DNA from: Bacteroidales bacterium
GTDB taxonomy: Bacteria > Bacteroidota > Bacteroidia > Bacteroidales > UBA932
Assembly: GCA_022648545.1 (NCBI GenBank)
Contig: JALCMP010000001.1
Span: 62,001 to 126,000 of the forward strand
Direction of reading: 5' to 3'
DNA length: 64,000 nt
The notes beneath the pieces were generated by a model that was not told where the DNA came from, did no database searches, and saw nothing but the letters and a program-made list of their open reading frames with translations. The position numbers and the translations under genes are program-made. This document shows positions 1 to 64,000 of the stretch, piece after piece (the first letter of the stretch is position 1; the number at the start of each line of letters is the position of its first letter).

Positions 1-1535
1 GGCAATACGAAGGAGACAACTCCAACATGTTATACACGGATAATCTTCTAAACAACTCGTTCATAACATTTCCACAAAACGTTTCTCCAAAGAACAGCAA
101 GTGGAAAGAATATTACGAATATATAAGAAAAGCAAATTTAATGATCACAAGGATTCCTAACGTTCCAATGTCGGACATTGCAAAAACCAACTGGACCGGA
201 GTCGGAAAATTCTTCAGAGCGAAAATATATTTCGACCTATTGGCAGCATTCGGAGACGTCCCTTATATAAACAAATATATGAATCCCGGCGATCCCGACA
301 TATATGTAAACAGAACCGATCGTTCTGCAGTTGTCGACAGCATAATTTCGGACCTTGATTATGCCGCCGCTAACATAACCCAAACAGGAGACGACGAAAT
401 AACATCCGATTGCGCACTGGCATTAAAAGCAAGAGTAGCCCTGTTCGAAGGCACATACGAAAAATATCATAAGTCGGGAACAAAATACGAAGCCTATCTG
501 GCAGAAGCATATGATGCAGCAAAAAAGATAATGGATAAAGGCAAATATTCCCTAGGATCTTCCTACAAGGCAAAATACAACTCGTATTCCCTTGCAGATA
601 ACCCCGAAATGATATTCCATAAGAGGTATGAAAAAGACATAATGTGCCACAGCCTTCAAAATTACACTCATACTTCAACGGTAATCAACGGCCTTACCAA
701 GGCTGCCGTTGAAAGCTACGATTGCACCGACGGCCTTCCAATATCCCAATCTCCCTTATACAAGGGTGATCACGGAATAGCAAGTGTTCTGGCCGATCGC
801 GATCCGCGCCTGTCTGCCACCATATACAACGAACTTGGCTATAAGGGAAGCCCGATAATGGAAGCCTGCCCCGGACTTAGTGCCGGAACCCTGACTTCTA
901 CTACCGGATACGTAATTTCCATGTTTGACAACGGAGATGAAAGCTCTTATGTAACAACAGGAGGAGAAAATTATATAGACGCTCCGATATATACTTACAG
1001 CGAAATCCTTCTCGACTATGCAGAATCGAAAGCAGAACTGGGTACAATAACGCAAAACGATCTGGATATTTCCGTCAACCTTTTAAGGAAAAGAGCCGGA
1101 ATAGCGGATCTTAAGATATCCGGAAACAACGTAACTGCAAACGAGATAATTATTAACGATCCCCAGCGTACCTCAACTCTTGAAAGCACAACGATCGGAG
1201 GCATAGTTTCTCCCCTTATATGGGAAATACGCAGGGAACGCAGAGCCGAACTCATGACATGGGCCATGCTCCGTTATCAGGACCTTATGCGCTGGGGGAA
1301 GGGAGAATATCTCGATACCGGCAAAAATCCCGACGTAGCACTCGGAGCCTGGGTAGATCCGTCAAGTTCCAATCTGCAGGTAACATTAACTCCTCAAGGA
1401 TACATAGACTATTACCCTTCAAATACACGAACGTTCACATCGCCGAAAGATTATTTGAACTCAATACCGAACAACGACATAATCCTATATGCCGCCGAAG
1501 GCGTCACGCTGGAAAACAATCCGGGATGGGAATAG
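1..1535 (+). CDS. SusD/RagB family outer-membrane lipoprotein, 5' truncated by window edge
   Basis: The reading frame is open from base 3 to the stop at 1535, about 510 residues, and runs in from upstream, so the lipoprotein signal and the first part of the protein are missing. SusD proteins are surface lipoproteins that cap a SusC channel and bind oligosaccharides or peptides. SusD-type features seen are the helical segment AKIYFDLLAAFGDVPYI, the later SEILLDYAESKAELG, and the C-terminal REERAELMTWAMLRYQDLMRWGKG-like region (around residues 400-425), which matches the 'E.R.RE...E...R..DL.RW' signature of the family. The partner SusC is presumably just upstream, outside the window. A strong terminator follows at 1564, so this pair forms its own unit, separate from the next SusC/SusD pair. 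Substrate is unknown. The first internal ATG at 27 is not taken as the start, because the frame before it is open and reads SusD-like. Confidence 0.9.
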   Translation, partial: QYEGDNSNMLYTDNLLNNSFITFPQNVSPKNSKWKEYYEYIRKANLMITRIPNVPMSDIAKTNWTGVGKFFRAKIYFDLLAAFGDVPYINKYMNPGDPDIYVNRTDRSAVVDSIISDLDYAAANITQTGDDEITSDCALALKARVALFEGTYEKYHKSGTKYEAYLAEAYDAAKKIMDKGKYSLGSSYKAKYNSYSLADNPEMIFHKRYEKDIMCHSLQNYTHTSTVINGLTKAAVESYDCTDGLPISQSPLYKGDHGIASVLADRDPRLSATIYNELGYKGSPIMEACPGLSAGTLTSTTGYVISMFDNGDESSYVTTGGENYIDAPIYTYSEILLDYAESKAELGTITQNDLDISVNLLRKRAGIADLKISGNNVTANEIIINDPQRTSTLESTTIGGIVSPLIWEIRRERRAELMTWAMLRYQDLMRWGKGEYLDTGKNPDVALGAWVDPSSSNLQVTLTPQGYIDYYPSNTRTFTSPKDYLNSIPNNDIILYAAEGVTLENNPGWE

Positions 1536-1563
1536 AATAGCAAACAAATAAACACTTCAATAG

Positions 1564-1602
1564 AAGGAAGGCACCCTGTAACAGGGCGCCTTCCTTTTAT
1601 TT
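1564..1602 (+). terminator. Intrinsic terminator after the first SusD gene
   Basis: A 15-bp stem, AAGGAAGGCaCCCTG / CAGGGcGCCTTCCTT with one internal mismatch and a TAA loop, is followed by TTTTATTTT. It ends the transcript of the truncated SusD gene. Confidence 0.85.
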
Positions 1603-1720
1603 TCGTACAAACTCGCCAGCCTCCGGGACAGCGGTTTTAATTATACTATAATATAAATATACTACAATAATAGAAACATATTTTTTCTTAAACAAAACAG
1701 CAAAAAAAGATAAACTTCTA

Positions 1721-1751
1721 CTTCTTACAAATTATTCTTATTTTGTAGAAG
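1721..1751 (+). promoter_or_regulatory. Hairpin in the leader region of the first complete SusC gene
   Basis: CTTCTtACAAA (1721-1731) and TTTGTAGAAG (1742-1751) form a stem with one bulged base and a 10-nt loop, about 50 nt before the SusC start. CTTCTAC at 1715-1721 could compete for the same right arm. No clear TAnnTTTG box was seen in 1603-1802. The nearest is TATTTTG at 1739-1745, inside this hairpin. It may be an operator or an RNA leader element; its function is not known. Confidence 0.35.
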
Positions 1752-1802
1752 CATTAACCTGGACACCACAAATAACTATATCTATTAATCAAATTTTACA
1801 TT

Positions 1803-4800
1803 ATGGCCATTCACAAATTTTTAAGCAGGCCGATACTTTGCGTATTGGCTCTCATCGCGAGTCTGACATTTTCGGCAGGCCCGTTATCAGCTCAGAATGC
1901 GACCGTCACCGGCAAAATAACAGATAACAACGGAGAACCGGTAGAAGGCGTTACTGTAATCGTTAAGGGGACAAAATCGGCAACAGCTACGGATGCCAAT
2001 GGTAATTATTCCATAAAGGCTCCCGGCCAGGGATCCCTGGTATTCACATTCATCGGATACAAGGAGATCACTATTCCTATAAACAACCGGAAAGTGGTAA
2101 ATGCAACCCTGAACGAAGATACTATTATGCTAAACAATGTCGTGGTAACGGCAATGGGCATAAAAAAAGAAAGGAAGGCTCTCGGATATTCGGTAACCGA
2201 ACTCGGATCCAAGGAACTTCTTAAAAACAAGAATACCAACGTAGTTAATGAACTTGCAGGGAAAATACCGGGAGTGAACATAACACAATCCGGAGGAGCC
2301 GCCGGAGCAGGAGCCTCAATAGTCATAAGAGGAGGAAATTCCGCAAGTGAGACAAGGGACAACCAGCCTTTGTTCGTAGTAGACGGTATAATTTATGATA
2401 ACTCTACAGTAAACGGAGGAGGTTCCGAAACAGACGGAACAACAAGAAGCAATACTACCTTTTCCAACCGTTCCATGGATATAAACCCTGAAGACATAGC
2501 CAGCCTATCCGTACTTAAGGGAGCGGCTGCAGCTGCCCTGTACGGATCGCGCGCAGCAGACGGTGTTGTTATCATTTCTACCAAAAAAGGATCCAACAAT
2601 GGTACGGTAAGAGTCAACTTTTCTTCAAAATACACTTATTCATGGGCGAACAAACTACCTGAACAACAAGCTGTATATGGAAGAGGGACATATAACATAA
2701 CAGGCGGATTCAACGATTACACCACAAATTCATGGGGAGAAAAGATATCGGGGACCGTATATAACAATGTAAAGAACTTCTTCAATACGGGATCCACCAT
2801 GGATAACAACGTAAGCATAGCCGGAGGAAACAAAAACAGCGATTTTTATCTGTCGCTGTCGCACTACGATCAAACCGGCATAATACCCCAAACAGGCTTC
2901 GAAAAAAGCACGTTCAGGTTCAACGGCAACCAGACATACGGACATTTGAAGGTAGGAGCCAACGTTGCATATTCATACTCTAAAACAGACAAGACCCTCA
3001 CAGACGCAGGTCTGTATGACGGAGGTGGAAACGGAGCAATGACCGCCGTATACGGATGGTCGAGAAGCGACGATATGGAACACTGGCTGAACGAAGACGG
3101 AACAAAATACAGAATGTTCGAAGGTTTGCAGACCCTAAACGAAGACGAGGAAAACCCTTACTGGATAATCCACAGAAACAAACTTCAGGACAAAAACAAA
3201 CGTCTGACAGGCAGCATGCATGCCGAATATAAGGTTACAGACTGGTTCAACATCAATTACAGGATAGGCATGGACGATTACGTCAACGACGGATATACAT
3301 ATATAGCACCGAAAGGAGCCGTTCTTGAAAAATATCAGAACGGACGTTTAAGCAAAAGCAAGGTATCCTATAATTATCTCTCGTCCAATCTAATGCTGAA
3401 TTTCCACAAGAAAATTGCAGAAGACTTTGATTTCAACCTGTTGCTGGGACATACGGCTGAAGCCACAAAAAGGGTAAGACAAAATATATGGGGATATAAT
3501 TTCCAGACCGAAGGAACGATAAGTTTCGCAAATATTCTGGACGAAGAAAAATATTATAAGGAAAAAACAACAAAAAAGAGACTCGTAGGCGTATACGGAG
3601 AATTCAGGGCCGCATATAAAAATATAGCATACCTTACGGTAACCGGACGTAACGATTGGTCGTCCACGCTTCCTAAAAGCAACAGATCCTACTTCTACCC
3701 TTCCGTAAGCGGTTCGTTCGTATTTACGGAAATATGGAAACACAAACCGTCGTGGTTCTCTTTCGGAAAAATAAGAGGTTCATGGGCCCAAGTAGGGAAA
3801 GATGCCGATCCATACAGCACGAACACTTACATGTGGCCGCCGGTAACCGTAATAACAGGCTACACAGGAATAGGGAACAACTGGTCGGGAGGAAGTCCTA
3901 ATCTTAAACCGGAAATGCAGACCGCCTGGGAAATAGGAACGGAAATGAGATTTTTCGATGGGCGTCTGGGCCTGGATTATACTTATTACAACAGTACTAC
4001 AAAAAATCAGCTTTGCAGTCCGCGCCTTGCACAATCCACAGGATATATATTTCTCGTACTTAACGGAGGATCCGTAAAGAACCAGGGCATGGAACTATCC
4101 CTTACCGGTACTCCGATAGAAACCAAGAACTTTTCGTGGAACGTAACCCTAAATCTTTCGGGGAACCGCGGAACTCTGGGAGATTTCATAGACGGGGTTG
4201 ATATATTTTACGTTACGGATGTACAAACCGGAGGAGTCAAGGCCGGTTCGATTCCAAACGGAGGAGACTTTCTGGGTCTCACCGGAAATTATTGGAAGAA
4301 AGATGACAGTGGAACTTATATAGTAGACCCAAAAACAGGACTTTACAAAGACGCAGAATCATCTACAAACATAATCGGCAACAGGGAGCCAAAAATGATA
4401 GGAGGATTGAGCAATACTTTCAAGTATAAGGATTGGAGCCTCTCTTTCCTTTTGGATATAAGATTAGGAGGAGACATATACAACGGAACCGAATATTATC
4501 TGGTTCAAAGAGGCCTGAGTAAAAAGACATTGCAAAGGAATTCCGTTACCGTAACAGGAGTAACCGAAGACGGAGACCCTTTTAATCAGACATACAATGC
4601 AAATGACAGCTATGTCATCGGTGGCAAGACACAATCCGGACGCTATGTAATAGAACAATACTGGAAGGAATACTGCAACAACTCATACAATTTCCTAACC
4701 AAGACAAACTGGCTGAAATTGCGTTCCATCTCCGTAACATATGATTTCAAGAATCTCATAAAACACCAGAAAATCATAAAGGGCCTTACGGCTACACTTA

Positions 4801-4958
4801 CGGGGACAAACCTGTGGACATGGACCAATTACAAGGGAATGGACCCTGAAGTAAGCGTCTCAGGCTCCGGTGTAGGAGGATCCGGATCCTCGGGTATAGA
4901 CTACTGCGGAGTTCCAGCCATCGCCGGAATGTCTCTGGGAGTAAATCTAACATTTTAA
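1803..4958 (+). CDS. SusC/RagA family TonB-dependent outer-membrane receptor
   Basis: This 1051-residue TonB-dependent transporter imports an oligomer or peptide captured with its SusD partner. Residues 1-31 form a signal peptide ending in LSAQ. A carboxypeptidase-regulatory-like domain (about 32-118) begins ATVTGKITDNNGEPVEGV. The plug (about 125-260) contains the SusC hallmarks QPLFVVDGI, NPEDIASLSVLKGAAAAALY and GVVIISTKKG. The rest is a 22-strand-type barrel ending in GVNLTF, with the terminal Phe used for BAM recognition. Length is normal for SusC. There is no N-terminal STN domain, so signalling through an anti-sigma factor is not expected. The SusD gene starts 27 nt downstream. No enzyme gene is linked, so the substrate cannot be inferred. 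Confidence 0.96.
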   Translation: MAIHKFLSRPILCVLALIASLTFSAGPLSAQNATVTGKITDNNGEPVEGVTVIVKGTKSATATDANGNYSIKAPGQGSLVFTFIGYKEITIPINNRKVVNATLNEDTIMLNNVVVTAMGIKKERKALGYSVTELGSKELLKNKNTNVVNELAGKIPGVNITQSGGAAGAGASIVIRGGNSASETRDNQPLFVVDGIIYDNSTVNGGGSETDGTTRSNTTFSNRSMDINPEDIASLSVLKGAAAAALYGSRAADGVVIISTKKGSNNGTVRVNFSSKYTYSWANKLPEQQAVYGRGTYNITGGFNDYTTNSWGEKISGTVYNNVKNFFNTGSTMDNNVSIAGGNKNSDFYLSLSHYDQTGIIPQTGFEKSTFRFNGNQTYGHLKVGANVAYSYSKTDKTLTDAGLYDGGGNGAMTAVYGWSRSDDMEHWLNEDGTKYRMFEGLQTLNEDEENPYWIIHRNKLQDKNKRLTGSMHAEYKVTDWFNINYRIGMDDYVNDGYTYIAPKGAVLEKYQNGRLSKSKVSYNYLSSNLMLNFHKKIAEDFDFNLLLGHTAEATKRVRQNIWGYNFQTEGTISFANILDEEKYYKEKTTKKRLVGVYGEFRAAYKNIAYLTVTGRNDWSSTLPKSNRSYFYPSVSGSFVFTEIWKHKPSWFSFGKIRGSWAQVGKDADPYSTNTYMWPPVTVITGYTGIGNNWSGGSPNLKPEMQTAWEIGTEMRFFDGRLGLDYTYYNSTTKNQLCSPRLAQSTGYIFLVLNGGSVKNQGMELSLTGTPIETKNFSWNVTLNLSGNRGTLGDFIDGVDIFYVTDVQTGGVKAGSIPNGGDFLGLTGNYWKKDDSGTYIVDPKTGLYKDAESSTNIIGNREPKMIGGLSNTFKYKDWSLSFLLDIRLGGDIYNGTEYYLVQRGLSKKTLQRNSVTVTGVTEDGDPFNQTYNANDSYVIGGKTQSGRYVIEQYWKEYCNNSYNFLTKTNWLKLRSISVTYDFKNLIKHQKIIKGLTATLTGTNLWTWTNYKGMDPEVSVSGSGVGGSGSSGIDYCGVPAIAGMSLGVNLTF

Positions 4959-4985
4959 TCCTAACCTTTAATACTGACAATAATC

Positions 4986-6947
4986 ATGAAAAAGATATTA
5001 AAATATTTTATTAGCCTGATCCTCATAACGGGAATTGCAGTATCCTGCGACAACTGGCTGAATGTTAACACTGATCCCGATAATCCCAATGATGCAAGTG
5101 CAACCGTAGACATAAGGCTCCCGTGGATACAGTACTATTACATGTACGCATGGGGCACGGCAAATACAAGAACAAGTTTCATAGACGGACTGATGGCATG
5201 TTCCAGCGGTTCCAATTATTACCTTACGATATGGGATCCAACTCAAAGTCCATCCACTACCACATACCAGAATTTCTTCCTCGGCTCGGCCGTAAACATA
5301 GCCCCCATGATAACAAAAGCCGAAGAAACAGGAGCATATCATTATATAGGAGCAGCTCTTACCATAAGAGCAATGGGATTCCTGATGCTTGCTGACCTTT
5401 ACGGGGAAATGCCTTATACTGAAGCCCTCAGCGGAAAATACAACCCCGTATACGATACCGGGGAAACGATATACAAAGGTTGTATGGAAGATCTCAACAA
5501 TGCTATCAGATATTTCGGCATGACACAAGAAGCAGAAGCCAAAGCTCTATCCGAGGGAGACATCTGGAACAAAGGTGATGTTAATAAATGGATCAAGCTT
5601 TGCTATGGTCTTAAAGCCAGGTATTTTCTACAGATCTCAAAGAAATCCACATATAATGCCGATTCTGTGTTAACGGCTCTATCCAAAGCTCCGCAGTCGA
5701 ATTCGGACAATACCATAATGAGACATTACAACGTAGAAGGCGACGCAACAAACTTTACGGTGGGAGATCCATATCAGACGAACTCCACATGGAACAGTGC
5801 AGCTTACGGAACACATCAGCGCATAACAAGATATTTCGCAAACCTTCTTAACAACACTTATACCGGAGGATCGGGAGACATTGATCCCAGAATGTCCAAG
5901 ATAATGCCGGCAATGATGAGCAACGTCATCCTCGATGATGACGGAAACATAAAGACATACGAATGGAAACGCGATATAGGTGTGGATATAATGAACTCCG
6001 ACGTCTCCGACGTAGTATATGCTCCGTACAATGCAGCTTACGCTTCCAGCGATCAAATCATAAAATACGAGATAGACGACGCCTCCAAAAGAGCGGATTT
6101 CGTTTCCAAGCTTCAGGGACATCATTCATATGTAGTAGAAAATGACACCGTAAAGGTCACATACAGAACGGGAAATTTCTACATAAACAGTACCGACTAT
6201 AAGAGGGCCGGAGATACCGCATATGTAAACCTCAGGAGCAACAGCCTCTCTACAAGAGGGAAATCGGTTACTGATATGTATTATTACGCCGACGACGATG
6301 CCGGCGCCGTCGCTGGCACAGGAAGCTTTTTCGTAAGGCCTGATTCGGATTCCGGAATTCTCACCTATGCCGAAATGTGTTTCATAAAGGCCGAAGTTTA
6401 TATGAGGCTCGGGAATAAGGTAGAAGCATATCAGGCATATATAGACGGTATAAAAGCCGATTTCGACATGATGCAGGCCAAATTGCAGGAATGGAAGGAC
6501 GACGGTACAAATAACGAAGACCAAATGCCCATGAACGAAGCAGATATAGAAAATTACATGCATTCAGGAGCCGTTATTCAGAGTGCCGCGAATCTCACCA
6601 TGTTCGACATAATTAAGCAAAAGATTATAGCATTGGGATTCAATATGCAGAACTGGAACGACATGCGGAGATTCAACTATAGTACAGGAGACATAGGCAA
6701 TCTGGGCGTAGTTTATGTAGACTATAAAAGACCTTTCAGTTTTACGGCAACAGATAAAATGACCGGTACAGATCCTACGGCTCTGCAATACTGGATGAGG
6801 AGATTCGCACAAAGCTCCCATGAAACGAATTATAATTCAAAACAGGTAATAGCTTCCAATAAATTTTACACCCCCGGAGTATCGGAAGGAGTAAACATAG
6901 AGCCCGGAATCTATAGCGATCCAGTATGGTGGGACAAAGAAGAGTAA
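4986..6947 (+). CDS. SusD-like (SusD/RagB, PF12771-type) surface lipoprotein
   Basis: This 653-residue lipoprotein has the signal MKKILKYFISLILITGIAVSC, with Cys21 as the likely lipidation site. The opening segment NWLNVNTDPDNPNDAS is typical of the SusD-like_2 group rather than of classical SusD. Later conserved parts are GAALTIRAMGFLMLADLYGEMPYTEAL (helical TPR-like region) and the C-terminal QNWNDMRRFNYS motif. It should sit on the SusC encoded immediately before it and close over the ligand. The gene is 27 nt downstream of that SusC and has an ATG start. A terminator follows at 7021. Substrate unknown; the pairing is well supported by adjacency. Confidence 0.94.
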   Translation: MKKILKYFISLILITGIAVSCDNWLNVNTDPDNPNDASATVDIRLPWIQYYYMYAWGTANTRTSFIDGLMACSSGSNYYLTIWDPTQSPSTTTYQNFFLGSAVNIAPMITKAEETGAYHYIGAALTIRAMGFLMLADLYGEMPYTEALSGKYNPVYDTGETIYKGCMEDLNNAIRYFGMTQEAEAKALSEGDIWNKGDVNKWIKLCYGLKARYFLQISKKSTYNADSVLTALSKAPQSNSDNTIMRHYNVEGDATNFTVGDPYQTNSTWNSAAYGTHQRITRYFANLLNNTYTGGSGDIDPRMSKIMPAMMSNVILDDDGNIKTYEWKRDIGVDIMNSDVSDVVYAPYNAAYASSDQIIKYEIDDASKRADFVSKLQGHHSYVVENDTVKVTYRTGNFYINSTDYKRAGDTAYVNLRSNSLSTRGKSVTDMYYYADDDAGAVAGTGSFFVRPDSDSGILTYAEMCFIKAEVYMRLGNKVEAYQAYIDGIKADFDMMQAKLQEWKDDGTNNEDQMPMNEADIENYMHSGAVIQSAANLTMFDIIKQKIIALGFNMQNWNDMRRFNYSTGDIGNLGVVYVDYKRPFSFTATDKMTGTDPTALQYWMRRFAQSSHETNYNSKQVIASNKFYTPGVSEGVNIEPGIYSDPVWWDKEE

Positions 6948-7020
6948 AACACATATAACGAATAGAAAGGGAAAAGGGCTAAAATATTACGATATGTAAG
7001 AAAGGCTTCCATAACAAACA

Positions 7021-7058
7021 AAAAGGTACGGCATTCCCAAAATGTCGTACCTTTTTTA
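7021..7058 (+). terminator. Intrinsic terminator after the second SusC/SusD pair
   Basis: AAAGGTACGgCATT / AATGtCGTACCTTT with a 4-nt loop and one mismatch, then a T run. It separates the two SusC/SusD units. Confidence 0.85.
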
Positions 7059-7377
7059 TGCAAAGCCTTTTACGGTGCCTATTGTTAATAAAGTATCTTA
7101 ATTTACCCGCATAGGGGTATAATATTAACATACAAATATAAAATGTTACAAATATTTACAAATGAACAGTATCCGGCATAAATAATCGATAAATAAATTA
7201 CGATTATGATTTATAAGCAAAATAATTATGCTATTTATACGGACCTGAGCGGAAATAACGACTTAATTTATAAAAAACACTTGCGTTTCTAATATAATAA
7301 GTTTTATATTTGTACTTGTTTTAATAAAAAACCTAAATTTTTCACTTAACTATTTTATTAATCTAAATTCAAGACTT
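7059..7377 (+). promoter_or_regulatory. AT-rich upstream region and promoter of the second complete SusC gene
   Basis: This is the only stretch without a gene that exceeds 300 bases (6948-7377, including the terminator). It is strongly AT-rich and has no convincing ORF. A TAtaTTTG box lies at 7305-7312, with TTG at 7281-7283 21 nt upstream, giving a Bacteroidota-type promoter with an untranslated leader of about 60 nt. No ECF sigma factor, anti-sigma factor or hybrid two-component gene is in the neighbourhood. Confidence 0.55.
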
Positions 7378-10300
7378 ATGGTCATTCGAAAACTTATTAG
7401 CAAGTCAATATGTTCAATATTGACTGTTTTTGCCTGCCTGGCCCTTTCTACGGGATCTCTGCTAGCTCAGAGCATAACCGTAAAGGGAACGGTAAGGGAT
7501 TCCAAGGGAGAACCGGTCGTAGGTGCCAACGTTATCGTAAAGGGCACCCGAAACGGAGTCTCTACAGACATCGACGGTAAGTACATAATCAAAGTAGATA
7601 AAAATGCCACTTTGAGATTTACCGCTTTGAGTTACAAAGAAAGAGATATTGCCATAAAAGGACGTTCAGTTATAAACGCCGTCCTGGAAGACAATTCACT
7701 AATGCTTAAGGAAGCCGTAATTACCGGTGAATTCGGTATGAAACGTGTCGCCAGATCTGTAGGATCGGCAGTTCAGAACGTAAAAGCGTCCGATATTGCT
7801 GAATCCGGCAGGGAGAGTTTCGTCAGCGCACTTCAGGGACGTGTAGCCGGAATAACTGTAACATCCACCGGAGGAGCTCCGGGCTCATCCACATCAGTAG
7901 TATTAAGGAGCATAACATCGATCTCGGGCAGCAACCAGCCTTTATATGTAATCGATGGTGTCCCCGTAAATAATTCCACATTCGACCCTGCGCAGGGTTT
8001 TGCAAGAGATGATCAGATCGGAACTGCCAACCTCGACTTCGCATCAAGGGGAAATGACATAAATCCCGATGATATTGCAAGTATGACTGTCCTGAAGGGA
8101 GCTGCCGCCGCAGCACTGTACGGTTCGGACGCATCCAACGGCGCAATAATTATCACGACAAAAAAGGGCCACGCAGGAAGAGGCAAGGTCAGCTACAACA
8201 ACTCGTTCCGCTGGGACAAAGCCTACGGATATCCTGAATTGCAGACCAAATATGCAAACGGAGCATACGGCACTACAAACTTTTACTATACATCAAGATT
8301 CGGAGCCGAATATCCCAAGGGCCAGAAATTATATGACAATATAGATGCTGTCATGCAAACAGGCTTCTCGCAGAGACATAACATCTCCGTTGAAGGCGGT
8401 ACGGACAAGGTTACAGTACGTGGTTCCGCTTCATACCTCGATCAAAAAGGTATTGTCAAAACGACCGACTTTACGCGTCTGAACATCTCACTTTCAGGAA
8501 AGGCACAAGTAACCAAGTGGCTAAGTTTTGATTCTTCTATGGAATACGTTGCCACAACCAACCACAAGGCTTTGAAAGGATCCGCAGGGCCTCTTTACAA
8601 AGCCGTATTATGGCCAATGACTTCCGATATAAAAGACTATATTAAGGACGATGGAAGTATGACTACTCCCGATCTTTATACCGACACAGATCTTCTCAAC
8701 CCATTGTTCGCATTATACAAAAACAAGAACTACGACGAATCCGACCGTGTAATAGCACATGTCGGCATAAACATAACCCCAACCAAGCACACTTTCGCCA
8801 TCTTAAAAATGGGATGGGACGTTGGATCCGAAAAATTCGAATATTTCGTTCACCCGTATTATGGAAATCCATCTTCATCATCATACGGCGAAGGCTCCTA
8901 CAATCTAACGAAATACAATTTCGACGACGAATCCCTGAATGCCCTGGCTGGATATAACAACGACTGGGGGAAATTCACTTTTTCAGCACAGGCCGGATAC
9001 CACCAGATAGATAACAAGACAAACAGTCTTTCTACATACGGGTCTGATTTTCAAGTAATAGATTTTTATAGTATTTACAACTGCAACCCCTCTACCGTAA
9101 TAACAAGAACCAGAACAAAGGAGCGCAGAATTCAGGCAATATCAGGACAAGTTGAAGTAGGTTATAATAATATGGCTTTCGTAACTCTCAGAGGAAGGAA
9201 CGACTGGTCTTCCACATTACCGAAAAACAACAGATCATATTTCTATCCAGCACTGGAGACATCTATGGTTTTAACCGAACTGCCTTTCCTCAAAAACAAC
9301 GCCGTGGTATCCTATCTCAAGCTGCGCGGAGCAATTGCACAGGTAGGTAAAGATGCTACACCGCATGCCATAGATCCGGAACTCGAGGTAACAGAAGATA
9401 TAGGAGGCGGATACCGTTACGGTTATACCGGGCCCAACCACCGGCTGAAACCGGAAATGACTACTTCTTATGAAACAGGATTCGAGGGCCGCTTTTTCAA
9501 CGACAGGGTAAATACCTCTTTCACCTATTATTGGACCAAATGCAAGGATCAGTATATAACCGGATTCCGGCTGAGCTATGCTACCGGGTTCGTTCTTAAC
9601 AACATGAACGTCGGAACATTTACGACACAGGGATGGGATTTCCATATAGACGGAGACATACTGCGCACTGATTCCGGAATAAGATGGAACTTGGGAATGA
9701 ACCTCTCACATGCAACATCCAACGTAACAAAGTTGCCTGAGAATGTTACTGAGTACTACAATGCATATACATGGTTGTCAGGAGACCTTAGAAACGGTAT
9801 CTCCGTAGGCCACCCGGTTACAACTATGACCGGTAAGGCATACCAGAGAAACAAAAAGGGTCAGATCCTTATCAATCCCACTAGCGGAATTCCTCTTATA
9901 GATTCCGACTGGAGTATTCTCGGAGACAGGCAGCCTGATCTGCAGTTCGGATTCACTACGAACATCTCATACAAGGGATTCCGGCTTTCGGCATTGGTTT
10001 CCGGAAGAACCGGAGCTACCGTTGTAAATGCAACAAAAAGGACCATGATGTCAAAAGGCAGCAGCTGGGAGTCCGTCAAGTTGCGTGAAAGCGATCCCGT
10101 AGTTTTCGACGGGGTCCTCAAGGACGGCAAACAGGACAGTGATAATCCTACCGTCAACACTATATCCGTTACCATGGGGAACTACGGAGGCTCTTCAATT
10201 TATACAGGCGGTGATGAAGAATGGCTGGAAAAAAATATATATTACTTCAGGCTTTCCGAATTGCGCCTTTCTTACAACGTTCCGAAAAAATGGCTTGCAA

Positions 10301-10500
10301 GCACCACAAAGGGATTCGTATCAACGGCAAATATATGGGTGGCCGGAAACGATCTCTGCACTTTCACCAACTATTCCGGCATAGATCCGGTAGGGAACTC
10401 CAATTCCGCAGCTCTCGGAGGATCCGGGGGCAGGGGCATAGATTACTGGGGCATTCCAAGTCCCCGTGGCTATTCTTTCGGTATAAGTCTAACATTCTAG
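7378..10500 (+). CDS. SusC/RagA family TonB-dependent outer-membrane receptor
   Basis: This 1040-residue paralogue of the preceding SusC has the same architecture. A signal peptide ends LLAQ (about residue 30). The carboxypeptidase-like domain starts ITVKGTVRDSKGEPVVGANV. The plug contains QPLYVIDGVPVNNS, NPDDIASMTVLKGAAAAALYG and AIIITTKKG. The barrel ends GISLTF. There is no STN domain. The plug and barrel motifs NDWSSTLPK and NRSYFYPA are shared with the other SusC (NDWSSTLPKSNRSYFYPS), indicating duplication within this locus, but the ligand-facing loops differ. The SusD partner begins 13 nt after the stop. Function as an energised importer is secure; the ligand is not. Confidence 0.96.
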   Translation: MVIRKLISKSICSILTVFACLALSTGSLLAQSITVKGTVRDSKGEPVVGANVIVKGTRNGVSTDIDGKYIIKVDKNATLRFTALSYKERDIAIKGRSVINAVLEDNSLMLKEAVITGEFGMKRVARSVGSAVQNVKASDIAESGRESFVSALQGRVAGITVTSTGGAPGSSTSVVLRSITSISGSNQPLYVIDGVPVNNSTFDPAQGFARDDQIGTANLDFASRGNDINPDDIASMTVLKGAAAAALYGSDASNGAIIITTKKGHAGRGKVSYNNSFRWDKAYGYPELQTKYANGAYGTTNFYYTSRFGAEYPKGQKLYDNIDAVMQTGFSQRHNISVEGGTDKVTVRGSASYLDQKGIVKTTDFTRLNISLSGKAQVTKWLSFDSSMEYVATTNHKALKGSAGPLYKAVLWPMTSDIKDYIKDDGSMTTPDLYTDTDLLNPLFALYKNKNYDESDRVIAHVGINITPTKHTFAILKMGWDVGSEKFEYFVHPYYGNPSSSSYGEGSYNLTKYNFDDESLNALAGYNNDWGKFTFSAQAGYHQIDNKTNSLSTYGSDFQVIDFYSIYNCNPSTVITRTRTKERRIQAISGQVEVGYNNMAFVTLRGRNDWSSTLPKNNRSYFYPALETSMVLTELPFLKNNAVVSYLKLRGAIAQVGKDATPHAIDPELEVTEDIGGGYRYGYTGPNHRLKPEMTTSYETGFEGRFFNDRVNTSFTYYWTKCKDQYITGFRLSYATGFVLNNMNVGTFTTQGWDFHIDGDILRTDSGIRWNLGMNLSHATSNVTKLPENVTEYYNAYTWLSGDLRNGISVGHPVTTMTGKAYQRNKKGQILINPTSGIPLIDSDWSILGDRQPDLQFGFTTNISYKGFRLSALVSGRTGATVVNATKRTMMSKGSSWESVKLRESDPVVFDGVLKDGKQDSDNPTVNTISVTMGNYGGSSIYTGGDEEWLEKNIYYFRLSELRLSYNVPKKWLASTTKGFVSTANIWVAGNDLCTFTNYSGIDPVGNSNSAALGGSGGRGIDYWGIPSPRGYSFGISLTF

Positions 10501-10513
10501 AATTCAAAAAATC

Positions 10514-12445
10514 ATGAAAAAAATACTTACAATAACAATACTGGCCATCATGGCGCTGTCTACGACAGGCTGCGACAGCTTTCTGGATTGTAATAAAAGC
10601 ATAGATTCCCCGGACTACATAGAAGCCTACCTTTATTTGCCCGGCATTCTTTCAACATACTCGGGAATATACTATGACGTAAGAGTAACGGCACCTCTAT
10701 CTCAAATGATGGGTACCAGCAGCTATACATCCTTTGCCTCCAATTATTATGTTCCGAGTAATGATGACGGTGCGGTTATGTGGCGCAACGTTTACTGGGA
10801 ACAGGGCATGAACCTCGAAAACATGATAAAAGAGGCTAAAGACGACAAGCAATGGACTTTAACCGGTATAGGTTATGCAATAAAGGCATTTTCATGGGAT
10901 TTGCTTACAAAATACCACGGAGAATTACCTATGAAGGAAGCTTTCGAAGAAGGACGGCTTTCCTTCGATTACGATTATCAAAAAGACATCTACACTCAGG
11001 TAAGAGCATGGGCCGATACTGCAATAGTATATTTATCCAAGGAAGATAACAGCGATTACGGATCCAAATTGAAGAACGGAGACCTCATTTTCGAAGGAGA
11101 TGCCGATAAATGGATCAAGTTCGCACATGGAATCATAGTATGCAACCTTGCTTCTCTTACCAACAAGAAGAATTTTAAATCAGAATATGCCCAGCAACTT
11201 CTGGATCATGCTGAACTTGCTCTTCAAAACAACGACGATAACGTTACGGTAAAAACTCTGGGAGGCGGCAAGAATGCACAGTTCACATCTTACAATAATT
11301 TCTGGGGCTCGTACAGGGGGAATCTTTCATATTCCTATTTCCCTTCCGATTATGCCGTACAAATAATGACAGGAACCGTTCCGGAATATGATAAGGCGAC
11401 CGGGGACAAGGTTGATTCCGATCCGGATCCGGTAACGGGCGAGGAGAGTAAATACAGACCATGGGACCTGAATCCTAATCAGATAATTTGCGACACACTT
11501 ACTTCCGTAGAAGGATATGAAGGTCATTTCGATCCGCGTGTATTAGCAAAACTCGGAACATATGACGACCATGATTACAGATTCCTTAATATAAAGGATG
11601 AAGCAGAACGTCTGGATTCTATTGAAAAAATGCGTTTTTACGGATCCGGATTTACTTCTGCTACAGGTCCTATAGGAACAGCAACCTCATTCTACGGAAG
11701 AAGTTACATATCCAAGACAGCTTATGAAGGAACCGGACGCTGGATATACAGGGACGATGCTCCGTATATTTTGATGACCGCAGCGGAAATAAAATTCGAC
11801 GTTGCCGAAACATATTGGAAATTAGAACAAAAGGTAAATGCTTTTAATGCATGGAAAGAAGGCGTTTCTCTGGATGAAGAATTTACGAGAAGTTACCTGC
11901 AACCGGGGAACTATGACGGATCCACATATGGAAGCCGCCCGGGAGGAGATAAAATAAATAAGGACGACTTCAAGACTTTGGCAGATTCATACCTTGCCGG
12001 CCCGTATGTCGGAGGTATGACCTTGGATAAATTCACGCTTTCGCACATTATGATGCAGAAATGGATCGCTCTTTATCCATGGGGTGCCCACGAAGCATGG
12101 GTCGATATGCGCAAATACCAATACGATATAAAACACACGGGAGATTATCCCGGCTACGGTAACGGTTGGACTGAAACTACCATAGATCAGAAATGGGACG
12201 ACGACGAGACCAAGGTATACAAGGGCTTTTACCTTTATCCGGCACAAGTTGAGAACAGGAGAGGACAGTACAACATAAACAATGCAGGATCCCCGTGTTT
12301 CCGCATACGTCCGAGATATAATTCGGAATACATGTGGAATATCCCGGCTCTGGAATCATTAAAACCTATAGCAGGGACCGCAGATAACTATCATTGCTCC
12401 ATGCCGTGGTTCTCTTACCCCGGAGACCAGCCGGAATCCTTATAA
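10514..12445 (+). CDS. SusD-like (SusD/RagB, PF12771-type) surface lipoprotein
   Basis: This 643-residue lipoprotein has the signal MKKILTITILAIMALSTTGC, with lipidation Cys at residue 20. The N-terminal helix region (GTSSYTSFASNY, then GIGYAIKAFSWDLLTKYHGELP) and the C-terminal HEAWVDMRKYQYD motif match the SusD-like_2 group, as in the previous pair. It is the lid partner of the SusC that ends 13 nt upstream. A third lipoprotein gene follows after 27 nt and is probably co-transcribed, making a SusC-SusD-accessory lipoprotein unit that ends at the terminator near 13351. Substrate unknown. Confidence 0.94.
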   Translation: MKKILTITILAIMALSTTGCDSFLDCNKSIDSPDYIEAYLYLPGILSTYSGIYYDVRVTAPLSQMMGTSSYTSFASNYYVPSNDDGAVMWRNVYWEQGMNLENMIKEAKDDKQWTLTGIGYAIKAFSWDLLTKYHGELPMKEAFEEGRLSFDYDYQKDIYTQVRAWADTAIVYLSKEDNSDYGSKLKNGDLIFEGDADKWIKFAHGIIVCNLASLTNKKNFKSEYAQQLLDHAELALQNNDDNVTVKTLGGGKNAQFTSYNNFWGSYRGNLSYSYFPSDYAVQIMTGTVPEYDKATGDKVDSDPDPVTGEESKYRPWDLNPNQIICDTLTSVEGYEGHFDPRVLAKLGTYDDHDYRFLNIKDEAERLDSIEKMRFYGSGFTSATGPIGTATSFYGRSYISKTAYEGTGRWIYRDDAPYILMTAAEIKFDVAETYWKLEQKVNAFNAWKEGVSLDEEFTRSYLQPGNYDGSTYGSRPGGDKINKDDFKTLADSYLAGPYVGGMTLDKFTLSHIMMQKWIALYPWGAHEAWVDMRKYQYDIKHTGDYPGYGNGWTETTIDQKWDDDETKVYKGFYLYPAQVENRRGQYNINNAGSPCFRIRPRYNSEYMWNIPALESLKPIAGTADNYHCSMPWFSYPGDQPESL

Positions 12446-12472
12446 TAATCCAATAAATTAAATATCAGAAAT

Positions 12473-13315
12473 ATGAAAAATCTCAAATATTTGATATTCG
12501 CATTGGCGCTCGTCGCCATGTCTTCCTGCAACAAGCATGAGATTCTATACGATACTACCAAAGTAGCTGATGAAGATGCCGAGTTACAGATACATTATGT
12601 TGCTCCGATAAATAATGTTGCATCCAACTACATTGACTCTGTATTTGCAAACGGCAAATTAATAGCGTCCGTAGAAGGCAGCAGCCAGCTGAAACCATAC
12701 AACGGCATACCCAGCGGTTCTGCAGGACGATTCTATACGATAAAGTCTGGAAAGGTAGAACTCCAGTTCTATCAGTCAGGATCGGTAGTTTATGATAAGA
12801 CCCTCACTTTGTCGTCCGGAAAACAGGACATTTTCGTTTACGATCTCGCGAAAGATCCGTTAATAATGAAAAACGGATATCCGTATAAAGACAACTCCGC
12901 TTCCCAAACCACAGTAGGGACATTCGGAACAGATTCGCTTACCTACATAAGATTCTATAACTTCCTGTTCGAAGATGTAAACACCCCTTATCCCGGAAAA
13001 TTAAAATACCAATACAAAAATCCGAGGACAAAAGAATGGGAAGATGTAGGAGATTATGTGGGCTTCGGTGAAGTTACAGCCGTTACTCCCCTCCTGGTAA
13101 TAAAGGATGTTTATAATTCTTCAGGATACTGTTATGAATATTACAGAATCCTCGACGAAGACGGCAACATATTGAGAGTATGGAGCAGCGGATCCCGTTA
13201 TAAAAACTATTCCGACTACTGGCGTGCATACATAGGAAGGGTTTGTTCGCACATTTATTGCGGAACCAGAACTGAAAGTCCGAAGCAGGGAGTAAAACTT
13301 TGGTACAATCAATAA
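12473..13315 (+). CDS. SusCD-linked accessory lipoprotein, possibly DUF4397-like
   Basis: The 280-residue product has the lipoprotein signal MKNLKYLIFALALVAMSSC (Cys19). After the lipid anchor come two beta-rich segments. Residues 35-125 (VAPINNVASNYIDSVFANGK, YTIKSGKVELQFYQSG, KQDIFVYDL) resemble DUF4397-type domains seen in surface lipoproteins next to SusCD pairs, but this match is by eye and weak. Residues about 140-275 are unassigned, with CYEYYRILDEDG as a recognisable stretch. It is 27 nt after SusD in the same direction and before a strong terminator, so it is the last gene of that unit. An extra ligand-binding surface protein is the likely role; this is inference from position. Confidence 0.75.
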   Translation: MKNLKYLIFALALVAMSSCNKHEILYDTTKVADEDAELQIHYVAPINNVASNYIDSVFANGKLIASVEGSSQLKPYNGIPSGSAGRFYTIKSGKVELQFYQSGSVVYDKTLTLSSGKQDIFVYDLAKDPLIMKNGYPYKDNSASQTTVGTFGTDSLTYIRFYNFLFEDVNTPYPGKLKYQYKNPRTKEWEDVGDYVGFGEVTAVTPLLVIKDVYNSSGYCYEYYRILDEDGNILRVWSSGSRYKNYSDYWRAYIGRVCSHIYCGTRTESPKQGVKLWYNQ

Positions 13316-13350
13316 TATTACACGAATAGGTAAATTTATTCATATATTTA

Positions 13351-13380
13351 TAAGGCGGTTGTTTAAACCGCCTTATTTTA
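13351..13380 (+). terminator. Intrinsic terminator of the second SusCD operon
   Basis: AAGGCGGTT-GTTTA-AACCGCCTT followed by ATTTTA. The next gene starts only 22 nt further on, so some read-through or a promoter inside the upstream gene must serve it. Confidence 0.8.
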
Positions 13381-13401
13381 AATAATTTATTAATCAACAT
13401 C

Positions 13402-13908
13402 ATGAAAAAGCTATTACTTATCCTTTGTGCATTTATGATTGCTATGCCTAACTATGCACAAAAACTTTCCAAAGCCGAGAAAAAGGCTGCAGAACAAAAA
13501 GCACACGATAAAGCTGCAGAATACATTAAGGCAAAAGATTTCATAATCGTTCCGGCTTCATACGAAGACGGCGACGGAATTATGCAAAGCAACACCAACA
13601 ATTCGAATTTTCTCTTATGCCAAATGAAAACGATGTACGCACAAGGATCTATCGTATGCGGAAACAGCTATACGAACCAGGTCGAAGCCACGGAGTTCCT
13701 TCCAAAATTCGATAAAAAAGGGAATCTGAGACTAAGCATAGTAGTATCCGGAAGAATGTTAAGGGGAACCTACACGATATCCATGAGGCACAACAGCAAC
13801 ATGGCCGATGTAATATTCACTCCCATAAACGGCAAAACGAGAAAATTCAGAGGCCCGGTAGAATCACCGAAAGAAGCCTCCTATAACAAAAGGTCGAATC
13901 CTATCTAG
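13402..13908 (+). CDS. Exported protein, DUF4251-like
   Basis: This 168-residue secreted or periplasmic protein has signal peptide MKKLLLILCAFMIAMPNYAQ. A Lys/Ala-rich linker (KLSKAEKKAAEQKAHDKAAEYI) is followed by FIIVPASYEDGDG, NSNFLLCQMKTMYAQG and a C-terminal beta region. The layout, with an 'F.I.P' strand, a 'NF...' strand and a following gapped 'Q' strand, resembles the small DUF4251 proteins common in Bacteroidales, whose role is unknown. The stop overlaps the convergent YiiX-like gene by 8 nt. No catalytic motif is visible. It sits just behind the SusCD terminator, so any functional tie to uptake is only positional. Confidence 0.7.
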   Translation: MKKLLLILCAFMIAMPNYAQKLSKAEKKAAEQKAHDKAAEYIKAKDFIIVPASYEDGDGIMQSNTNNSNFLLCQMKTMYAQGSIVCGNSYTNQVEATEFLPKFDKKGNLRLSIVVSGRMLRGTYTISMRHNSNMADVIFTPINGKTRKFRGPVESPKEASYNKRSNPI

Positions 13909-14566
13909 AAAAAACGATACTTATTTTTCCTGAGCGCGAGATACCCCCGGGATTCAATCCGGGTTTTCCTTCAGGTACCGGAACGTTCAATTTTTTAAAA
14001 TATTCCCCCCAAACGGGAAATTCGATTGAGGTCCCTGGCGATTTATAAGTCATGGGCCTCAATTTGAATATAGACTTCCCTCCGTTGGCACGCATGAATG
14101 CAAAATAGATCAATTCCGAACAATAATACTTATCGTTTGAAATATCGTAATACGGATCGTAAGGTTTACCAACAAGCTTTAAGGCTTCCACAATGGCCCC
14201 GGGGATAAGTTTCCTGTATCTCCTCTTCAACCTTCCCAGGGTAAATAGTGGATTGCCGCAGCTGTCCGTCACCCTGTATAAAAATTTATTTATCGGATTT
14301 ACGGAAACATATTCTCCGGCCGCCTCAATCACCTCAGGTTTGCCGTCGTTTATCCATACCAGAGCAACATGATTAAAATCCCTGCCGTGATACCCTCTTG
14401 TAACTTCGTCTATAGCTTCGCACAACGGACCGCAATCTGTTTTTTGAAAAAGCAGATCACCGTTGCGGAAATCCGGCAAAACAGAACTGCCCTGTGCAAA
14501 AACATTCCGTCCGGACAGTAACAGCAATAATGCTGAAATTAAGAGAATTAAATATCTATTTCTCAT
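13901..14566 (-). CDS. YiiX/YebB-like permuted NlpC/P60 cysteine hydrolase
   Basis: About 221 residues from the chosen ATG at 14566. That start gives a clean signal peptide (MRNRYLILLI..NVFAQ) and is preceded by GGGGAAGTA, one of the few purine-rich ribosome-site-like sequences here. An alternative ATG lies at 14584. The permuted papain-like order of this family is visible: GDLLFQ at the start, then HVALVW supplying the His, then DKYYCSELIYFAF supplying the nucleophilic Cys. Family members act on lipid or peptidoglycan amide/ester bonds in the envelope; the exact substrate is not known. It overlaps the end of lpxK by 11 nt and is last in the dus-lpxK operon. Confidence 0.85.
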   Translation of the reverse strand: MRNRYLILLISALLLLLSGRNVFAQGSSVLPDFRNGDLLFQKTDCGPLCEAIDEVTRGYHGRDFNHVALVWINDGKPEVIEAAGEYVSVNPINKFLYRVTDSCGNPLFTLGRLKRRYRKLIPGAIVEALKLVGKPYDPYYDISNDKYYCSELIYFAFMRANGGKSIFKLRPMTYKSPGTSIEFPVWGEYFKKLNVPVPEGKPGLNPGGISRSGKISIVFSR

Positions 14567-15677
14567 TACTTCCCCTTTTATCAAAAATACGGTCGGTTAA
14601 TTTTTTATTTCCCGAAGCCTTCTGAATATTGGTTTCAATAGGTATGTAGAACAGCCTTCTTTTCAAATCCTCGGAAACATAAGAATTATTCATTATCCTT
14701 ACGCTGTCTTTTTCAGTAGTAAATACTGCAGAAACCGGATAGTCCGCAGCCCAGCGGTTCAGTTTATTCATATCGGACTTCACATAATCCCTGTGATCTG
14801 AGAACTTAATACAATCCAGGATCTTATAACCGTCACCTATGTGCCCGGCGAATTCCGAATCATCAGCAATTCCTGAAAAGAAAATAGCAGACCCTGAATA
14901 AATATACCGCATATCGCAAACATCGGAAAAAACGGGAGCCGGATCGGAATATGAAATATTAGAAAAATAAAGATCCTGACTCTCTTTGACAAGCAGTTTT
15001 CTGCGCCATTCCGATTCCGCCGCAGACAAATCTTTATCTAAAAGCGACTCGTCCGGAATTCCTTCGAAAAGACCCATTACGGGGGCTTTGCTTATTATTA
15101 TGCTCTCGGCCCTGGCTATCTGGCTCGGCAGATCGCGCAGAGATCCGGCGGGCAGAAGATCATCCCCGCAAACGGGACGGTTATAATCTACAAGCAATAT
15201 GGAATGGCTGGGACGTATTTTTCTGTATTGGAAACCATCGTCCAGAATTATAAGATTGACAGAAGGATCATCCCAAAGAATACGGTTTATGGCACTTATC
15301 CTGTTTTTGCACACGGCTACGGTAACATCTGGAAATTTCCTTTTTATCTGAAGAGGCTCGTCCCCCACATCCCTGTAAGAATCCGAAACTTCAACGAGTC
15401 TGAAGCCCTTGCTCTTGCGCTTGTACCCTCTTGAGACGACCGCTATCCTGTATTTAACGGACAACAATCTCAGAAGCATCTCCACATGGGGGGTTTTACC
15501 CGTCCCTCCCGCAGTAATATTTCCGACGCACACAACAGGAACCGAAAAACGTACGCTTTTAATAACATTCCTGTCATACAAAAGATTCCTTATCTTAAGG
15601 ACCATGAAATAAGGAAAAAGCAGAGTCCTGCTCCTTATGCCGAGAAGTTCGGAATTATAATTTATTTTTATCCCCAT
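14556..15677 (-). CDS. lpxK: Tetraacyldisaccharide 4'-kinase (lipid A synthesis)
   Basis: This 373-residue inner-membrane kinase phosphorylates the 4' position of the tetraacyl-disaccharide-1-phosphate to give lipid IVA. Near the N-terminus the membrane-associated helix segment RSRTLLFPYFMVLKIRN is followed by VGNITAGGTGKTPHVEML, the LpxK Walker A. The later LIILDDGFQYRKI is the conserved DDGFQ motif, and SAVFTTEKDSVRI holds the C-terminal TEKD. Length is typical for Bacteroidales. It starts inside the last 10 nt of dus and overlaps the YiiX-like gene, so translation of the three genes is probably coupled. A long antisense frame on the other strand has no support. Confidence 0.96.
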   Translation of the reverse strand: MGIKINYNSELLGIRSRTLLFPYFMVLKIRNLLYDRNVIKSVRFSVPVVCVGNITAGGTGKTPHVEMLLRLLSVKYRIAVVSRGYKRKSKGFRLVEVSDSYRDVGDEPLQIKRKFPDVTVAVCKNRISAINRILWDDPSVNLIILDDGFQYRKIRPSHSILLVDYNRPVCGDDLLPAGSLRDLPSQIARAESIIISKAPVMGLFEGIPDESLLDKDLSAAESEWRRKLLVKESQDLYFSNISYSDPAPVFSDVCDMRYIYSGSAIFFSGIADDSEFAGHIGDGYKILDCIKFSDHRDYVKSDMNKLNRWAADYPVSAVFTTEKDSVRIMNNSYVSEDLKRRLFYIPIETNIQKASGNKKLTDRIFDKRGSNEK

Positions 15678-16642
15678 CTTTCCATAATATAATCAAAGAT
15701 GCCGTAAATCTTTTCAGGATCATTTTCGGTAACCAGCTTCAAACGCGTTTCCTTAAAATTGTCGAGGTTTTTAAAGTAACACGACAGATGCCTCCTCATT
15801 TCAAGCACACCTACCCTGTCCCCCTTGACTTCAAGCGATTTTGCAAAATGCTTTCTTGCCAGTTCCACTTTTTCAGCAACCGTAAGCGGTGGCATGGGCT
15901 CGCCATTCTTTAGAAAATATTTTATCTCCCTGAATATCCATGGATGTCCGAATGTCGCTCTTCCTATCATTATGCCGTCCACACCGTAATCGTCGAATGC
16001 CTTTTTAGCCGAAGGACCGTCAGCAATATCTCCGTTCCCTATTATAGGTATCCTCATTCTGGGATTCTCCTTTATCCTGCCTATAAGCGTCCAGTCGGCC
16101 CTGCCCCTGTAAAGCTGCTTCCCTGTCCTCCCGTGAACCGTGAGGGCAGAAATGCCGACATCCTGAAGCCTCTCTGCAAGTTCTACGATAATAAGGGAAT
16201 CATCGTCCCAACCCAGCCTGGTCTTAACAGTAACCGGCAGCTTTACCCTTTCAACTATTTCCTTAGTTATGGCAACCAGCTTTTCAGGATCGCGCAACAT
16301 TCCGGAACCGGCTCCCCTCCTCGCTATTTTATTTACGGGACATCCGAAATTTATATCTATAACATCGGGACGGGCTTCCTCTGCCATACATGCCGCCTCA
16401 ATCATAGCTTCGGGAATATTTCCGTATATCTGTATTCCGGCCGGACGTTCGCAGTCGTAAATCTTCATTTTGGCTACCGTCTTTTCAACATTTCTAACCA
16501 GCGCATCGGAAGAAACGAATTCTGTATATACCATATCGGCACCGAACTCTTTGCAGATATATCTGAAAGAAGCATCGGTAACATCTTCCATAGGAGCCAG
16601 AAATAAAGGTTTTCCCCCAAGATCGATTTCACCTATTTTCAT
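15668..16642 (-). CDS. dus: tRNA-dihydrouridine synthase (DusB-like)
   Basis: This 324-residue FMN-dependent enzyme reduces specific uridines in the tRNA D-loop to dihydrouridine with NAD(P)H. It has the TIM-barrel opening PLFLAPMEDVTDASFR. The catalytic loop DINFGCPVNKIARRGAGS carries the proton-donating Cys. TVHGRTGKQLYRGRADW and IPIIGNGDI with GVDGIMIGRATFGHPWIF are the FMN-phosphate-binding parts. The sequence and length fit the DusB group common in Bacteroidota. It is first in a three-gene leftward unit with lpxK. A TAatTTTG box is present 31-38 nt upstream of the ATG. Confidence 0.95.
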   Translation of the reverse strand: MKIGEIDLGGKPLFLAPMEDVTDASFRYICKEFGADMVYTEFVSSDALVRNVEKTVAKMKIYDCERPAGIQIYGNIPEAMIEAACMAEEARPDVIDINFGCPVNKIARRGAGSGMLRDPEKLVAITKEIVERVKLPVTVKTRLGWDDDSLIIVELAERLQDVGISALTVHGRTGKQLYRGRADWTLIGRIKENPRMRIPIIGNGDIADGPSAKKAFDDYGVDGIMIGRATFGHPWIFREIKYFLKNGEPMPPLTVAEKVELARKHFAKSLEVKGDRVGVLEMRRHLSCYFKNLDNFKETRLKLVTENDPEKIYGIFDYIMERWG

Positions 16643-16672
16643 AATCGGCAGGTAAACTAAATACTAAACCGA

Positions 16673-16680
16673 CAAAATTA
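16673..16680 (-). promoter_or_regulatory. -7 box (TAatTTTG) of the dus-lpxK operon
   Basis: CAAAATTA on the given strand reads TAATTTTG on the minus strand, about 31 nt before the dus start. No good -33 TTTG is found at the expected spacing, so support is partial. Confidence 0.45.
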
Positions 16681-16783
16681 ACATTTTAACGGAAAAAAGC
16701 ATTAATTTTACCCGGCATCGCCGCCCGGAATGGATTGTTATTTGCAGCGGCTTTGCTTCAAAAACACTATAAAAAAAAGAACG

Positions 16784-17776
16784 ATGGAATATATGAAAAA
16801 TCTAAAAAGGATCGGCGTCCTCACCTCCGGCGGGGACGCGCCTGGAATGAACGCTGCAATAAGAGCAGTAGTAAGGACCGCGGTATATCATAATATAGAA
16901 GTAGTCGGAATAAGACGGGGATTTCAGGGGCTGATTGAAAAGCAATTCATGAGTCTGCAGTCACAATCGGTTTCAAGGACGGTACAATTGGGAGGGACAT
17001 TGCTAAAATCAAGCAGATGCCCCCGATTCAGGGAAAAACAGTACAGAAAAATAGCATATGACAATCTTCGCGAAGCAAACATAGACGCACTTGTAGTAAT
17101 AGGAGGAGACGGATCTTTCAGAGGAGCCGAAGACTTTCTGGAAGATTTCAAGGACTACCATATTGTAGGTGTCCCGGGAACGATAGACAACGACATATAC
17201 GGAACGGACTACACGATAGGATTTGACACGGCCATAAACACAGCCGTAAGCGCCGTTGATAAAATAAAAGATACTGCGGATTCTCACAATATGATTTTCT
17301 TCGTGGAAGTAATGGGGCGAGATGCAGGATTCATAGCACTATATACCTCCATAAGCGAAGGAGCTGAAGCAATGATGATACCGGAAGTTCCAACGAAAAT
17401 AGAACAGCTATGTTCATACCTGCAGACCGAAAGGAGACAAAACAAAACTTCGGGAGTAGTTATAGTATCGGAAGGAGATGAAAACGGAAGCGCTTCGGAA
17501 ATTGCGGAGAAAGTAAAAAAAATACTACCAAACTATGAAACACGGGTTACGACTCTGGGACATATACAAAGAGGGGGCTCTCCTTCATGCAGGGACAGGG
17601 TATTGGCCAGTCTTCTGGGAAATGGAGCAGTAGAAGCTCTCAGGAAAGGCATCAGCGGGGTGATGATAGGACAAATCAACAATGAAATAGTTTATACTCC
17701 TTTCAGGGAGGCAACTACCAGACATAACGAAATCAATAAATACTGGTACGAAATAGCTCATATTTTGTCGCTTTAA
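16784..17776 (+). CDS. pfkA: ATP-dependent 6-phosphofructokinase
   Basis: This glycolytic enzyme of 330 residues, from the ATG at 16784, phosphorylates fructose 6-phosphate. The reading frame extends 18 codons further upstream, but that extension is not PFK-like. The start MEYMKNLKRIGVLTSGGDAPGMN matches the family; an ATG at 16793 is also possible. Motifs are TSGGDAPGMNAAIR (ATP loop), VVIGGDGSFRGA, where the GGDG form indicates ATP rather than pyrophosphate as donor, PGTIDNDIYGTDYTIGFDTA (catalytic TIDND), VEVMGRDAGFIAL and GHIQRGGSPSCRDR (effector/substrate Arg). It sits alone between the divergent dus operon and the rplM promoter. Confidence 0.96.
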   Translation: MEYMKNLKRIGVLTSGGDAPGMNAAIRAVVRTAVYHNIEVVGIRRGFQGLIEKQFMSLQSQSVSRTVQLGGTLLKSSRCPRFREKQYRKIAYDNLREANIDALVVIGGDGSFRGAEDFLEDFKDYHIVGVPGTIDNDIYGTDYTIGFDTAINTAVSAVDKIKDTADSHNMIFFVEVMGRDAGFIALYTSISEGAEAMMIPEVPTKIEQLCSYLQTERRQNKTSGVVIVSEGDENGSASEIAEKVKKILPNYETRVTTLGHIQRGGSPSCRDRVLASLLGNGAVEALRKGISGVMIGQINNEIVYTPFREATTRHNEINKYWYEIAHILSL

Positions 17777-17794
17777 AAAGTTTTGCTATCTTTG
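17764..17794 (+). promoter_or_regulatory. Consensus Bacteroidota promoter of rplM-rpsI
   Basis: TTTG at 17764-17767, exactly 19 nt, then TAtcTTTG at 17787-17794. Both boxes match the sigma-ABfr consensus TTTG/TAnnTTTG. The -33 box lies inside the last codons of pfkA. A perfect CCCCTTAAAAGGGG palindrome (17799-17812) follows at the probable transcription start. Confidence 0.85.
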
Positions 17795-17853
17795 CACCCC
17801 CCTTAAAAGGGGAACGCAACAGTTTAAGTATTAATTTATTAATAATCAGTACA

Positions 17854-18306
17854 GTGGATTTTCAAAGTTACAAGACGGTCTCTGCCAACGCACAAACCAT
17901 AAAAAAGGAATGGCTGTTGATAGATGCGACCGATCTGGTATTAGGAAGGCTTGCATCCAGAGTAGCATTCGTGTTAAGAGGCAAGCATAAGGTCGACTTT
18001 ACCCCCAACGTAGATTGCGGCGATAATGTAATAATCATTAACGCCGAAAAAATACGCCTTACAGGGAAAAAGATGACCGACAAAGTGTATGTGAGATACA
18101 CGGGACATCCTGGAGGACAGCGCTTCACAACTCCTAAAGAGTTGCTACAGCACAAACCTACAGCAGTAGTAGAGGAAGCTATAAAAGGAATGCTTCCTAA
18201 AAACAGATTGGGAGCTCAGTTGTTCCGCAATCTTTATGTATACGCAGGATCGGAATATCCTCAACAGGCACAAAAGCCAAAAATTGTAAAACTAAACGAA
18301 ATTTAA
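17854..18306 (+). CDS. rplM: 50S ribosomal protein L13, GTG start
   Basis: This 150-residue large-subunit protein starts with GTG at 17854. The N-terminus [20 protein letters not shown] matches the Bacteroidota form of L13, and no ATG in frame gives a complete protein. Motifs are [25 protein letters not shown], then the C-terminal [15 protein letters not shown] and [16 protein letters not shown]. It is followed by rpsI 7 nt after the stop, the conserved L13-S9 pair. A consensus promoter is located about 60 nt upstream. Confidence 0.97.
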
Positions 18307-18313
18307 ACAGAGC

Positions 18314-18706
18314 ATGGAATTAGTCAACGCCCTTGGAAGACGTAAATCAGCAGTTGCCCGTGTTTATTTAAACACGACAGGCAAAGGAAATATCGTTATC
18401 AACGGGAAAGCTCTGGAAGATTATTTTGCAGACGAGTCTTTACGCTACATCGTAATGCAGCCTCTGGCCGCTACCGAAACCGAAGCCAGTTTTGATATAA
18501 AAATCAACCTGACGGGCGGTGGAATAAAGGGACAGGCAGAAGCCGTACGTCTCGGCATATCGCGAGCTCTTTGCAAAATTGATTCCGAAGCATATCGTTC
18601 AGCCCTGAAGAAAGCCGGTTTTCTTACCCGCGACGCACGCGAAGTCGAAAGAAAGAAACCAGGCCGTCCAGGTGCCCGCAAACGCTTCCAATTCAGTAAA
18701 CGTTAA
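18314..18706 (+). CDS. rpsI: 30S ribosomal protein S9
   Basis: This 130-residue small-subunit protein begins [16 protein letters not shown] and ends [11 protein letters not shown], the highly conserved S9 C-terminal tail that reaches the P-site tRNA anticodon loop. [19 protein letters not shown] is the central motif. It is co-transcribed with rplM (7-nt gap). It is followed by a 174-nt gap before rpsB. Confidence 0.97.
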
Positions 18707-18880
18707 TATTTACCAACTGATTTATCGTACGGTATGATTTAAAATACAGGGATTCCAAAAGTTTGCTTATGAACTTTGAGACTACCCGGATATTTGTCAT
18801 GCCGCGGAAAATTTTCGGGACCGTTAAAAGCGTTACCCGGAATTGAAGAAAAGAGATTATAATAATTAAAGAAAACAAAA
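18707..18880 (+). promoter_or_regulatory. Gap before rpsB, possible autoregulatory leader
   Basis: This is a 174-nt gap between rpsI and rpsB with no ORF and no recognised terminator. It is less AT-rich than most gaps here and contains the direct repeat ACCCGGA twice (18785-18791 and 18835-18841). No good TAnnTTTG box was seen; GATATTTG near 18790 lacks the two-base spacer. Ribosomal protein S2 commonly regulates its own rpsB-tsf message, so a structured leader is plausible but unproven. Confidence 0.35.
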
Positions 18881-19804
18881 ATGCCTAGAACAAATTTCCA
18901 AGAATTGCTTGATGCAGGCTCGCATTTCGGACATCTGAAAAGAAAATGGAATCCGAAAATGGCCCCTTATATATTTATGGAGAAAAACGGCATCCATATA
19001 ATAGACCTGCATAAAACCATCATAAAGATAGACGAAGCCGCACTGTTCGCCAAACATCTGGCACTTGCCGGCCGCAAGATACTTTTCGTTGCAACCAAGA
19101 AACAGGCAAAGGATATAGTTGCAGAACAGGCCAAGGCCGTCAATATGCCATATGTCACCGAAAGATGGCCGGGCGGAATGCTTACGAACTTCCCGACCAT
19201 ACGCAAGGCCGTTAAAAAAATGAATACCATCGACAAAATGATGACCGATGGAACATTCGATTCCCTGTCAAAAAGGGAAAAACTGCAAATCTCCCGTCAA
19301 AGGGCAAAGCTTGAGAAGAATCTCGGTTCCATTGCGGACCTCAACCGTCTGCCTTCCGCTCTTTTCATTGTAGACGTACAGAAGGAAATGAATGCCGTAA
19401 AAGAAGCCAACAGACTAAATATCCCCATAATCGCCATTGTCGATACTTGTTGCGATCCAACCACTATTGATTATGTAATACCGGCAAACGACGATGCGGC
19501 AAAATCCATTTCACTTGTAACCGGAAAAGTATGCGATGCAATCACAGAAGGACTTGAAGAGAGAAAACTGGTAAGGGAGAAGGAACAGCAGGAAAAAGAA
19601 ACAAAGGCTAAAGCAGGGGCGAAGGAAAAAGAGGCCGTAAAGGCTCAGGATGAAGAAGGGACTATCGGAGGAAGGAAATTACGGCCGAGGAGAAACATGT
19701 CCATCGTCACCCCCAAGGAAGAAACACCCGCAAAAGAAAATGTTCCTGATGTAGCCGAACCTAAGGTTGAAGAAGCTCCGGAAAAGAGCGGAGAAGAAAA
19801 GTAA
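18881..19804 (+). CDS. rpsB: 30S ribosomal protein S2 with charged C-terminal extension
   Basis: This 307-residue small-subunit protein has a canonical core (residues 1-230): [71 protein letters not shown] and [11 protein letters not shown]. From about residue 230 there is a Lys/Glu/Ala-rich tail of about 75 residues ([19 protein letters not shown] and onward, ending EKSGEEK). It is absent from short S2 proteins such as that of E. coli, but tails of this type occur in Bacteroidota. It is followed by tsf after 19 nt, the conserved S2-EF-Ts operon. Confidence 0.97.
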
Positions 19805-19823
19805 ACGATAAAGACTATTCATT

Positions 19824-20648
19824 ATGGAAATAAAAGCTACAGATGTCGCCAAATTACGTAAAATGACCGGCGCCGGAATGATGGACTGCAAAAGAGCCCT
19901 GGTTGAATCCGACGGCGATTATGAAAAGGCGAAGGAAATCATACGTGAAAAAGGAAAACTGGTTGCAGCAAAACGTTCCGACAGGGAAACAACCGAAGGT
20001 TCGGTAATAGCAAAGGTCAGCGATGACAAAAAGAAAGCTATTCTCGTATGCCTTGGCTGCGAAACGGATTTCGTTTCGCAGAACAAAGAATTCCAAACTT
20101 TGGCCAATGCAATAGCAGATATTGCCATGAAGGAATTCCCTGAAGACCTTAATGCTCTTAAAGCATGCAAGATCAATGGAATGACAGTAGCAGAAGCCGT
20201 TACGGAACAAACCGGCAAAAGCGGAGAAAAAACCGTTATCGCCTGTTATGAAAAGATAGAAGCTCCTTTCGCAGGTTCTTATATTCATATGAACGGTAAA
20301 GTTGCTACTATAGTAGGTTTCTCAAAAGCCATAGGCGATCACGACGCAAAGGAAATAGCAATGCAGGTAACTGCAATGAATCCCGTTTCCGTAAGCAAGG
20401 AAGATTGCCCGGCCGAAGTCATAGAAAAAGAAATGAAGATTTACCGCGAACAAATTGCGGAATCCGGCAAACCGGCCGCCATTGCAGACAAGATTGCCGC
20501 CGGTAAGCTAGCCAAATTCTTTAAGGAAAGCACATTGGAAGAACAGGTATTTGTTATGAACGATAAAATGACGGTAAAGGAATTCTTAAAATCCCTCGAT
20601 CCGGAAGTAAAAGTATTATCATTCAAAAGATACTCGCTAAACGACTAA
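19824..20648 (+). CDS. tsf: Elongation factor Ts
   Basis: This 274-residue guanine-nucleotide exchange factor recycles EF-Tu. The N-terminal UBA-like module DVAKLRKMTGAGMMDCKRAL contains the conserved TGAGMMDCK motif. The core begins VCLGCETDFVSQNKEF (the TDFV motif that contacts EF-Tu), and the later VATIVGFSKA and AMNPVSVSKEDCP belong to the dimerisation domain. ATG start, 19 nt after rpsB. A strong bidirectional terminator ends the operon at 20696. Confidence 0.97.
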   Translation: MEIKATDVAKLRKMTGAGMMDCKRALVESDGDYEKAKEIIREKGKLVAAKRSDRETTEGSVIAKVSDDKKKAILVCLGCETDFVSQNKEFQTLANAIADIAMKEFPEDLNALKACKINGMTVAEAVTEQTGKSGEKTVIACYEKIEAPFAGSYIHMNGKVATIVGFSKAIGDHDAKEIAMQVTAMNPVSVSKEDCPAEVIEKEMKIYREQIAESGKPAAIADKIAAGKLAKFFKESTLEEQVFVMNDKMTVKEFLKSLDPEVKVLSFKRYSLND

Positions 20649-20695
20649 TACGAACCCTGCCTATAATATAAATTCCGTAAAGGAATCTTCATATA

Positions 20696-20733
20696 AAAAA
20701 GGGACCGTCTTTCGAAAAGACGGTCCCTTTGAT
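20696..20733. terminator. Bidirectional terminator between tsf and tyrA
   Basis: AAAGGGACCGTCTT / AAGACGGTCCCTTT, a perfect stem of about 14 bp with a 4-nt loop, flanked by A and T runs on both sides. It serves the convergent tsf and tyrA operons. Confidence 0.9.
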
Positions 20734-20746
20734 TTTACCAAAAAGA

Positions 20747-21520
20747 TCATTCTATATTTTTACGGAACATGGTTAGGAACTCCTTCATTCTCACATTGTC
20801 TTTTTTATCAATTATATCTTTAAGCCCCTCCAGAGAACCAATTATGCGTGACAACTGTTCGGGAGTATGGGGATTGAAAAGAATCTCGGTAAGTAAAAAA
20901 TCATCTTCGGAAGACAGGCCGCGTGCAATTGCCAGATGTTTCTTAAAAGTAGTGCCCGGGGCATCCATATGCTTCATAACGGAACCAAATACAAGCGTTG
21001 AAGCAAAAGGTATGGCAAGAGAATACGCAACAACTTCATCATGTTCGTCAAAAGTATATTCACATACGTTCAATTTAAGCTTGCCGAATATCTCCTTGAA
21101 AAAGGCTTTTCCAAGCCCGTCGGATTCCTTTATTATTATTGCATTCTCGGACTGCAGATTCCCCAGATTGGCAAAAGTAGGACCGAACATAGGGTGCGTT
21201 GAAACGAATTTCATTCCGGCAGTTTTATAAAAATCGCGCAATCCCGTTTTTACGGATGCAATATCTGAAAGAATACAATTCCTCCCAAGATAAGGGAGTA
21301 CTCCCTCAAAAGCCCCGATAGTAGCATTAAGCGTCACGCAATTTATCACCATATCCGGAGCAAATCCTTTTATCTCGTCCAAAGAGGAAAAACGCAGTGC
21401 ATTATAAACGAAGCGCATTTTTCTTGCATCCGGTTCATATACCGCAACATCATAGTCAAAACTCAGCAAATCTGTAAAGAAAGACCCCATCTTACCGGCT
21501 CCCAATATCAATATATTCAT
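20747..21520 (-). CDS. tyrA: Prephenate dehydrogenase family protein (tyrosine synthesis)
   Basis: This 257-residue enzyme oxidatively decarboxylates prephenate (or arogenate) on the way to tyrosine. The N-terminal Rossmann motif is ILILGAGKMGSFF. Later come DIASVKTGLRDFY and FVSTHPMFGPTF, the conserved HPMFGP substrate-site motif, then an all-helical C-terminal domain. It is shorter than TyrA proteins that carry an ACT regulatory domain, so allosteric tyrosine inhibition through ACT is not expected. It is the last gene of the leftward operon pheA-aminotransferase-aroF-tyrA. The 16-nt gap from the preceding stop supports co-transcription and control by the pheA attenuator. Confidence 0.93.
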   Translation of the reverse strand: MNILILGAGKMGSFFTDLLSFDYDVAVYEPDARKMRFVYNALRFSSLDEIKGFAPDMVINCVTLNATIGAFEGVLPYLGRNCILSDIASVKTGLRDFYKTAGMKFVSTHPMFGPTFANLGNLQSENAIIIKESDGLGKAFFKEIFGKLKLNVCEYTFDEHDEVVAYSLAIPFASTLVFGSVMKHMDAPGTTFKKHLAIARGLSSEDDFLLTEILFNPHTPEQLSRIIGSLEGLKDIIDKKDNVRMKEFLTMFRKNIE

Positions 21521-21536
21521 AATATCAATCCGTAAA

Positions 21537-22598
21537 TTATTCTATTTTGAGCTGGACCTTAACCGACTCTTCGTGTATAAGCTTCATAATATCGGATACG
21601 AACTCCTCTCCGAGGTTCATCTCCATCCCCATTGATGCACGCCCCTTTAGGATATCGCTGTATCTGCCGGTCTGAAGTACCGGCATATTATGTTCTTTTT
21701 TATACACTCCGATTTCACCGGAAATCCTCATACGCTTTGCAAGAAGTTCCAGAATCCTTTCATCTATTTCATCTATTTGCTTTCTCAGAAGTACTATGCT
21801 TTCGGTTGTCTGTACATTATCCTTAACCACCAGCATCTTAAGAATATAGTCCAGGGCATCGGGCGTAAGCTGCTGGGAAGCATCGCTTAAGGCACAAGAT
21901 GGATTGCAGTGGGATTCTATCATAAGGCCGTCGAAATTAAGATCGAGAGCCTGCTGCGAGATGGGAGCTATGAGTTCTTTTTTCCCTCCGAGATGGCTGG
22001 GATCGCAAAAAACCGTCATCGACGGAAATCTGCGTTTTAATTCTATGGGGATGTGCCATAACGGAGCATTCCTGTATATATTCTTATCGGGAGAACTGAA
22101 CCCCCTGTGGATAACACCAAGTTTTTTAAGCCCGGCATTATAAAGACGCTCGAGTGCCCCTATCCACAATTCAAGATCGGGATTTACAGGATTCTTTACA
22201 AGGATAGGGACGTCTACGCCTTTGAGGGCATCTGCAAGTTCCTGAACTGCAAAAGGGTTGGTAACAGTCCTCGCCCCTATCCACAATATGTCCATGCCCG
22301 CTTTCAGAGCCTCAAGAACATGATGCGGAGTAGCAACTTCGGTTGCAAGCAACATCCCTGTTTTTTGTTTTACCTCCTTCATCCATGCAAGACCTTCCGA
22401 ACCTACGCCTTCGAAGCATCCCGGCTTGGTTCTGGGTTTCCAAATGCCGGCCCGGAATATCTTTATCCCTTTTGCGGCAAGACCTTCCGCCGTAGAAAGA
22501 ACCTGTTCCCTGCTTTCAGCACTGCATGGTCCTGCTATTACCACCGGTTTCCCGGATGAAGGACCCGCAAGATCTAGTTTTTCAATTTTCATTTCCAT
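21537..22598 (-). CDS. aroF: Bifunctional DAHP synthase / type II chorismate mutase
   Basis: About 353 residues from the ATG at 22598. The open frame continues 25 codons upstream into the preceding gene, but homology begins at MEMKIEKLDLAG. Residues about 10-255 are a DAHP synthase of the KDO8P-synthase-like (type I-beta) group: VVIAGPCSAES, FRAGIWKPRTKPGCFEGVG, VKNPVNPDLELW and VFCDPSHLGGKKE. They catalyse the first step of the shikimate pathway from PEP and erythrose 4-phosphate. Residues about 265-353 are an AroQ-type chorismate mutase (LLRKQIDEIDERILELLAKRM and VLQTGRYSDIL). The fusion order, synthase then mutase, is the Bacteroidota one. The gene starts 4 nt after the aminotransferase stop. 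Confidence 0.95.
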   Translation of the reverse strand: MEMKIEKLDLAGPSSGKPVVIAGPCSAESREQVLSTAEGLAAKGIKIFRAGIWKPRTKPGCFEGVGSEGLAWMKEVKQKTGMLLATEVATPHHVLEALKAGMDILWIGARTVTNPFAVQELADALKGVDVPILVKNPVNPDLELWIGALERLYNAGLKKLGVIHRGFSSPDKNIYRNAPLWHIPIELKRRFPSMTVFCDPSHLGGKKELIAPISQQALDLNFDGLMIESHCNPSCALSDASQQLTPDALDYILKMLVVKDNVQTTESIVLLRKQIDEIDERILELLAKRMRISGEIGVYKKEHNMPVLQTGRYSDILKGRASMGMEMNLGEEFVSDIMKLIHEESVKVQLKIE

Positions 22599-22602
22599 TG
22601 TT

Positions 22603-23838
22603 TCAATTATCTTTTTTATTATAAATACCGCAGTTTTCCACTCTCTCGAGCGCTTTCCCAAGCATCTGAACATTGCAGCAAAGAGAAATCCTTATATAAT
22701 CGTCCCCTTCACTTCCGAAAATAAAACCGGGGGTCAGAAAGACATGAGATTTATAAAGAAGAGTATCACAGACTATTTCTCCCGAAGACTTGTTTCCTTT
22801 TCCGCAACGGTTGCAGTCCTTTACCCGCCCCCACAGAAACAGTCCCACCTGACCCGGTCTTACATCTGCACCCGCAGCCTCAAGTATCCTGACAGCCAAA
22901 TCCTTTCTTTCAGAATAGATTCTGTTCATGGTTCCATGCCATTCTTCCGGAGATTCCAGCGCTTTCACCGCGGCAAGCTGCATGGGCCGGAACATTCCGG
23001 AATCCATATTGCTTTTCACCCTCAGGATCCATTCAACGAATTTGCGGTTGGAAGCAAGCATGCCGATTCGCCATCCCGGCATATTAAATGTTTTGCTCAT
23101 GGAATTAAGCTCAATGCAAATATCCTTCGCCCCCGGAACGGAAAGTATGCTGAGAGGCCTTTCGGTAAGTATGAAACTATATGGATTATCGTGACATATT
23201 ATTATTTTATGCTTCCTTCCGAACTCTACGAATTTACGGAAAACTTCTTCAGATCCGTCGGCCCCCGTAGGCATATTGGGATAATTGCACCACATAAGCT
23301 TTATGCGCGAAAGATCCAGCATTCCGCGGGCATCCTCTCTCTCAAGTTCTTCAAAATCGGGATACCATCCGTTCTCTTCCTTAAGAGGATAATAATGGAC
23401 ATCGGCCCCAACCAGTCTCGAAACGGAAGTGTAGGTAGGATATCCGGGATTGGGAACAAGGACTCCGTCTCCAGGATTCACAAAAGCCATGGAAATATGC
23501 ATTATCCCCTCCTTGCTACCCATAAGAGGCAATATCTCGCATTTCGGATCGAGTTCCACACCATATTCCCTCTTATAAAAATCCGAAAATCCGTTTCTCA
23601 GCTCCGGAATCCCGGTATAAGGCTGATATCCGTGGGAATCAGGCAGACGCGCCGATTCAGACAGAGCCGTCACGCTCTCCATGGAAGGCGGAAGATCCGG
23701 ACTCCCTATACCAAGATTTATAACATCCGCACCTTCGCCGTTCATTGCGTCTATTTCCTTACGCTTTACGGAAAAATAATATTCCTTTACGTTTCCGATT
23801 CTATCGGCCGGTGAAAAATCAATGGAATCCTGTATCAT
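22603..23838 (-). CDS. Class I/II PLP aminotransferase of the aromatic operon
   Basis: 411 residues from the ATG at 23838. The open frame extends further, but the family N-terminus is the segment DFSPADRIGNVKEYYFSVK. Fold type I aminotransferase motifs are INLGIGSPDLPP, GYQPYTGIPELR, LVPNPGYPTY, WCNYPNMPTGA and the PLP-lysine motif NSMSKTFNMPGWRIG. The sequence resembles LL-diaminopimelate/aspartate-type enzymes. Its position between pheA and aroF suggests that it transaminates phenylpyruvate and hydroxyphenylpyruvate, or prephenate, but substrate choice cannot be read from the sequence. A long frame on the opposite strand (22426-23814) is a shadow. Confidence 0.9.
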   Translation of the reverse strand: MIQDSIDFSPADRIGNVKEYYFSVKRKEIDAMNGEGADVINLGIGSPDLPPSMESVTALSESARLPDSHGYQPYTGIPELRNGFSDFYKREYGVELDPKCEILPLMGSKEGIMHISMAFVNPGDGVLVPNPGYPTYTSVSRLVGADVHYYPLKEENGWYPDFEELEREDARGMLDLSRIKLMWCNYPNMPTGADGSEEVFRKFVEFGRKHKIIICHDNPYSFILTERPLSILSVPGAKDICIELNSMSKTFNMPGWRIGMLASNRKFVEWILRVKSNMDSGMFRPMQLAAVKALESPEEWHGTMNRIYSERKDLAVRILEAAGADVRPGQVGLFLWGRVKDCNRCGKGNKSSGEIVCDTLLYKSHVFLTPGFIFGSEGDDYIRISLCCNVQMLGKALERVENCGIYNKKDN

Positions 23839-23878
23839 ATCAAAAAAATTAAATTCAAATAAAACCCAAGAAGTCAAA

Positions 23879-24778
23879 TCAAAAACCCCGACGGCCGTCG
23901 GCATACTCTCCCATTATCTTAAAATCGCTGCAAAGGGGCATTATTGCATCTACGGCCTGAAGATACCTTCCGTAATCCTCAAAAAGGACATTTATATAAA
24001 ACTGGTATTCCCACTCCTTGCCTACTATCGGAAGCGACTGTATCATGGAAAGATTCATATCATAAAACGACAGCACCGACAGTACTTTTGAAAGACTTCC
24101 GGCAACATGGGGAAGTGTAAAAACGATGGAACTCTTGTTTATCCACTGGTTGGTACCGGAATTACCGGCTGCGACGCCTCTTTTCTCATCACTGGAATAC
24201 AATTCCTTTATTACATCAGTTGCAGCTTTTTTATTTGCAACTACGAGGAATCTTGTAAAATTACATTTGTTGGTTTCTATTCCCTCGGCAAGGACTTCCA
24301 GTCCGTACATTTTTGCAGCGGCAGAGGGACATATAGCGGCATGGTCCTTCAAACCGTTATCTTTGATCCATTTCGCACTGCCGGCAGTATCTTCTTTTTC
24401 CACAAGCTTTACGTTACCCAAAGCTACAAGAAAATTCTCGCACTGCATAAAAGCCATAGGATGAGAATTTATTTCTTTTATATCTTCAATCCCCGTCCCC
24501 TTTAAAGCAACAAGAGAATGGGAAATCCTGAGTTTATATTCACCCACGATAACCAGATTCTTTTCCCTTATTATCCTGTAATTTTGAAGTATGCTTCCGG
24601 CAATGGTATTTTCCACGGCCATGACACCCAGAACGCCGGGATCAACGGCCACGTTATCGGCTACCTGGGAAAAGGTATCGCAATCTATATTTTCTATTTC
24701 ATCTCCGCAGAAAAAATCACGGGCAGCAATATAATGATTACAGCCGCCTATACCTTGAATAGCTACTTTTCTTTTCAT
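23879..24778 (-). CDS. pheA: Prephenate dehydratase with ACT domain
   Basis: This 299-residue enzyme converts prephenate to phenylpyruvate. Residues 1-185 form the dehydratase domain: KVAIQGIGGCNHYIAA, GVMAVENTIAGSILQNYRI (with the ENT motif), ISHSLVAL, SAAAKMYGLEVLAEGI, and KCNFTRFLVV with the catalytic TRF. Residues about 205-290 are an ACT domain (SIVFTLPHVAGSLSKVLSVL and LSMIQSLPIVGKEWEY), which normally binds phenylalanine for feedback inhibition. It is first in the four-gene Phe/Tyr operon. Its ATG lies only 13 nt beyond the stem of the attenuator terminator and immediately after the U tract, so expression depends on antitermination. There is no chorismate mutase domain here; that activity is on the aroF product. 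Confidence 0.96.
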   Translation of the reverse strand: MKRKVAIQGIGGCNHYIAARDFFCGDEIENIDCDTFSQVADNVAVDPGVLGVMAVENTIAGSILQNYRIIREKNLVIVGEYKLRISHSLVALKGTGIEDIKEINSHPMAFMQCENFLVALGNVKLVEKEDTAGSAKWIKDNGLKDHAAICPSAAAKMYGLEVLAEGIETNKCNFTRFLVVANKKAATDVIKELYSSDEKRGVAAGNSGTNQWINKSSIVFTLPHVAGSLSKVLSVLSFYDMNLSMIQSLPIVGKEWEYQFYINVLFEDYGRYLQAVDAIMPLCSDFKIMGEYADGRRGF

Positions 24779-24780
24779 AT

Positions 24781-24819
24781 AAAAAAAATTAAGGGGCCCC
24801 CGCTTCCGCGAGAGCCCCT
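24781..24819 (-). terminator. Attenuator terminator in the pheA leader
   Basis: On the minus strand AGGGGCTCTCGC-GGAA-GCGGGGGCCCCT (24819 to 24792) forms an unbroken 12-bp stem with two G-U pairs, followed by TTAATTTTTTTT. It is Rho-independent in form but sits upstream of pheA, with the pheA ATG at 24778, so it acts as an attenuator rather than an end-of-gene terminator. Confidence 0.93.
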
Positions 24820-24859
24820 GTTATTTCAATCACAACCCGATTTACATACGAACTCCCGC
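24808..24859 (-). promoter_or_regulatory. Predicted antiterminator pairing of the pheA attenuator
   Basis: GCGGGAGTTC (minus strand, 24859-24850, inside leader codons 23-26) can pair with GGGCTCTCGC (24817-24808), the left arm of the terminator, giving 10 pairs including three G-U. Forming it destroys the terminator. A ribosome stalled in the Phe/Tyr run leaves this segment free. One that reaches the leader stop codon covers it. Confidence 0.75.
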
Positions 24860-24925
24860 TCCTACCTTATGGTAAAAGTAAAAGAAGAAGTAAAAAGGCG
24901 AATATATAAATTGAGAATGACTCAT
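24842..24925 (-). CDS. pheL: Phe/Tyr-rich attenuator leader peptide of the pheA operon
   Basis: This 27-residue leader peptide starts with ATG at 24925 and ends with TAA at 24844-24842. It contains six Phe and four Tyr, including the unbroken run FYFFFYFY (residues 11-18), followed by HKVGAGVRM. It lies about 15-20 nt after the predicted transcription start and before a strong terminator that precedes pheA. The peptide itself needs no function: its translation senses charged tRNA-Phe and tRNA-Tyr. This is the layout of the enterobacterial pheA leader, but here both amino acids are represented, in line with the operon making both. The symbol pheL is used by analogy. It is too short for ordinary gene callers. 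Confidence 0.88.
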   Translation of the reverse strand: MSHSQFIYSPFYFFFYFYHKVGAGVRM

Positions 24926-24944
24926 ATTTTCCGTTTGTACCTGA

Positions 24945-24975
24945 CAAAAGTATATATAATTTGCACAAGTGCAAA
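24945..24975 (-). promoter_or_regulatory. Consensus promoter of the pheL-pheA operon
   Basis: On the minus strand TTTG (24975-24972), exactly 19 nt, then TActTTTG (24952-24945): both boxes match the Bacteroidota consensus. The expected start site, near 24940, leaves a short leader before the pheL ATG at 24925. Confidence 0.85.
24960..24975. promoter_or_regulatory. Perfect palindrome TTTGCAC-AA-GTGCAAA, candidate operator
   Basis: A 7-bp perfect inverted repeat with a 2-bp spacer overlaps the -33 box of the pheL promoter and lies between the divergent pheA and aroB units. A dimeric repressor bound here would block the leader promoter. No regulator gene is in the window, and the sequence does not match the TyrR box (TGTAAA-N6-TTTACA). 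Part of the symmetry comes from the -33 TTTG itself. Confidence 0.45.
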
Positions 24976-25013
24976 ACAAAAAACGCTTTTTTCTTTTAAG
25001 TATTAAAATTTTC

Positions 25014-25021
25014 TACATTTG
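25014..25021 (+). promoter_or_regulatory. -7 box (TAcaTTTG) of the aroB-aroDA-aroC operon
   Basis: An exact TAnnTTTG match about 22 nt before the GTG at 25044. The -33 position (TTCT at about 24991) is poor. Its place inside the longer open frame argues against the upstream ATG at 24969 and for the GTG start of aroB. Confidence 0.5.
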
Positions 25022-25043
25022 TCCGGACAAACGATTTGTAAGA

Positions 25044-26120
25044 GTGAACACAATTTATACAAGCAAGGATTTAAAAGGATTAGCGTCCAAAATAGGGCCC
25101 GGACACAGAGTTTTCGTAATAATAGATAACAATCTGAAACAATATTACCGTTATTTCGAAAATTACCACATGCTGGAAATAGAAACTTCGGAAATAAAAA
25201 AGACCATGGAAACGGTTTCATGCATATATTCCAGACTTCTAAATGAAGGTGCCGACAGAAATAGTTTCATTCTGGGAGTAGGCGGAGGCATAACAACCGA
25301 CATTGCCGGTTTTGTAGCCTCAACTTATAAACGCGGAGTTAAATTCGCATTTGTACCCACCACTCTTTTAGCACAGGCCGATGCATCCATAGGAGGGAAA
25401 AACGGAGTCAATTTCCAATCCTACAAGAATATGATAGGAACAATCACGCAGCCCGAATGGATATACGAATGCCCTGAAGTTCTTCAGACCCTGACCCCAA
25501 GGGAATTCAGGGCAGGAATAGCGGAAATGCTGAAGACATTCATTTTATTCGACGGAGCGGCATATTCCCAGGCGGCGGCATATTTTTCGGAACTAAACGA
25601 CTTACTTAAAAAACAAGGTTCCTGCATATACAACGGAGAATTCTACAAAAACGACATCCTTGAAAAGCTGCTGGGGCTGTGCGCAGGCTACAAGGGCAGA
25701 ATAGTAGAAAAAGATCCGAACGAAAAGGGAGAGCGCCGACTGCTCAATCTGGGCCATACTTTCGGCCATGCGATTGAAAAAATCTTCGGCGATGCCGGAA
25801 AAGACATAATGCACGGAGAAGCCGTAAGTATCGGAATAATACTGGCTGCAAAAGTAGCTGCAAGCCTCGGCAGAACGAAAGAGTCTTTCGTAATCCGTCT
25901 GAAGGAAGACTTTGAAGCAGCCGGACTGCCTTCGGAATTACCTCCGGACCCTGTTTCGGGGAAAAAGCTTATGCTCTCCGGCCTTATGGAGGCAATAAAA
26001 AAGGACAAAAAAATCGACGGCGACTTCATACATTTCATATTGCCTGAAGACGCCGGAAGGGCCGAAGATATAAAACTGGAATTGAAAAAACTGGAGTCCA
26101 TAGCCAATGATTTGTGTTAG
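25044..26120 (+). CDS. aroB: 3-Dehydroquinate synthase, GTG start preferred
   Basis: 358 residues from the GTG at 25044. The frame extends to an ATG at 24969, but those 25 residues are not AroB-like and would precede the probable promoter. The enzyme makes 3-dehydroquinate from DAHP with NAD and a divalent metal. Visible motifs are ILGVGGGITTDIAGFVASTYKRG (NAD-binding GGG and the D..GF.A motif), FVPTTLLAQADASIGGKNGVN, AGIAEMLKTFILFDG and the metal-site segment LLNLGHTFGHAIE with MHGEAVSIGI. It is first in aroB-aroDA-aroC. Its end overlaps aroDA by 14 nt. It is transcribed away from the pheA operon. Confidence 0.94.
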   Translation: MNTIYTSKDLKGLASKIGPGHRVFVIIDNNLKQYYRYFENYHMLEIETSEIKKTMETVSCIYSRLLNEGADRNSFILGVGGGITTDIAGFVASTYKRGVKFAFVPTTLLAQADASIGGKNGVNFQSYKNMIGTITQPEWIYECPEVLQTLTPREFRAGIAEMLKTFILFDGAAYSQAAAYFSELNDLLKKQGSCIYNGEFYKNDILEKLLGLCAGYKGRIVEKDPNEKGERRLLNLGHTFGHAIEKIFGDAGKDIMHGEAVSIGIILAAKVAASLGRTKESFVIRLKEDFEAAGLPSELPPDPVSGKKLMLSGLMEAIKKDKKIDGDFIHFILPEDAGRAEDIKLELKKLESIANDLC

Positions 26121-28065
26121 TATAAGCTATAACGATTACGACAAATGCCTTAAAACTCTGCATAATGCAGAAATGGCGGAAATACGGGCGGACCTTTGCG
26201 AACTTTCCGAAACAGAAATTGCCAGTCTTATAAAAGGAACTCGCGGCAATGTAATAATTACATGCCGCATAGCCGGAACTTCGATAAAAAAAGCAAAGAG
26301 CATGCTTTGCGCCGGTATAAATGCAGGGGCGGGATATGTTGACATAGAAACGGAAGCCCCGGACGAATTCGTTTCGGAAATAAGAGGACTCGCCGCCGCA
26401 AAAGGGTGCAGATTGATTATTTCCCATCACGACTTCGAAAAAACTCCGTCTTTAACGGATATGGAAGAAATAGCCCGCGATTGTCTTTCGAAAGGCGCCG
26501 AAATAATAAAAATAGTAACGACGGCAAACAATACTGAAGAAGCTGTCCGAACTCTGGCACTCTATAAAAGCAAAAATCTCAAGGATATGCTGTCGGGATG
26601 CGGAAAAAACAAAAATGCAGGACTGGTTGCTTTTTCAATGGGGGAAAAAGGAAAATTCACACGTTATACCTCGCTTCTTATGGGATCTCCTTTTTCATAC
26701 GCCGCTCCCGAGGAAGGGAAAAATACGGCGCCCGGACAGTTTACCCGGAAACAGCTTGAAAATCTTTTTAAGGAAGGCAAATTCGTTTTCAAACACCCTG
26801 TCATAAAAAATAAGGTAAGCATTCCTTCATCAAAAAGCATTGCACAAAGAGCAATCGTAGCCTCCGCACTTGCAAAAGGTGTTAGCCTTCTCAAAAACTA
26901 CTCTCCGTGCGGAGATTCAGAAGCTGCCCTGAACTTAATAAAGTCTCTGGGATGTGAAATTAAAAAAGAAGGGTCATCTGAAAAAGATAAATATACAATA
27001 ACGATACAAAGCCCGGGAGCGACAAAACTGCAAGCCGGAGAAACCCTTTTTACGGGAGAATCGGGATTTTTAACAAGACTTATCATTCCTGTAGCATGCG
27101 CCCTGTACGGGAAACCCGTTTCAATAAACGGAACAGGCAGTCTTAAAAACAGGAAGCTGGAAGAAACATCCGACGCATTGCGTAATGCAGGAGTAAAATT
27201 CACATGCGATTCAGACCATCTTCCGTTCAAAATACTAAGCGGAATTACAAATAATGAAATATCCTTAAACGGGCGGTCGAGTTCGCAAATAATCTCCGGA
27301 TTCCTTTATGCGATGCCGCTACTCGGGTCCGGATCAGTAATCAGGGTAAAAAACGCATCCAGCCTGCCATATATATTTATGACATTATCGGTACTTAAAA
27401 AATACGGAATCATCTTCGGTGATACTGAGACATCCGAAGTCCTTAATAAAATAAAAAAAGGACTGGATATAAAAATAAGCGGGAAAGGCAAATACGAACC
27501 ATGCAATATATTTCTTGAAACGGACTGGAGTTCGGCCGCCTGCTTTACTGTCGCACAAGCGATCTCTAAATCGCTTAACATGCCTTCATTTATAATAGAA
27601 GGACTGACCGATGACAAAACACAGGCCGACGGCGCAATTCTTGATGTCATAAAAGCATGCGGACCGGAACTTAAGAACTTTAACTTCGATGCCACCGACT
27701 GTCCCGATCTTTTTCCCGCCCTTACCGTACTGGCATGCTTTTGTCATGGAAAAAGCCGGATAAAAGGCGTAGACAGACTCTATGAAAAAGAGAGCAACAG
27801 GGCCGAGGCTATTTATACCGAATTTACCGCACTTGGAGCCGATATTGATATAAAAGACGACATAATGTATATAAAAGGCGGAGAATTACATGGCGGAAAC
27901 GTACACTGCCACAACGATCACCGCATGGCAATGAGCCTTATCACTGCGTCATGCTTCATTAACGAGCCTGTTTATCTGGACAATATATACTGCATAAATA
28001 AATCATTTGCATCCTTCCTTGATAATTTCCTTATATTGAGAAACAAAACGACAAAACAAAAATAA
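26107..28065 (+). CDS. aroDA: Fused type I 3-dehydroquinate dehydratase - EPSP synthase
   Basis: A 652-residue two-domain enzyme. Residues 1-about 215 are a type I (Schiff-base) dehydroquinase: EIRADL (25-30), LIISHHDFEKTP with His108 in the place of the catalytic His, EIIKIVTTANN with Lys135 as the Schiff-base lysine, MGEKGKFTRYTS with Arg186, and APGQFT near 208. Residues about 225-652 are EPSP synthase: KVSIPSSKSIAQRAI (Lys243, Arg248), GESGFLTRLIIPVA, LSGRSSSQ-type segment NGRSSSQIISGFLYA, LYEKESNRAEAI and HNDHRMAMSL. The protein thus does steps 3 and 6 of the shikimate pathway. It overlaps aroB by 14 nt, and aroC starts in its stop codon (TAATG). aroE and aroK are not in the window. The symbol aroDA is descriptive. 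Confidence 0.93.
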   Translation: MICVSISYNDYDKCLKTLHNAEMAEIRADLCELSETEIASLIKGTRGNVIITCRIAGTSIKKAKSMLCAGINAGAGYVDIETEAPDEFVSEIRGLAAAKGCRLIISHHDFEKTPSLTDMEEIARDCLSKGAEIIKIVTTANNTEEAVRTLALYKSKNLKDMLSGCGKNKNAGLVAFSMGEKGKFTRYTSLLMGSPFSYAAPEEGKNTAPGQFTRKQLENLFKEGKFVFKHPVIKNKVSIPSSKSIAQRAIVASALAKGVSLLKNYSPCGDSEAALNLIKSLGCEIKKEGSSEKDKYTITIQSPGATKLQAGETLFTGESGFLTRLIIPVACALYGKPVSINGTGSLKNRKLEETSDALRNAGVKFTCDSDHLPFKILSGITNNEISLNGRSSSQIISGFLYAMPLLGSGSVIRVKNASSLPYIFMTLSVLKKYGIIFGDTETSEVLNKIKKGLDIKISGKGKYEPCNIFLETDWSSAACFTVAQAISKSLNMPSFIIEGLTDDKTQADGAILDVIKACGPELKNFNFDATDCPDLFPALTVLACFCHGKSRIKGVDRLYEKESNRAEAIYTEFTALGADIDIKDDIMYIKGGELHGGNVHCHNDHRMAMSLITASCFINEPVYLDNIYCINKSFASFLDNFLILRNKTTKQK

Positions 28066-29105
28066 TGAACACTTACGGCAACATACTAAGAATTTCCATT
28101 TTCGGAGAATCACATGGTAAACTTATAGGGGTCGTAATGGACGGCATTCCGGCAGGGATTCCCATATGCGAAGACGATTTTCTTAAAGATCTCGGAAGAA
28201 GGAAAAGCGGAGGGTTCGGAACTACGCCGCGGATAGAAAGAGATCTTCCGAATATAGTGAGCGGAGTTTACGAGGGCCGGACAACCGGTGCGCCACTTAC
28301 CGTAACTTTCGAGAACGGCAATACTCATTCGGAAGATTATTCCACTTTCAGGCAAAGGCCGCGTCCCGGACACGCTGATTTCGTTGCCGGGGTAAAATAT
28401 AAGGGATTCAACGATATAAGGGGAGGAGGACATTTCAGCGGAAGAATGACCCTTTGCCTTGTTGCCGCCGGGGTCGTTGCAAAAAAAATAGCCGGAGGAA
28501 TAACCTTCACCGCAGGATTGACGGAACTGGGAGGAATTGCCTTGCCCGGAGGCAAATGCATAACAAGCGAAGATATCAGCGAACATTTCCCGGAAGAATG
28601 GACCGATGCCCTAAATGATGCATCGAGAGCCGGAGATTCCATAGGAGGCATAATAGAATGCAAATGTAAAAATGTTCCCGTAGGGCTTGGAGAACCCTTC
28701 TTCAACTCAATCGAATCAGGAATAGCACATCTCGTCTTTTCGGTACCGGCTACAAGAGGAATAGAATTCGGAGACGGATTTGCGGCAGCCGGCATGAAAG
28801 GGTCGGAACACAATGATTGCCTTGCCGACGGAGAGGGACATACGCAAAAAAACGGTGCCGGAGGAATAAACGGAGGCATAAGCAACGGCAGCCCTATAGT
28901 TTTTAGGGTAGCCGTCAAACCTACTTCCAGTATAGCGGCCCTGCAGAAAAGTTATGATTTTTCCCAGGATGCCGTTTGCGAATTTTCTGTTCCGGGCAGA
29001 CACGACACATGCGTAGCACTGAGATGTCTGCCCGTAATAGAAGCTGCTGCGGCCATTACGATAGCAGACAACTTATTGATGAATAATATTTTTGTTAAAA
29101 TTTAA
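28065..29105 (+). CDS. aroC: Chorismate synthase
   Basis: This 346-residue enzyme removes phosphate from EPSP to give chorismate using reduced FMN. It begins NTYGNILRISIFGESHGKLIGVVMDGIPAG, with the GESHG signature. Other motifs are RRKSGGFGTTPRIERD, RPRPGHADF, DIRGGGHFSGRMT (substrate/FMN site), FSVPATRGIEFGDGF and GINGGISNGSPI, with RHDTCVALRCLPVIEA at the end. All core parts are intact. Its ATG overlaps the aroDA stop (TAATG), so translation is probably coupled. It is last in the operon; no clear terminator was seen before the next promoter. Confidence 0.97.
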   Translation: MNTYGNILRISIFGESHGKLIGVVMDGIPAGIPICEDDFLKDLGRRKSGGFGTTPRIERDLPNIVSGVYEGRTTGAPLTVTFENGNTHSEDYSTFRQRPRPGHADFVAGVKYKGFNDIRGGGHFSGRMTLCLVAAGVVAKKIAGGITFTAGLTELGGIALPGGKCITSEDISEHFPEEWTDALNDASRAGDSIGGIIECKCKNVPVGLGEPFFNSIESGIAHLVFSVPATRGIEFGDGFAAAGMKGSEHNDCLADGEGHTQKNGAGGINGGISNGSPIVFRVAVKPTSSIAALQKSYDFSQDAVCEFSVPGRHDTCVALRCLPVIEAAAAITIADNLLMNNIFVKI

Positions 29106-29123
29106 CACTTGGGATTTTTTTTA

Positions 29124-29131
29124 TATATTTG
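29124..29131 (+). promoter_or_regulatory. -7 box (TAtaTTTG) before the LruC-type lipoprotein gene
   Basis: An exact TAnnTTTG match about 60 nt before the ATG at 29190. No TTTG at the expected -33 position, so only half of the promoter is supported. Confidence 0.45.
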
Positions 29132-29189
29132 TCTGTTAGTTTCATACTGATCATCATAATATATATAAACACTCTAACAGGTCACTACC

Positions 29190-31193
29190 ATGAAAAAGCA
29201 TGTAATTTATATTGTAGGAGCGGCCTTATTGTTGTCCGCTTGTGTAAAGAACAATATTTCCACTAAAAACAATAACGATAAATACCCCGAAGTAATTACG
29301 AACATGACGACTACGTCGGAATACACTGTTCCTACGAAAAGCGGGTATACTACAATAGTTTCGTATAAAGGAAAAACGCTTGCCGTAACGAGCTCGCCTA
29401 TGGATATTCTGATTCCCAAGCAGGCTCTTACAACAAAAGCCGATGCCACCGACAGTCTTATAGTCTATTATACAGAAGGAACAACTTCCGAATCTTATTC
29501 TGATCTATGGCAGACCATAGCATTCGAAGATACGAAAACCAGTTCCAGCGACTTGGACTACAACGACCTTATATTTCAGGCCGAATATGTACGCAACGGG
29601 GCGAACTTGAAAATAAACATACATCCCATAGCTTTGGGATCCGTTAATAAGATATCCCTGAATCTGGTATGGTATCAAGGATCACCGGACAACGCACACT
29701 ACGTATCAGTAAGTCCGAACGTAAGAGAGGAACTTTTCGGAGATACCGAAGCAGGATCCATAAAATTCATAAACACAAAAAGATACGACAGGCACTACGA
29801 CAATTTCACAAAAACAATAGACCTTGGCGTATCCGATTCATCGGATCCGGTATACATTTCGTGGTATATATATACGTCGGGATCCAAAATCTTCGCACTT
29901 AATTCTTTCGGTGCCGAATGCGTGGATGATAACGGAAATCCCTACGGACTAGTGCTTACAGATGTAACGGGAGGGAGTTCTCCGGTTATATCGGGCGGTG
30001 CGGCAATAAGACAATTCGGAACCAAGGCTGGCGATTCCGATCTTGAATTCTCCGACTGGAGCGAAGTAAACAACATTTTCACATGGCCTGACGAACCTCA
30101 GACCTCAGACTATTCGGGACTTCCCGAACTCCCATCTTATGTACCATACGGTACAAGCAATTCATATGTCGTTTCCGCCGACAATAATATTATTAGTCCA
30201 ATACAGAACGGAACTGTCTATGTACTTGGAACGTTAACAATCACCTCTGCATGGGCGAATAATTCTGCCGGAGGAAATACATTTTATGTAATGCCCGGAG
30301 GTACTCTGATATTACCGGACGGCATTGCGCTGCAAAACACGTTCATATATAATTTCGGAGGAACCATAAAAACCATCGGAAGCGAAAGCACCCAGCATAT
30401 TTTCGTCTCAAACAACGCCAGGTTGTATTGTTCCGGCGATCTTTATCTGGGCACAAGCGGATCACTTATTGTAGAAGGAGCGAGCTGGGGAGACAACTCC
30501 GGCAAAGCTTATATAGGCGGTACCCTTAATACAAAATACATAAAAGTGAACGGGACCACGGCTTATCTTTACCTGAACTGCAAAACAGGAGACATAGTTA
30601 ATGATACATACCTCACTGCAGGAGGGACGTTGTTCATAAACAATTATTTGTACACCAAATCTCTGGAAATGGATACACATACTCCTAATTCAAGAATGTT
30701 CATTCGCGAAGGCGGGTATGCTTATATTCCCGGAGAATACAGATCTTACAATTCAACAACGCTTGTGCAAACAGTTCCCGATAGCAAATCTTCAGTTAAT
30801 TATTCGGTATTCAAGGCAGGCAGAATCTCCCTGTACGAGAATGAGAATTCGTTCGAAGGCAGATTCTCGGGATACATGGATGTAATATTTGACCATACGA
30901 ATGTTAAGAATGACGGCTTTACGGTAAGCAGCAATATAGTTCTTAATGACGATTCTATATATCTTCCCTCCAATGGATGCAACCCAGGATACGGCAAACC
31001 GGCAAACACAAGCAGGGGCCTCAACTGGTTCAGATATCCTTACGAAGGGGTTAACATAAGGGAGTGCTATAAATACGATAGCTGGATAAACGGAAACTGG
31101 GACTTTACCCTCCTCGATTCTTCCAAGGTTTTTGATATTACGGATAACAACCCGGCAAAAGGATCAAAAACAGGAATATATAATATAGAATAA
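29190..31193 (+). CDS. LruC-domain lipoprotein with repetitive C-terminal region
   Basis: This 667-residue surface or periplasmic lipoprotein has signal MKKHVIYIVGAALLLSAC (Cys18). Residues about 100-320 carry the LruC-domain (DUF4842) hallmark WQTIAFEDTKTSSSDLDYNDL, with the acidic D-DYND motif likely to bind calcium, and end around FSDWSEVNNIFTWP. Residues about 330-560 are a run of short Gly-rich strands (GTVYVLGTLTI, FYVMPGGTLILPDG, RLYCSGDLYLGTSGSLIVEG, KAYIGGTLNTKYIKV) that looks like a right-handed beta-solenoid. No catalytic residues are recognised. It stands alone between aroC and a terminator. LruC-type proteins are common envelope proteins of unknown role; adhesion or structural binding is a guess. 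Confidence 0.85.
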   Translation: MKKHVIYIVGAALLLSACVKNNISTKNNNDKYPEVITNMTTTSEYTVPTKSGYTTIVSYKGKTLAVTSSPMDILIPKQALTTKADATDSLIVYYTEGTTSESYSDLWQTIAFEDTKTSSSDLDYNDLIFQAEYVRNGANLKINIHPIALGSVNKISLNLVWYQGSPDNAHYVSVSPNVREELFGDTEAGSIKFINTKRYDRHYDNFTKTIDLGVSDSSDPVYISWYIYTSGSKIFALNSFGAECVDDNGNPYGLVLTDVTGGSSPVISGGAAIRQFGTKAGDSDLEFSDWSEVNNIFTWPDEPQTSDYSGLPELPSYVPYGTSNSYVVSADNNIISPIQNGTVYVLGTLTITSAWANNSAGGNTFYVMPGGTLILPDGIALQNTFIYNFGGTIKTIGSESTQHIFVSNNARLYCSGDLYLGTSGSLIVEGASWGDNSGKAYIGGTLNTKYIKVNGTTAYLYLNCKTGDIVNDTYLTAGGTLFINNYLYTKSLEMDTHTPNSRMFIREGGYAYIPGEYRSYNSTTLVQTVPDSKSSVNYSVFKAGRISLYENENSFEGRFSGYMDVIFDHTNVKNDGFTVSSNIVLNDDSIYLPSNGCNPGYGKPANTSRGLNWFRYPYEGVNIRECYKYDSWINGNWDFTLLDSSKVFDITDNNPAKGSKTGIYNIE

Positions 31194-31232
31194 ATTTCCC
31201 CTGCGGGAATACTATAAAATAAATAAAAAGAG

Positions 31233-31269
31233 AAAAAAGGCTCACAGGAAAAACCTGCGAGCCTTTTTA
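31233..31269. terminator. Bidirectional terminator after the LruC-type gene
   Basis: AAAAAGGCTCaCAGG / CCTGcGAGCCTTTTT with a short A-rich loop and A/T runs on both sides. It lies between convergent genes. Confidence 0.88.
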
Positions 31270-31308
31270 TTTAACCAATAACGGTATTATATCTACTCCT
31301 GTTATTCT

Positions 31309-32544
31309 CTATCTTATTATTGAACCGGCCACTATATTTGCAACCAGAGCTCTCAGTCTTACCACGCTCCCCTTGTCAACAGGATGTACGCGGTGCGCCA
31401 GAAGAATTACAGCGGTTTTGGACTTTACATCAATAACGATGGAAGTTCCAGTATATCCGGTATGACAGAAAGTAGATCCCGGAGAAAACAAATCCCCTTT
31501 ATTTGACGAATAATCGGAATTGCAGTCCCAGCCCAAAGCTCGGCCCAGACCTGATGTTTCTTCGGGCACGGTAAACATGGCCTTCACAGTCATTTCCCCC
31601 AACACATGCCTGCCGTTTATCTCGCCGCCGTTCATGAGCGCCGCAGCCAATATGGAAAGATCTTCGGCATTGGAAAAGACTCCGGCATTTCCGGAATCGC
31701 CGTTATTTGCTATACGGGCGAGAGGATCATGTACTACTCCGCGCAGCACACTTCCGTCGGGTTGTTTCTCGGTAGGTGCCACCAGCTTCATTATTGCAGT
31801 TTTATGCTGTGCCATGGGGCTGTATGTGGTATATTTCATTCCAAGATAATCAAAAACGTTCATCTGGGCATAATCGCAAAGTTTCTCTCCCGTCACTTTT
31901 TCCAAAATATACCCGAGGGATATGAAATTAAGACAGCTGTAAACGAATTTGGACCTGGGTTTGTAAACTCTTTTGCAGGTGCTGATATATTTAAGCAAAG
32001 TTTGGGGATTTGCAGCGCCGTATTCCTTTTTAAGATAACCGGGATTTACATACGGAGGAAGTCCGGAAGTATGTGTAAGCAGATCTATTATTTTAGGATC
32101 CGTCTTTTCCCCGGTGTCGGGATCTACATAAGGCTGAAAGTCGGGCAAATATCTATTTACCTTATCGTTCAATCTTACGTAACCGCCTTCCACAAGCTTC
32201 ATGAAGGACATTGTCGTACCTACAACCTTACTGCATGAAGCCAGGTCGAATACGGTATTCACGGTCATTTTTTCCTTTTCAGGATAAACCGATTTATATC
32301 CGTAAGCTTTCAGATACGCAATCCTGCCATCGCGCACTACCGCCAGGACAGCTCCCGGAATAGTTTTGTCGGCAATAGCCTCGTTTATGACTTCGTCAGC
32401 ACGAGTCAGCCTTCCCGGATCCAGTCCCGCTTCTGCAGGAGATATTTTTGGCAAATAATTTCCTTTTCGCCCCCGGCCTTCATTCTGTGCAAAAGAAGAA
32501 AATACCAGAGCACAAAAAGCCACGCTCAATAAAAATTTTTTCAT
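31309..32544 (-). CDS. Beta-lactamase-fold serine hydrolase (class C / PBP4-like)
   Basis: This 411-residue exported hydrolase has signal peptide MKKFLLSVAFCALVFSSFAQ. The S-x-x-K motif is in FDLASCSKVVGT. The Tyr motif of this fold appears as YSCLNFISLGY (YxN). The third motif is HTGYTGTS near the C-terminus. GAVLAVVRDGRIAYLKAYG and THTSGLPPYV are typical of the broad Pfam 'Beta-lactamase' family that includes esterases, D-Ala peptidases and amidases. It is not clearly an antibiotic-degrading enzyme. It is encoded in the same direction as galK-galM, 86 nt after galM, but has its own probable -7 box. Confidence 0.9.
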   Translation of the reverse strand: MKKFLLSVAFCALVFSSFAQNEGRGRKGNYLPKISPAEAGLDPGRLTRADEVINEAIADKTIPGAVLAVVRDGRIAYLKAYGYKSVYPEKEKMTVNTVFDLASCSKVVGTTMSFMKLVEGGYVRLNDKVNRYLPDFQPYVDPDTGEKTDPKIIDLLTHTSGLPPYVNPGYLKKEYGAANPQTLLKYISTCKRVYKPRSKFVYSCLNFISLGYILEKVTGEKLCDYAQMNVFDYLGMKYTTYSPMAQHKTAIMKLVAPTEKQPDGSVLRGVVHDPLARIANNGDSGNAGVFSNAEDLSILAAALMNGGEINGRHVLGEMTVKAMFTVPEETSGLGRALGWDCNSDYSSNKGDLFSPGSTFCHTGYTGTSIVIDVKSKTAVILLAHRVHPVDKGSVVRLRALVANIVAGSIIR

Positions 32545-32586
32545 TCCGTTCGTTTTATAAAAGTTTATTCGTTAAGTATTGCGGGA

Positions 32587-32594
32587 CAAATTTA
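32587..32594 (-). promoter_or_regulatory. -7 box (TAaaTTTG) before the serine hydrolase gene
   Basis: CAAATTTA on the given strand reads TAAATTTG on the minus strand, 43 nt before the ATG at 32544. The -33 position is not convincing. Confidence 0.4.
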
Positions 32595-32630
32595 ATTATA
32601 AACGGATAAGAGACCTAAAAAACGATCGGT

Positions 32631-33716
32631 TTATATGGTGGTGAATTCGAAAATTATTTTATTCTCATAATTATCGCCCGGTCTTAATACGGAGGTTGGA
32701 AAAGCGGGCTTATTAGGGGCGTCAGGGAACCCCTGGCATTCCATTGCTACTCCATCATAATCTTTATAGTCGCATCCGCCCTTCCCCGTTTGAGAACCGG
32801 TGAGCCAATTTCCGGTATATACCTGAATTCCCGGAGAATTCGTATAAACATTTACTTTCCGCCCGGATTCGCTGCTGTATAATTCGGCAGCAGGGACGGC
32901 AGGAATATCTCCTCCGGTAATTTCTTCCGGTTTGCCATGCCATCCGTCCAGAACCCAGCAATTGTCATATCCCTTGCCGTATTCCAGTGCCGGAAATTTT
33001 TCTTCCAGTCTTTCTCCCAGGGATTTGAAAGAGGTAAAATCCATAGGAGTGCCCGAAACAGGAGCTATCTCTCCCGTAGGAATAAGGGTGGAATCAGTAG
33101 GAAGGTATTTGGATGCATGCAAACGAAGCATATGACTGCGTATATCACCGTGTCCTGCGCCGTTCAAATTGAAATATGTATGATTGGTCAGATTTATAAC
33201 GGTAGGAGCATCGGTATCTGCCTTTAGCACTAGCTCCAGTCGTCCGCCTCCGTTTGTTTCTACCCATCTGTAATGCGCCTTAACATTTACTTTTCCGGGA
33301 TAACCCGAATCTCCGTCTTCGGATGTAAGATAAAACGAAACTCCGTCATCTTCTATCTTTCCCTGCCATAATCTGTTTGCATATCCGTCGGGGCCGCCGT
33401 GAAGATGATTGGGACCGTTATTAACTGGCAGGGTATATGTCCGGCCGCCAAGGGAAAACTTTCCATATGCTATTCTATTGGCATAACGGCCCGGGACCTT
33501 GCCGAAACAAGGGCCATCACCTACATAATAAGAAAGATTATCATAGCCAAGAACTACATCCTCTACAACACCATGGGAATCGGGAACACAAACGGAGACT
33601 ATGGCAGCTCCTATATTGCAAAATCGGATGACGATCCCTTTCCCTGCATCCATTGTAAAAAGCAGTATATCTTTTCCTTCGGAAGAAACCCCTTTTTTAT
33701 CGCAATGAATTTTCAT
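32631..33716 (-). CDS. galM: Aldose 1-epimerase (galactose mutarotase)
   Basis: The 361-residue mutarotase interconverts alpha and beta anomers of galactose and glucose for the Leloir pathway. Motifs are GRYANRIAYGKFSLGG, NNGPNHLHGGPDG (His), VINLTNHTYFNLNGAGHGDI with the catalytic His, YDNCWVL with the Asp region, and near the end VAMECQGFPDAPN holding the catalytic Glu. No signal peptide, so cytoplasmic. It starts 4 nt after the galK stop, so galK and galM are one operon. galT and galE are not in the window. Confidence 0.95.
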   Translation of the reverse strand: MKIHCDKKGVSSEGKDILLFTMDAGKGIVIRFCNIGAAIVSVCVPDSHGVVEDVVLGYDNLSYYVGDGPCFGKVPGRYANRIAYGKFSLGGRTYTLPVNNGPNHLHGGPDGYANRLWQGKIEDDGVSFYLTSEDGDSGYPGKVNVKAHYRWVETNGGGRLELVLKADTDAPTVINLTNHTYFNLNGAGHGDIRSHMLRLHASKYLPTDSTLIPTGEIAPVSGTPMDFTSFKSLGERLEEKFPALEYGKGYDNCWVLDGWHGKPEEITGGDIPAVPAAELYSSESGRKVNVYTNSPGIQVYTGNWLTGSQTGKGGCDYKDYDGVAMECQGFPDAPNKPAFPTSVLRPGDNYENKIIFEFTTI

Positions 33717-33720
33717 GTCA

Positions 33721-34911
33721 TTAAAGTTTTCTGGCTCCGTCGCTTATTATTACATCGTATATTTTCGGTTCATGCCCGAACTTTTCTTCGAATTTTCTTT
33801 TAGCACCGGATATGAAGGCATCGTACAATTCGGATTTTACAAGATTTATGGTACAACCTCCGAAACCTCCGCCCATAACTCTGGATCCTGTTACATCGTA
33901 TTCCCCGGCCAAATCGTTAAGGAAATCCAATTCTTCGCAGCTAACCTCATAGAGTTTGCTCATGCCATGATGGGTTTCATACATTTTTTGTCCTACTGTT
34001 TCGTAATCTCCCTTTTCGAGGGCTTTACAAACATCAAGTACTCTTTGTATTTCTTCTATTACGTACTCGGCACGCATATGATCTTCGGAAGATATTCTAT
34101 CCTTAACGGCATTAAGCATTTCCATATCAACGTCTCTGAGAAACTCCACATCAGGATGTCCGTTTGCCTTAACAGCCGCTACAACATTTTCGCAGCTCTT
34201 GCGGCGCTTATTATAGGCACTGGAAGCCAACTCATGTTTTACTACGGTATCCAGAAGGACGAGCCTGTATCCCTTTGGATCGAATGGAAAATATTCATAT
34301 TCCATTGAACGGCAATCGAGTCTCATCAGACTGCCCTTGCGGCCGAATACCGAAGCGAACTGATCCATTATTCCACAATTTACTCCACAGTAATTATGCT
34401 CGGTCGCCTGTCCTATTTTTGCAAGTTCGAATTTATCTATGTTCAAGCCAAAAATATCGTTTAAGGCAAAAGCATAGGTGCTTTCGAGAGCGGCGGACGA
34501 CGACAGACCCGCTCCCAGAGGGATATTGCCTGAAAGTACGGTATCGAACCCTTTTATTTTTCCGCCTCTTTTGATGACCTCGCGGCAAACGCCGAAAATA
34601 TACCTTGCCCAATGCTCGGCAGGCATGTCTTCTTCTTCGAGACCGAATTCTGAATACGGATTTTCTTCGGTTATATCAAGGGAATAAGCTCTTACTTTTT
34701 CTTTTCCGCCCGTCGCGGCAAGGCCGTTGGGATTTATTTCCGCTATTATGCATTTATCTATGGCACCGGGGAAGACGAATCCTCCGTTATAATCTGTATG
34801 TTCGCCAATAAGATTTATACGTCCCGGAGACGCATACTGAATGCCGTGGCTTCCGAATCTTTTTTCAAATGCCTTTGAAATTTTTTCCTTCATATAAAGT
34901 GCTTTTTTCAA
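33721..34911 (-). CDS. galK: Galactokinase
   Basis: 396 residues from the ATG at 34911; an in-frame ATG at 34893 (MKEKISKAFEKRFG) is an equally good start. This GHMP kinase phosphorylates galactose at C1 with ATP. The galactokinase signature is GRINLIGEHTDYNGGFVFP near residue 30. The GHMP ATP-binding loop is IPLGAGLSSSAALE, and the C-terminal motif is GSRVMGGGFGGCTI. CGIMDQFASVFG contains the catalytic-base Asp region. It forms an operon with galM. No lactose or galactoside transporter gene is next to it. Confidence 0.95.
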   Translation of the reverse strand: MKKALYMKEKISKAFEKRFGSHGIQYASPGRINLIGEHTDYNGGFVFPGAIDKCIIAEINPNGLAATGGKEKVRAYSLDITEENPYSEFGLEEEDMPAEHWARYIFGVCREVIKRGGKIKGFDTVLSGNIPLGAGLSSSAALESTYAFALNDIFGLNIDKFELAKIGQATEHNYCGVNCGIMDQFASVFGRKGSLMRLDCRSMEYEYFPFDPKGYRLVLLDTVVKHELASSAYNKRRKSCENVVAAVKANGHPDVEFLRDVDMEMLNAVKDRISSEDHMRAEYVIEEIQRVLDVCKALEKGDYETVGQKMYETHHGMSKLYEVSCEELDFLNDLAGEYDVTGSRVMGGGFGGCTINLVKSELYDAFISGAKRKFEEKFGHEPKIYDVIISDGARKL

Positions 34912-34997
34912 TTTTTTATACAGTTAAATTTTGTGAAGATGAAGTTAAGAAAATTTCGTATTAGAAAAACAAACATTTCGGACATTTAAGAACTATT

Positions 34998-35046
34998 TTG
35001 AGACAAAAAAGTAAACGGAGGCGCAGAAAACGAATCTGCACCTCCG
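34998..35046 (-). terminator. Terminator after rpsC, ending the short S10 operon
   Basis: CGGAGGcGCAG (35016-35026) and CTGCaCCTCCG (35036-35046) form an 11-bp stem with one mismatch. On the minus strand it is followed by TTTACTTTTTTG. It marks a true operon end right after rpsC. Confidence 0.8.
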
Positions 35047-35091
35047 AAATATTAACATTTGCCGTTGTAAAACGGCATCGATTTTCCGAAA

Positions 35092-35862
35092 TTAAGACTG
35101 ACGCGAAGACCTGTCTCTATTATCTCCCATTCTTCTCGGACCGCGTCCCTTTCCTCCTCTTCTGCGATCGCCGCCGCTTCTTCTGTTTCCGTTGGAAGCT
35201 CCGGCTGCAACGCCTGCATTTGGAGAAAGATCACGTTTGCCGTAAACTTCGCCGTTACATATCCAGACCTTTATCCCAAGCACTCCTACTTTAGTATGAG
35301 CCTCGGCAAGAGCGTAGTCTATATCGGAACGGAATGTATGCAATGGAATACGGCCATCCTTAAACAATTCGGTACGGGCCATTTCTGCGCCGCCTACTCT
35401 TCCGCTTATGACGACCTTTATTCCTTCGGCCCCCATCCTCATTGCGGTAGAAACCGACATCTTTATCGCACGACGATATGAAACACGACCTTCTATCTGC
35501 CTTGCTATATTGTTGGCAACTATATTGGCATCGACTTCGGGACGTTTTACTTCGAATATGTTTATCTGAACTTCCTTGTTGGAAATATTCTTAAGTTCTT
35601 CCTTAAGCTTGTCGACTTCCTGGCCGCCCTTACCTATTATAACGCCCGGCCTGGCCGTATGTATGGTAACGGTAATAAGTTTCAGCGTCCTTTCGATAAC
35701 GATCTTGGAAATGCTGGCTTTTGCAAGACGGGCATTAAGATACTGACGTATCTTATTATCTTCCAATAGTTTTGCCGAGTAATCGCTTCCTCCGTACCAG
35801 TTGGAATCCCAACCGCGGATGATACCCAGCCTATTGCTTATCGGATTTGTTTTCTGTCCCAT
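35092..35862 (-). CDS. rpsC: 30S ribosomal protein S3
   Basis: The 256-residue small-subunit protein is at the mRNA entry site. It starts [24 protein letters not shown]. The KH domain includes [24 protein letters not shown] (GXXG loop GKGG), and the C-terminal domain has [20 protein letters not shown] and [12 protein letters not shown]. The last 40 residues are a Gly/Arg-rich tail ([16 protein letters not shown] and so on) longer than in E. coli S3, as often in Bacteroidota. Its ATG overlaps the rplV stop by 1 nt. It is the last gene of the cluster: rplP, rpmC and rpsQ, which normally follow, are absent, and a terminator comes next. Confidence 0.97.
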
Positions 35863-36428
35863 TATTTAGTCTCCTTCTTTACTTTTTTAGTTGTTTTACC
35901 GGCCGTTGCGGTTTTCTTTTTCGGAGCAGCCTTCTTTGCGGTCGCCTTTCCTGTTGAAACAGGTTTTGCGGCTTCGGCTACTTCGCCAGCAACCGTTGCA
36001 TCAACGGCTTTCTCAACTTCTTTTCCATCGGCTTTCATACCGAGGATTATGGTAACATGATTGGAACGCTTGCGAATCCTTGCAGCACGTCCCTGAGGGG
36101 CTGTTCTTATTCTTTTAAGCGTCTTGCCTTCGTCAACCATTACCGTACGGACGAATACGTTCCCGTTATCGAGTTCTTTTCTGTCCGCTTCATTCTTGGA
36201 TTCCCAAACCGAAATTGCGGATTTGAGAAGTTTAGCCAGACCAGGCGCAGCAGCCCTGTTGGAATATTTCAATAAATCCAGGGCGCGATTTACTTCCACA
36301 CCTCTTATCGTATCGGCAAGAAGACGCATCTTCTGCGGAGACGTAGGTACGTTCTTAAGCTTGGCTATCGCCGTCTGTTTCTTTATTTCTTTTTGCCTCT
36401 CGGCCATTTTTCTTTTACGAGCTCCCAT
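35862..36428 (-). CDS. rplV: 50S ribosomal protein L22 with Ala/Lys-rich tail
   Basis: 188 residues, of which about 1-135 are the L22 core ([69 protein letters not shown]). The beta-hairpin Lys/Arg segment that reaches the exit tunnel is intact. Residues about 140-188 form an Ala/Lys/Thr-rich basic tail ([19 protein letters not shown]). L22 is often near 110-140 residues, so the tail is an addition of about 50. It resembles histone-like low-complexity tails. It lies between rpsS and rpsC in the conserved order; the rpsC start overlaps its stop. Confidence 0.96.
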
Positions 36429-36445
36429 TTTGTAATTTTTTTAAA

Positions 36446-36718
36446 TTAATTACCCTTATTATTACCCGAGTGACCTCTGAAAGTTCTCGTAGGTGCAAAT
36501 TCACCCAACTTATGACCGACCATGTTTTCAGTAATGTAAACAGGAATAAACTTGTTTCCATTATGTACCGCGATGGTATGGCCTACGAAGTCCGGCGAAA
36601 TCATACTGGCTCTGGACCAGGTTTTCACAATATCCTTCTTGCCTGAAGCATTCATGGATTGAATTTTATTATCCAGGCTTTCGTTAATATAAGGACCTTT
36701 TTTTATCGAACGACTCAT
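36446..36718 (-). CDS. rpsS: 30S ribosomal protein S19
   Basis: This 90-residue protein of the small-subunit head begins [18 protein letters not shown]. The signature is [26 protein letters not shown], followed by [16 protein letters not shown]. Complete. Spacing of 17-23 nt on both sides keeps it within the rplC-rpsC operon. Confidence 0.97.
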
Positions 36719-36741
36719 TCTATTTAAGTTTTATTCCGTTA

Positions 36742-37566
36742 TTACTTCTTTCTTTTTTCAATAATAAACTTCTTGCTTGTCTTCTTAGGATTTCTTGTCT
36801 TGTAACCCTTAGCAGGCAAACCTTTTCTAGAACGAGGAAGACCTCCGGATGCACGTCCTTCACCACCACCCATAGGGTGATCGACAGGATTCATTACTAC
36901 GCCACGGTTGCGAGGCCTGCGGCCCTGCCAGCGGGTACGTCCGGCTTTTCCATCCGATTCAAGATTGTGATCGGGATTAGAAACGACTCCTACCGTTGCA
37001 CGACAGGCAATAAGAACCATTCTGGTTTCACCGGAAGGCAGCTTCAATATCGCATGATTCCCTTCCTTTGCTACCAGCTGTGCATAGCAACCGGCACTGC
37101 GGGCCATTGCAGCTCCTTGTCCGGGTACCAGTTCGATATTATGTATCATCGTTCCGAGAGGCATATCGGATAAAGGAAGACAATTACCGATCTCGGGAGC
37201 TATGCCCGGGCCGGAAACTATCTTTTGTCCAACCTTAATGTCCTTAGGTGCTATTATATAACGTTTTTCACCGTCTTCGTAAGCAACAAGAGCAATTCTT
37301 GCGCTACGATTAGGATCGTATTCGACAGTCTTGACGGTTGCAGTCATATTATCCTTGTTCCTTAAGAAGTCGATAATACGATACATCTTCTTATGTCCGC
37401 CGCCTATATAGCGCATGGTCATCTTACCCGTATTGTTGCGTCCTCCGGTACGTTTTTTATAGGACAACAACGATTTCTCCGGAACGGAGCAGGTTATTTC
37501 GTCGAATGCGCTTATTAATTTATTTCTTTGTCCGGGTGTAACCGGTTTAAATTTACGTAATGCCAT
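36742..37566 (-). CDS. rplB: 50S ribosomal protein L2
   Basis: This 274-residue protein lies near the peptidyl transferase centre. The N-terminus is [23 protein letters not shown]. Conserved parts are [40 protein letters not shown], and the L2 signature [18 protein letters not shown], which contains the important His. The basic C-terminus is [17 protein letters not shown]. Between rplW (5-nt gap) and rpsS (23-nt gap). Confidence 0.97.
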
Positions 37567-37571
37567 CTCTT

Positions 37572-37862
37572 TTAAATGTTGCTGTAGAAGTCAATCTTAT
37601 CTTCACCGACCAATGTTACAAACGCTTTCTTGAAATGGTTTGCACGGCCTGTCAATAAACCAGCTTTAGTATAGCGGCTTTTTCTCTTCCCGTGATACGA
37701 AGCGGTATTCACATCTTTCACGGTTACTCCATACAATTGCTCGACCGCATTCTTTATTTCCAACTTGTTGGCCTTACGATCGACAATAAAACCGTAACGA
37801 TTCAATTTATCGCCCTGAATCGTCATTTTCTCGGTTACCAAAGGCTTAATTAAAATTCCCAT
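37572..37862 (-). CDS. rplW: 50S ribosomal protein L23
   Basis: The 96-residue protein is at the exit tunnel, a docking site for trigger factor and SRP. It begins [24 protein letters not shown]. The conserved [22 protein letters not shown] is present with the extended loop around [29 protein letters not shown]. It lies 12 nt after rplD and 5 nt before rplB. Confidence 0.96.
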
Positions 37863-37874
37863 CGTATTCGGTTT

Positions 37875-38501
37875 TTAACGTTCTGATTGTGCCTGGAGAA
37901 GATCCTGAACCCCGTCGGTAAGAACAAGATTGGTGGCATTCATTATGTCATAGGTATTAAGCTCGTTGACACAAATTACCTTTACGTTCTCCAAATTACG
38001 TGATGATAATAAAATATTGTCGGAACTCTCTGGCAATACGAACAACACTTTCCTGCCGTTCGCCTTTATATTATTGAGAATCCCTATGAATTCCTTGGTC
38101 TTGGGTGCATCCATGGAAAATTTCTCCACCATGATTATTGCAGAATCCTTAGCCTTGTAGGACAAAGCCGACAAACGGGCAAGTTTCTTTACCTTTTTGT
38201 TCAGCTTGAAGCTGTAATCTCTCGGCTTGGGACCGAATGCCCGTCCGCCTCCTACATATATATTGGATTTGATGCTACCGTGACGTGCACCTCCGCCGCC
38301 CTTCTGACGTCCCATTTTTTTGGTACTGTAGGCAACCTCACTGCGTTCCTTGGTTTTGTGCGTTCCCTGACGCCTGTCTGCAAGATATTGCTTTACATCA
38401 AGATAAATCGCGTGGTCATTAGGCTCTATACCGAATACGGCATCATTCAGAGTAACCTTCTTTAACTCCGTACCGTCTATTTTATATACTGATAATTCCA
38501 T
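37875..38501 (-). CDS. rplD: 50S ribosomal protein L4
   Basis: 208 residues from the ATG at 38501, which gives the family N-terminus [12 protein letters not shown] and starts 4 nt after the rplC stop; the frame also has an ATG at 38519 inside rplC. The loop region [32 protein letters not shown] reaches into the exit tunnel. [27 protein letters not shown] and the C-terminal [24 protein letters not shown] are typical. In other bacteria L4 represses its own S10 operon via the leader; see the hairpin before rplC. Confidence 0.96.
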
Positions 38502-38505
38502 AACC

Positions 38506-39135
38506 TTATTCCTCCACAATTACGTAAGAACCTTTGGCTCCGGGTATGGAACCTTTCACCAAAATAAGATTATTTTCAGGCATAACCTTTATAACCTTAA
38601 GATTCAAAACCTTAACTTTTTCACCACCCATTCTTCCGGGTAATCTTTTTCCCTTGAAGACTCTGGAAGGCCAGGAAGAAGCACCAAGCGAACCGGGATG
38701 ACGCAATCTGTCGTCCTGTCCGTGAGTGGCACCACCAACTCCGGCAAATCCGTAGCGTTTTACAACTCCCTGAAATCCTTTTCCTTTTGAAATTCCAGTA
38801 ATATCTACCCATGTTTCGACGTCATTCATAAAAACGTCGGAAACGGAAACAGCATCACCTAATTGCAGCTCCTTTTTGAAATCATTTTCGAATTCAACCA
38901 GTTTGCGCTTAGGGGTGGTTTTTGCCTTTTTGAAGTGTCCCATCATAGGGGCTGTGGCGTGTTTCTCTTTCATTTCGTCATAGGCAAGCTGTACAGCGGC
39001 ATAACCATCTTTTTCTTCTGTACGGATTTGCGTAACAACACACGGGCCAGCTTCAATAACGGTGCATGGAATATTTTTTCCATCGGCACCGAAAACGGAA
39101 GTCATTCCGATTTTCTTCCCAATTAATCCAGGCAT
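38506..39135 (-). CDS. rplC: 50S ribosomal protein L3, first gene of the short S10 operon
   Basis: The 209-residue protein begins [30 protein letters not shown]. The L3 signature [27 protein letters not shown] and the C-terminal [33 protein letters not shown] are intact. In most bacteria rpsJ precedes rplC; here a promoter with both consensus boxes lies about 104-134 nt upstream of rplC and no rpsJ is present before asnB. The operon therefore starts with L3. Confidence 0.97.
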
Positions 39136-39180
39136 TGGTTTTAATTAGTTGTTTTAATTTAACATAACTGCATAGCCAAT

Positions 39181-39206
39181 AATTGTTTTAAAACTGAAAA
39201 ACAATT
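39181..39206 (-). promoter_or_regulatory. Hairpin in the rplC leader
   Basis: AATTGTTTT (39181-39189) and AAAACAATT (39198-39206) form a perfect 9-bp inverted repeat within the roughly 100-nt untranslated leader of the rplC operon. No T run follows, so it is not an ordinary terminator. It is a possible L4-type autoregulatory structure; there is no further support. Confidence 0.4.
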
Positions 39207-39238
39207 GGTTACAGTTCCCTGCACACTTTGCGGGGGTG

Positions 39239-39269
39239 CAAAGATACAATTATTTCTTATTTCTGCAAA
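39239..39269 (-). promoter_or_regulatory. Consensus promoter of the rplC-rpsC operon
   Basis: On the minus strand TTTG (39269-39266), 19 nt, then TAtcTTTG (39246-39239), identical in boxes and spacing to the rplM promoter. It gives a leader of about 100 nt. Confidence 0.87.
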
Positions 39270-39329
39270 AAAGAAACTTCATTTATTTAAAGACATACCC
39301 CTGATAGAGTATCTGTTATGAAACCGGTC

Positions 39330-41129
39330 CTACTTTTCGTGAACACTCTTTACAGCTCGTCCGCTAGGATCGTTCATATTTGCAAAAGACGCGTCCCAGG
39401 CAAGAGCCTCGCTTGTACTGCAGGCTACGGAAGGTACAGAAGGAACGGTTTTGGCCGCCGTCTGCGAAGGGAAAAACTCTTCAAATATACATCTGTAATA
39501 ATATTCCTCCTTATTTCTTGGGGGATTGACGGGAAATCTGTCGGCTACATGTTCCATCTGCTGATCGCTTACGGCTTCGGATGTAATTTTCTTAAGAGTA
39601 TCTATCCAATTGTATCCTACTCCGTCCGAGAATTGTTCCTTTTGTCTCCATACTATGCTTTTGGGAAGCATGTCTTCGAACGCCTTGCGCAAAATCCATT
39701 TTTCCATGCCGGGATTGGCAATTCCGGAAAGAGCTTCGGAACAGCCCTGTCTATCTGGATTATGATAGACCATTTTAAGCTGCGGGTTTACGGACATGGC
39801 AACATCCATGAATTCTTTGTCCAGGAAAGGGACGCGCCCTTCTACTCCCCATGCAGCCAGGGACTTATTAGCCCTCAGACAGTCATAAAGATGCAGCTTG
39901 GATATTTTTCTTATGGTTTCGTCGAAAAATTCCCGCGCATTGGGAGCCTTGTGAAAATAAAGATAACCTCCGAATATTTCATCGGCCCCTTCCCCGCTTA
40001 GAACCATTTTTATACCCATTGATTTTATCACCCTGGAGAGCAGATACATGGGAGTAGAAGCCCTAACAGTGGTAATATCGTATGTTTCTATATGGTATAT
40101 GACGTCGCGGAGAGCATCGAGTCCTTCCTGTATTGTATAATTTATCTCATGATGCACCGTTCCTATATATTCGGCCGTTTTTTGTGCAGCAACAAGATCA
40201 GGAGCTCCCTTAAGTCCTATGGCGAAAGAGTGAAGCTGCGGCCACCATGCATCTGATTTTCCTTCGGTCTCCACCCTTTTGGCTGAATATTTTTTTGCTA
40301 CGGCCGCAACAATGGAAGAATCAAGCCCTCCCGACAGCAATACCCCATAAGGCACATCGGACATCAGCTGACGCCTTACTGCCTTCTCCAGCGCATTCCT
40401 TATCTTTTTCGCAGCTCCTTCAACATCCAGAACATTTACATCCACTCCTATCTGGACTCCGTTTCCGTCGAGTTTCTTTATCTCTTCGCTACCTTTAAAT
40501 TCAGGCTTTATATCATTATTGGCTACCTCCTCGTATTTATTCCAGTTACGATGGTACCATTTTACAATTTTATTGTCCCTGCTGCAATACATACATCCCG
40601 GAGGGAAGAATTCTATGGTTGAACATACGCCCTCGAGTGCCTTCATCTCGGATGCAACATAAAATTGCCCGTAATTGTCCCACCCCATATAAAGTGGAAT
40701 GACACCTATCGGATCCCTTGCGATCAGATAAAGATCTTTTTCCGAATCATAAAGAGCAAACGCAAATATACCGCTAAGAGAATCGAGAAAGTCGATCCCC
40801 CTGTCCTTGTACAAGGCAAGAATTACTTCACAGTCGGAATTGGTTAGAAAATCATATTTGCCTTCGTATTTTTTTCTTATGTCGCGATGATTATAAATTT
40901 CGCCGTTGACTGCAAGCGCCACATTGCCATCCTTTGTAAGCAAGGGCTGACCGCCGCTCACTGGATCTATAATGGAGAGTCTCTCGTGAGCAAGAAAACA
41001 CTTCTTATTTGAATAGAGACCGCTCCAGTCGGGACCTCTGTGTCTTATTTTTTTAGAAAGCTTAAGAGCGAGAGTTCTCATCTGAAACTCGTCGCGATCT
41101 ACGTCGAAAATACCTACGAATCCGCACAT
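39330..41129 (-). CDS. asnB: Asparagine synthase (glutamine-hydrolysing)
   Basis: This 599-residue enzyme converts aspartate, glutamine and ATP to asparagine. The N-terminal glutaminase starts MCGFVGIFD, so Cys2 is the nucleophile after Met removal; RHRGPDWSG, AHERLSIIDP and NGEIYNHRDIR follow. The synthetase domain has the PP-loop VLLSGGLDSSIVAA (about residue 265), VLSGEGADEIFGGY and GVEGRVPFLDKEFMD. The C-terminus ends ACSTSEALAWDASFANMNDPSGRAV, typical of Bacteroidales AsnB. It is longer than E. coli AsnB through insertions around residues 215-235 and 290-310. Single gene, divergent from the GH3 gene. Confidence 0.96.
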   Translation of the reverse strand: MCGFVGIFDVDRDEFQMRTLALKLSKKIRHRGPDWSGLYSNKKCFLAHERLSIIDPVSGGQPLLTKDGNVALAVNGEIYNHRDIRKKYEGKYDFLTNSDCEVILALYKDRGIDFLDSLSGIFAFALYDSEKDLYLIARDPIGVIPLYMGWDNYGQFYVASEMKALEGVCSTIEFFPPGCMYCSRDNKIVKWYHRNWNKYEEVANNDIKPEFKGSEEIKKLDGNGVQIGVDVNVLDVEGAAKKIRNALEKAVRRQLMSDVPYGVLLSGGLDSSIVAAVAKKYSAKRVETEGKSDAWWPQLHSFAIGLKGAPDLVAAQKTAEYIGTVHHEINYTIQEGLDALRDVIYHIETYDITTVRASTPMYLLSRVIKSMGIKMVLSGEGADEIFGGYLYFHKAPNAREFFDETIRKISKLHLYDCLRANKSLAAWGVEGRVPFLDKEFMDVAMSVNPQLKMVYHNPDRQGCSEALSGIANPGMEKWILRKAFEDMLPKSIVWRQKEQFSDGVGYNWIDTLKKITSEAVSDQQMEHVADRFPVNPPRNKEEYYYRCIFEEFFPSQTAAKTVPSVPSVACSTSEALAWDASFANMNDPSGRAVKSVHEK

Positions 41130-41160
41130 GATTATTTTATAACAAATTATTTTTACGCGG

Positions 41161-41191
41161 TAAAAGTATGATAAAATATAATCATTTACAA
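41161..41191 (-). promoter_or_regulatory. Likely asnB promoter
   Basis: On the minus strand TTG (41191-41189), 20 nt, then TActTTTA (41168-41161), one base from the TAnnTTTG consensus, about 32 nt before the asnB ATG. Confidence 0.45.
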
Positions 41192-41231
41192 TCCGTAATA
41201 TAACTTAATAGGCTACGAATCATATTTATAC

Positions 41232-41262
41232 TTTGATATTATCTAAAAAAATAATATCTTTA
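41232..41262 (+). promoter_or_regulatory. Promoter of the GH3 beta-glucosidase gene
   Basis: TTTG (41232-41235), exactly 19 nt, then TAtcTTTA (41255-41262), one mismatch to the consensus. The ATG is at 41297. Confidence 0.65.
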
Positions 41263-41296
41263 TAAAATATAAACTTACGACTTATAACTAATTTAT

Positions 41297-43672
41297 ATGA
41301 AATTTGCTAAATCATTAATTTTTATGGCTGCGACAGGACTTTTATTGGCTTCTTGCGGCAGTGGCAACGGAAAATCGAAAGAGAAAGATGTTCCCTATAC
41401 GGGAGATCCTAAACTTGGAGTACAATCCGTAAGCCAGATTATCAAGGCAATGACGCTGGAAGAAAAAGCTAAATTGCTGGTAGGAACTGAATGGGGCAAT
41501 GGGACGCCCGAAGGCGCTTCCATGATAGGCGAAACGAGAAAAATAGTTCCCGGGGCCGCCGGTACTACGACTCCTATACCGAGACTGGGGATTCCGGCCA
41601 TAGTATTATCTGACGGACCTGCAGGCGTAAGGATTTCTCCTACAAGAGAAGGAACAAAAGAGACATTCTATTGTACGGCTTTCCCTATCGGAACACTTTT
41701 GGCCTCCACCTGGGATACCACGCTAGTAACCAAGGTAGGAAAAGCAATCGGAGATGAGGCTCTCGAATATGGTGTAGACGTTTTGCTGGGCCCCGGAATG
41801 AATATTCACAGGAATCCGCTGTGCGGAAGAAATTTTGAATATTTTTCCGAAGATCCGACACTTTCCGGCGATATCGCAGCTTCTTACGTTGACGGAGTTC
41901 AATCCAACGGAGTAGGAACATCCATTAAACATTTTATCGCCAACAATCAGGAGACCAACAGGACAGGCAACGATACAAAGATAGATGAACGCGCACTCAA
42001 AGAAATATATTATAAAAATTTTGAGATTGCGGTAAAAAAATCTCAGCCATGGACTGTAATGACTTCCTACAACAGACTCAACGGCATATACACTTCTGAA
42101 AGAAGAGATCTGCTTACGGATGTTCTCAGAGGCGAATGGGGATTCAAGGGACTGGTAATGACCGATTGGGGCGGAGGCAAGGATGCCGTAGCACAAATTC
42201 ATGCCGGCAATGATCTTCTCATGCCCGGAAAAGAAAGCCAGTATAAAGCAATAATTGAAGGCGTAAAAGACAGCACATTATCCATAGAAGACGTAAATAC
42301 CGACGTAAGAAGGATACTGGAAGTGATTTTAAAATCTCCGAAGTTCAGAAAAGTGGCATATACGAACAAACCGGATCTCAAGGCACATGCCGCCGTAACG
42401 AGACAATCTGCATCTGAAGGAATGGTTTTACTTAAAAATAAAGGAACTCTCCCTTTGTCAGGAGAAATAAAAGACATAGCAGCTTTCGGCAATACTTCTT
42501 ATGATCTTATTTCAGGAGGAACCGGCAGCGGAGATGTAAACGAAGCATATACGATTTCACTCGAACAGGGACTTGCAAACGCCGGTTATAAAATGGACGG
42601 CAATGTCAACGCTTTTTATATGAAACACCTGAACAAGCTAAAAGCCCAAAGAGAAAAAGACATTCAGGCTGCCATAAAAAAGACGGGCAATCCATGGGTA
42701 AGGATGATGTTCAGAGGGCCTTTCCCGGAAGTCATTCCTTACACCGCTCTTATCAAAAAGGCTGCAAAAGAGTCCGATGTCGCCATAATAACCATAGGGA
42801 GGAACTCGGGTGAAGGCAAGGATAGATCGGAAGAAGGTGATTTCACATTAAACGACGCTGAAGTATCTCTTATTAAGACTGTAACAAACGCTTTCCATCA
42901 GGCAGGCAAGAAAGCGGTAGTAGTATTGAATATCGGCGGAGTAATAGAGACCGCAAGCTGGAAAGAGATTCCGGATGCTATACTGCTTGCATGGCAGGGA
43001 GGTCAGGAATGCGGCAATTCAATAGCCGACATACTTAAAGGGAATGTAAATCCAAGCGGAAAGCTGCCTATGACATTCCCGGTTGCATGGGCCGATCACG
43101 AATCATCAAAGAACTTCCCTATTGTAAAAGCTGAAAAACGCGACATTTCAGATCTCTTCGGAATGAAGAAAAACGAAGGTAAGCAACCTGAAAAGAACGT
43201 GGACTTTACAAATTATGCAGAAAGCATCTACGTAGGATACCGCTGTTTCGATCATTTCAACAGACCGGTTTCCTATCCTTTCGGATTCGGCTTATCATAC
43301 ACTACGTTCGAATACTCTGATTTTGCCCTCTCTAATAAAAAAGGAGAAATAACATTAACCTGCACGGTTAAAAATACCGGGAAATATGCAGGAAAGGAAG
43401 TTGTAGAACTTTTTGTTGCCGCACCGGGCAAAGATATGGCAAAACCGGCCAGAGAATTAAGGACATTTGCAAAGACAAAAGACTTGCAGCCGGGAGAAGC
43501 TGAAACCGTAACGATGAAATTCCCTGTAAACGATCTGGCTTCCTACAATACCGCCGATCATCAGTGGCAAGTTGAAAAAGGAGCATACAAGGCATTGTTC
43601 TGTGCTTCCGAAAAAGATATAAGAGGGACCGTGGATTTCAACATAAAAAAAGAAATAACTTTTAAGGATTAA
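41297..43672 (+). CDS. Glycoside hydrolase family 3 (beta-glucosidase-type) lipoprotein
   Basis: The 791-residue periplasmic or surface hydrolase has the lipoprotein signal MKFAKSLIFMAATGLLLASC (Cys20). The GH3 N-terminal barrel contains LSDGPAGVRI, LLGPGMNIHRNPLCGRNFEYFSEDP (the substrate-binding GRNFE motif), SIKHFIANNQETNR (KH.. motif) and GLVMTDWGGG, where the Asp of TDW is the nucleophile. The second domain has GSGDVNEAYTISL and RNSGEGKDRSEEGDF, which probably includes the acid/base Glu. The C-terminal fibronectin-like domain follows YPFGFGLSYTTFEYS. All parts are intact. Beta-glucosidase or beta-xylosidase activity is likely. It is not linked to a SusCD pair and is probably transcribed alone. 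Confidence 0.94.
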   Translation: MKFAKSLIFMAATGLLLASCGSGNGKSKEKDVPYTGDPKLGVQSVSQIIKAMTLEEKAKLLVGTEWGNGTPEGASMIGETRKIVPGAAGTTTPIPRLGIPAIVLSDGPAGVRISPTREGTKETFYCTAFPIGTLLASTWDTTLVTKVGKAIGDEALEYGVDVLLGPGMNIHRNPLCGRNFEYFSEDPTLSGDIAASYVDGVQSNGVGTSIKHFIANNQETNRTGNDTKIDERALKEIYYKNFEIAVKKSQPWTVMTSYNRLNGIYTSERRDLLTDVLRGEWGFKGLVMTDWGGGKDAVAQIHAGNDLLMPGKESQYKAIIEGVKDSTLSIEDVNTDVRRILEVILKSPKFRKVAYTNKPDLKAHAAVTRQSASEGMVLLKNKGTLPLSGEIKDIAAFGNTSYDLISGGTGSGDVNEAYTISLEQGLANAGYKMDGNVNAFYMKHLNKLKAQREKDIQAAIKKTGNPWVRMMFRGPFPEVIPYTALIKKAAKESDVAIITIGRNSGEGKDRSEEGDFTLNDAEVSLIKTVTNAFHQAGKKAVVVLNIGGVIETASWKEIPDAILLAWQGGQECGNSIADILKGNVNPSGKLPMTFPVAWADHESSKNFPIVKAEKRDISDLFGMKKNEGKQPEKNVDFTNYAESIYVGYRCFDHFNRPVSYPFGFGLSYTTFEYSDFALSNKKGEITLTCTVKNTGKYAGKEVVELFVAAPGKDMAKPARELRTFAKTKDLQPGEAETVTMKFPVNDLASYNTADHQWQVEKGAYKALFCASEKDIRGTVDFNIKKEITFKD

Positions 43673-43691
43673 ACTCCCCGAATCCTCCGAT

Positions 43692-43734
43692 AAACCGTCC
43701 CGAACAATTAAAAGGTTCCGGGACGGTTTTTTTA
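43692..43734. terminator. Bidirectional terminator after the GH3 gene
   Basis: AAACCGTCCCGaAC / GTTCCGGGACGGTTT with one bulge and a 9-nt loop, then a long T run. It lies between convergent genes. Confidence 0.88.
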
Positions 43735-43742
43735 TATATAAT

Positions 43743-45566
43743 TCAGATCCTTGAGTTTTGAGGAATAAATATTATAACCGAACGTTTTCCGTCTCTCTCC
43801 TTGCGGACAATATAAGAACCTCCGAAAAAAGATACCAGCTGTTTATTTATTTCTTCAGACACGAATGCACGGGCTCCCGCGGCATTTTCCGTAATATTCG
43901 GAATATCGCCCACGGCTATGGTCAGGCCCGCGGTATCACGTAAAGAATCATAAGGCAGGCCGCTTATCTGCATAACCGATATTTTATATTTATCCAGAGA
44001 GCAAGATCTTCCTTTCCATTCACCCGGCATATATATCAAAATTCTGCACATCATTTCAAAAAATGCGTCGCCGTCCATATATGAAACGAAACCGGGACAG
44101 TCGTTTTGAAAAGAAACAGAATATGCATTCCCTCTTATCAAATTTGCCTCGGATACTGCGCGGGCCGTAATTTCGGCAATATCCACATAGGACGCATTAT
44201 AAACGTTCTTACCGCATTGCAGGCGGGAAAGCAATAAAACATCATTCATATAATCGGATAATAAAGATGTAAGATAATTAATCCTCAAACTGTCGTCATA
44301 CTTTTCCACGAGTCGCCCGGAGTGGAAATTAGCTACTGAAAATGCACACTTGAAGATTTGCTCCACCGGCTCTTCCAGAGCTTTAGATATTCTCACAAGC
44401 AGTTTCTCTTTATTTCTGTTGATTCTCTGTGCCTTTTCGGAATAATGCTTTATTTCTGCATCCTTACTCTTTACGAAACGGTTCATATTTCTCAGGATGG
44501 AATAAAACACGAATATGAAAATAAAAGCTGCAATAAGAAGGAAAAGCACGCGCATAATCCTGGCATTATTCATCTTTCTTATTTCCAACTTCTTCTCATC
44601 CAGACCATACCTTTCCCTTATCCTCCTTACGCAGTTTACAACTGCGACCATATTTGCGGAATCCCTCATCCTGAAAAGTTTGAAATATGTCCTTGCAGCA
44701 CCGTCATAATCATTAAGACGGGCCCGGATCTCGGCTTCATACCGCAGGTACCTTAATCTGTTTTTGGGACTGTTCCTTATGACAGGCAACATCTTGCGAT
44801 ATATATCCATAGCGCCCTTATAATCGCCCAAGGCTATATCATACTCTGTCATAAGAGAATAATAGCCTACCGGATATTTGCGATAACCTCTTCTTCCGAA
44901 ATACAGCCTGAGGCTGTCGAGGTATTTACCGGCCTCCGTAATATTGCCGGTACTCAAAAAATAATCTGCATAAACCTGATAACAATATGAAACCGACAGG
45001 GTATCCCGCCCTCTGTTCCTCATATTATATTCCTTCAGTATTTTTTCATATAAGCAAGACGTCCTGTACGCATCATTTTTCCTTCCGGCCGATTCATAAC
45101 ACATTATCATATTCCTTACTACCCGGATTACAAGAGGTCTGGGCGAAATATCTGCGAGTTCAGAATATGCCCTGCAGGAATAATCCGCAGCTTTCTCATA
45201 CATGTTGAGACGGAAATTGATTATTGAAAGCAACAAATATCCCTTTACAAGTCCGTATTCGCTTTCTACGCTCCCGGCAAGTTCAATATTTCCGGAAACA
45301 TCCCTAACGGCATCTTCCATATTCATATTACGGACTAGCAACTCAGAATAAAGATAGCAGACCCTGAAATACTTTTCATAATCTTCCTTGTCCCTGCATA
45401 GATTACGCATCCGTGAAACATACAAACGAATACCGTGGGGATCCTTCTTATGATAAAAGGACAGAACACTGTCGGCATAAGAGACCAGAGCGGAATGTCC
45501 GGCAAATAAAGAAGAATATGAAAACAGGAGTAAAACGGCCGGTATGATTCTTACTATCTTTCGCAT
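43743..45566 (-). CDS. TPR membrane protein with degenerate histidine kinase region (pseudokinase)
   Basis: 607 residues with signal peptide MRKIVRIIPAVLLLFSYSSLFA, then a periplasmic helical TPR-like sensor region (about 30-320), a membrane segment RVLFLLIAAFIFIFVFYSIL (about 339-358), a coiled linker, and a kinase-like cytoplasmic part. Against its neighbour, the H box MSHEIRTPL aligns with ISKALEEPV, so the phospho-acceptor His is Lys395. The N box is replaced by DGDAFFEMMCRILIYMP without the Asn. The DxGxG and GxGLGL loops are missing; only a remnant (QLVSFFGGSYIV) remains. It should not autophosphorylate. The stop codon of the active kinase lies 3 nt before its ATG, so the two are co-expressed and may form a heterodimer. 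Confidence 0.85.
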   Translation of the reverse strand: MRKIVRIIPAVLLLFSYSSLFAGHSALVSYADSVLSFYHKKDPHGIRLYVSRMRNLCRDKEDYEKYFRVCYLYSELLVRNMNMEDAVRDVSGNIELAGSVESEYGLVKGYLLLSIINFRLNMYEKAADYSCRAYSELADISPRPLVIRVVRNMIMCYESAGRKNDAYRTSCLYEKILKEYNMRNRGRDTLSVSYCYQVYADYFLSTGNITEAGKYLDSLRLYFGRRGYRKYPVGYYSLMTEYDIALGDYKGAMDIYRKMLPVIRNSPKNRLRYLRYEAEIRARLNDYDGAARTYFKLFRMRDSANMVAVVNCVRRIRERYGLDEKKLEIRKMNNARIMRVLFLLIAAFIFIFVFYSILRNMNRFVKSKDAEIKHYSEKAQRINRNKEKLLVRISKALEEPVEQIFKCAFSVANFHSGRLVEKYDDSLRINYLTSLLSDYMNDVLLLSRLQCGKNVYNASYVDIAEITARAVSEANLIRGNAYSVSFQNDCPGFVSYMDGDAFFEMMCRILIYMPGEWKGRSCSLDKYKISVMQISGLPYDSLRDTAGLTIAVGDIPNITENAAGARAFVSEEINKQLVSFFGGSYIVRKERDGKRSVIIFIPQNSRI

Positions 45567-45568
45567 GC

Positions 45569-47392
45569 TCAGACATAATTTATCAACGGCAGCGTCACTA
45601 CAAAGCGGGCACCCTTTATATAACTCCCGTCCAAAAAAATAGAGCCTCCCATCCTTTGAATTATATCACGGCAAATCGACAGTCCCAGTCCGAAGCCCTG
45701 CGTATATTCGTCGAGTTTGGCAAAACGTTCGAATATGAAATCTTTCTTGTCGGGGTCGATGCCGCATCCCGTATCTTCTACCGTAAAAACAGCGTCGGAT
45801 TTAGAATTTACAAGAACAAGTCTTATGCTGCCTTCGGATGTGAATTTATTTGCATTTACAAGCAGGTTCATAAGGACCTGTCTCAACCTGCGCTCATCGG
45901 AAACCATTAGGAGTTTCTCTTCTCCGGAGGAAAATTCGAACCGTGCGGTATGTAAATAAGAAGCCTCCATGGTACGTACGGCATGGCGGCACAGAGACAC
46001 TGCATCAAATGAAGAATAATGAAATTCCGGACCATTTTCCATTTCGGAAAGATCTTTCATATCCATAAAAAGACGTTTCATGTTCTCTGCATTTTCCATC
46101 AAATAACGGCAATATTCCCTGGCCTCCTTTTCATCTATTTCGCCGGACGAAAACAAAAGCTGGGAGAACCCCGACACGGCATTCAGAGGAGTTCTTATTT
46201 CATGGCTCATATCAGAAATAAAAAAATCTCTTTTCTTTACTGAATATTCCGCATTATATACTGCACAGTCCAATTTGCGACGCGACAGTTTTATCCTTTT
46301 AGTCTCTGAAAAAGTATAATAGCTCATAATAACCAGTAATATTATAAGGATCGTCACTCCGGATATTATATAAATCATGTACCTTTTTTTTGCAAGTTCC
46401 TCCCCGTAAATCATTGAATCCGATTCATATTTTCCATAGACATCCGCTATTTCCGCAAAATAGCCGGAATACTGCAGACTGTCGCTGCATGCAAGAGCCT
46501 TGTCGTACAATTTTACCGCCTTCTCCTTATTCCCCAAATGCATTTCCGCGGAAGCACATATCCTTGTAAAAAGCAAATATCTCTTATGACCGAGAGCATG
46601 TATATCCGCTTCCCCGTAAAAAGCCCTGAGGACCTTTTCATAATCGCCGAGAGCATAATCATAGCATGCTTTATATTGCACCAGAAAACACTGGAAGACA
46701 GCGCTGTCCATTAGTGCGGAAGCATATCGTACCGTCTCAAAATAATTTTTCCGTGCAGCCACGGTATCTCCGCCGCGCAGATGATGAAAAGAAGAAAGGG
46801 CTGCTATAATCATTTTCTGGGGCAAGGATGAAGTTTGAATATATTCCGGAGAATTCACCATAGAAAAAGACAGATCATCACGTATTTCCTTACCGGAACG
46901 GAAAGCACATTCTTCAATCCTCATGGTAAGATAAATAACAAGACCCCTTACGATTTCTGGACTTTCCCCGCCGGACAAATCAGGCAATTTTTTTTTCATT
47001 TCGCAAACCGCCGCAATATATGAATCGGCGGCCTGCTCATACATATCGTTAAAAAAAAGCACATCCGCCATGATAAGATCTCCGGCTATCTTTGCCATAC
47101 AATCGGCCGAAACCTTAGCTCCGGCCAGAATTTCGTCCTCAACAGATATTGCAAGCCGCATTTTCCCCGAGGATAACAAAAGATGTCCCTTTACATATTG
47201 CGACAGATAAAACAAATCGCCTTTTAAGTTCCGGGCATTATCTATATCGGTTATTATTTCTTCCGATTCCCGGTTGTCTACAATTCCGGCTTCGGACAAA
47301 AAGAACATTGCCGGCGAATTCGTCCGCTCTGCCTGAGGGAAGGCTACGGCCGGTGAGAAAAAAAGCATTAAGATAAGAAAAGGCAGCAGCAT
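45569..47392 (-). CDS. TPR-containing sensor histidine kinase
   Basis: 607 residues, with an N-terminal signal MLLPFLILMLFFSPAVAF, a periplasmic TPR-like region (about 30-325), one membrane helix (MIYIISGVTILIILLVIMSYY, about 339-359) and a complete cytoplasmic kinase. The H box FISDMSHEIRTPLN has His397. The N box RRLRQVLMNLLVNANKF has Asn513, the G1 box is VEDTGCGID (about 538-546), the F box FERFAKL, and the G2 box GFGLGLSIC (about 567-574). No receiver or DNA-binding domain is attached and no response regulator gene is nearby, so the partner is elsewhere. It is followed after 2 nt by a degenerate paralogue of exactly the same length. Confidence 0.93.
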   Translation of the reverse strand: MLLPFLILMLFFSPAVAFPQAERTNSPAMFFLSEAGIVDNRESEEIITDIDNARNLKGDLFYLSQYVKGHLLLSSGKMRLAISVEDEILAGAKVSADCMAKIAGDLIMADVLFFNDMYEQAADSYIAAVCEMKKKLPDLSGGESPEIVRGLVIYLTMRIEECAFRSGKEIRDDLSFSMVNSPEYIQTSSLPQKMIIAALSSFHHLRGGDTVAARKNYFETVRYASALMDSAVFQCFLVQYKACYDYALGDYEKVLRAFYGEADIHALGHKRYLLFTRICASAEMHLGNKEKAVKLYDKALACSDSLQYSGYFAEIADVYGKYESDSMIYGEELAKKRYMIYIISGVTILIILLVIMSYYTFSETKRIKLSRRKLDCAVYNAEYSVKKRDFFISDMSHEIRTPLNAVSGFSQLLFSSGEIDEKEAREYCRYLMENAENMKRLFMDMKDLSEMENGPEFHYSSFDAVSLCRHAVRTMEASYLHTARFEFSSGEEKLLMVSDERRLRQVLMNLLVNANKFTSEGSIRLVLVNSKSDAVFTVEDTGCGIDPDKKDFIFERFAKLDEYTQGFGLGLSICRDIIQRMGGSIFLDGSYIKGARFVVTLPLINYV

Positions 47393-47433
47393 AAAATCAA
47401 AAGGGAGATAGAGCGTAAAATTACGTAATAAAT

Positions 47434-47464
47434 TTTGCTTTACCGACCGTATGGCTTAATTTTA
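47434..47464 (+). promoter_or_regulatory. Promoter of the S9 peptidase gene
   Basis: TTTG (47434-47437), exactly 19 nt, then TAatTTTA (47457-47464), one mismatch. The predicted start near 47470 favours the ATG at 47506 over the one at 47479. Confidence 0.6.
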
Positions 47465-47505
47465 CATTATAAATTCTAATGCGACAACAGCAAATATCTG
47501 AAACA

Positions 47506-49647
47506 ATGGAAAAAATACTTACTATGGCAATAACAGGCATTCTGTTATCCGGATGCTCCGTAAGCGGAATAAAATCCGGAAATAACGGCACTACTGAAAT
47601 AGACAGGGAAAAAGTATCCGAAATCTCCGGCGGAAAATTCACCGCCGAAACCATGAGAAGAATGGGAGGAATATCGGATATAAGAATATCCCCGAACGGT
47701 AAAAAGATCCTTTACGGAGTAACCTATACAAATATAGGACTGAATAAAAGCAATAGGGAACTGTTTATAATAAACGCCGACGGCTCTTCCAGTTCCCGGC
47801 TCACATTTACCAGCGAATCGGAAGGCAACGCAAGATGGACCAAAGACGGAAAGAACATATTATTCCTGAGACATGGGCAAATATGGAAGGGAAGTATAGA
47901 AAAAAGGCCAGGCAAAAAGGATGAATCCGGCATTGTTTTCGAAATAGGAAATATCGTCAGGCTTACAGATTTTACTGAACCGGTAGAAGCCTTCGAATTA
48001 TCGCCGAAGGGAGACAAAATGATATACATGAGCGAAGTAAAATATGCTTCGGACCCGGCTGACGTGTATCCCGACCTAAAAAAGGCTAATGCACACATCG
48101 TAACAGATCTCATGTACAGGCATTGGGATCATTACGTAGAAACAGTGCCTCATACGTTCCTTACTGATTTTGATGAAAACTCGGGAAAAATAGCAGAAGG
48201 CAAAGATATTCTTAAAGATTCCGAAGATCCCGACTGGCGTCATTACGAATTACCGCTGCTGCCGTGGAACGGTCTGGAGCAGCTCAGTTTCTCCCCCGAC
48301 GAAACACACATAGCTTATTCATGCAAGAAACTCACCGGAAAACAATATGCCTTTTCCACAAACACTGATATATATTGGTACGACATCTCCGACGGCTCGG
48401 TAAAAAACCTGACGGAAGAGATGCCCGGATATGATACCAATCCTTCCGTTTCTCCGGACGGGAAATACCTGGCCTGGCTAAGTATGAGACGCGCGGGCTA
48501 CGAATCGGATAAAAGCCGCCTGTTCATCATGAATCTCGAAACCGGGGAGAAAAAAGAACTCTCTAAAGATTACAAGTATAACGTACAATCCATAACATGG
48601 AGCAAAAACTCCGGGGAAATATATTTCACATCCCTCATAAATGCAGTACAGGCAATCTGCATGTCGGACCTCTACGGAAAGATAAAAAGGATAACTCCCG
48701 ATTCTCTATGGTATGACTTCGACGAAGTTATGACCAGCGGCAAAGATCTTGTGGCTGTAAACAACAGCATGATGCGTCCGAACGAAATTGTTTCGATAAA
48801 TGCTTCCGACGGAAAAGTCAGGCAATTGACATTCGAGAACAGGGATATACTGGAAAAACTTGACACCCCTAAAATGGAACAACGCTGGATGACTACCGTC
48901 GACGGTAAAAAAATGCACACATGGGTAATATATCCGCCGCATTTCGATAAAACGAAAAAATACCCTGCCATATTAATATGCCTCGGAGGGCCCCAGAGCA
49001 CAAACAGCCAGCATTGGTCAACCAGATGGAACTACAGACTCATGGCGTCGCACGGATACATTGTAATACTTCCCAACAGACGCGGCACCACCGCCTTCGG
49101 TCAACCATGGTGCGAAGAGATTTCCGGAGATTATTGCGGACTTAACATACAGGATTATCTTACTGCCGCAGATGAAATGAAAAAAGAGCCGTATGTTGGA
49201 AAAATGGCAGCGGTAGGTGCAAGTTACGGAGGATATTCAATTTACTATCTGGCAGGCATGCACAAGAAAAGATTCGCTGCATTCATAGCGCACGCCGGGA
49301 TCTTCAATCAGGAACAGATGTACATGACGACCGAAGAAATGTGGTTCCCTACATGGGACAACGGAGGAGCTCCGTGGGACAATAATCCGACGGCCACAAG
49401 ACACTATTCGCATTCGCCTCATAAATTTATAAAGAACTGGGATACTCCGATAATGATTGTAGTAGGAGAAAAAGACTACAGGGTCCCTTACACGCAGGGC
49501 ATGGCAGCTTTCAACGCTGCAAGAATGATGGGAGTTCCGGCAAAAATGCTAATGTTCCCCAACGAAGGACACTGGGTGCTTAAACCGCAGAACTGCATAT
49601 TCTGGAACAGGGAATTCTTCGCATGGCTTGACAAATACTGCAAATAA
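47506..49647 (+). CDS. S9 family serine peptidase (prolyl oligopeptidase type), lipoprotein
   Basis: 713 residues from the ATG at 47506, chosen because it gives the lipoprotein signal MEKILTMAITGILLSGC (Cys17); an ATG nine codons earlier (47479) would sit close to the promoter. A WD40-like beta-propeller (about 45-420) with repeats such as ISDIRISPNGKKILYGV and NPSVSPDGKYLAWLSM precedes the alpha/beta-hydrolase domain. The catalytic Ser is in GASYGGYS, the Asp in VGEKDYRVPYTQG and the His in FPNEGHWV. This matches dipeptidyl-peptidase or acylaminoacyl-peptidase-like enzymes that trim peptides in the periplasm. It stands alone, divergent from the kinase pair, and ends at a terminator. Confidence 0.94.
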   Translation: MEKILTMAITGILLSGCSVSGIKSGNNGTTEIDREKVSEISGGKFTAETMRRMGGISDIRISPNGKKILYGVTYTNIGLNKSNRELFIINADGSSSSRLTFTSESEGNARWTKDGKNILFLRHGQIWKGSIEKRPGKKDESGIVFEIGNIVRLTDFTEPVEAFELSPKGDKMIYMSEVKYASDPADVYPDLKKANAHIVTDLMYRHWDHYVETVPHTFLTDFDENSGKIAEGKDILKDSEDPDWRHYELPLLPWNGLEQLSFSPDETHIAYSCKKLTGKQYAFSTNTDIYWYDISDGSVKNLTEEMPGYDTNPSVSPDGKYLAWLSMRRAGYESDKSRLFIMNLETGEKKELSKDYKYNVQSITWSKNSGEIYFTSLINAVQAICMSDLYGKIKRITPDSLWYDFDEVMTSGKDLVAVNNSMMRPNEIVSINASDGKVRQLTFENRDILEKLDTPKMEQRWMTTVDGKKMHTWVIYPPHFDKTKKYPAILICLGGPQSTNSQHWSTRWNYRLMASHGYIVILPNRRGTTAFGQPWCEEISGDYCGLNIQDYLTAADEMKKEPYVGKMAAVGASYGGYSIYYLAGMHKKRFAAFIAHAGIFNQEQMYMTTEEMWFPTWDNGGAPWDNNPTATRHYSHSPHKFIKNWDTPIMIVVGEKDYRVPYTQGMAAFNAARMMGVPAKMLMFPNEGHWVLKPQNCIFWNREFFAWLDKYCK

Positions 49648-49664
49648 GAACAGAACGTATACTG

Positions 49665-49707
49665 AAAAAAGGGAAACCCCGCGGCTACACCGGGCTTCCC
49701 TTTTTTT
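49665..49707 (+). terminator. Terminator after the S9 peptidase gene
   Basis: AAAAAAGGGAAaCCCCG / CGGGcTTCCCTTTTTTT with a loop of about 8 nt. A and T runs on both sides make it potentially bidirectional. Confidence 0.85.
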
Positions 49708-49738
49708 GTGTACTAAAACCTAAACCTACATAAAGAAG

Positions 49739-49801
49739 ATGCAAAATAATGTTATTTTGTTGCATAAGATCTATAAGAAACATTATTTTTTTATAGATCT
49801 T
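49739..49801. repeat. Two adjacent inverted repeats at the 3' end of the lolC/E-like gene
   Basis: CAAAATAA-TG-TTATTTTG (49742-49759) is a perfect 8-bp palindrome, and AAGATCTATAA (49766-49776) / TTATAGATCTT (49791-49801) is a perfect 11-bp inverted repeat with a 14-nt loop. The second spans the stop codon of the minus-strand permease gene. Together they could fold as a 3' structure that terminates or stabilises that transcript. Neither has a classical T run directly after the stem. Confidence 0.55.
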
Positions 49802-50991
49802 ACGGGAATACCGGCTATAGCATAGCCTATGGCAGCCACACCGGCAAAAGTAATAAGGATATCGGCAATATGAATATCAACCGGATAAGAAGAAATAATC
49901 ATGCTGCCGGGAATGGAAATCACTCCGAATTTCTGCTGAACAAGACACAGTATGACACCCGTAAGTACACCTGACAATGCTCCTATAACTGAAATTAGCC
50001 ATCCCTGCATAAGAAAGATCCTTCTGATTACCGGAGGACGGACTCCCATTGCCGATAACGTTGCGATATCTTCTTTTTTATCTATTATAAGCATGGACAT
50101 AGAACTTAGAATATTAACGGATACGACCATGATAACAATAAAAAGGATGATGTAAACTGCAAACTTCTCCGTTTTCATCATCTTGTAAAGCACCGCGTTC
50201 TGGGCATATTTATCCTTTACCTCATATTTTGCATTATCGAACAGACCGTATATCTTCTCCCGCAAAACTCCGCTTTTCACTGCATTGCCGCCGAAAACGA
50301 AAATTTCAAGAGATGTTACGGTAGAATCGGCATAATCTAAAAGTTTTCTGGCGACCCTAAGAGGAACGAACATAGTCGTTTTGTCAAAATCATTATTCAG
50401 CGATATTAATCCTCCCGGAAAAATTTGTTCCTCGTTAAGTCCTGACATAGGATCGAGAGGCGATATTGCGGACAGCCTGTTGGGAAAATACAATTTTACG
50501 GGCGATACGAATCCTGCTTTCAGTCTCAGCATTCCGGCAAGTCTTGAGCCCATAACCGTTTCGTTTATGTCTCCTTTCCTTACTTCGAATCGCCCTTCCA
50601 CCATATGCTTTTCAAGTCCCGGAACTTCCCCATAGGAATCAGGAATCCCTTTCATTTGTGCTATCGCCTGATTATCCCCGTACTTTACGAAAACGTTTTC
50701 TGATACGACTTCGAACACATGGACTCCTTCGATATTTTCCAGGGAATCCGCAATCGAACGGGAATACGAAAAAGTCTTTCCTGCGGAAGGCAATACCATA
50801 TAATTAGGTTCATAAGGCTCGTACATTCCCTTCACAAGAGTATTGAAGCCATTATATACCGACAATATAACAATAAGAGACATACTCCCGAGAAATATCC
50901 CTATTCCGCATATCAGGGATATTATATTAATTATATTGTGCTTTTTCCTGGCAAACAGATATCTTGCGGCTATGAAAGCGGGAAGGTTCAT
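49783..50991 (-). CDS. LolC/LolE-like ABC transporter permease (FtsX/MacB family)
   Basis: This 402-residue inner-membrane permease has one N-terminal membrane helix (INIISLICGIGIFLGSMSLIVIL, after the amphipathic FIAARYLFARKKHNIIN typical of LolC/E), a large periplasmic domain (about 45-270), and three C-terminal helices (FAVYIILFIVIMVVSVNILSS, GWLISVIGALSGVLTGVILC, ILITFAGVAAIGYAIAGIP). Proteins of this type work with a LolD-like ATPase to extract lipoproteins from the inner membrane for transport to the outer membrane. No ATPase gene is adjacent. It starts 4 nt after rbfA and belongs to the tyrS-rbfA operon. LolC/E is the best guess; MacB-type export is possible. Confidence 0.88.
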   Translation of the reverse strand: MNLPAFIAARYLFARKKHNIINIISLICGIGIFLGSMSLIVILSVYNGFNTLVKGMYEPYEPNYMVLPSAGKTFSYSRSIADSLENIEGVHVFEVVSENVFVKYGDNQAIAQMKGIPDSYGEVPGLEKHMVEGRFEVRKGDINETVMGSRLAGMLRLKAGFVSPVKLYFPNRLSAISPLDPMSGLNEEQIFPGGLISLNNDFDKTTMFVPLRVARKLLDYADSTVTSLEIFVFGGNAVKSGVLREKIYGLFDNAKYEVKDKYAQNAVLYKMMKTEKFAVYIILFIVIMVVSVNILSSMSMLIIDKKEDIATLSAMGVRPPVIRRIFLMQGWLISVIGALSGVLTGVILCLVQQKFGVISIPGSMIISSYPVDIHIADILITFAGVAAIGYAIAGIPVRSIKK

Positions 50992-50995
50992 CTCC

Positions 50996-51349
50996 CTATC
51001 CTTTTTTTAAAAGATCATCTATATGTTCGGCATAATCAAGAGTCGTATCCAGAACGAATATCAGTTCGGGGACTATCCTCAACTGCTTGCCTACCTCGTG
51101 TCCCAGTTCACCCCTTATGGCCTTCAGATTCTCCTCTATGGAAGACATTACGGCCGCTGCCTTTCCTGAAGGGAAAACACTTACATATACTTTTGCAACG
51201 GACAAATCGGGACTTATATCCACATCCATTACGGAAACCATGGCTCCGCCGAAAAAAGCCATGCCCTTCCTGCGTATTATTTCCGCCAGATCGCGCTGAA
51301 GCTCCCTGGATATCTTCAGCTGCCTTGTATTACCTCCGTTCATGCCCAA
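50996..51349 (-). CDS. rbfA: Ribosome-binding factor A
   Basis: This 117-residue 30S maturation factor has a single KH-like domain. Typical parts are TRQLKISRELQRDLAEIIRRKG, VMDVDISPDLSVAKVYVSVF, IRGELGHEVGKQLRIVPELIF and the C-terminal DTTLDYAEHIDDLL. The conserved start is about residue 7-10, so the N-terminal few residues (MGMNGGN) are variable; ATG at 51343 is an alternative. It lies between tyrS and the permease gene, with 4-10-nt gaps. Confidence 0.93.
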   Translation of the reverse strand: MGMNGGNTRQLKISRELQRDLAEIIRRKGMAFFGGAMVSVMDVDISPDLSVAKVYVSVFPSGKAAAVMSSIEENLKAIRGELGHEVGKQLRIVPELIFVLDTTLDYAEHIDDLLKKG

Positions 51350-51359
51350 TCCTCCTCTT

Positions 51360-52649
51360 TTATATGAATTTAAGAATAAAATAATTTTTCCTGCCCTTTT
51401 GCACCAATATATATTTACCGTTTATAAGAAACGAAGAATCCAATATGCCGTTAACATCCGTGTATTTATCTTTGTTTATACTCAACCCGTTGGCCTGTAT
51501 CATTTTGCGGCACTCTCCCTTGGATGGAAATACCGAAGTTTCAACGGCAAGCATCTCAAGTATTCCGGCCCCGAGTTTGCTTTTGTCGAGCTGAAACTGG
51601 GGAACTCCCTCAAAGACGGAAAGGAAAGTCCTTTCATCTAATTTCCTTAATATTTGCGATGTAGACTTCCCGAACAACATGCCGGAAGCAGTTACGGCGT
51701 TTTCATACTCGCTTACGCCATGAACCATAACCGTAATTTCACGTGCGAGTATTTTCTGGAGTACCCTCTTTTCGGGAGCCATCGAATGCTCTTTAATAGC
51801 CTCGTCTATTTCCTCCCGGCTGAGCATGGTAAATATCTTTACGTACTTTTCGGCATCTTTATCGCTGACGTTCAGCCAGAATTGATAAAAAGAATAAGGG
51901 GAAGTATATGCGGCGTCCAGCCATACGTTCCCCTTTTCGGTCTTTCCGAATTTTCCGCCGTCGGCCTTTGTTATAAGAGGGCATGTCATTGCAAATGCCT
52001 CACCCCCGGCCTTTCTTCTTATGAGTTCTGTTCCGGTGGTAATATTACCCCACTGATCGCTGCCCCCCATCTGCAGCTTGCAGTTTTCATGTGTATACAG
52101 ATAATAAAAATCATATGCCTGTACAAGCTGATATGAAAATTCGGTAAAAGACATACCCTCGCGCCCCTCTCCGTTCAGCCTTTTCTTCACCGAATCCTTG
52201 CTCATCATATAATTAACGGTAATATACTTGCCCACATCGCGAATAAAATCGAGAAAACTAAAATTTTTAAGCCAGTCGTAATTGTTAACCATAATGGCAG
52301 CATTAGGTTCTCCGGAATCAAAATCCAGAAATCTCGACAGCTGCTTCTTTATGCACTCCTGATTATGCCTAAGCGTCGGCTCGTCGAGAAGATTCCTTTC
52401 GGCGCTTTTCATGGAAGGATCACCTATCATTCCCGTTCCTCCGCCGACTACGGCTATAGGCCTGTGTCCGCAATTCTGAAGATGTTTAAGCATCATGATT
52501 CCCACGAGGTGACCGATATGCAGCGAGTCCGCGGTGGGGTCTATCCCAACGTAAGCCGAACAGAGCTCTTTCATAAGTTGTTCCTCGGTTCCGGGCATTA
52601 TGGAATAAATCATGCCCCTCCACTTCAATTCTTCGACAAAATTCTTCAT
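51360..52649 (-). CDS. tyrS: Tyrosyl-tRNA synthetase
   Basis: 429 residues from the ATG at 52649 ([13 protein letters not shown], the usual Bacteroidota N-terminus); an ATG five codons upstream (52664) is possible. The class I enzyme charges tRNA-Tyr. It has [20 protein letters not shown] with the HIGH motif, [26 protein letters not shown] and the KMSKS-equivalent [11 protein letters not shown]-terminal S4-like domain (about 365-429, [19 protein letters not shown]) binds the tRNA. It heads the operon with rbfA and the permease gene. Tyrosine supply is also sensed by the pheL attenuator in this window, through charged tRNA-Tyr. Confidence 0.96.
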
Positions 52650-52686
52650 TTTATTATCCGTCAAGTTCCTTATAATATAACAGGCG

Positions 52687-52694
52687 CAAAGATA
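52687..52694 (-). promoter_or_regulatory. -7 box (TAtcTTTG) of the tyrS operon
   Basis: CAAAGATA on the given strand, an exact match on the minus strand, 38 nt before the preferred tyrS ATG. Its -33 region would overlap the divergent -7 box at 52716. Confidence 0.55.
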
Positions 52695-52715
52695 ACCCTT
52701 TTTTGTTTTTATAAC

Positions 52716-52723
52716 TATCTTTG
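52716..52723 (+). promoter_or_regulatory. -7 box (TAtcTTTG) of the S37-like peptidase gene
   Basis: An exact match 17 nt before the ATG at 52740. TTTG at 52702-52705 is too close (10 nt) to be a standard -33 box. It is back to back with the tyrS promoter. Confidence 0.55.
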
Positions 52724-52739
52724 CCTAAAACGTATTTCA

Positions 52740-54146
52740 ATGAAAAAAGCACCTGGATTTTTTACTTTAAGGATACTGTCAATCATATTCTTCCTGACCG
52801 GAACTGCAAATGCCTTTTCACAACAGCAGTCGGAACTTATAAATAAAATAAAAACCTACTCAGCAGAATACAACCAGACGGTTAAAGAGATAAAGCCGCT
52901 TCCGCTGGATACGCGTCTAAAAAAAATATTTTCAGAAAAATACGAACTCGAGTTCGAGCAGCCAGTAAATCATTCAGATCCTTCCATGGGAACATTTTAT
53001 CAGGATATACACATATTGCATGCGGGCTTCGACAGACCCACGGTTCTTATAACCGAAGGATACTCGGCTAACTATGCATCCAATCCGAGATACCTGATAG
53101 AGCTGGCCTATATACTTAAGGCTAATATAATAGTGGTGGAACACAGATATTTTAACAAATCCATACCATTCAAACAAAAGGATACTTCCATAAGACTGAA
53201 AGATCTGAATTGGGAATATATGAATGCCGTACAGGAATCGGCGGACCTCCACAGCGTGAATTATTTTTTCAGGCAAATATACGGCAAAGGAAAATGGATA
53301 GCGTCCGGAACGAGCAAGGGCGGCGAAACTACTATGTTCTACACCTCTTATTATCCGAAAGACATGGACTTCTCGGTACCGTACGTAGGTCCCGTATGCG
53401 ACAAGGTGGAAGATCCAAGGCAGGAACGTTTCATAGAGCATGAGACCGGAACTCCGGAAGCGAGGAAAAAAGTATATGAATTCCAGAAAGAAGTTCTGGA
53501 AAGACGTAAAGCCATAGAACCTATGATGCAGGAATGGATGGACACTCACGGTCAATGCAAATTCAGGATAGGTGCGGACGAACTTCTCGACTATACCGTA
53601 CTGGAATTCTCGTATTCGTTCTGGCAGATGGGCAGACATGCTCCCGAAACGATTCCCGATCCTGCAAAAGCATCAGACAGACAGATGTTCGACTATCTGG
53701 TTTCCGTAGATTCCCCGGATTACTTTTCTGTAGATCCCAAACAATACGCATTTTTCGTTCAGGCATCCAAAGAATTGGGATATTATAAATACGATACTAA
53801 GCCCTTCAGGGGGCTGTTATCCATAAAGAGCTCCAAGAATTACCTTAGACACATATTTATTTATAATAAGTTCAAGTTCGATAAATACCTCACCAGAAGG
53901 ATAAACAATTTTATGGATACGACTTCCAATAAAATCCTTTTCGTTTACGGAGGCTATGACCCATGGGGATCGGTAAAACCGCGCGCTGCAATAAAGAATG
54001 AAAAGGCAGCCCTAAAAGGTAGAAGAAGAAACAACATGTACCTTTTTGTAAATCCGGGAGGAAGCCACGGCTCGAAAATACTGAAAATGCCGGAGCCTCT
54101 TAAGAACAAAGCTCTGACAGTCATTAAGGAGTGGATGTCGGAATAA
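52740..54146 (+). CDS. S37-like serine peptidase (prolyl tri/tetrapeptidyl aminopeptidase type), exported
   Basis: 468 residues from the ATG at 52740; the same frame is open further left inside tyrS, but that part is a shadow. The signal peptide is MKKAPGFFTLRILSIIFFL to TANAFSQ. The alpha/beta-hydrolase features are VLITEGYSANYASNPRYL, VVEHRYFNKS, the nucleophile motif ASGTSKGGETTMF (G-T-S-K-G-G, as in peptidase S37), FVYGGYDPWGSV with the catalytic Asp and NPGGSHGSKI with the His. Family members remove short peptides from proline-containing N-termini. It probably acts in the periplasm. It has its own promoter, divergent from tyrS. Confidence 0.87.
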   Translation: MKKAPGFFTLRILSIIFFLTGTANAFSQQQSELINKIKTYSAEYNQTVKEIKPLPLDTRLKKIFSEKYELEFEQPVNHSDPSMGTFYQDIHILHAGFDRPTVLITEGYSANYASNPRYLIELAYILKANIIVVEHRYFNKSIPFKQKDTSIRLKDLNWEYMNAVQESADLHSVNYFFRQIYGKGKWIASGTSKGGETTMFYTSYYPKDMDFSVPYVGPVCDKVEDPRQERFIEHETGTPEARKKVYEFQKEVLERRKAIEPMMQEWMDTHGQCKFRIGADELLDYTVLEFSYSFWQMGRHAPETIPDPAKASDRQMFDYLVSVDSPDYFSVDPKQYAFFVQASKELGYYKYDTKPFRGLLSIKSSKNYLRHIFIYNKFKFDKYLTRRINNFMDTTSNKILFVYGGYDPWGSVKPRAAIKNEKAALKGRRRNNMYLFVNPGGSHGSKILKMPEPLKNKALTVIKEWMSE

Positions 54147-54169
54147 ATTTTTTGATTTGAAAAATATAC

Positions 54170-54177
54170 TATATTTG
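54170..54177 (+). promoter_or_regulatory. -7 box (TAtaTTTG) of the gldE-like gene
   Basis: An exact consensus match 27 nt before the TTG start at 54204. TTTG at 54151-54154 is 15 nt upstream, shorter than the usual 19. Confidence 0.5.
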
Positions 54178-54203
54178 CGATATAAATCATACGGAACTAA
54201 AAA

Positions 54204-55292
54204 TTGGAACCTCCCAGTAGTCAAACATTAGAGCTTCTTTATTTGGGGATCGGACTAATCCTGCTTTTGATTTGTTCGGCACTTATCTCGGGTAGCGAAG
54301 TAGCTTATTTTTCCCTGACACCGCAGCAAATCGACAGCCTAAAAAAGAAGAAGAGCAAAAAGGACGGCAGGATTCTCGGCCTCCTGCGATCGCCGGATTA
54401 TCTTTTGGGGACCATACTGCAGATGAATGATTTCATAAACATCATCATCATTCTTGTCTCTACTACGTTGTTATCTATGGTATTCGACTTTTCCGGCCAT
54501 CCGGCGTGGGGTTTTATTGTCAACACCGTTCTTGTAACCTTCGTTCTGGTATTGTTCGGTGAAGTCCTTCCAAAACTTATAGCAGCACACGATCCGCTAA
54601 AATTCGCAAGGAGGATGTCCTCGCCACTTAAAATGCTAATGCCTTTCGCCAGGCCTTTTAATCTGCTCATGTGCAAGGTTACCAATACGCTTGCCAGCGA
54701 CACCAACGGAAGACGCAGAATGACTCTCGAAGATCTTGCCAATGCCGTGGATCTTACATCATCTTCGGCTGGAGATGAAAAGAAAATACTCAAGGGGATA
54801 GTGAACCTACCGTCCACCCCCGTCATAGACATAATGAAACCGCGCGTGGATGTAATAGCTCTGGATATAAAAATGTCGAACGAAGAAGTTGTGGAGCTGG
54901 CCATCAATTGCGGCTATTCCAGGCTTCCGGTATACAGGGAAACCCTTGACGATATAAGAGGATTCCTGTATATAAAGGATGTACTGCCGTATGTTTTATA
55001 CAAATCAAAGGATTTCAACTGGAGACATCATATACGGGAAGCGTATTTCGTCCCCGAAAACAAAAAGATAAACGATCTTCTGGAAGAACTCCGGGCAAGG
55101 AAGATGCATTTGGCCGTAGTAGTGGATGAATATGGAGGCACCGACGGTATCGTAACCCTGGAAGATATACTGGAAGAGATAATAGGGGACATAGAAGACG
55201 AAAGCGACCATGCAAAATTTTCCAGGGAAGAATTTGATAAAAACGTAGAAGCCGCCGAAAATTCGGCATTAAAGACCAAAGACAAACATTAA
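54204..55292 (+). CDS. gldE: GldE-like CNNM/CBS-domain membrane protein, TTG start, short C-terminus
   Basis: 362 residues starting with TTG at 54204. There is no upstream in-frame ATG after the promoter box, and the first residues lead directly into the membrane helix LYLGIGLILLLICSALISGSEVAYFSL. The DUF21/CNNM transmembrane domain is about 10-195 (EVAYFSLTPQQ, GEVLPKLIAAHDP). Two CBS repeats are about 205-325 (MKPRVDVIALDI, YSRLPVYRETLDDIRGFLYIKD, HLAVVVDEYGGTDGIVTLEDILEEIIGDI). It then ends after a short charged tail, without the CorC/HlyC-type C-terminal domain of about 80 residues that longer family members carry. GldE homologues occur in non-gliding Bacteroidales as well; ion transport or envelope assembly is possible. 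It is followed by a phosphopantetheinyl transferase. Confidence 0.85.
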   Translation: MEPPSSQTLELLYLGIGLILLLICSALISGSEVAYFSLTPQQIDSLKKKKSKKDGRILGLLRSPDYLLGTILQMNDFINIIIILVSTTLLSMVFDFSGHPAWGFIVNTVLVTFVLVLFGEVLPKLIAAHDPLKFARRMSSPLKMLMPFARPFNLLMCKVTNTLASDTNGRRRMTLEDLANAVDLTSSSAGDEKKILKGIVNLPSTPVIDIMKPRVDVIALDIKMSNEEVVELAINCGYSRLPVYRETLDDIRGFLYIKDVLPYVLYKSKDFNWRHHIREAYFVPENKKINDLLEELRARKMHLAVVVDEYGGTDGIVTLEDILEEIIGDIEDESDHAKFSREEFDKNVEAAENSALKTKDKH

Positions 55293-55301
55293 CGATAATA
55301 T

Positions 55302-55943
55302 ATGGGACTTTTTCTTAAAAAGAAATTAAAAGACGAAGCAGATATTTCAATTTGGGAGATAACGGAAAGCGAAGATGAATTGCTTAACGGAACTTCCGTG
55401 CCGAATAATGAACTGGAAGAAATAGAAATAGCAAAAAGCCCTTTGCGCAGAAAAGAGATGCTGGCCGAAAGAGCCCTTATTAACAATATATTCGGAGACA
55501 AGGTTTACCTCGGGCATCATGAAAACGAAAGTCCCTTCATTCAGAACAGCCCCATACATATAAGCATCTCGCATACCTCCAGATTCGTTGCAATAATAAC
55601 GCATCCCACCGAAAATGTAGGAATTGACATAGAAAGACTAAACAGGCCTTTTGATTCCGTTGAAAAGAAGGCTTTGTCGCCGGAAGAAATCGAAGATTTA
55701 TCAGACGACGAAAAGGAAAGGCACCTGCAGCTCGCCATATACTGGTGCAGCAAAGAAGCTCTTTATAAAAGAGTAGGGCGCCACAATATCGATTTTGCAA
55801 AACAATTTAAAATAGAAAGATTCTCTCCTCATGAGAAAGGGGAACTAAAAGCCATATATACGGACGAAGACGGAAATGAAAGGTTTTTCGATCTGGAATA
55901 TCAGACGGTTGACAATCATATGATGGTATGGCAGATAGGATAA
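55302..55943 (+). CDS. 4'-Phosphopantetheinyl transferase superfamily protein
   Basis: 213 residues. The enzyme transfers phosphopantetheine from CoA to the serine of a carrier protein. The superfamily motifs are HISISHTSRFVAII (with the ISHT segment), VGIDIERLNRPFDSVEKK (metal-binding GIDIE), and IYWCSKEALYKRVGR (W-x-x-KEA), followed by a C-terminal beta region. Length and two-motif spacing are of the Sfp-like, pseudo-dimeric kind. It follows the gldE-like gene after 9 nt, the gene pair order found in other Bacteroidales. The carrier-protein partner is not in the window. Confidence 0.9.
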   Translation: MGLFLKKKLKDEADISIWEITESEDELLNGTSVPNNELEEIEIAKSPLRRKEMLAERALINNIFGDKVYLGHHENESPFIQNSPIHISISHTSRFVAIITHPTENVGIDIERLNRPFDSVEKKALSPEEIEDLSDDEKERHLQLAIYWCSKEALYKRVGRHNIDFAKQFKIERFSPHEKGELKAIYTDEDGNERFFDLEYQTVDNHMMVWQIG

Positions 55944-55948
55944 AATAG

Positions 55949-56020
55949 TTGAGATACCAAGATTCGAACTTGGACTGGCAGAACCAAAATCTGCAGTGCT
56001 AGCCATTACACCATACCTCA
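55949..56020 (-). tRNA. tRNA-Gln (TTG anticodon)
   Basis: Read on the minus strand: acceptor arm TGAGGTA / TATCTCA (one G-U), a D-arm around GTGTAATGGCTAGCAC, anticodon stem GCAGA / TCTGC enclosing TTTTGGT with TTG at positions 34-36, and T-arm CCAAG-TTCGAAT-CTTGG. The discriminator base is A. CCA is not encoded. It lies alone between the phosphopantetheinyl transferase gene and a DedA-like gene. Confidence 0.95.
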
Positions 56021-56051
56021 TTAAGCTGCGCAAATATACAAAGTTTTTTAT

Positions 56052-56507
56052 TTATGCAAACAATCTTTGCCCGTATATAACGAAAAGGGTTATCCATATA
56101 CCGAATCTCACAGCCTTGCCGAAAAGCATATAAACGGCACATTTTAAAAAATCCAGTCTGTAAAAGCCGAGAGCCACGGCAAACAAATCGCCTATAAAAG
56201 GCAGCCATACGAAAAAAGCCAGAAGTGCTCCGTATTTGTCTATTTTAGACTTTTGTCTTTCAAGTCTGGCCTTGTCGACCCTGAACCATTTTTCTATCCA
56301 TTCCCATTTGCCAAGATATCCTATATAATAGGTAGTAAGACTGCCGAGCCAGTTTCCCAGCGTTGCGGTAATAAAAATCATAACTATATTACCTTTGGCG
56401 AACAAGGCTCCAATGACAAGGAATTCCGAACTGAAAGGAATTATCGTAGCAGCCAGAAAAGATCCTATAAACAGACCTAAATAACCAAGATCTCTAAGGA
56501 AACCCAT
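56052..56507 (-). CDS. YqaA-type VTT/DedA-like small membrane protein
   Basis: 151 residues with several membrane segments (YLGLFIGSFLAATIIPFSSEFLVIGALF, IVMIFITATLGNWLGSLTTYYIGYLG, GALLAFFVWLPFIGDLFAVALGFYRL, AVRFGIWITLFVIYG). The pattern G-N-x-x-G followed by Y.G, then W.P..GD, is that of short YqaA proteins of the VTT (SNARE-associated/DedA) family. These are thought to flip or move lipids or support envelope homeostasis; the exact role is unknown. It lies downstream of tadA with a 9-nt gap, so they are likely one operon. Confidence 0.88.
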   Translation of the reverse strand: MGFLRDLGYLGLFIGSFLAATIIPFSSEFLVIGALFAKGNIVMIFITATLGNWLGSLTTYYIGYLGKWEWIEKWFRVDKARLERQKSKIDKYGALLAFFVWLPFIGDLFAVALGFYRLDFLKCAVYMLFGKAVRFGIWITLFVIYGQRLFA

Positions 56508-56516
56508 TTGAAATTC

Positions 56517-56945
56517 TTATCTTTTGTTTCTGAAAAATTTCTCCAGCAATTCCGAGCAGTTTTCAAGAGCGACTCCTCCCGCAACTTCGGTCTTCGGATG
56601 CAGAAGAGAAGGGGAAAACAGAGAATATCCTCTTTTGGGATCGGAGGCTCCGAACACAAGTCTTCCCAAATGAGCAAGATTCATGGCCGCGGCGCACATG
56701 GGACAGGGTTCGAGCGTCACATAAATAGTACATCCGTCGAGGTACTTTCCGCCAAGAAACGAAGAGGCCATAGTTATGACCTGCATTTCCGCATGTGCGG
56801 TGGAATCTGTTAGCGTTTCTGTAAGATTATGCGCTCTGGCTATTATGCGGCCGTTGCAAACGGCTATCGCACCAACTGGCACTTCATCCCTTTCAAAAGC
56901 CATTAAAGCTTCCGAAAGAGCTTCCTGCATAAAACGACAGTCCAT
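56517..56945 (-). CDS. tadA: tRNA-adenosine / nucleoside deaminase
   Basis: About 142 residues from the ATG at 56945 (MDCRFMQEALSEALMAFERDEVPVGAIAV); an ATG three codons upstream at 56954 would be nearly leaderless. The frame's upstream part is not homologous. The zinc site is visible: STAHAEMQVI supplies the His and proton-shuttling Glu, and LEPCPMCAAAM the two Cys. The extended core GASDPKRGYSLFSPSLLHP fits TadA, which makes inosine at the wobble position of tRNA-Arg; related guanine or cytosine deaminases are the alternative. It heads a small operon with the YqaA-type gene. Confidence 0.9.
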   Translation of the reverse strand: MDCRFMQEALSEALMAFERDEVPVGAIAVCNGRIIARAHNLTETLTDSTAHAEMQVITMASSFLGGKYLDGCTIYVTLEPCPMCAAAMNLAHLGRLVFGASDPKRGYSLFSPSLLHPKTEVAGGVALENCSELLEKFFRNKR

Positions 56946-56959
56946 TTTTTCCATATCTG

Positions 56960-56967
56960 CAAATATA
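56960..56967 (-). promoter_or_regulatory. -7 box (TAtaTTTG) of tadA
   Basis: CAAATATA on the given strand; an exact match on the minus strand, 15 nt before the preferred ATG at 56945. It favours that start over 56954. Confidence 0.5.
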
Positions 56968-57039
56968 TGATAAAAAAGCGAAGATATGTATGACAAAATG
57001 TCAATAAGGACAGGTGGCATTCATTTTGCCGTTCATCCC

Positions 57040-57059
57040 AATGCAATTTTTATTGCATT
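57040..57059 (+). promoter_or_regulatory. Inverted repeat upstream of groES
   Basis: AATGCAAT-TTTT-ATTGCATT is a perfect 8-bp repeat with a 4-nt spacer, 36 nt before the groES ATG. It does not match CIRCE (TTAGCACTC-N9-GAGTGCTAA). It could be an operator or a 5' leader hairpin. A shorter palindrome TGACA-AAA-TGTCA lies at 56991-57003. Confidence 0.5.
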
Positions 57060-57095
57060 CTAAAAATTTAATTTAATATTAAAAATTAATTAGAT

Positions 57096-57365
57096 ATGAA
57101 TATCAAACCTTTAGCAGACAGAGTTCTTGTAGAGCCCAAAGAAGCCGAAACAAAAACGGCAAGCGGGATCATAATCCCCGATAATGCAAAAGAGAAACCC
57201 CAGGAGGGCAAAGTCCTGGCCGTAGGATCCGGTAAAAAAGACGAGCCTATGGAAGTCAAGCCGGGAGATAAGGTTTTATACGGCAAATATGCAGGAACGG
57301 AAATTACCGTAGAAGGTAAATCTTACATGATAATGCGTCAAAGCGACATTCTTGCAATAATCTAA
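57096..57365 (+). CDS. groES: Co-chaperonin GroES
   Basis: The 89-residue lid of the chaperonin begins [34 protein letters not shown], which includes the mobile loop ([10 protein letters not shown]) that binds Gro[35 protein letters not shown] completes the fold. Full length. It is followed by groEL after 32 nt. Confidence 0.97.
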
Positions 57366-57385
57366 ATTCAATAACGTAAATATAA

Positions 57386-59029
<1,644 letters not shown>

Positions 59030-59051
59030 TCCGCATAAAGTATAAAAGAGA

Positions 59052-59085
59052 AAAGGGAGCGGCGATAATGCCGGTCCCTTTTTTT
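59052..59085 (+). terminator. Terminator after groEL
   Basis: AAAGGGAgCGGC / GCCGgTCCCTTT with one mismatch and a 6-nt loop, then T5. Confidence 0.85.
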
Positions 59086-59134
59086 ATATATTCAAAAAAC
59101 CGAAATCTCAACGAACTTAATCTACGGATGAAGA

Positions 59135-60628
59135 TTATTTGAGATTCCACTCGGTTCCGTCCTTTGTATCCTTTATATTTATTCCAAGAGAATTCAGGTC
59201 ATCCCTTATTGAATCGGATTTAGCCCAGTCCTTTTTATCCTTTGCTTCTTTTCTCTCTCTGAGAACCATGGAAACAAGTCCTTCAAGTCTTTTTGATCCG
59301 TTCTCGGAACCTCCCGCATTACCTTCCGGGACAATCCCCAGAATATCGGACAAAACATCATGGAACAGGAAAGAAAGGATTTCCGCCGATTTCGAATTCA
59401 GGAAGGCTCTGCCTTCTTTTACATTATTTATTATTTTAACGGCATCGAACATGCCGGCCAGAGCCACAGGAGTATTAAGGTCGTCGCACAATGCATCCAT
59501 AACCCCCGTTTTTACAGCTTCCAGACTTTTCTCCGTTTCATCTGCTCCCGGACCACCCTCGGCAGACAGCGACTCTGCGTCTCCGGCTGCAACGGAAATT
59601 TTCTTCATTCCCTTTTCCGCAGCCTGGAGTGCATCGTTTCCGAAATCGAGCGTACTTCTGTAATGAGCTTCAAGGATAAAGAATCTGATAGTCATAGGCG
59701 AATAAGCCTGGGAAAGCACTTTATTCGTTCCATGAAACAACTCGTCCAGAGTAATAAAATTACCGAGGGATTTCCCCATTTTCTGGCCGTTTATAGTTAT
59801 CATGTTGTTATGCATCCAGTAATGCACGCCTCCGGTATTTCTCGAAGCCGTATTCTGGGCCAGTTCGCACTCGTGATGAGGAAATACCAGATCCATACCT
59901 CCGCCGTGTATGTCGAATTCCTTTCCAAGATACTTCTCGCTCATTGCAGAACATTCGGCATGCCATCCGGGAAAGCCATCGCTCCAGGGAGAAGGCCAGC
60001 GCATTATATGTTCGGCTGAAGCTTTTTTCCATAAGGCGAAATCCACGGGAGAATGCTTGTCTTCCTGACCGGCCAATGTTCTGGAATTATTTATCATATC
60101 ATCAAGATTCCTGCCGGAGAGGATTCCGTAATGATATTTTTCGTTATATTTCCTTACATCAAAATAAACGGAGCCGTTGCTCACATAAGCAAAACCGTTA
60201 TCGAGAATCTTCCGCGCAAGAGCTATCTGCTCAATTATATGTCCGCTGGCATGAGGCTCTATGCTGGGAGGCAGCGTATTCAGCATCCTCATAGCTTCAT
60301 GGAATCGGTTTTCATAATACTGCGCCACTTCCATCGGCTCAAGCTGCTCCAGCCTTGCCTTCTTTTCTATTTTATCTTCTCCGGCATCGGCATCGTGTTC
60401 CAGATGTCCCACATCAGTTATATTTCTAACATAGCGGACCTTGTATCCCAGAAAACGGAAAAGGCGTACAAGGACGTCAAAGGTGACAGCCGGTCTGGCA
60501 TGTCCAAGATGCGGATCCCCGTAAACAGTAGGGCCGCAAACATAAAGGCCTACCATTCCGGGGACGATAGGTACGAATTCCCTTTTTTTTCTGCTCAGGG
60601 TATCATAAATGATAATTTTCCTCTCCAT
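59135..60628 (-). CDS. cysS: Cysteinyl-tRNA synthetase
   Basis: The 497-residue class I synthetase starts [41 protein letters not shown] has the zinc-ligand Cys and the HIGH-type motif HLGH. Further zinc ligands are in WHAECSAMS and [10 protein letters not shown]. The KMSKS-equivalent is [16 protein letters not shown]. The C-terminal anticodon-binding part with [23 protein letters not shown] is complete. It is transcribed alone, or with an upstream ssb-like gene 43 nt away. A -7 box is present in that gap. Confidence 0.96.
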
Positions 60629-60635
60629 AACCCTG

Positions 60636-60668
60636 CAAATTTAAATAATTTATGGATACGGATTCAAT
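60636..60668 (-). promoter_or_regulatory. Likely cysS promoter
   Basis: On the minus strand TAaaTTTG (60643-60636) lies 8 nt before the cysS ATG, with TTG (60667-60665) 21 nt upstream of it. The leader would be very short. Confidence 0.45.
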
Positions 60669-60671
60669 TTT

Positions 60672-61004
60672 TCATACCTGAGGCACGATTATTTTCAGCG
60701 CCAGTATTTCTGCAATGGATTTTTCCTCTCCCTGCTGGTTTTTATATTTTGAATAACGTATTTTACCTGCCAGCTCAACAAACGTACCGGTATGTATAAT
60801 TGAAAAATCCGGCATCTTTGCGGATTTCCATGCCACGATATTGTGCCATGTGGTTTCTTCCTGCCAGGAACCGTCCCGGGCCTTGTAATTTTCATGCGTG
60901 GCAAGAGAAAATCTGATAACCGAACCGCCTTTCTCAACTTCCACTATTCTGGGCTCCTGCCCTACATTCCCCTTCAGTTCGACCCTGTTCATAGATCTTT
61001 CCAT
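60672..61004 (-). CDS. ssb: Short single-stranded DNA-binding protein without acidic tail
   Basis: 110 residues. The OB-fold core shows MNRVELKGNVGQEPRI, VIRFSLATHENYK, TTWHNIVAWKSAK and GTFVELAGKIRYSKYKNQQGEEKSIAEILAL, which match SSB proteins. It ends right after the OB fold (IIVPQV), without the flexible linker and the acidic DD-I-PF-type tip by which the main SSB recruits repair proteins. ATG at 60992 is an alternative start. It may be a second, specialised SSB rather than the replicative one; in many Bacteroidales an ssb gene sits beside gldE, but here it is 5 kb away. Confidence 0.88.
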   Translation of the reverse strand: MERSMNRVELKGNVGQEPRIVEVEKGGSVIRFSLATHENYKARDGSWQEETTWHNIVAWKSAKMPDFSIIHTGTFVELAGKIRYSKYKNQQGEEKSIAEILALKIIVPQV

Positions 61005-61053
61005 AACTTATATATTTTTTGGTTTTAAAATTTGTACACTGCAAAATAACGTT

Positions 61054-61215
61054 ATGGGAAAATCAACAGCCAGTACCGTTCCGCTTAAAATAAGCCGTAT
61101 TTTCAATAATCCTGAAAGCTTTTTAAATAATCATAAAAAGTGCAGAACGGATACGCAGAAAGAACAAGATCATAAGCTAAATTGCAGCCCCGGCAACTCA
61201 GGGATGATAATATGA
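61054..61215 (+). CDS. Small hypothetical protein, 53 aa, translationally coupled
   Basis: I do not recognise this protein. It starts MGKSTASTVPLKISRIFNN and ends CSPGNSGMII. It is polar with two Cys and no membrane segment. Its TGA overlaps the ATG of the next gene (ATGA at 61212-61215), as that gene in turn overlaps the one after it, which argues for real translation. A longer frame through here begins inside ssb on the opposite strand and is not credible in that part. Reality is uncertain. Confidence 0.4.
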   Translation: MGKSTASTVPLKISRIFNNPESFLNNHKKCRTDTQKEQDHKLNCSPGNSGMII

Positions 61216-61523
61216 AAGTAAGGAAAAATAAAGAAGAGAAATACTGTCCGGTTTGCGGCGAACGTATATACGGACGAAGCGATAAAAAGTTCTGCAGCGA
61301 TGAATGCCGTACTTTTTATAATAGAAGAAACTACAGATTGAAAGTTAGTTCCATAATCTGCGAAAAGAAAATGCTTATGTCCGACAGACGGCTCTCCAGC
61401 GCATATTATTCCTTAAAAAGATTATCCGGAGGCCGCTTTCCCTTTATTTTTAAAATATGCTGCAGCTTCGTACAATTGTTCGAAAAATTGTATATTATTG
61501 CAAATAAATTTAAAAAGCCATGA
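61212..61523 (+). CDS. Small zinc-ribbon protein
   Basis: 103 residues from the ATG at 61212. Residues 12-40 form a treble-clef or zinc-ribbon-like unit: YCPVCGERIYGRSDKKFCSDECR, with four Cys in C-x2-C ... C-x3-C spacing, then TFYNRRNYR. Small Bacteroidales proteins with the same 'CPVCG...GRSDKKFCSDECR' start exist and are of unknown function. The C-terminal half (CEKKMLMSDRRLSSAYYSLKRL) is basic and ends hydrophobic. It overlaps both neighbours by ATGA, forming a coupled three-gene unit. A nucleic-acid-binding role is a guess from the ribbon and charge. Confidence 0.7.
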   Translation: MKVRKNKEEKYCPVCGERIYGRSDKKFCSDECRTFYNRRNYRLKVSSIICEKKMLMSDRRLSSAYYSLKRLSGGRFPFIFKICCSFVQLFEKLYIIANKFKKP

Positions 61524-62398
61524 AAAAAATCACGGTTATCTCATTATCGATCGCCCTGATGCTTTCAGCAGTATCGTGCGTCGAACACTCCGCCAAATAT
61601 AAGGCGCTGGAAGCCAGAGTAGATTCAATACAAAACGGATTCGATGTAAAATCCGGACAACTCGACAGTGTGTTTTCCGTACTTAACGATGTGGAAGAGG
61701 GACTGAACTCCATAAGGGAAAGCGAAAACATCATTTCAGTATCGGCTGCACAGAACAAGGAAGGCCTGAATATCGACGAAAGCAAACGCGAACAATTCAA
61801 GAACGATATTAAATCCATACAGGACGCCATAACAAAATACCAGAACAAAATAGCCGAACTCAGGAAACAGAACAAACTGAATTCCATCCAATTCACAAAA
61901 AGGCTCAATGCGATAACGGAAGAACTTAATGAAAAATCGGCACTGATCGAAAACCTTTATTCTCAGCTGGAAGAAAAAGATAAACAAATAAAAATAAAGA
62001 CGGCAAGGATATCAGAACTCGACAAAACCGTATCCGATCTTAAGGAAAAGACTGCAGATCTCAACAACAAGGTTTCCCTGCAGGAATCTGAGCTATACGC
62101 GGCTTATTATATAGTAGGATCAAAAAAAGATCTTATTTCCGCCGGCGTTTTAACCAGGGGAGGATTATTCAAATCGGCCAGAATTTCATATAACGCTGAA
62201 AAAAGCATCTTCGTAAAGATAGACTACAGGGAAGTTTCCAGCATAAGCACCAATGCGAAAATTGCCAAAGTCCTTTCAATACACCCGTCCGCTTCATATA
62301 CGATGGATAAATATGACGGGAAGGCTGTTCTAGACATTCTTGATCCCGATTCTTTCTGGGAAAGCACTAAATATCTGGTAATTCAAACTAAAAATTAA
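61520..62398 (+). CDS. Coiled-coil lipoprotein, possibly collagen-binding Cbp1-like
   Basis: 292 residues with lipoprotein signal MKKITVISLSIALMLSAVSC (Cys20). Residues about 25-195 are a long predicted coiled coil rich in Lys, Glu and Leu (KYKALEARVDSIQ, LNDVEEGLNSIRES, ITEELNEKSALIENLYSQLEEKD, LDKTVSDLKEKTADLNNKVSLQ). A small C-terminal domain follows (YAAYYIVGSKKDLISAGVLTRGG, then DYREVSSISTNAKIAKVLSIHPSASYTM). This architecture resembles Bacteroides surface lipoproteins annotated as Cbp1-type collagen-binding adhesins, but that label is from memory and unproven here. Its ATG overlaps the stop of the zinc-ribbon gene. Confidence 0.8.
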   Translation: MKKITVISLSIALMLSAVSCVEHSAKYKALEARVDSIQNGFDVKSGQLDSVFSVLNDVEEGLNSIRESENIISVSAAQNKEGLNIDESKREQFKNDIKSIQDAITKYQNKIAELRKQNKLNSIQFTKRLNAITEELNEKSALIENLYSQLEEKDKQIKIKTARISELDKTVSDLKEKTADLNNKVSLQESELYAAYYIVGSKKDLISAGVLTRGGLFKSARISYNAEKSIFVKIDYREVSSISTNAKIAKVLSIHPSASYTMDKYDGKAVLDILDPDSFWESTKYLVIQTKN

Positions 62399-62425
62399 GT
62401 AAAAACGAAATAGAGGGGAAAACAA

Positions 62426-64000
62426 ATGACTGTCAATACGCTATTAAAAAAATCAAAGAACAGATTCGGAGCTCCGGCTTTCGATAAAATAAAAGAAGAA
62501 GATTATCTTCCGGCATTCAGGGAAGGAATAAAAGAAGGAGAGGAGGAGATAAATGCGATAAGCGAAAATCCGGAAAGCCCAACTTTTGAAAATACAATAG
62601 CGGCTCTGGAATATGCGGGACAGACATTAAGCAGGGTTTCGGAAATATTCTTCAACCTTAACGAAGCAGAAACATCGGACCGCATGCAGAAGATGGCTGA
62701 AGAAATATCGCCCGAATTAACGCAATTCCATCTGACGATTTTACTAAACAAGAAATTATTTTCCAGAATAAAAGAAGTTTACGATTCAAGAAAAGAGCTC
62801 GGCCTCAACGAAGAAGATATGCGGCTTCTTACCGAAACTTATAAAGGCTTTGCAAGAAGTGGAGCCTGTCTATCGGACGAAAAGAAAGAGGAACTGTCGA
62901 AATACCAGCAGAAGCTTAGTCTTTTGGGCCTTAAATTCGGAAAGAACGTACTTGACGCCACAAACGCCTTTACTCTCCATATTACCGATCCGGCCGATCT
63001 GGAAGGCCTTCCGGATTATGTAAAGGAGGCAGGCGCTTCCGAAGCAAAAGAAAGAGGTCTGTCGGGGTGGATATATACTCTGGACTTCCCGAGCTGGCGC
63101 CCGTTCATGCAGTACAGCAAAAAAAGGGATCTGAGAAAAAAGATGTACATGGCCTACGGAACAAGATGTACGGGCGGAGAATTCGACAATCGCAATATCA
63201 TAAGTGGAATAATAGATCAAAGAATACATATAGCAAAACTCCTGGGATATGATACTCCGGCCGATATGGCAGTGCAGGATAGAATGGCCCAAACTAAGGA
63301 AAACGTAAATTCTTTCCTTAAAAGACTGCTGGACAGATCTCTTCCTTTCGGGAAAAAAGATGTGGAGGCAATAAGGGAATACGCCGCGGAAAAAGGATTC
63401 GATGGCGAACTGATGCCATGGGACTTTCCGTATTTCTCCAGAGCTATGAAAGACGAAAAATACGATCTTAACGATAATATGCTAAAACCGTATTTCGAAC
63501 TGAAAGAAGTACAAAAAGCCGTATTCGGACTTGCTGAAAGATTGTACGGACTTAAATTCTCCGAAACCGATGATATTCCAAAATACCATCCCGACGTTCA
63601 TGTTTACGATGTGACCGACGAAAACGGAAAACATCTGGCTCTTTTCTATTCGGACTTCTATCCGAGAGCAGGCAAGCACGGAGGCGCATGGACAACCGAA
63701 TTCGGGGAAGCATATATTAATCCTTCTGGAGAAGAAGTAAGGCCGTTCGTATCCATAGTGTGCAATTTCACAAAACCCACCGATACAAAACCTTCTCTGC
63801 TTACCTTCAGCGAAGTAACAACTCTTTTACACGAATTCGGGCATTCGCTGCATGCTATTATGGCCGAAGGTAAATACCCTTCGCTTACTGGAACGAACGT
63901 GGCAAGGGATTTTGTGGAACTTCCATCGCAAATAATGGAAAACTGGGCTTCTGAACCGGAATATCTGTGTTCCTGGGCTAAACATTATGAAACGGGGAAA
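62426..64000 (+). CDS. M3 family metallopeptidase (peptidyl-dipeptidase type), 3' truncated by window edge
   Basis: 525 codons are present from the ATG at 62426; the frame is open at the end. The start RFGAPAFDKIKEEDYLPAFREGI and NPESPTFENTIAALEYAG match the M3A family (peptidyl-dipeptidase Dcp / oligopeptidase A). The zinc motif is LLHEFGHSLHAI at about residue 467-478, with the two His and the Glu of HExxH. FYPRAGKHGGAWTTEF lies in the expected place before it. The remaining part, with the third zinc ligand, lies beyond the window. No signal peptide is obvious, so it may be cytoplasmic. It starts 27 nt after the coiled-coil lipoprotein gene. Confidence 0.93.
   Translation, partial: MTVNTLLKKSKNRFGAPAFDKIKEEDYLPAFREGIKEGEEEINAISENPESPTFENTIAALEYAGQTLSRVSEIFFNLNEAETSDRMQKMAEEISPELTQFHLTILLNKKLFSRIKEVYDSRKELGLNEEDMRLLTETYKGFARSGACLSDEKKEELSKYQQKLSLLGLKFGKNVLDATNAFTLHITDPADLEGLPDYVKEAGASEAKERGLSGWIYTLDFPSWRPFMQYSKKRDLRKKMYMAYGTRCTGGEFDNRNIISGIIDQRIHIAKLLGYDTPADMAVQDRMAQTKENVNSFLKRLLDRSLPFGKKDVEAIREYAAEKGFDGELMPWDFPYFSRAMKDEKYDLNDNMLKPYFELKEVQKAVFGLAERLYGLKFSETDDIPKYHPDVHVYDVTDENGKHLALFYSDFYPRAGKHGGAWTTEFGEAYINPSGEEVRPFVSIVCNFTKPTDTKPSLLTFSEVTTLLHEFGHSLHAIMAEGKYPSLTGTNVARDFVELPSQIMENWASEPEYLCSWAKHYETGK

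Follow-up and report, generated by a model that had tools for sequence, protein, structure and literature searches.

A predicted phenylalanine and tyrosine leader-peptide attenuator ahead of the pheA-aminotransferase-aroF-tyrA operon in Bacteroidales and its relatives in Bacteroidota

The enterobacterial pheA leader (pheL) encodes a leader peptide with Phe codons and forms alternative antiterminator and terminator structures before pheA; to our knowledge, pheL has no Tyr codons. In the enterobacterial ilv and thr leaders, one peptide senses several amino acids of a common pathway. Amino-acid operons are also controlled through a terminator by T-box-type sensors. For Bacteroidota, Table 1 of PMC2864571 lists Bacteroid-trp (RF01692, Bacteroidete tryptophan peptide leader RNA) as a cis-regulatory candidate. 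The accessible text of PMC9723704 describes a structured 5' element before pheA of Flavobacterium psychrophilum that is conserved in other Flavobacteriaceae, names hisG as well, and speaks of "strong clues" of leader peptide attenuation ahead of amino-acid operons. In the accessible part of PMC7366714, short ORFs in the 5' UTRs of Bacteroides thetaiotaomicron are only mentioned as reminiscent of leader peptides. No description of a Phe/Tyr leader in Bacteroidales was found by title or abstract opening, a search that left subscription papers mostly uncovered, and the Lyubetsky/Seliverstov surveys (2007, 2010) may include Bacteroidota. A preliminary description of the locus reported here had known of no experimentally described case in Bacteroidota. 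Within the accessible parts of PMC9723704 and of the source for Bacteroid-trp RF01692, neither is seen to test the mechanism; both nevertheless foreshadow the case, and the statement needs that qualification.

The locus lies in the window, by which we mean the whole 64,000-nucleotide stretch of Bacteroidales DNA that was analyzed. Inspection of the sequence placed the leader region on the minus strand (Table 1). The preliminary description had proposed a TTTG-N19-TACTTTTG promoter and had left out the strand; the two elements are present on the minus strand with a spacer of exactly 19 nt, and the promoter is called against what we take to be the Bacteroidota consensus, TTTG-N19-TAnnTTTG. Nineteen bases also separate TACTTTTG from the start of the leader ORF. 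The 27 codons with six Phe and four Tyr that had been described for this ORF were found again, as were the 12-bp terminator and a segment able to pair with its left arm. By eye, no clear Shine-Dalgarno sequence precedes the leader ORF in the window. The order of terminator, T8 and pheA ATG also stands, but T8 does not adjoin the stem: the three bases TAA lie between them, a gap slightly atypical of an intrinsic terminator. Between the end of the T tract and the pheA ATG there are only two bases. When positions 24935-24778 were folded, the energy was -53.3 kcal/mol, compared with a mean of -33.8 in dinucleotide shuffles (z -5.07; 0 of 200 shuffles as good), and the fold included a long 1:2 hairpin, formed by the Phe/Tyr run and the final codons of the ORF, as well as the terminator 3:4.

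Pfam matches for all four genes bear out the order pheA-aminotransferase-aroF-tyrA that had been proposed behind the leader. For tyrA, matches to the NCBIfam prephenate dehydrogenase models were below the cut-offs of those models. Next to the Phe/Tyr operon and divergent from it lie aroB, fused aroD-aroA and aroC, which brings much of the shikimate pathway together in one place.

Table 1. Features of the leader region and its gene neighborhood in the window, with the related leaders found before aroF
Feature	Position in window	Strand	Evidence or remark
Leader region, reading down to the pheA ATG	24975-24778	-	Sequence inspection
-33 element TTTG	24972-24975	-	Bacteroidota-type promoter, predicted
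-7 element TACTTTTG	24945-24952	-	Exactly 19 nt after TTTG
Leader ORF MSHSQFIYSPFYFFFYFYHKVGAGVRM, 27 codons plus stop	24842-24925	-	6 Phe and 4 Tyr
Run of Phe/Tyr codons (11-18), forming strand 1 of hairpin 1:2	24872-24895	-	Fold and sequence
Segment 2 GCGGGAGTTC, inside the last ORF codons	24850-24859	-	Partner of segment 3 in the antiterminator, or else of segment 1
Segment 3, terminator left arm	24808-24819	-	Fold and terminator search
Segment 4, terminator right arm	24792-24803	-	Fold and terminator search
Terminator hairpin	24819-24792	-	12 bp including two G-U, GGAA loop
T8 tract	24781-24788	-	3' of the terminator, TAA in between
pheA, prephenate dehydratase	23879-24778	-	Pfam PF00800, 1.9e-50; ATG at 24778
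Class I/II aminotransferase	22603-23904	-	Pfam PF00155, 4.8e-57
aroF-type DAHP synthase fused to type II chorismate mutase	21537-22673	-	Pfam PF00793, 5.1e-39; PF01817, 5.9e-23
tyrA, prephenate dehydrogenase	20747-21520	-	Pfam PF02153, 2.9e-08, over its cut-off
aroB, fused aroD-aroA, aroC	24969-29105	+	Divergent
Phe/Tyr leader before aroF (L239, L240, L245, L246)			G116/G151/G234/G313 family

Leader ORFs were sought in the region upstream of pheA, with the criterion of an ORF that has at least six Phe/Tyr within ten codons. The loci came from three PheA searches: the window's genome with 40 relatives (match in 19 of the 41), named genomes (the best 80 of at least 578 confirmed loci were used), and 296 genomes of the phylum (match in 258; the best 30 were made into loci). 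Sixty longer, hand-chosen stretches were also taken, 23 of them from genomes already sampled. Left out before the ORF count were L105 (the place of L001) and L054, L061, L087 and L101, which have less than 250 nt upstream; the fragments L020-L024 were left out before the counts. A leader ORF was present in 132 of 164 upstream regions: 18/19 among the relatives, 69/76 among the named genomes (from the best 80 of at least 578) and 45/69 in the phylum set. The same uncorrected set of 164 gave 5 hits on the antisense strands and 79 in 3280 dinucleotide shuffles, and a chance ORF was rejected on these two counts. Correction removed L016 (pheA at a contig edge) and L155, L156 and L157 (from the genomes of L130, L131 and L133) and recounted L057 as without a leader, so that the leader ORF stands upstream of pheA in 129 of 160 distinct testable Bacteroidota loci, the window's own included. 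The distance for L132 is ~39 nt overestimated (contig edge). Because many of the loci are kin, these counts are not independent events.

Among the named genomes with the leader are Phocaeicola vulgatus, Bacteroides fragilis, B. xylanisolvens, Parabacteroides, Alistipes and Paraprevotella. All 131 scored leaders (L057 left out, two doubled genomes included) have at least two Phe and at least two Tyr, with means of 5.5 and 4.3. The preliminary description had given as its refuting case that relatives keep the sequence and lose the frame or the Phe/Tyr codons; what was seen in these 131 leaders is the opposite. Within the run, A occurs 562 times at codon position 2 compared with 104 and 94 times at positions 1 and 3, in a frame picked for its Phe/Tyr content. 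In the window's genome, a search for seven successive Phe/Tyr codons returned 19 matches and its reversed control 10, and among ten further places inspected there by eye none had a start codon, a Phe/Tyr run and a terminator arranged like the pheA leader.

Within the genus of the window, the leader ORF was found at 13 of 13 loci with pheA. Of 25 genomes in this genus, that of the window among them, 12 have no pheA match, and these include G002 and G007 at 95-96% completeness; genomes of this kind are possible Phe auxotrophs. Five genomes of the same phylum, G054, G106, G173, G196 and G323, are listed outside the class and have the leader, and four of them have PheA scores far above those of other genomes of their own family. 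Perhaps the operon moved together with its leader into these genomes.

By the T-tract rule, a terminator was found in 111 of the 117 loci with a leader ORF (L105 left out here too; L057 and L066 among the 111 were judged false). Pairing of segment 2 with segment 3 was compared between own and swapped partners in 107 loci, L057, L066, L085 and L007 being left out for false or truncated terminators. The mean was -14.96 kcal/mol within a locus and -10.43 kcal/mol after swapping, and the best of 5000 permutations reached -11.35 kcal/mol. The window's own 2:3 duplex was -16.1 kcal/mol, and its partner, which came no higher than rank 35 among the 107 swapped loci, is not special; its terminator, at -24.6 kcal/mol, is much stronger than this antiterminator duplex. 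In 103 of 109 loci (L057 and L066 left out, as in the ribosome folding below), the best ungapped 2:3 helix was 6 bp or longer; there were 74 different core pairs. For the 1:2 duplexes, own partners gave -14.52 and swapped partners -11.32 kcal/mol.

The preliminary description had proposed a check for covarying terminator and antiterminator stems, and in an alignment of 26 loci hand-picked for spread both were found to covary. In the 3:4 helix, 98.6% of cells were paired and both sides had changed in 5 of 8 pairs; in the 2:3 helix, 92.3% were paired and both sides had changed in 3 of 7. The 2:3 helix was above shuffles on three of five measures and not on the other two (104/500 and 491/500). 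Column 150, in the shared arm, changes jointly with both its terminator and its antiterminator partners. The outer 1:2 helix (ACATA with TATGT) was 92.3% paired, with both sides changed in 3 of 5 pairs, which is modestly above shuffles.

To follow co-transcriptional models, folding was stopped at segment 3. With a 12-nt ribosome footprint, the 2:3 helix formed in 109 of 109 loci when the ribosome was stalled near the end of the run, in 10 of 109 when it stood at the stop codon, and in 77 of 109 when no ribosome was placed. A 9-nt footprint gave 109, 14 and 77, and a 15-nt footprint 102, 14 and 77. Thus, a stall would favor read-through and completion of the leader peptide would favor termination. 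Since 2:3 forms in so many loci when no ribosome is present, the protective 1:2 hairpin, that is, termination by default when translation fails, which is a classic feature, does not appear general; in the window's own leader, however, 1:2 prevails when no ribosome is present. When the right arm of the terminator was included at equilibrium, the terminator formed at all 11 ribosome positions tried in the window, so that the switch would have to work during transcription. The pairing and folding models predict that a competing antiterminator using the left arm of the terminator is part of the element.

These results bear on whether the ORF is read at all. An untranslated, conserved and pyrimidine-rich RNA structure in which the ORF is incidental would explain the strong conservation of the RNA and the pairing of the run with segment 2, and it would fit the lack of a clear Shine-Dalgarno sequence by eye, although a missing Shine-Dalgarno sequence is what one expects in Bacteroidota, which as a rule translate without it. 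We consider this reading very improbable, because a start codon with an open Phe/Tyr frame recurs in 129 of 160 loci and is rare in shuffles, A sits mainly at codon position 2 (in the frame picked for Phe/Tyr), and at 99 of 109 loci the position of the stop codon is such that no 2:3 helix forms while a ribosome stands on it. That a T-box or another direct sensor of uncharged tRNA or free amino acid acts here, with an accidental ORF, is likewise extremely improbable: such sensors do act on amino-acid operons through a terminator, but no T-box or riboswitch was matched in the window at gathering scores or, up to E 5, in the 12 pheA loci among 17 sources searched.

It could also be asked whether the hairpin before pheA mainly hides the pheA start, and so acts on translation and not on transcription. 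In the window, the T tract ends almost at the ATG, which would fit this. In some relatives, however, hairpin and pheA are well separated: counted from the leader start, their positions are 96-119 and about 354 in L113, 109-135 and 268 in L118, and 110-138 and 316 in L126. T-rich tracts lie 3' of the stem (the search rule required them). We therefore consider an effect mainly on translation quite unlikely.

Phe and Tyr codons are interleaved in the run. Among 109 distinct runs (L057, L155, L156 and L157 left out), 605 of 893 neighbors differ, compared with 470.9 +/- 14.0 after shuffling and a shuffled maximum of 515. As a result of the interleaving, a shortage of either amino acid would stall the ribosome at nearly one place. 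Both residues occur within the last four of the run in 104 of the 109 distinct runs, a count that is weak when taken alone since the shuffled mean is 98.9. The alternation of UUY and UAY may partly serve the pairing with segment 2, and this leads to a reading in which the attenuator responds in practice to one amino acid, say Phe, while the other codons are kept for UAY/UUY pairing. The run does double as strand 1 of a hairpin with the own-partner preference given above, and the modest covariation of the outer 1:2 helix indicates that its bases are constrained by pairing. Even so, we think a single input unlikely: no scored leader falls below two Phe and two Tyr, lineages with an unlike segment 2 still keep both residues, and both recur at the end of the run, if with the weakness just noted. 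The composition of the 131 leaders thus supports the earlier reading, made from the sequence, of one leader that would sense both tRNA-Phe and tRNA-Tyr. Trp was tried as an input and rejected, as W makes up 0.8% of leader residues, occurs in 23 of 131 leaders and is not notably enriched.

Among the 60 longer stretches (W counted here with F and Y), a relative of aroF lies 3' of pheA in 37 of 37 loci with the leader, compared with 3 of 23 without it. In the three leaderless loci with aroF, pheA is in an open frame of 681-736 aa; G323 and G173 are other genomes with a long frame, but have the leader. Several leaderless loci (for example L047, L053 and L171) have an open frame reaching up to pheA, so that pheA is not the first gene there. 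In one family, of which three stretches were tested, the operon reads pheA-aroF-aroA-aroC; no tyrA was seen in the genes covered, yet the leader keeps Tyr. In another family, the leader of G116, G151, G234 and G313 precedes a copy of aroF that is co-oriented with pheA and located 2.4-2.7 kb ahead of it; no leader lies directly before pheA in G116 and G313, the two checked of these four. G151 and G313 have further aroF copies without a leader (L238 and L237). It seems that the leader is tied to the aromatic operon as a whole rather than just to pheA. The parts of the switch are in place, they are conserved, they covary, and they are located together with the operon.

From these sequences and folding models we infer that the leader is translated, that transcription terminates and that the element responds to Phe and Tyr, and we propose the following sequence of events. 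RNA polymerase would start about 10-15 nt ahead of the leader ORF, as judged from the predicted promoter, and a ribosome would trail it. When charged tRNA-Phe or tRNA-Tyr is scarce, the ribosome would stall in the interleaved run, which is strand 1; segment 2 would then be free to pair with the newly made segment 3, the terminator 3:4 would be blocked, and pheA-aminotransferase-aroF-tyrA would be transcribed. When both charged tRNAs are ample, the ribosome would reach the stop codon and mask segment 2, the terminator would form, and transcription would end before pheA. On the strength of the sequence comparison and the folding, it is highly probable that the element in the window attenuates transcription by way of the ribosome and takes both Phe and Tyr as inputs. 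Judging from their leaders, many relatives very probably share the switch, so that Phe and Tyr would be made only when either is scarce.

Short ORFs of a similar kind were seen before other operons. At hisG of relatives, 10 of 12 loci (L214-L217 and L220-L225) have a short upstream ORF in which eight codons include four or more His, for example MIHHHHHGYPFGGR and MRFYSRHRVHHHHHHLSG; from their sequences these ORFs are likely his attenuators. No His-rich ORF was seen at the hisG of the window's own genome (L219), where the flank is short. At trpE, a short upstream ORF with WWW was present in 3 of 10 loci (L229, L230 and L231), and these are perhaps of the Bacteroid-trp kind. The His and Trp leader ORFs suggest, at the level of sequence, a wider habit of leader-peptide switches in Bacteroidota.

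A broader proposal is somewhat more probable than not. The two-input attenuator would be ancestral in the class Bacteroidia and placed at the head of the operon; its interleaved Phe/Tyr run would report scarcity of either amino acid and set the shared aromatic pathway, with both inputs kept where no tyrA was seen (pheA-aroF-aroA-aroC), and it would be one of a wider set of leader peptides (His at hisG, Trp at trpE) in a phylum that translates largely without Shine-Dalgarno sequences. If this is correct, some of the most abundant bacteria of the gut would use a ribosome-read RNA switch as a main control of their genes for Phe, Tyr and the shikimate pathway. Leader switches of this kind that lack a Shine-Dalgarno sequence would require close coupling of transcription and translation in Bacteroidota, and would offer a ready test of that coupling. 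The element would be a conserved sensor of two amino acids for which the papers searched gave only hints and with no Rfam family at the window or the 12 pheA loci tried.

In the comparison with Rfam, no family was over its cut-off at the leader in the window or in the 12 pheA loci. Phe_leader (RF01859) had no match in the window; three of the 12 pheA loci reached 29.8-31.3 bits with it, where the cut-off is 55. Leu_leader scored 33.8 bits against 50 (L013) and Thr_leader 33.1 against 55 (L108); the other matches below cut-off were to unrelated RNAs. Bacteroid-trp RF01692 matched neither the window nor any of the 12 pheA loci; its only match was the trpE locus L229, with 35.8 bits against 49.

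Like enterobacterial pheL, the leader described here has a peptide with Phe codons and antiterminator and terminator alternatives, and stands before pheA. Unlike pheL, it interleaves Tyr with Phe, its operon also includes a DAHP synthase and tyrA, and its score to Phe_leader is below membership. It resembles the ilv and thr multi-input leaders in that a single leader peptide would sense more than one amino acid of one pathway; the codons there are for branched-chain amino acids or Thr and Ile, whereas here they are for the aromatic Phe and Tyr. Bacteroid-trp, as far as its source was accessible, is likewise a leader-peptide element proposed for an amino-acid operon of this phylum, with Trp codons and trp genes there and Phe/Tyr here. 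The F. psychrophilum element concerns the same gene in the same phylum and, on the accessible description, is probably the same element, although that part of PMC9723704 gives no leader sequence, Tyr codons or mention of Bacteroidales. It appears that the attenuation mechanism is of the textbook kind and that its dual Phe/Tyr version is uncatalogued. As read from its sequence, the leader is a widespread element of known mechanism, and the dual input is its notable feature.
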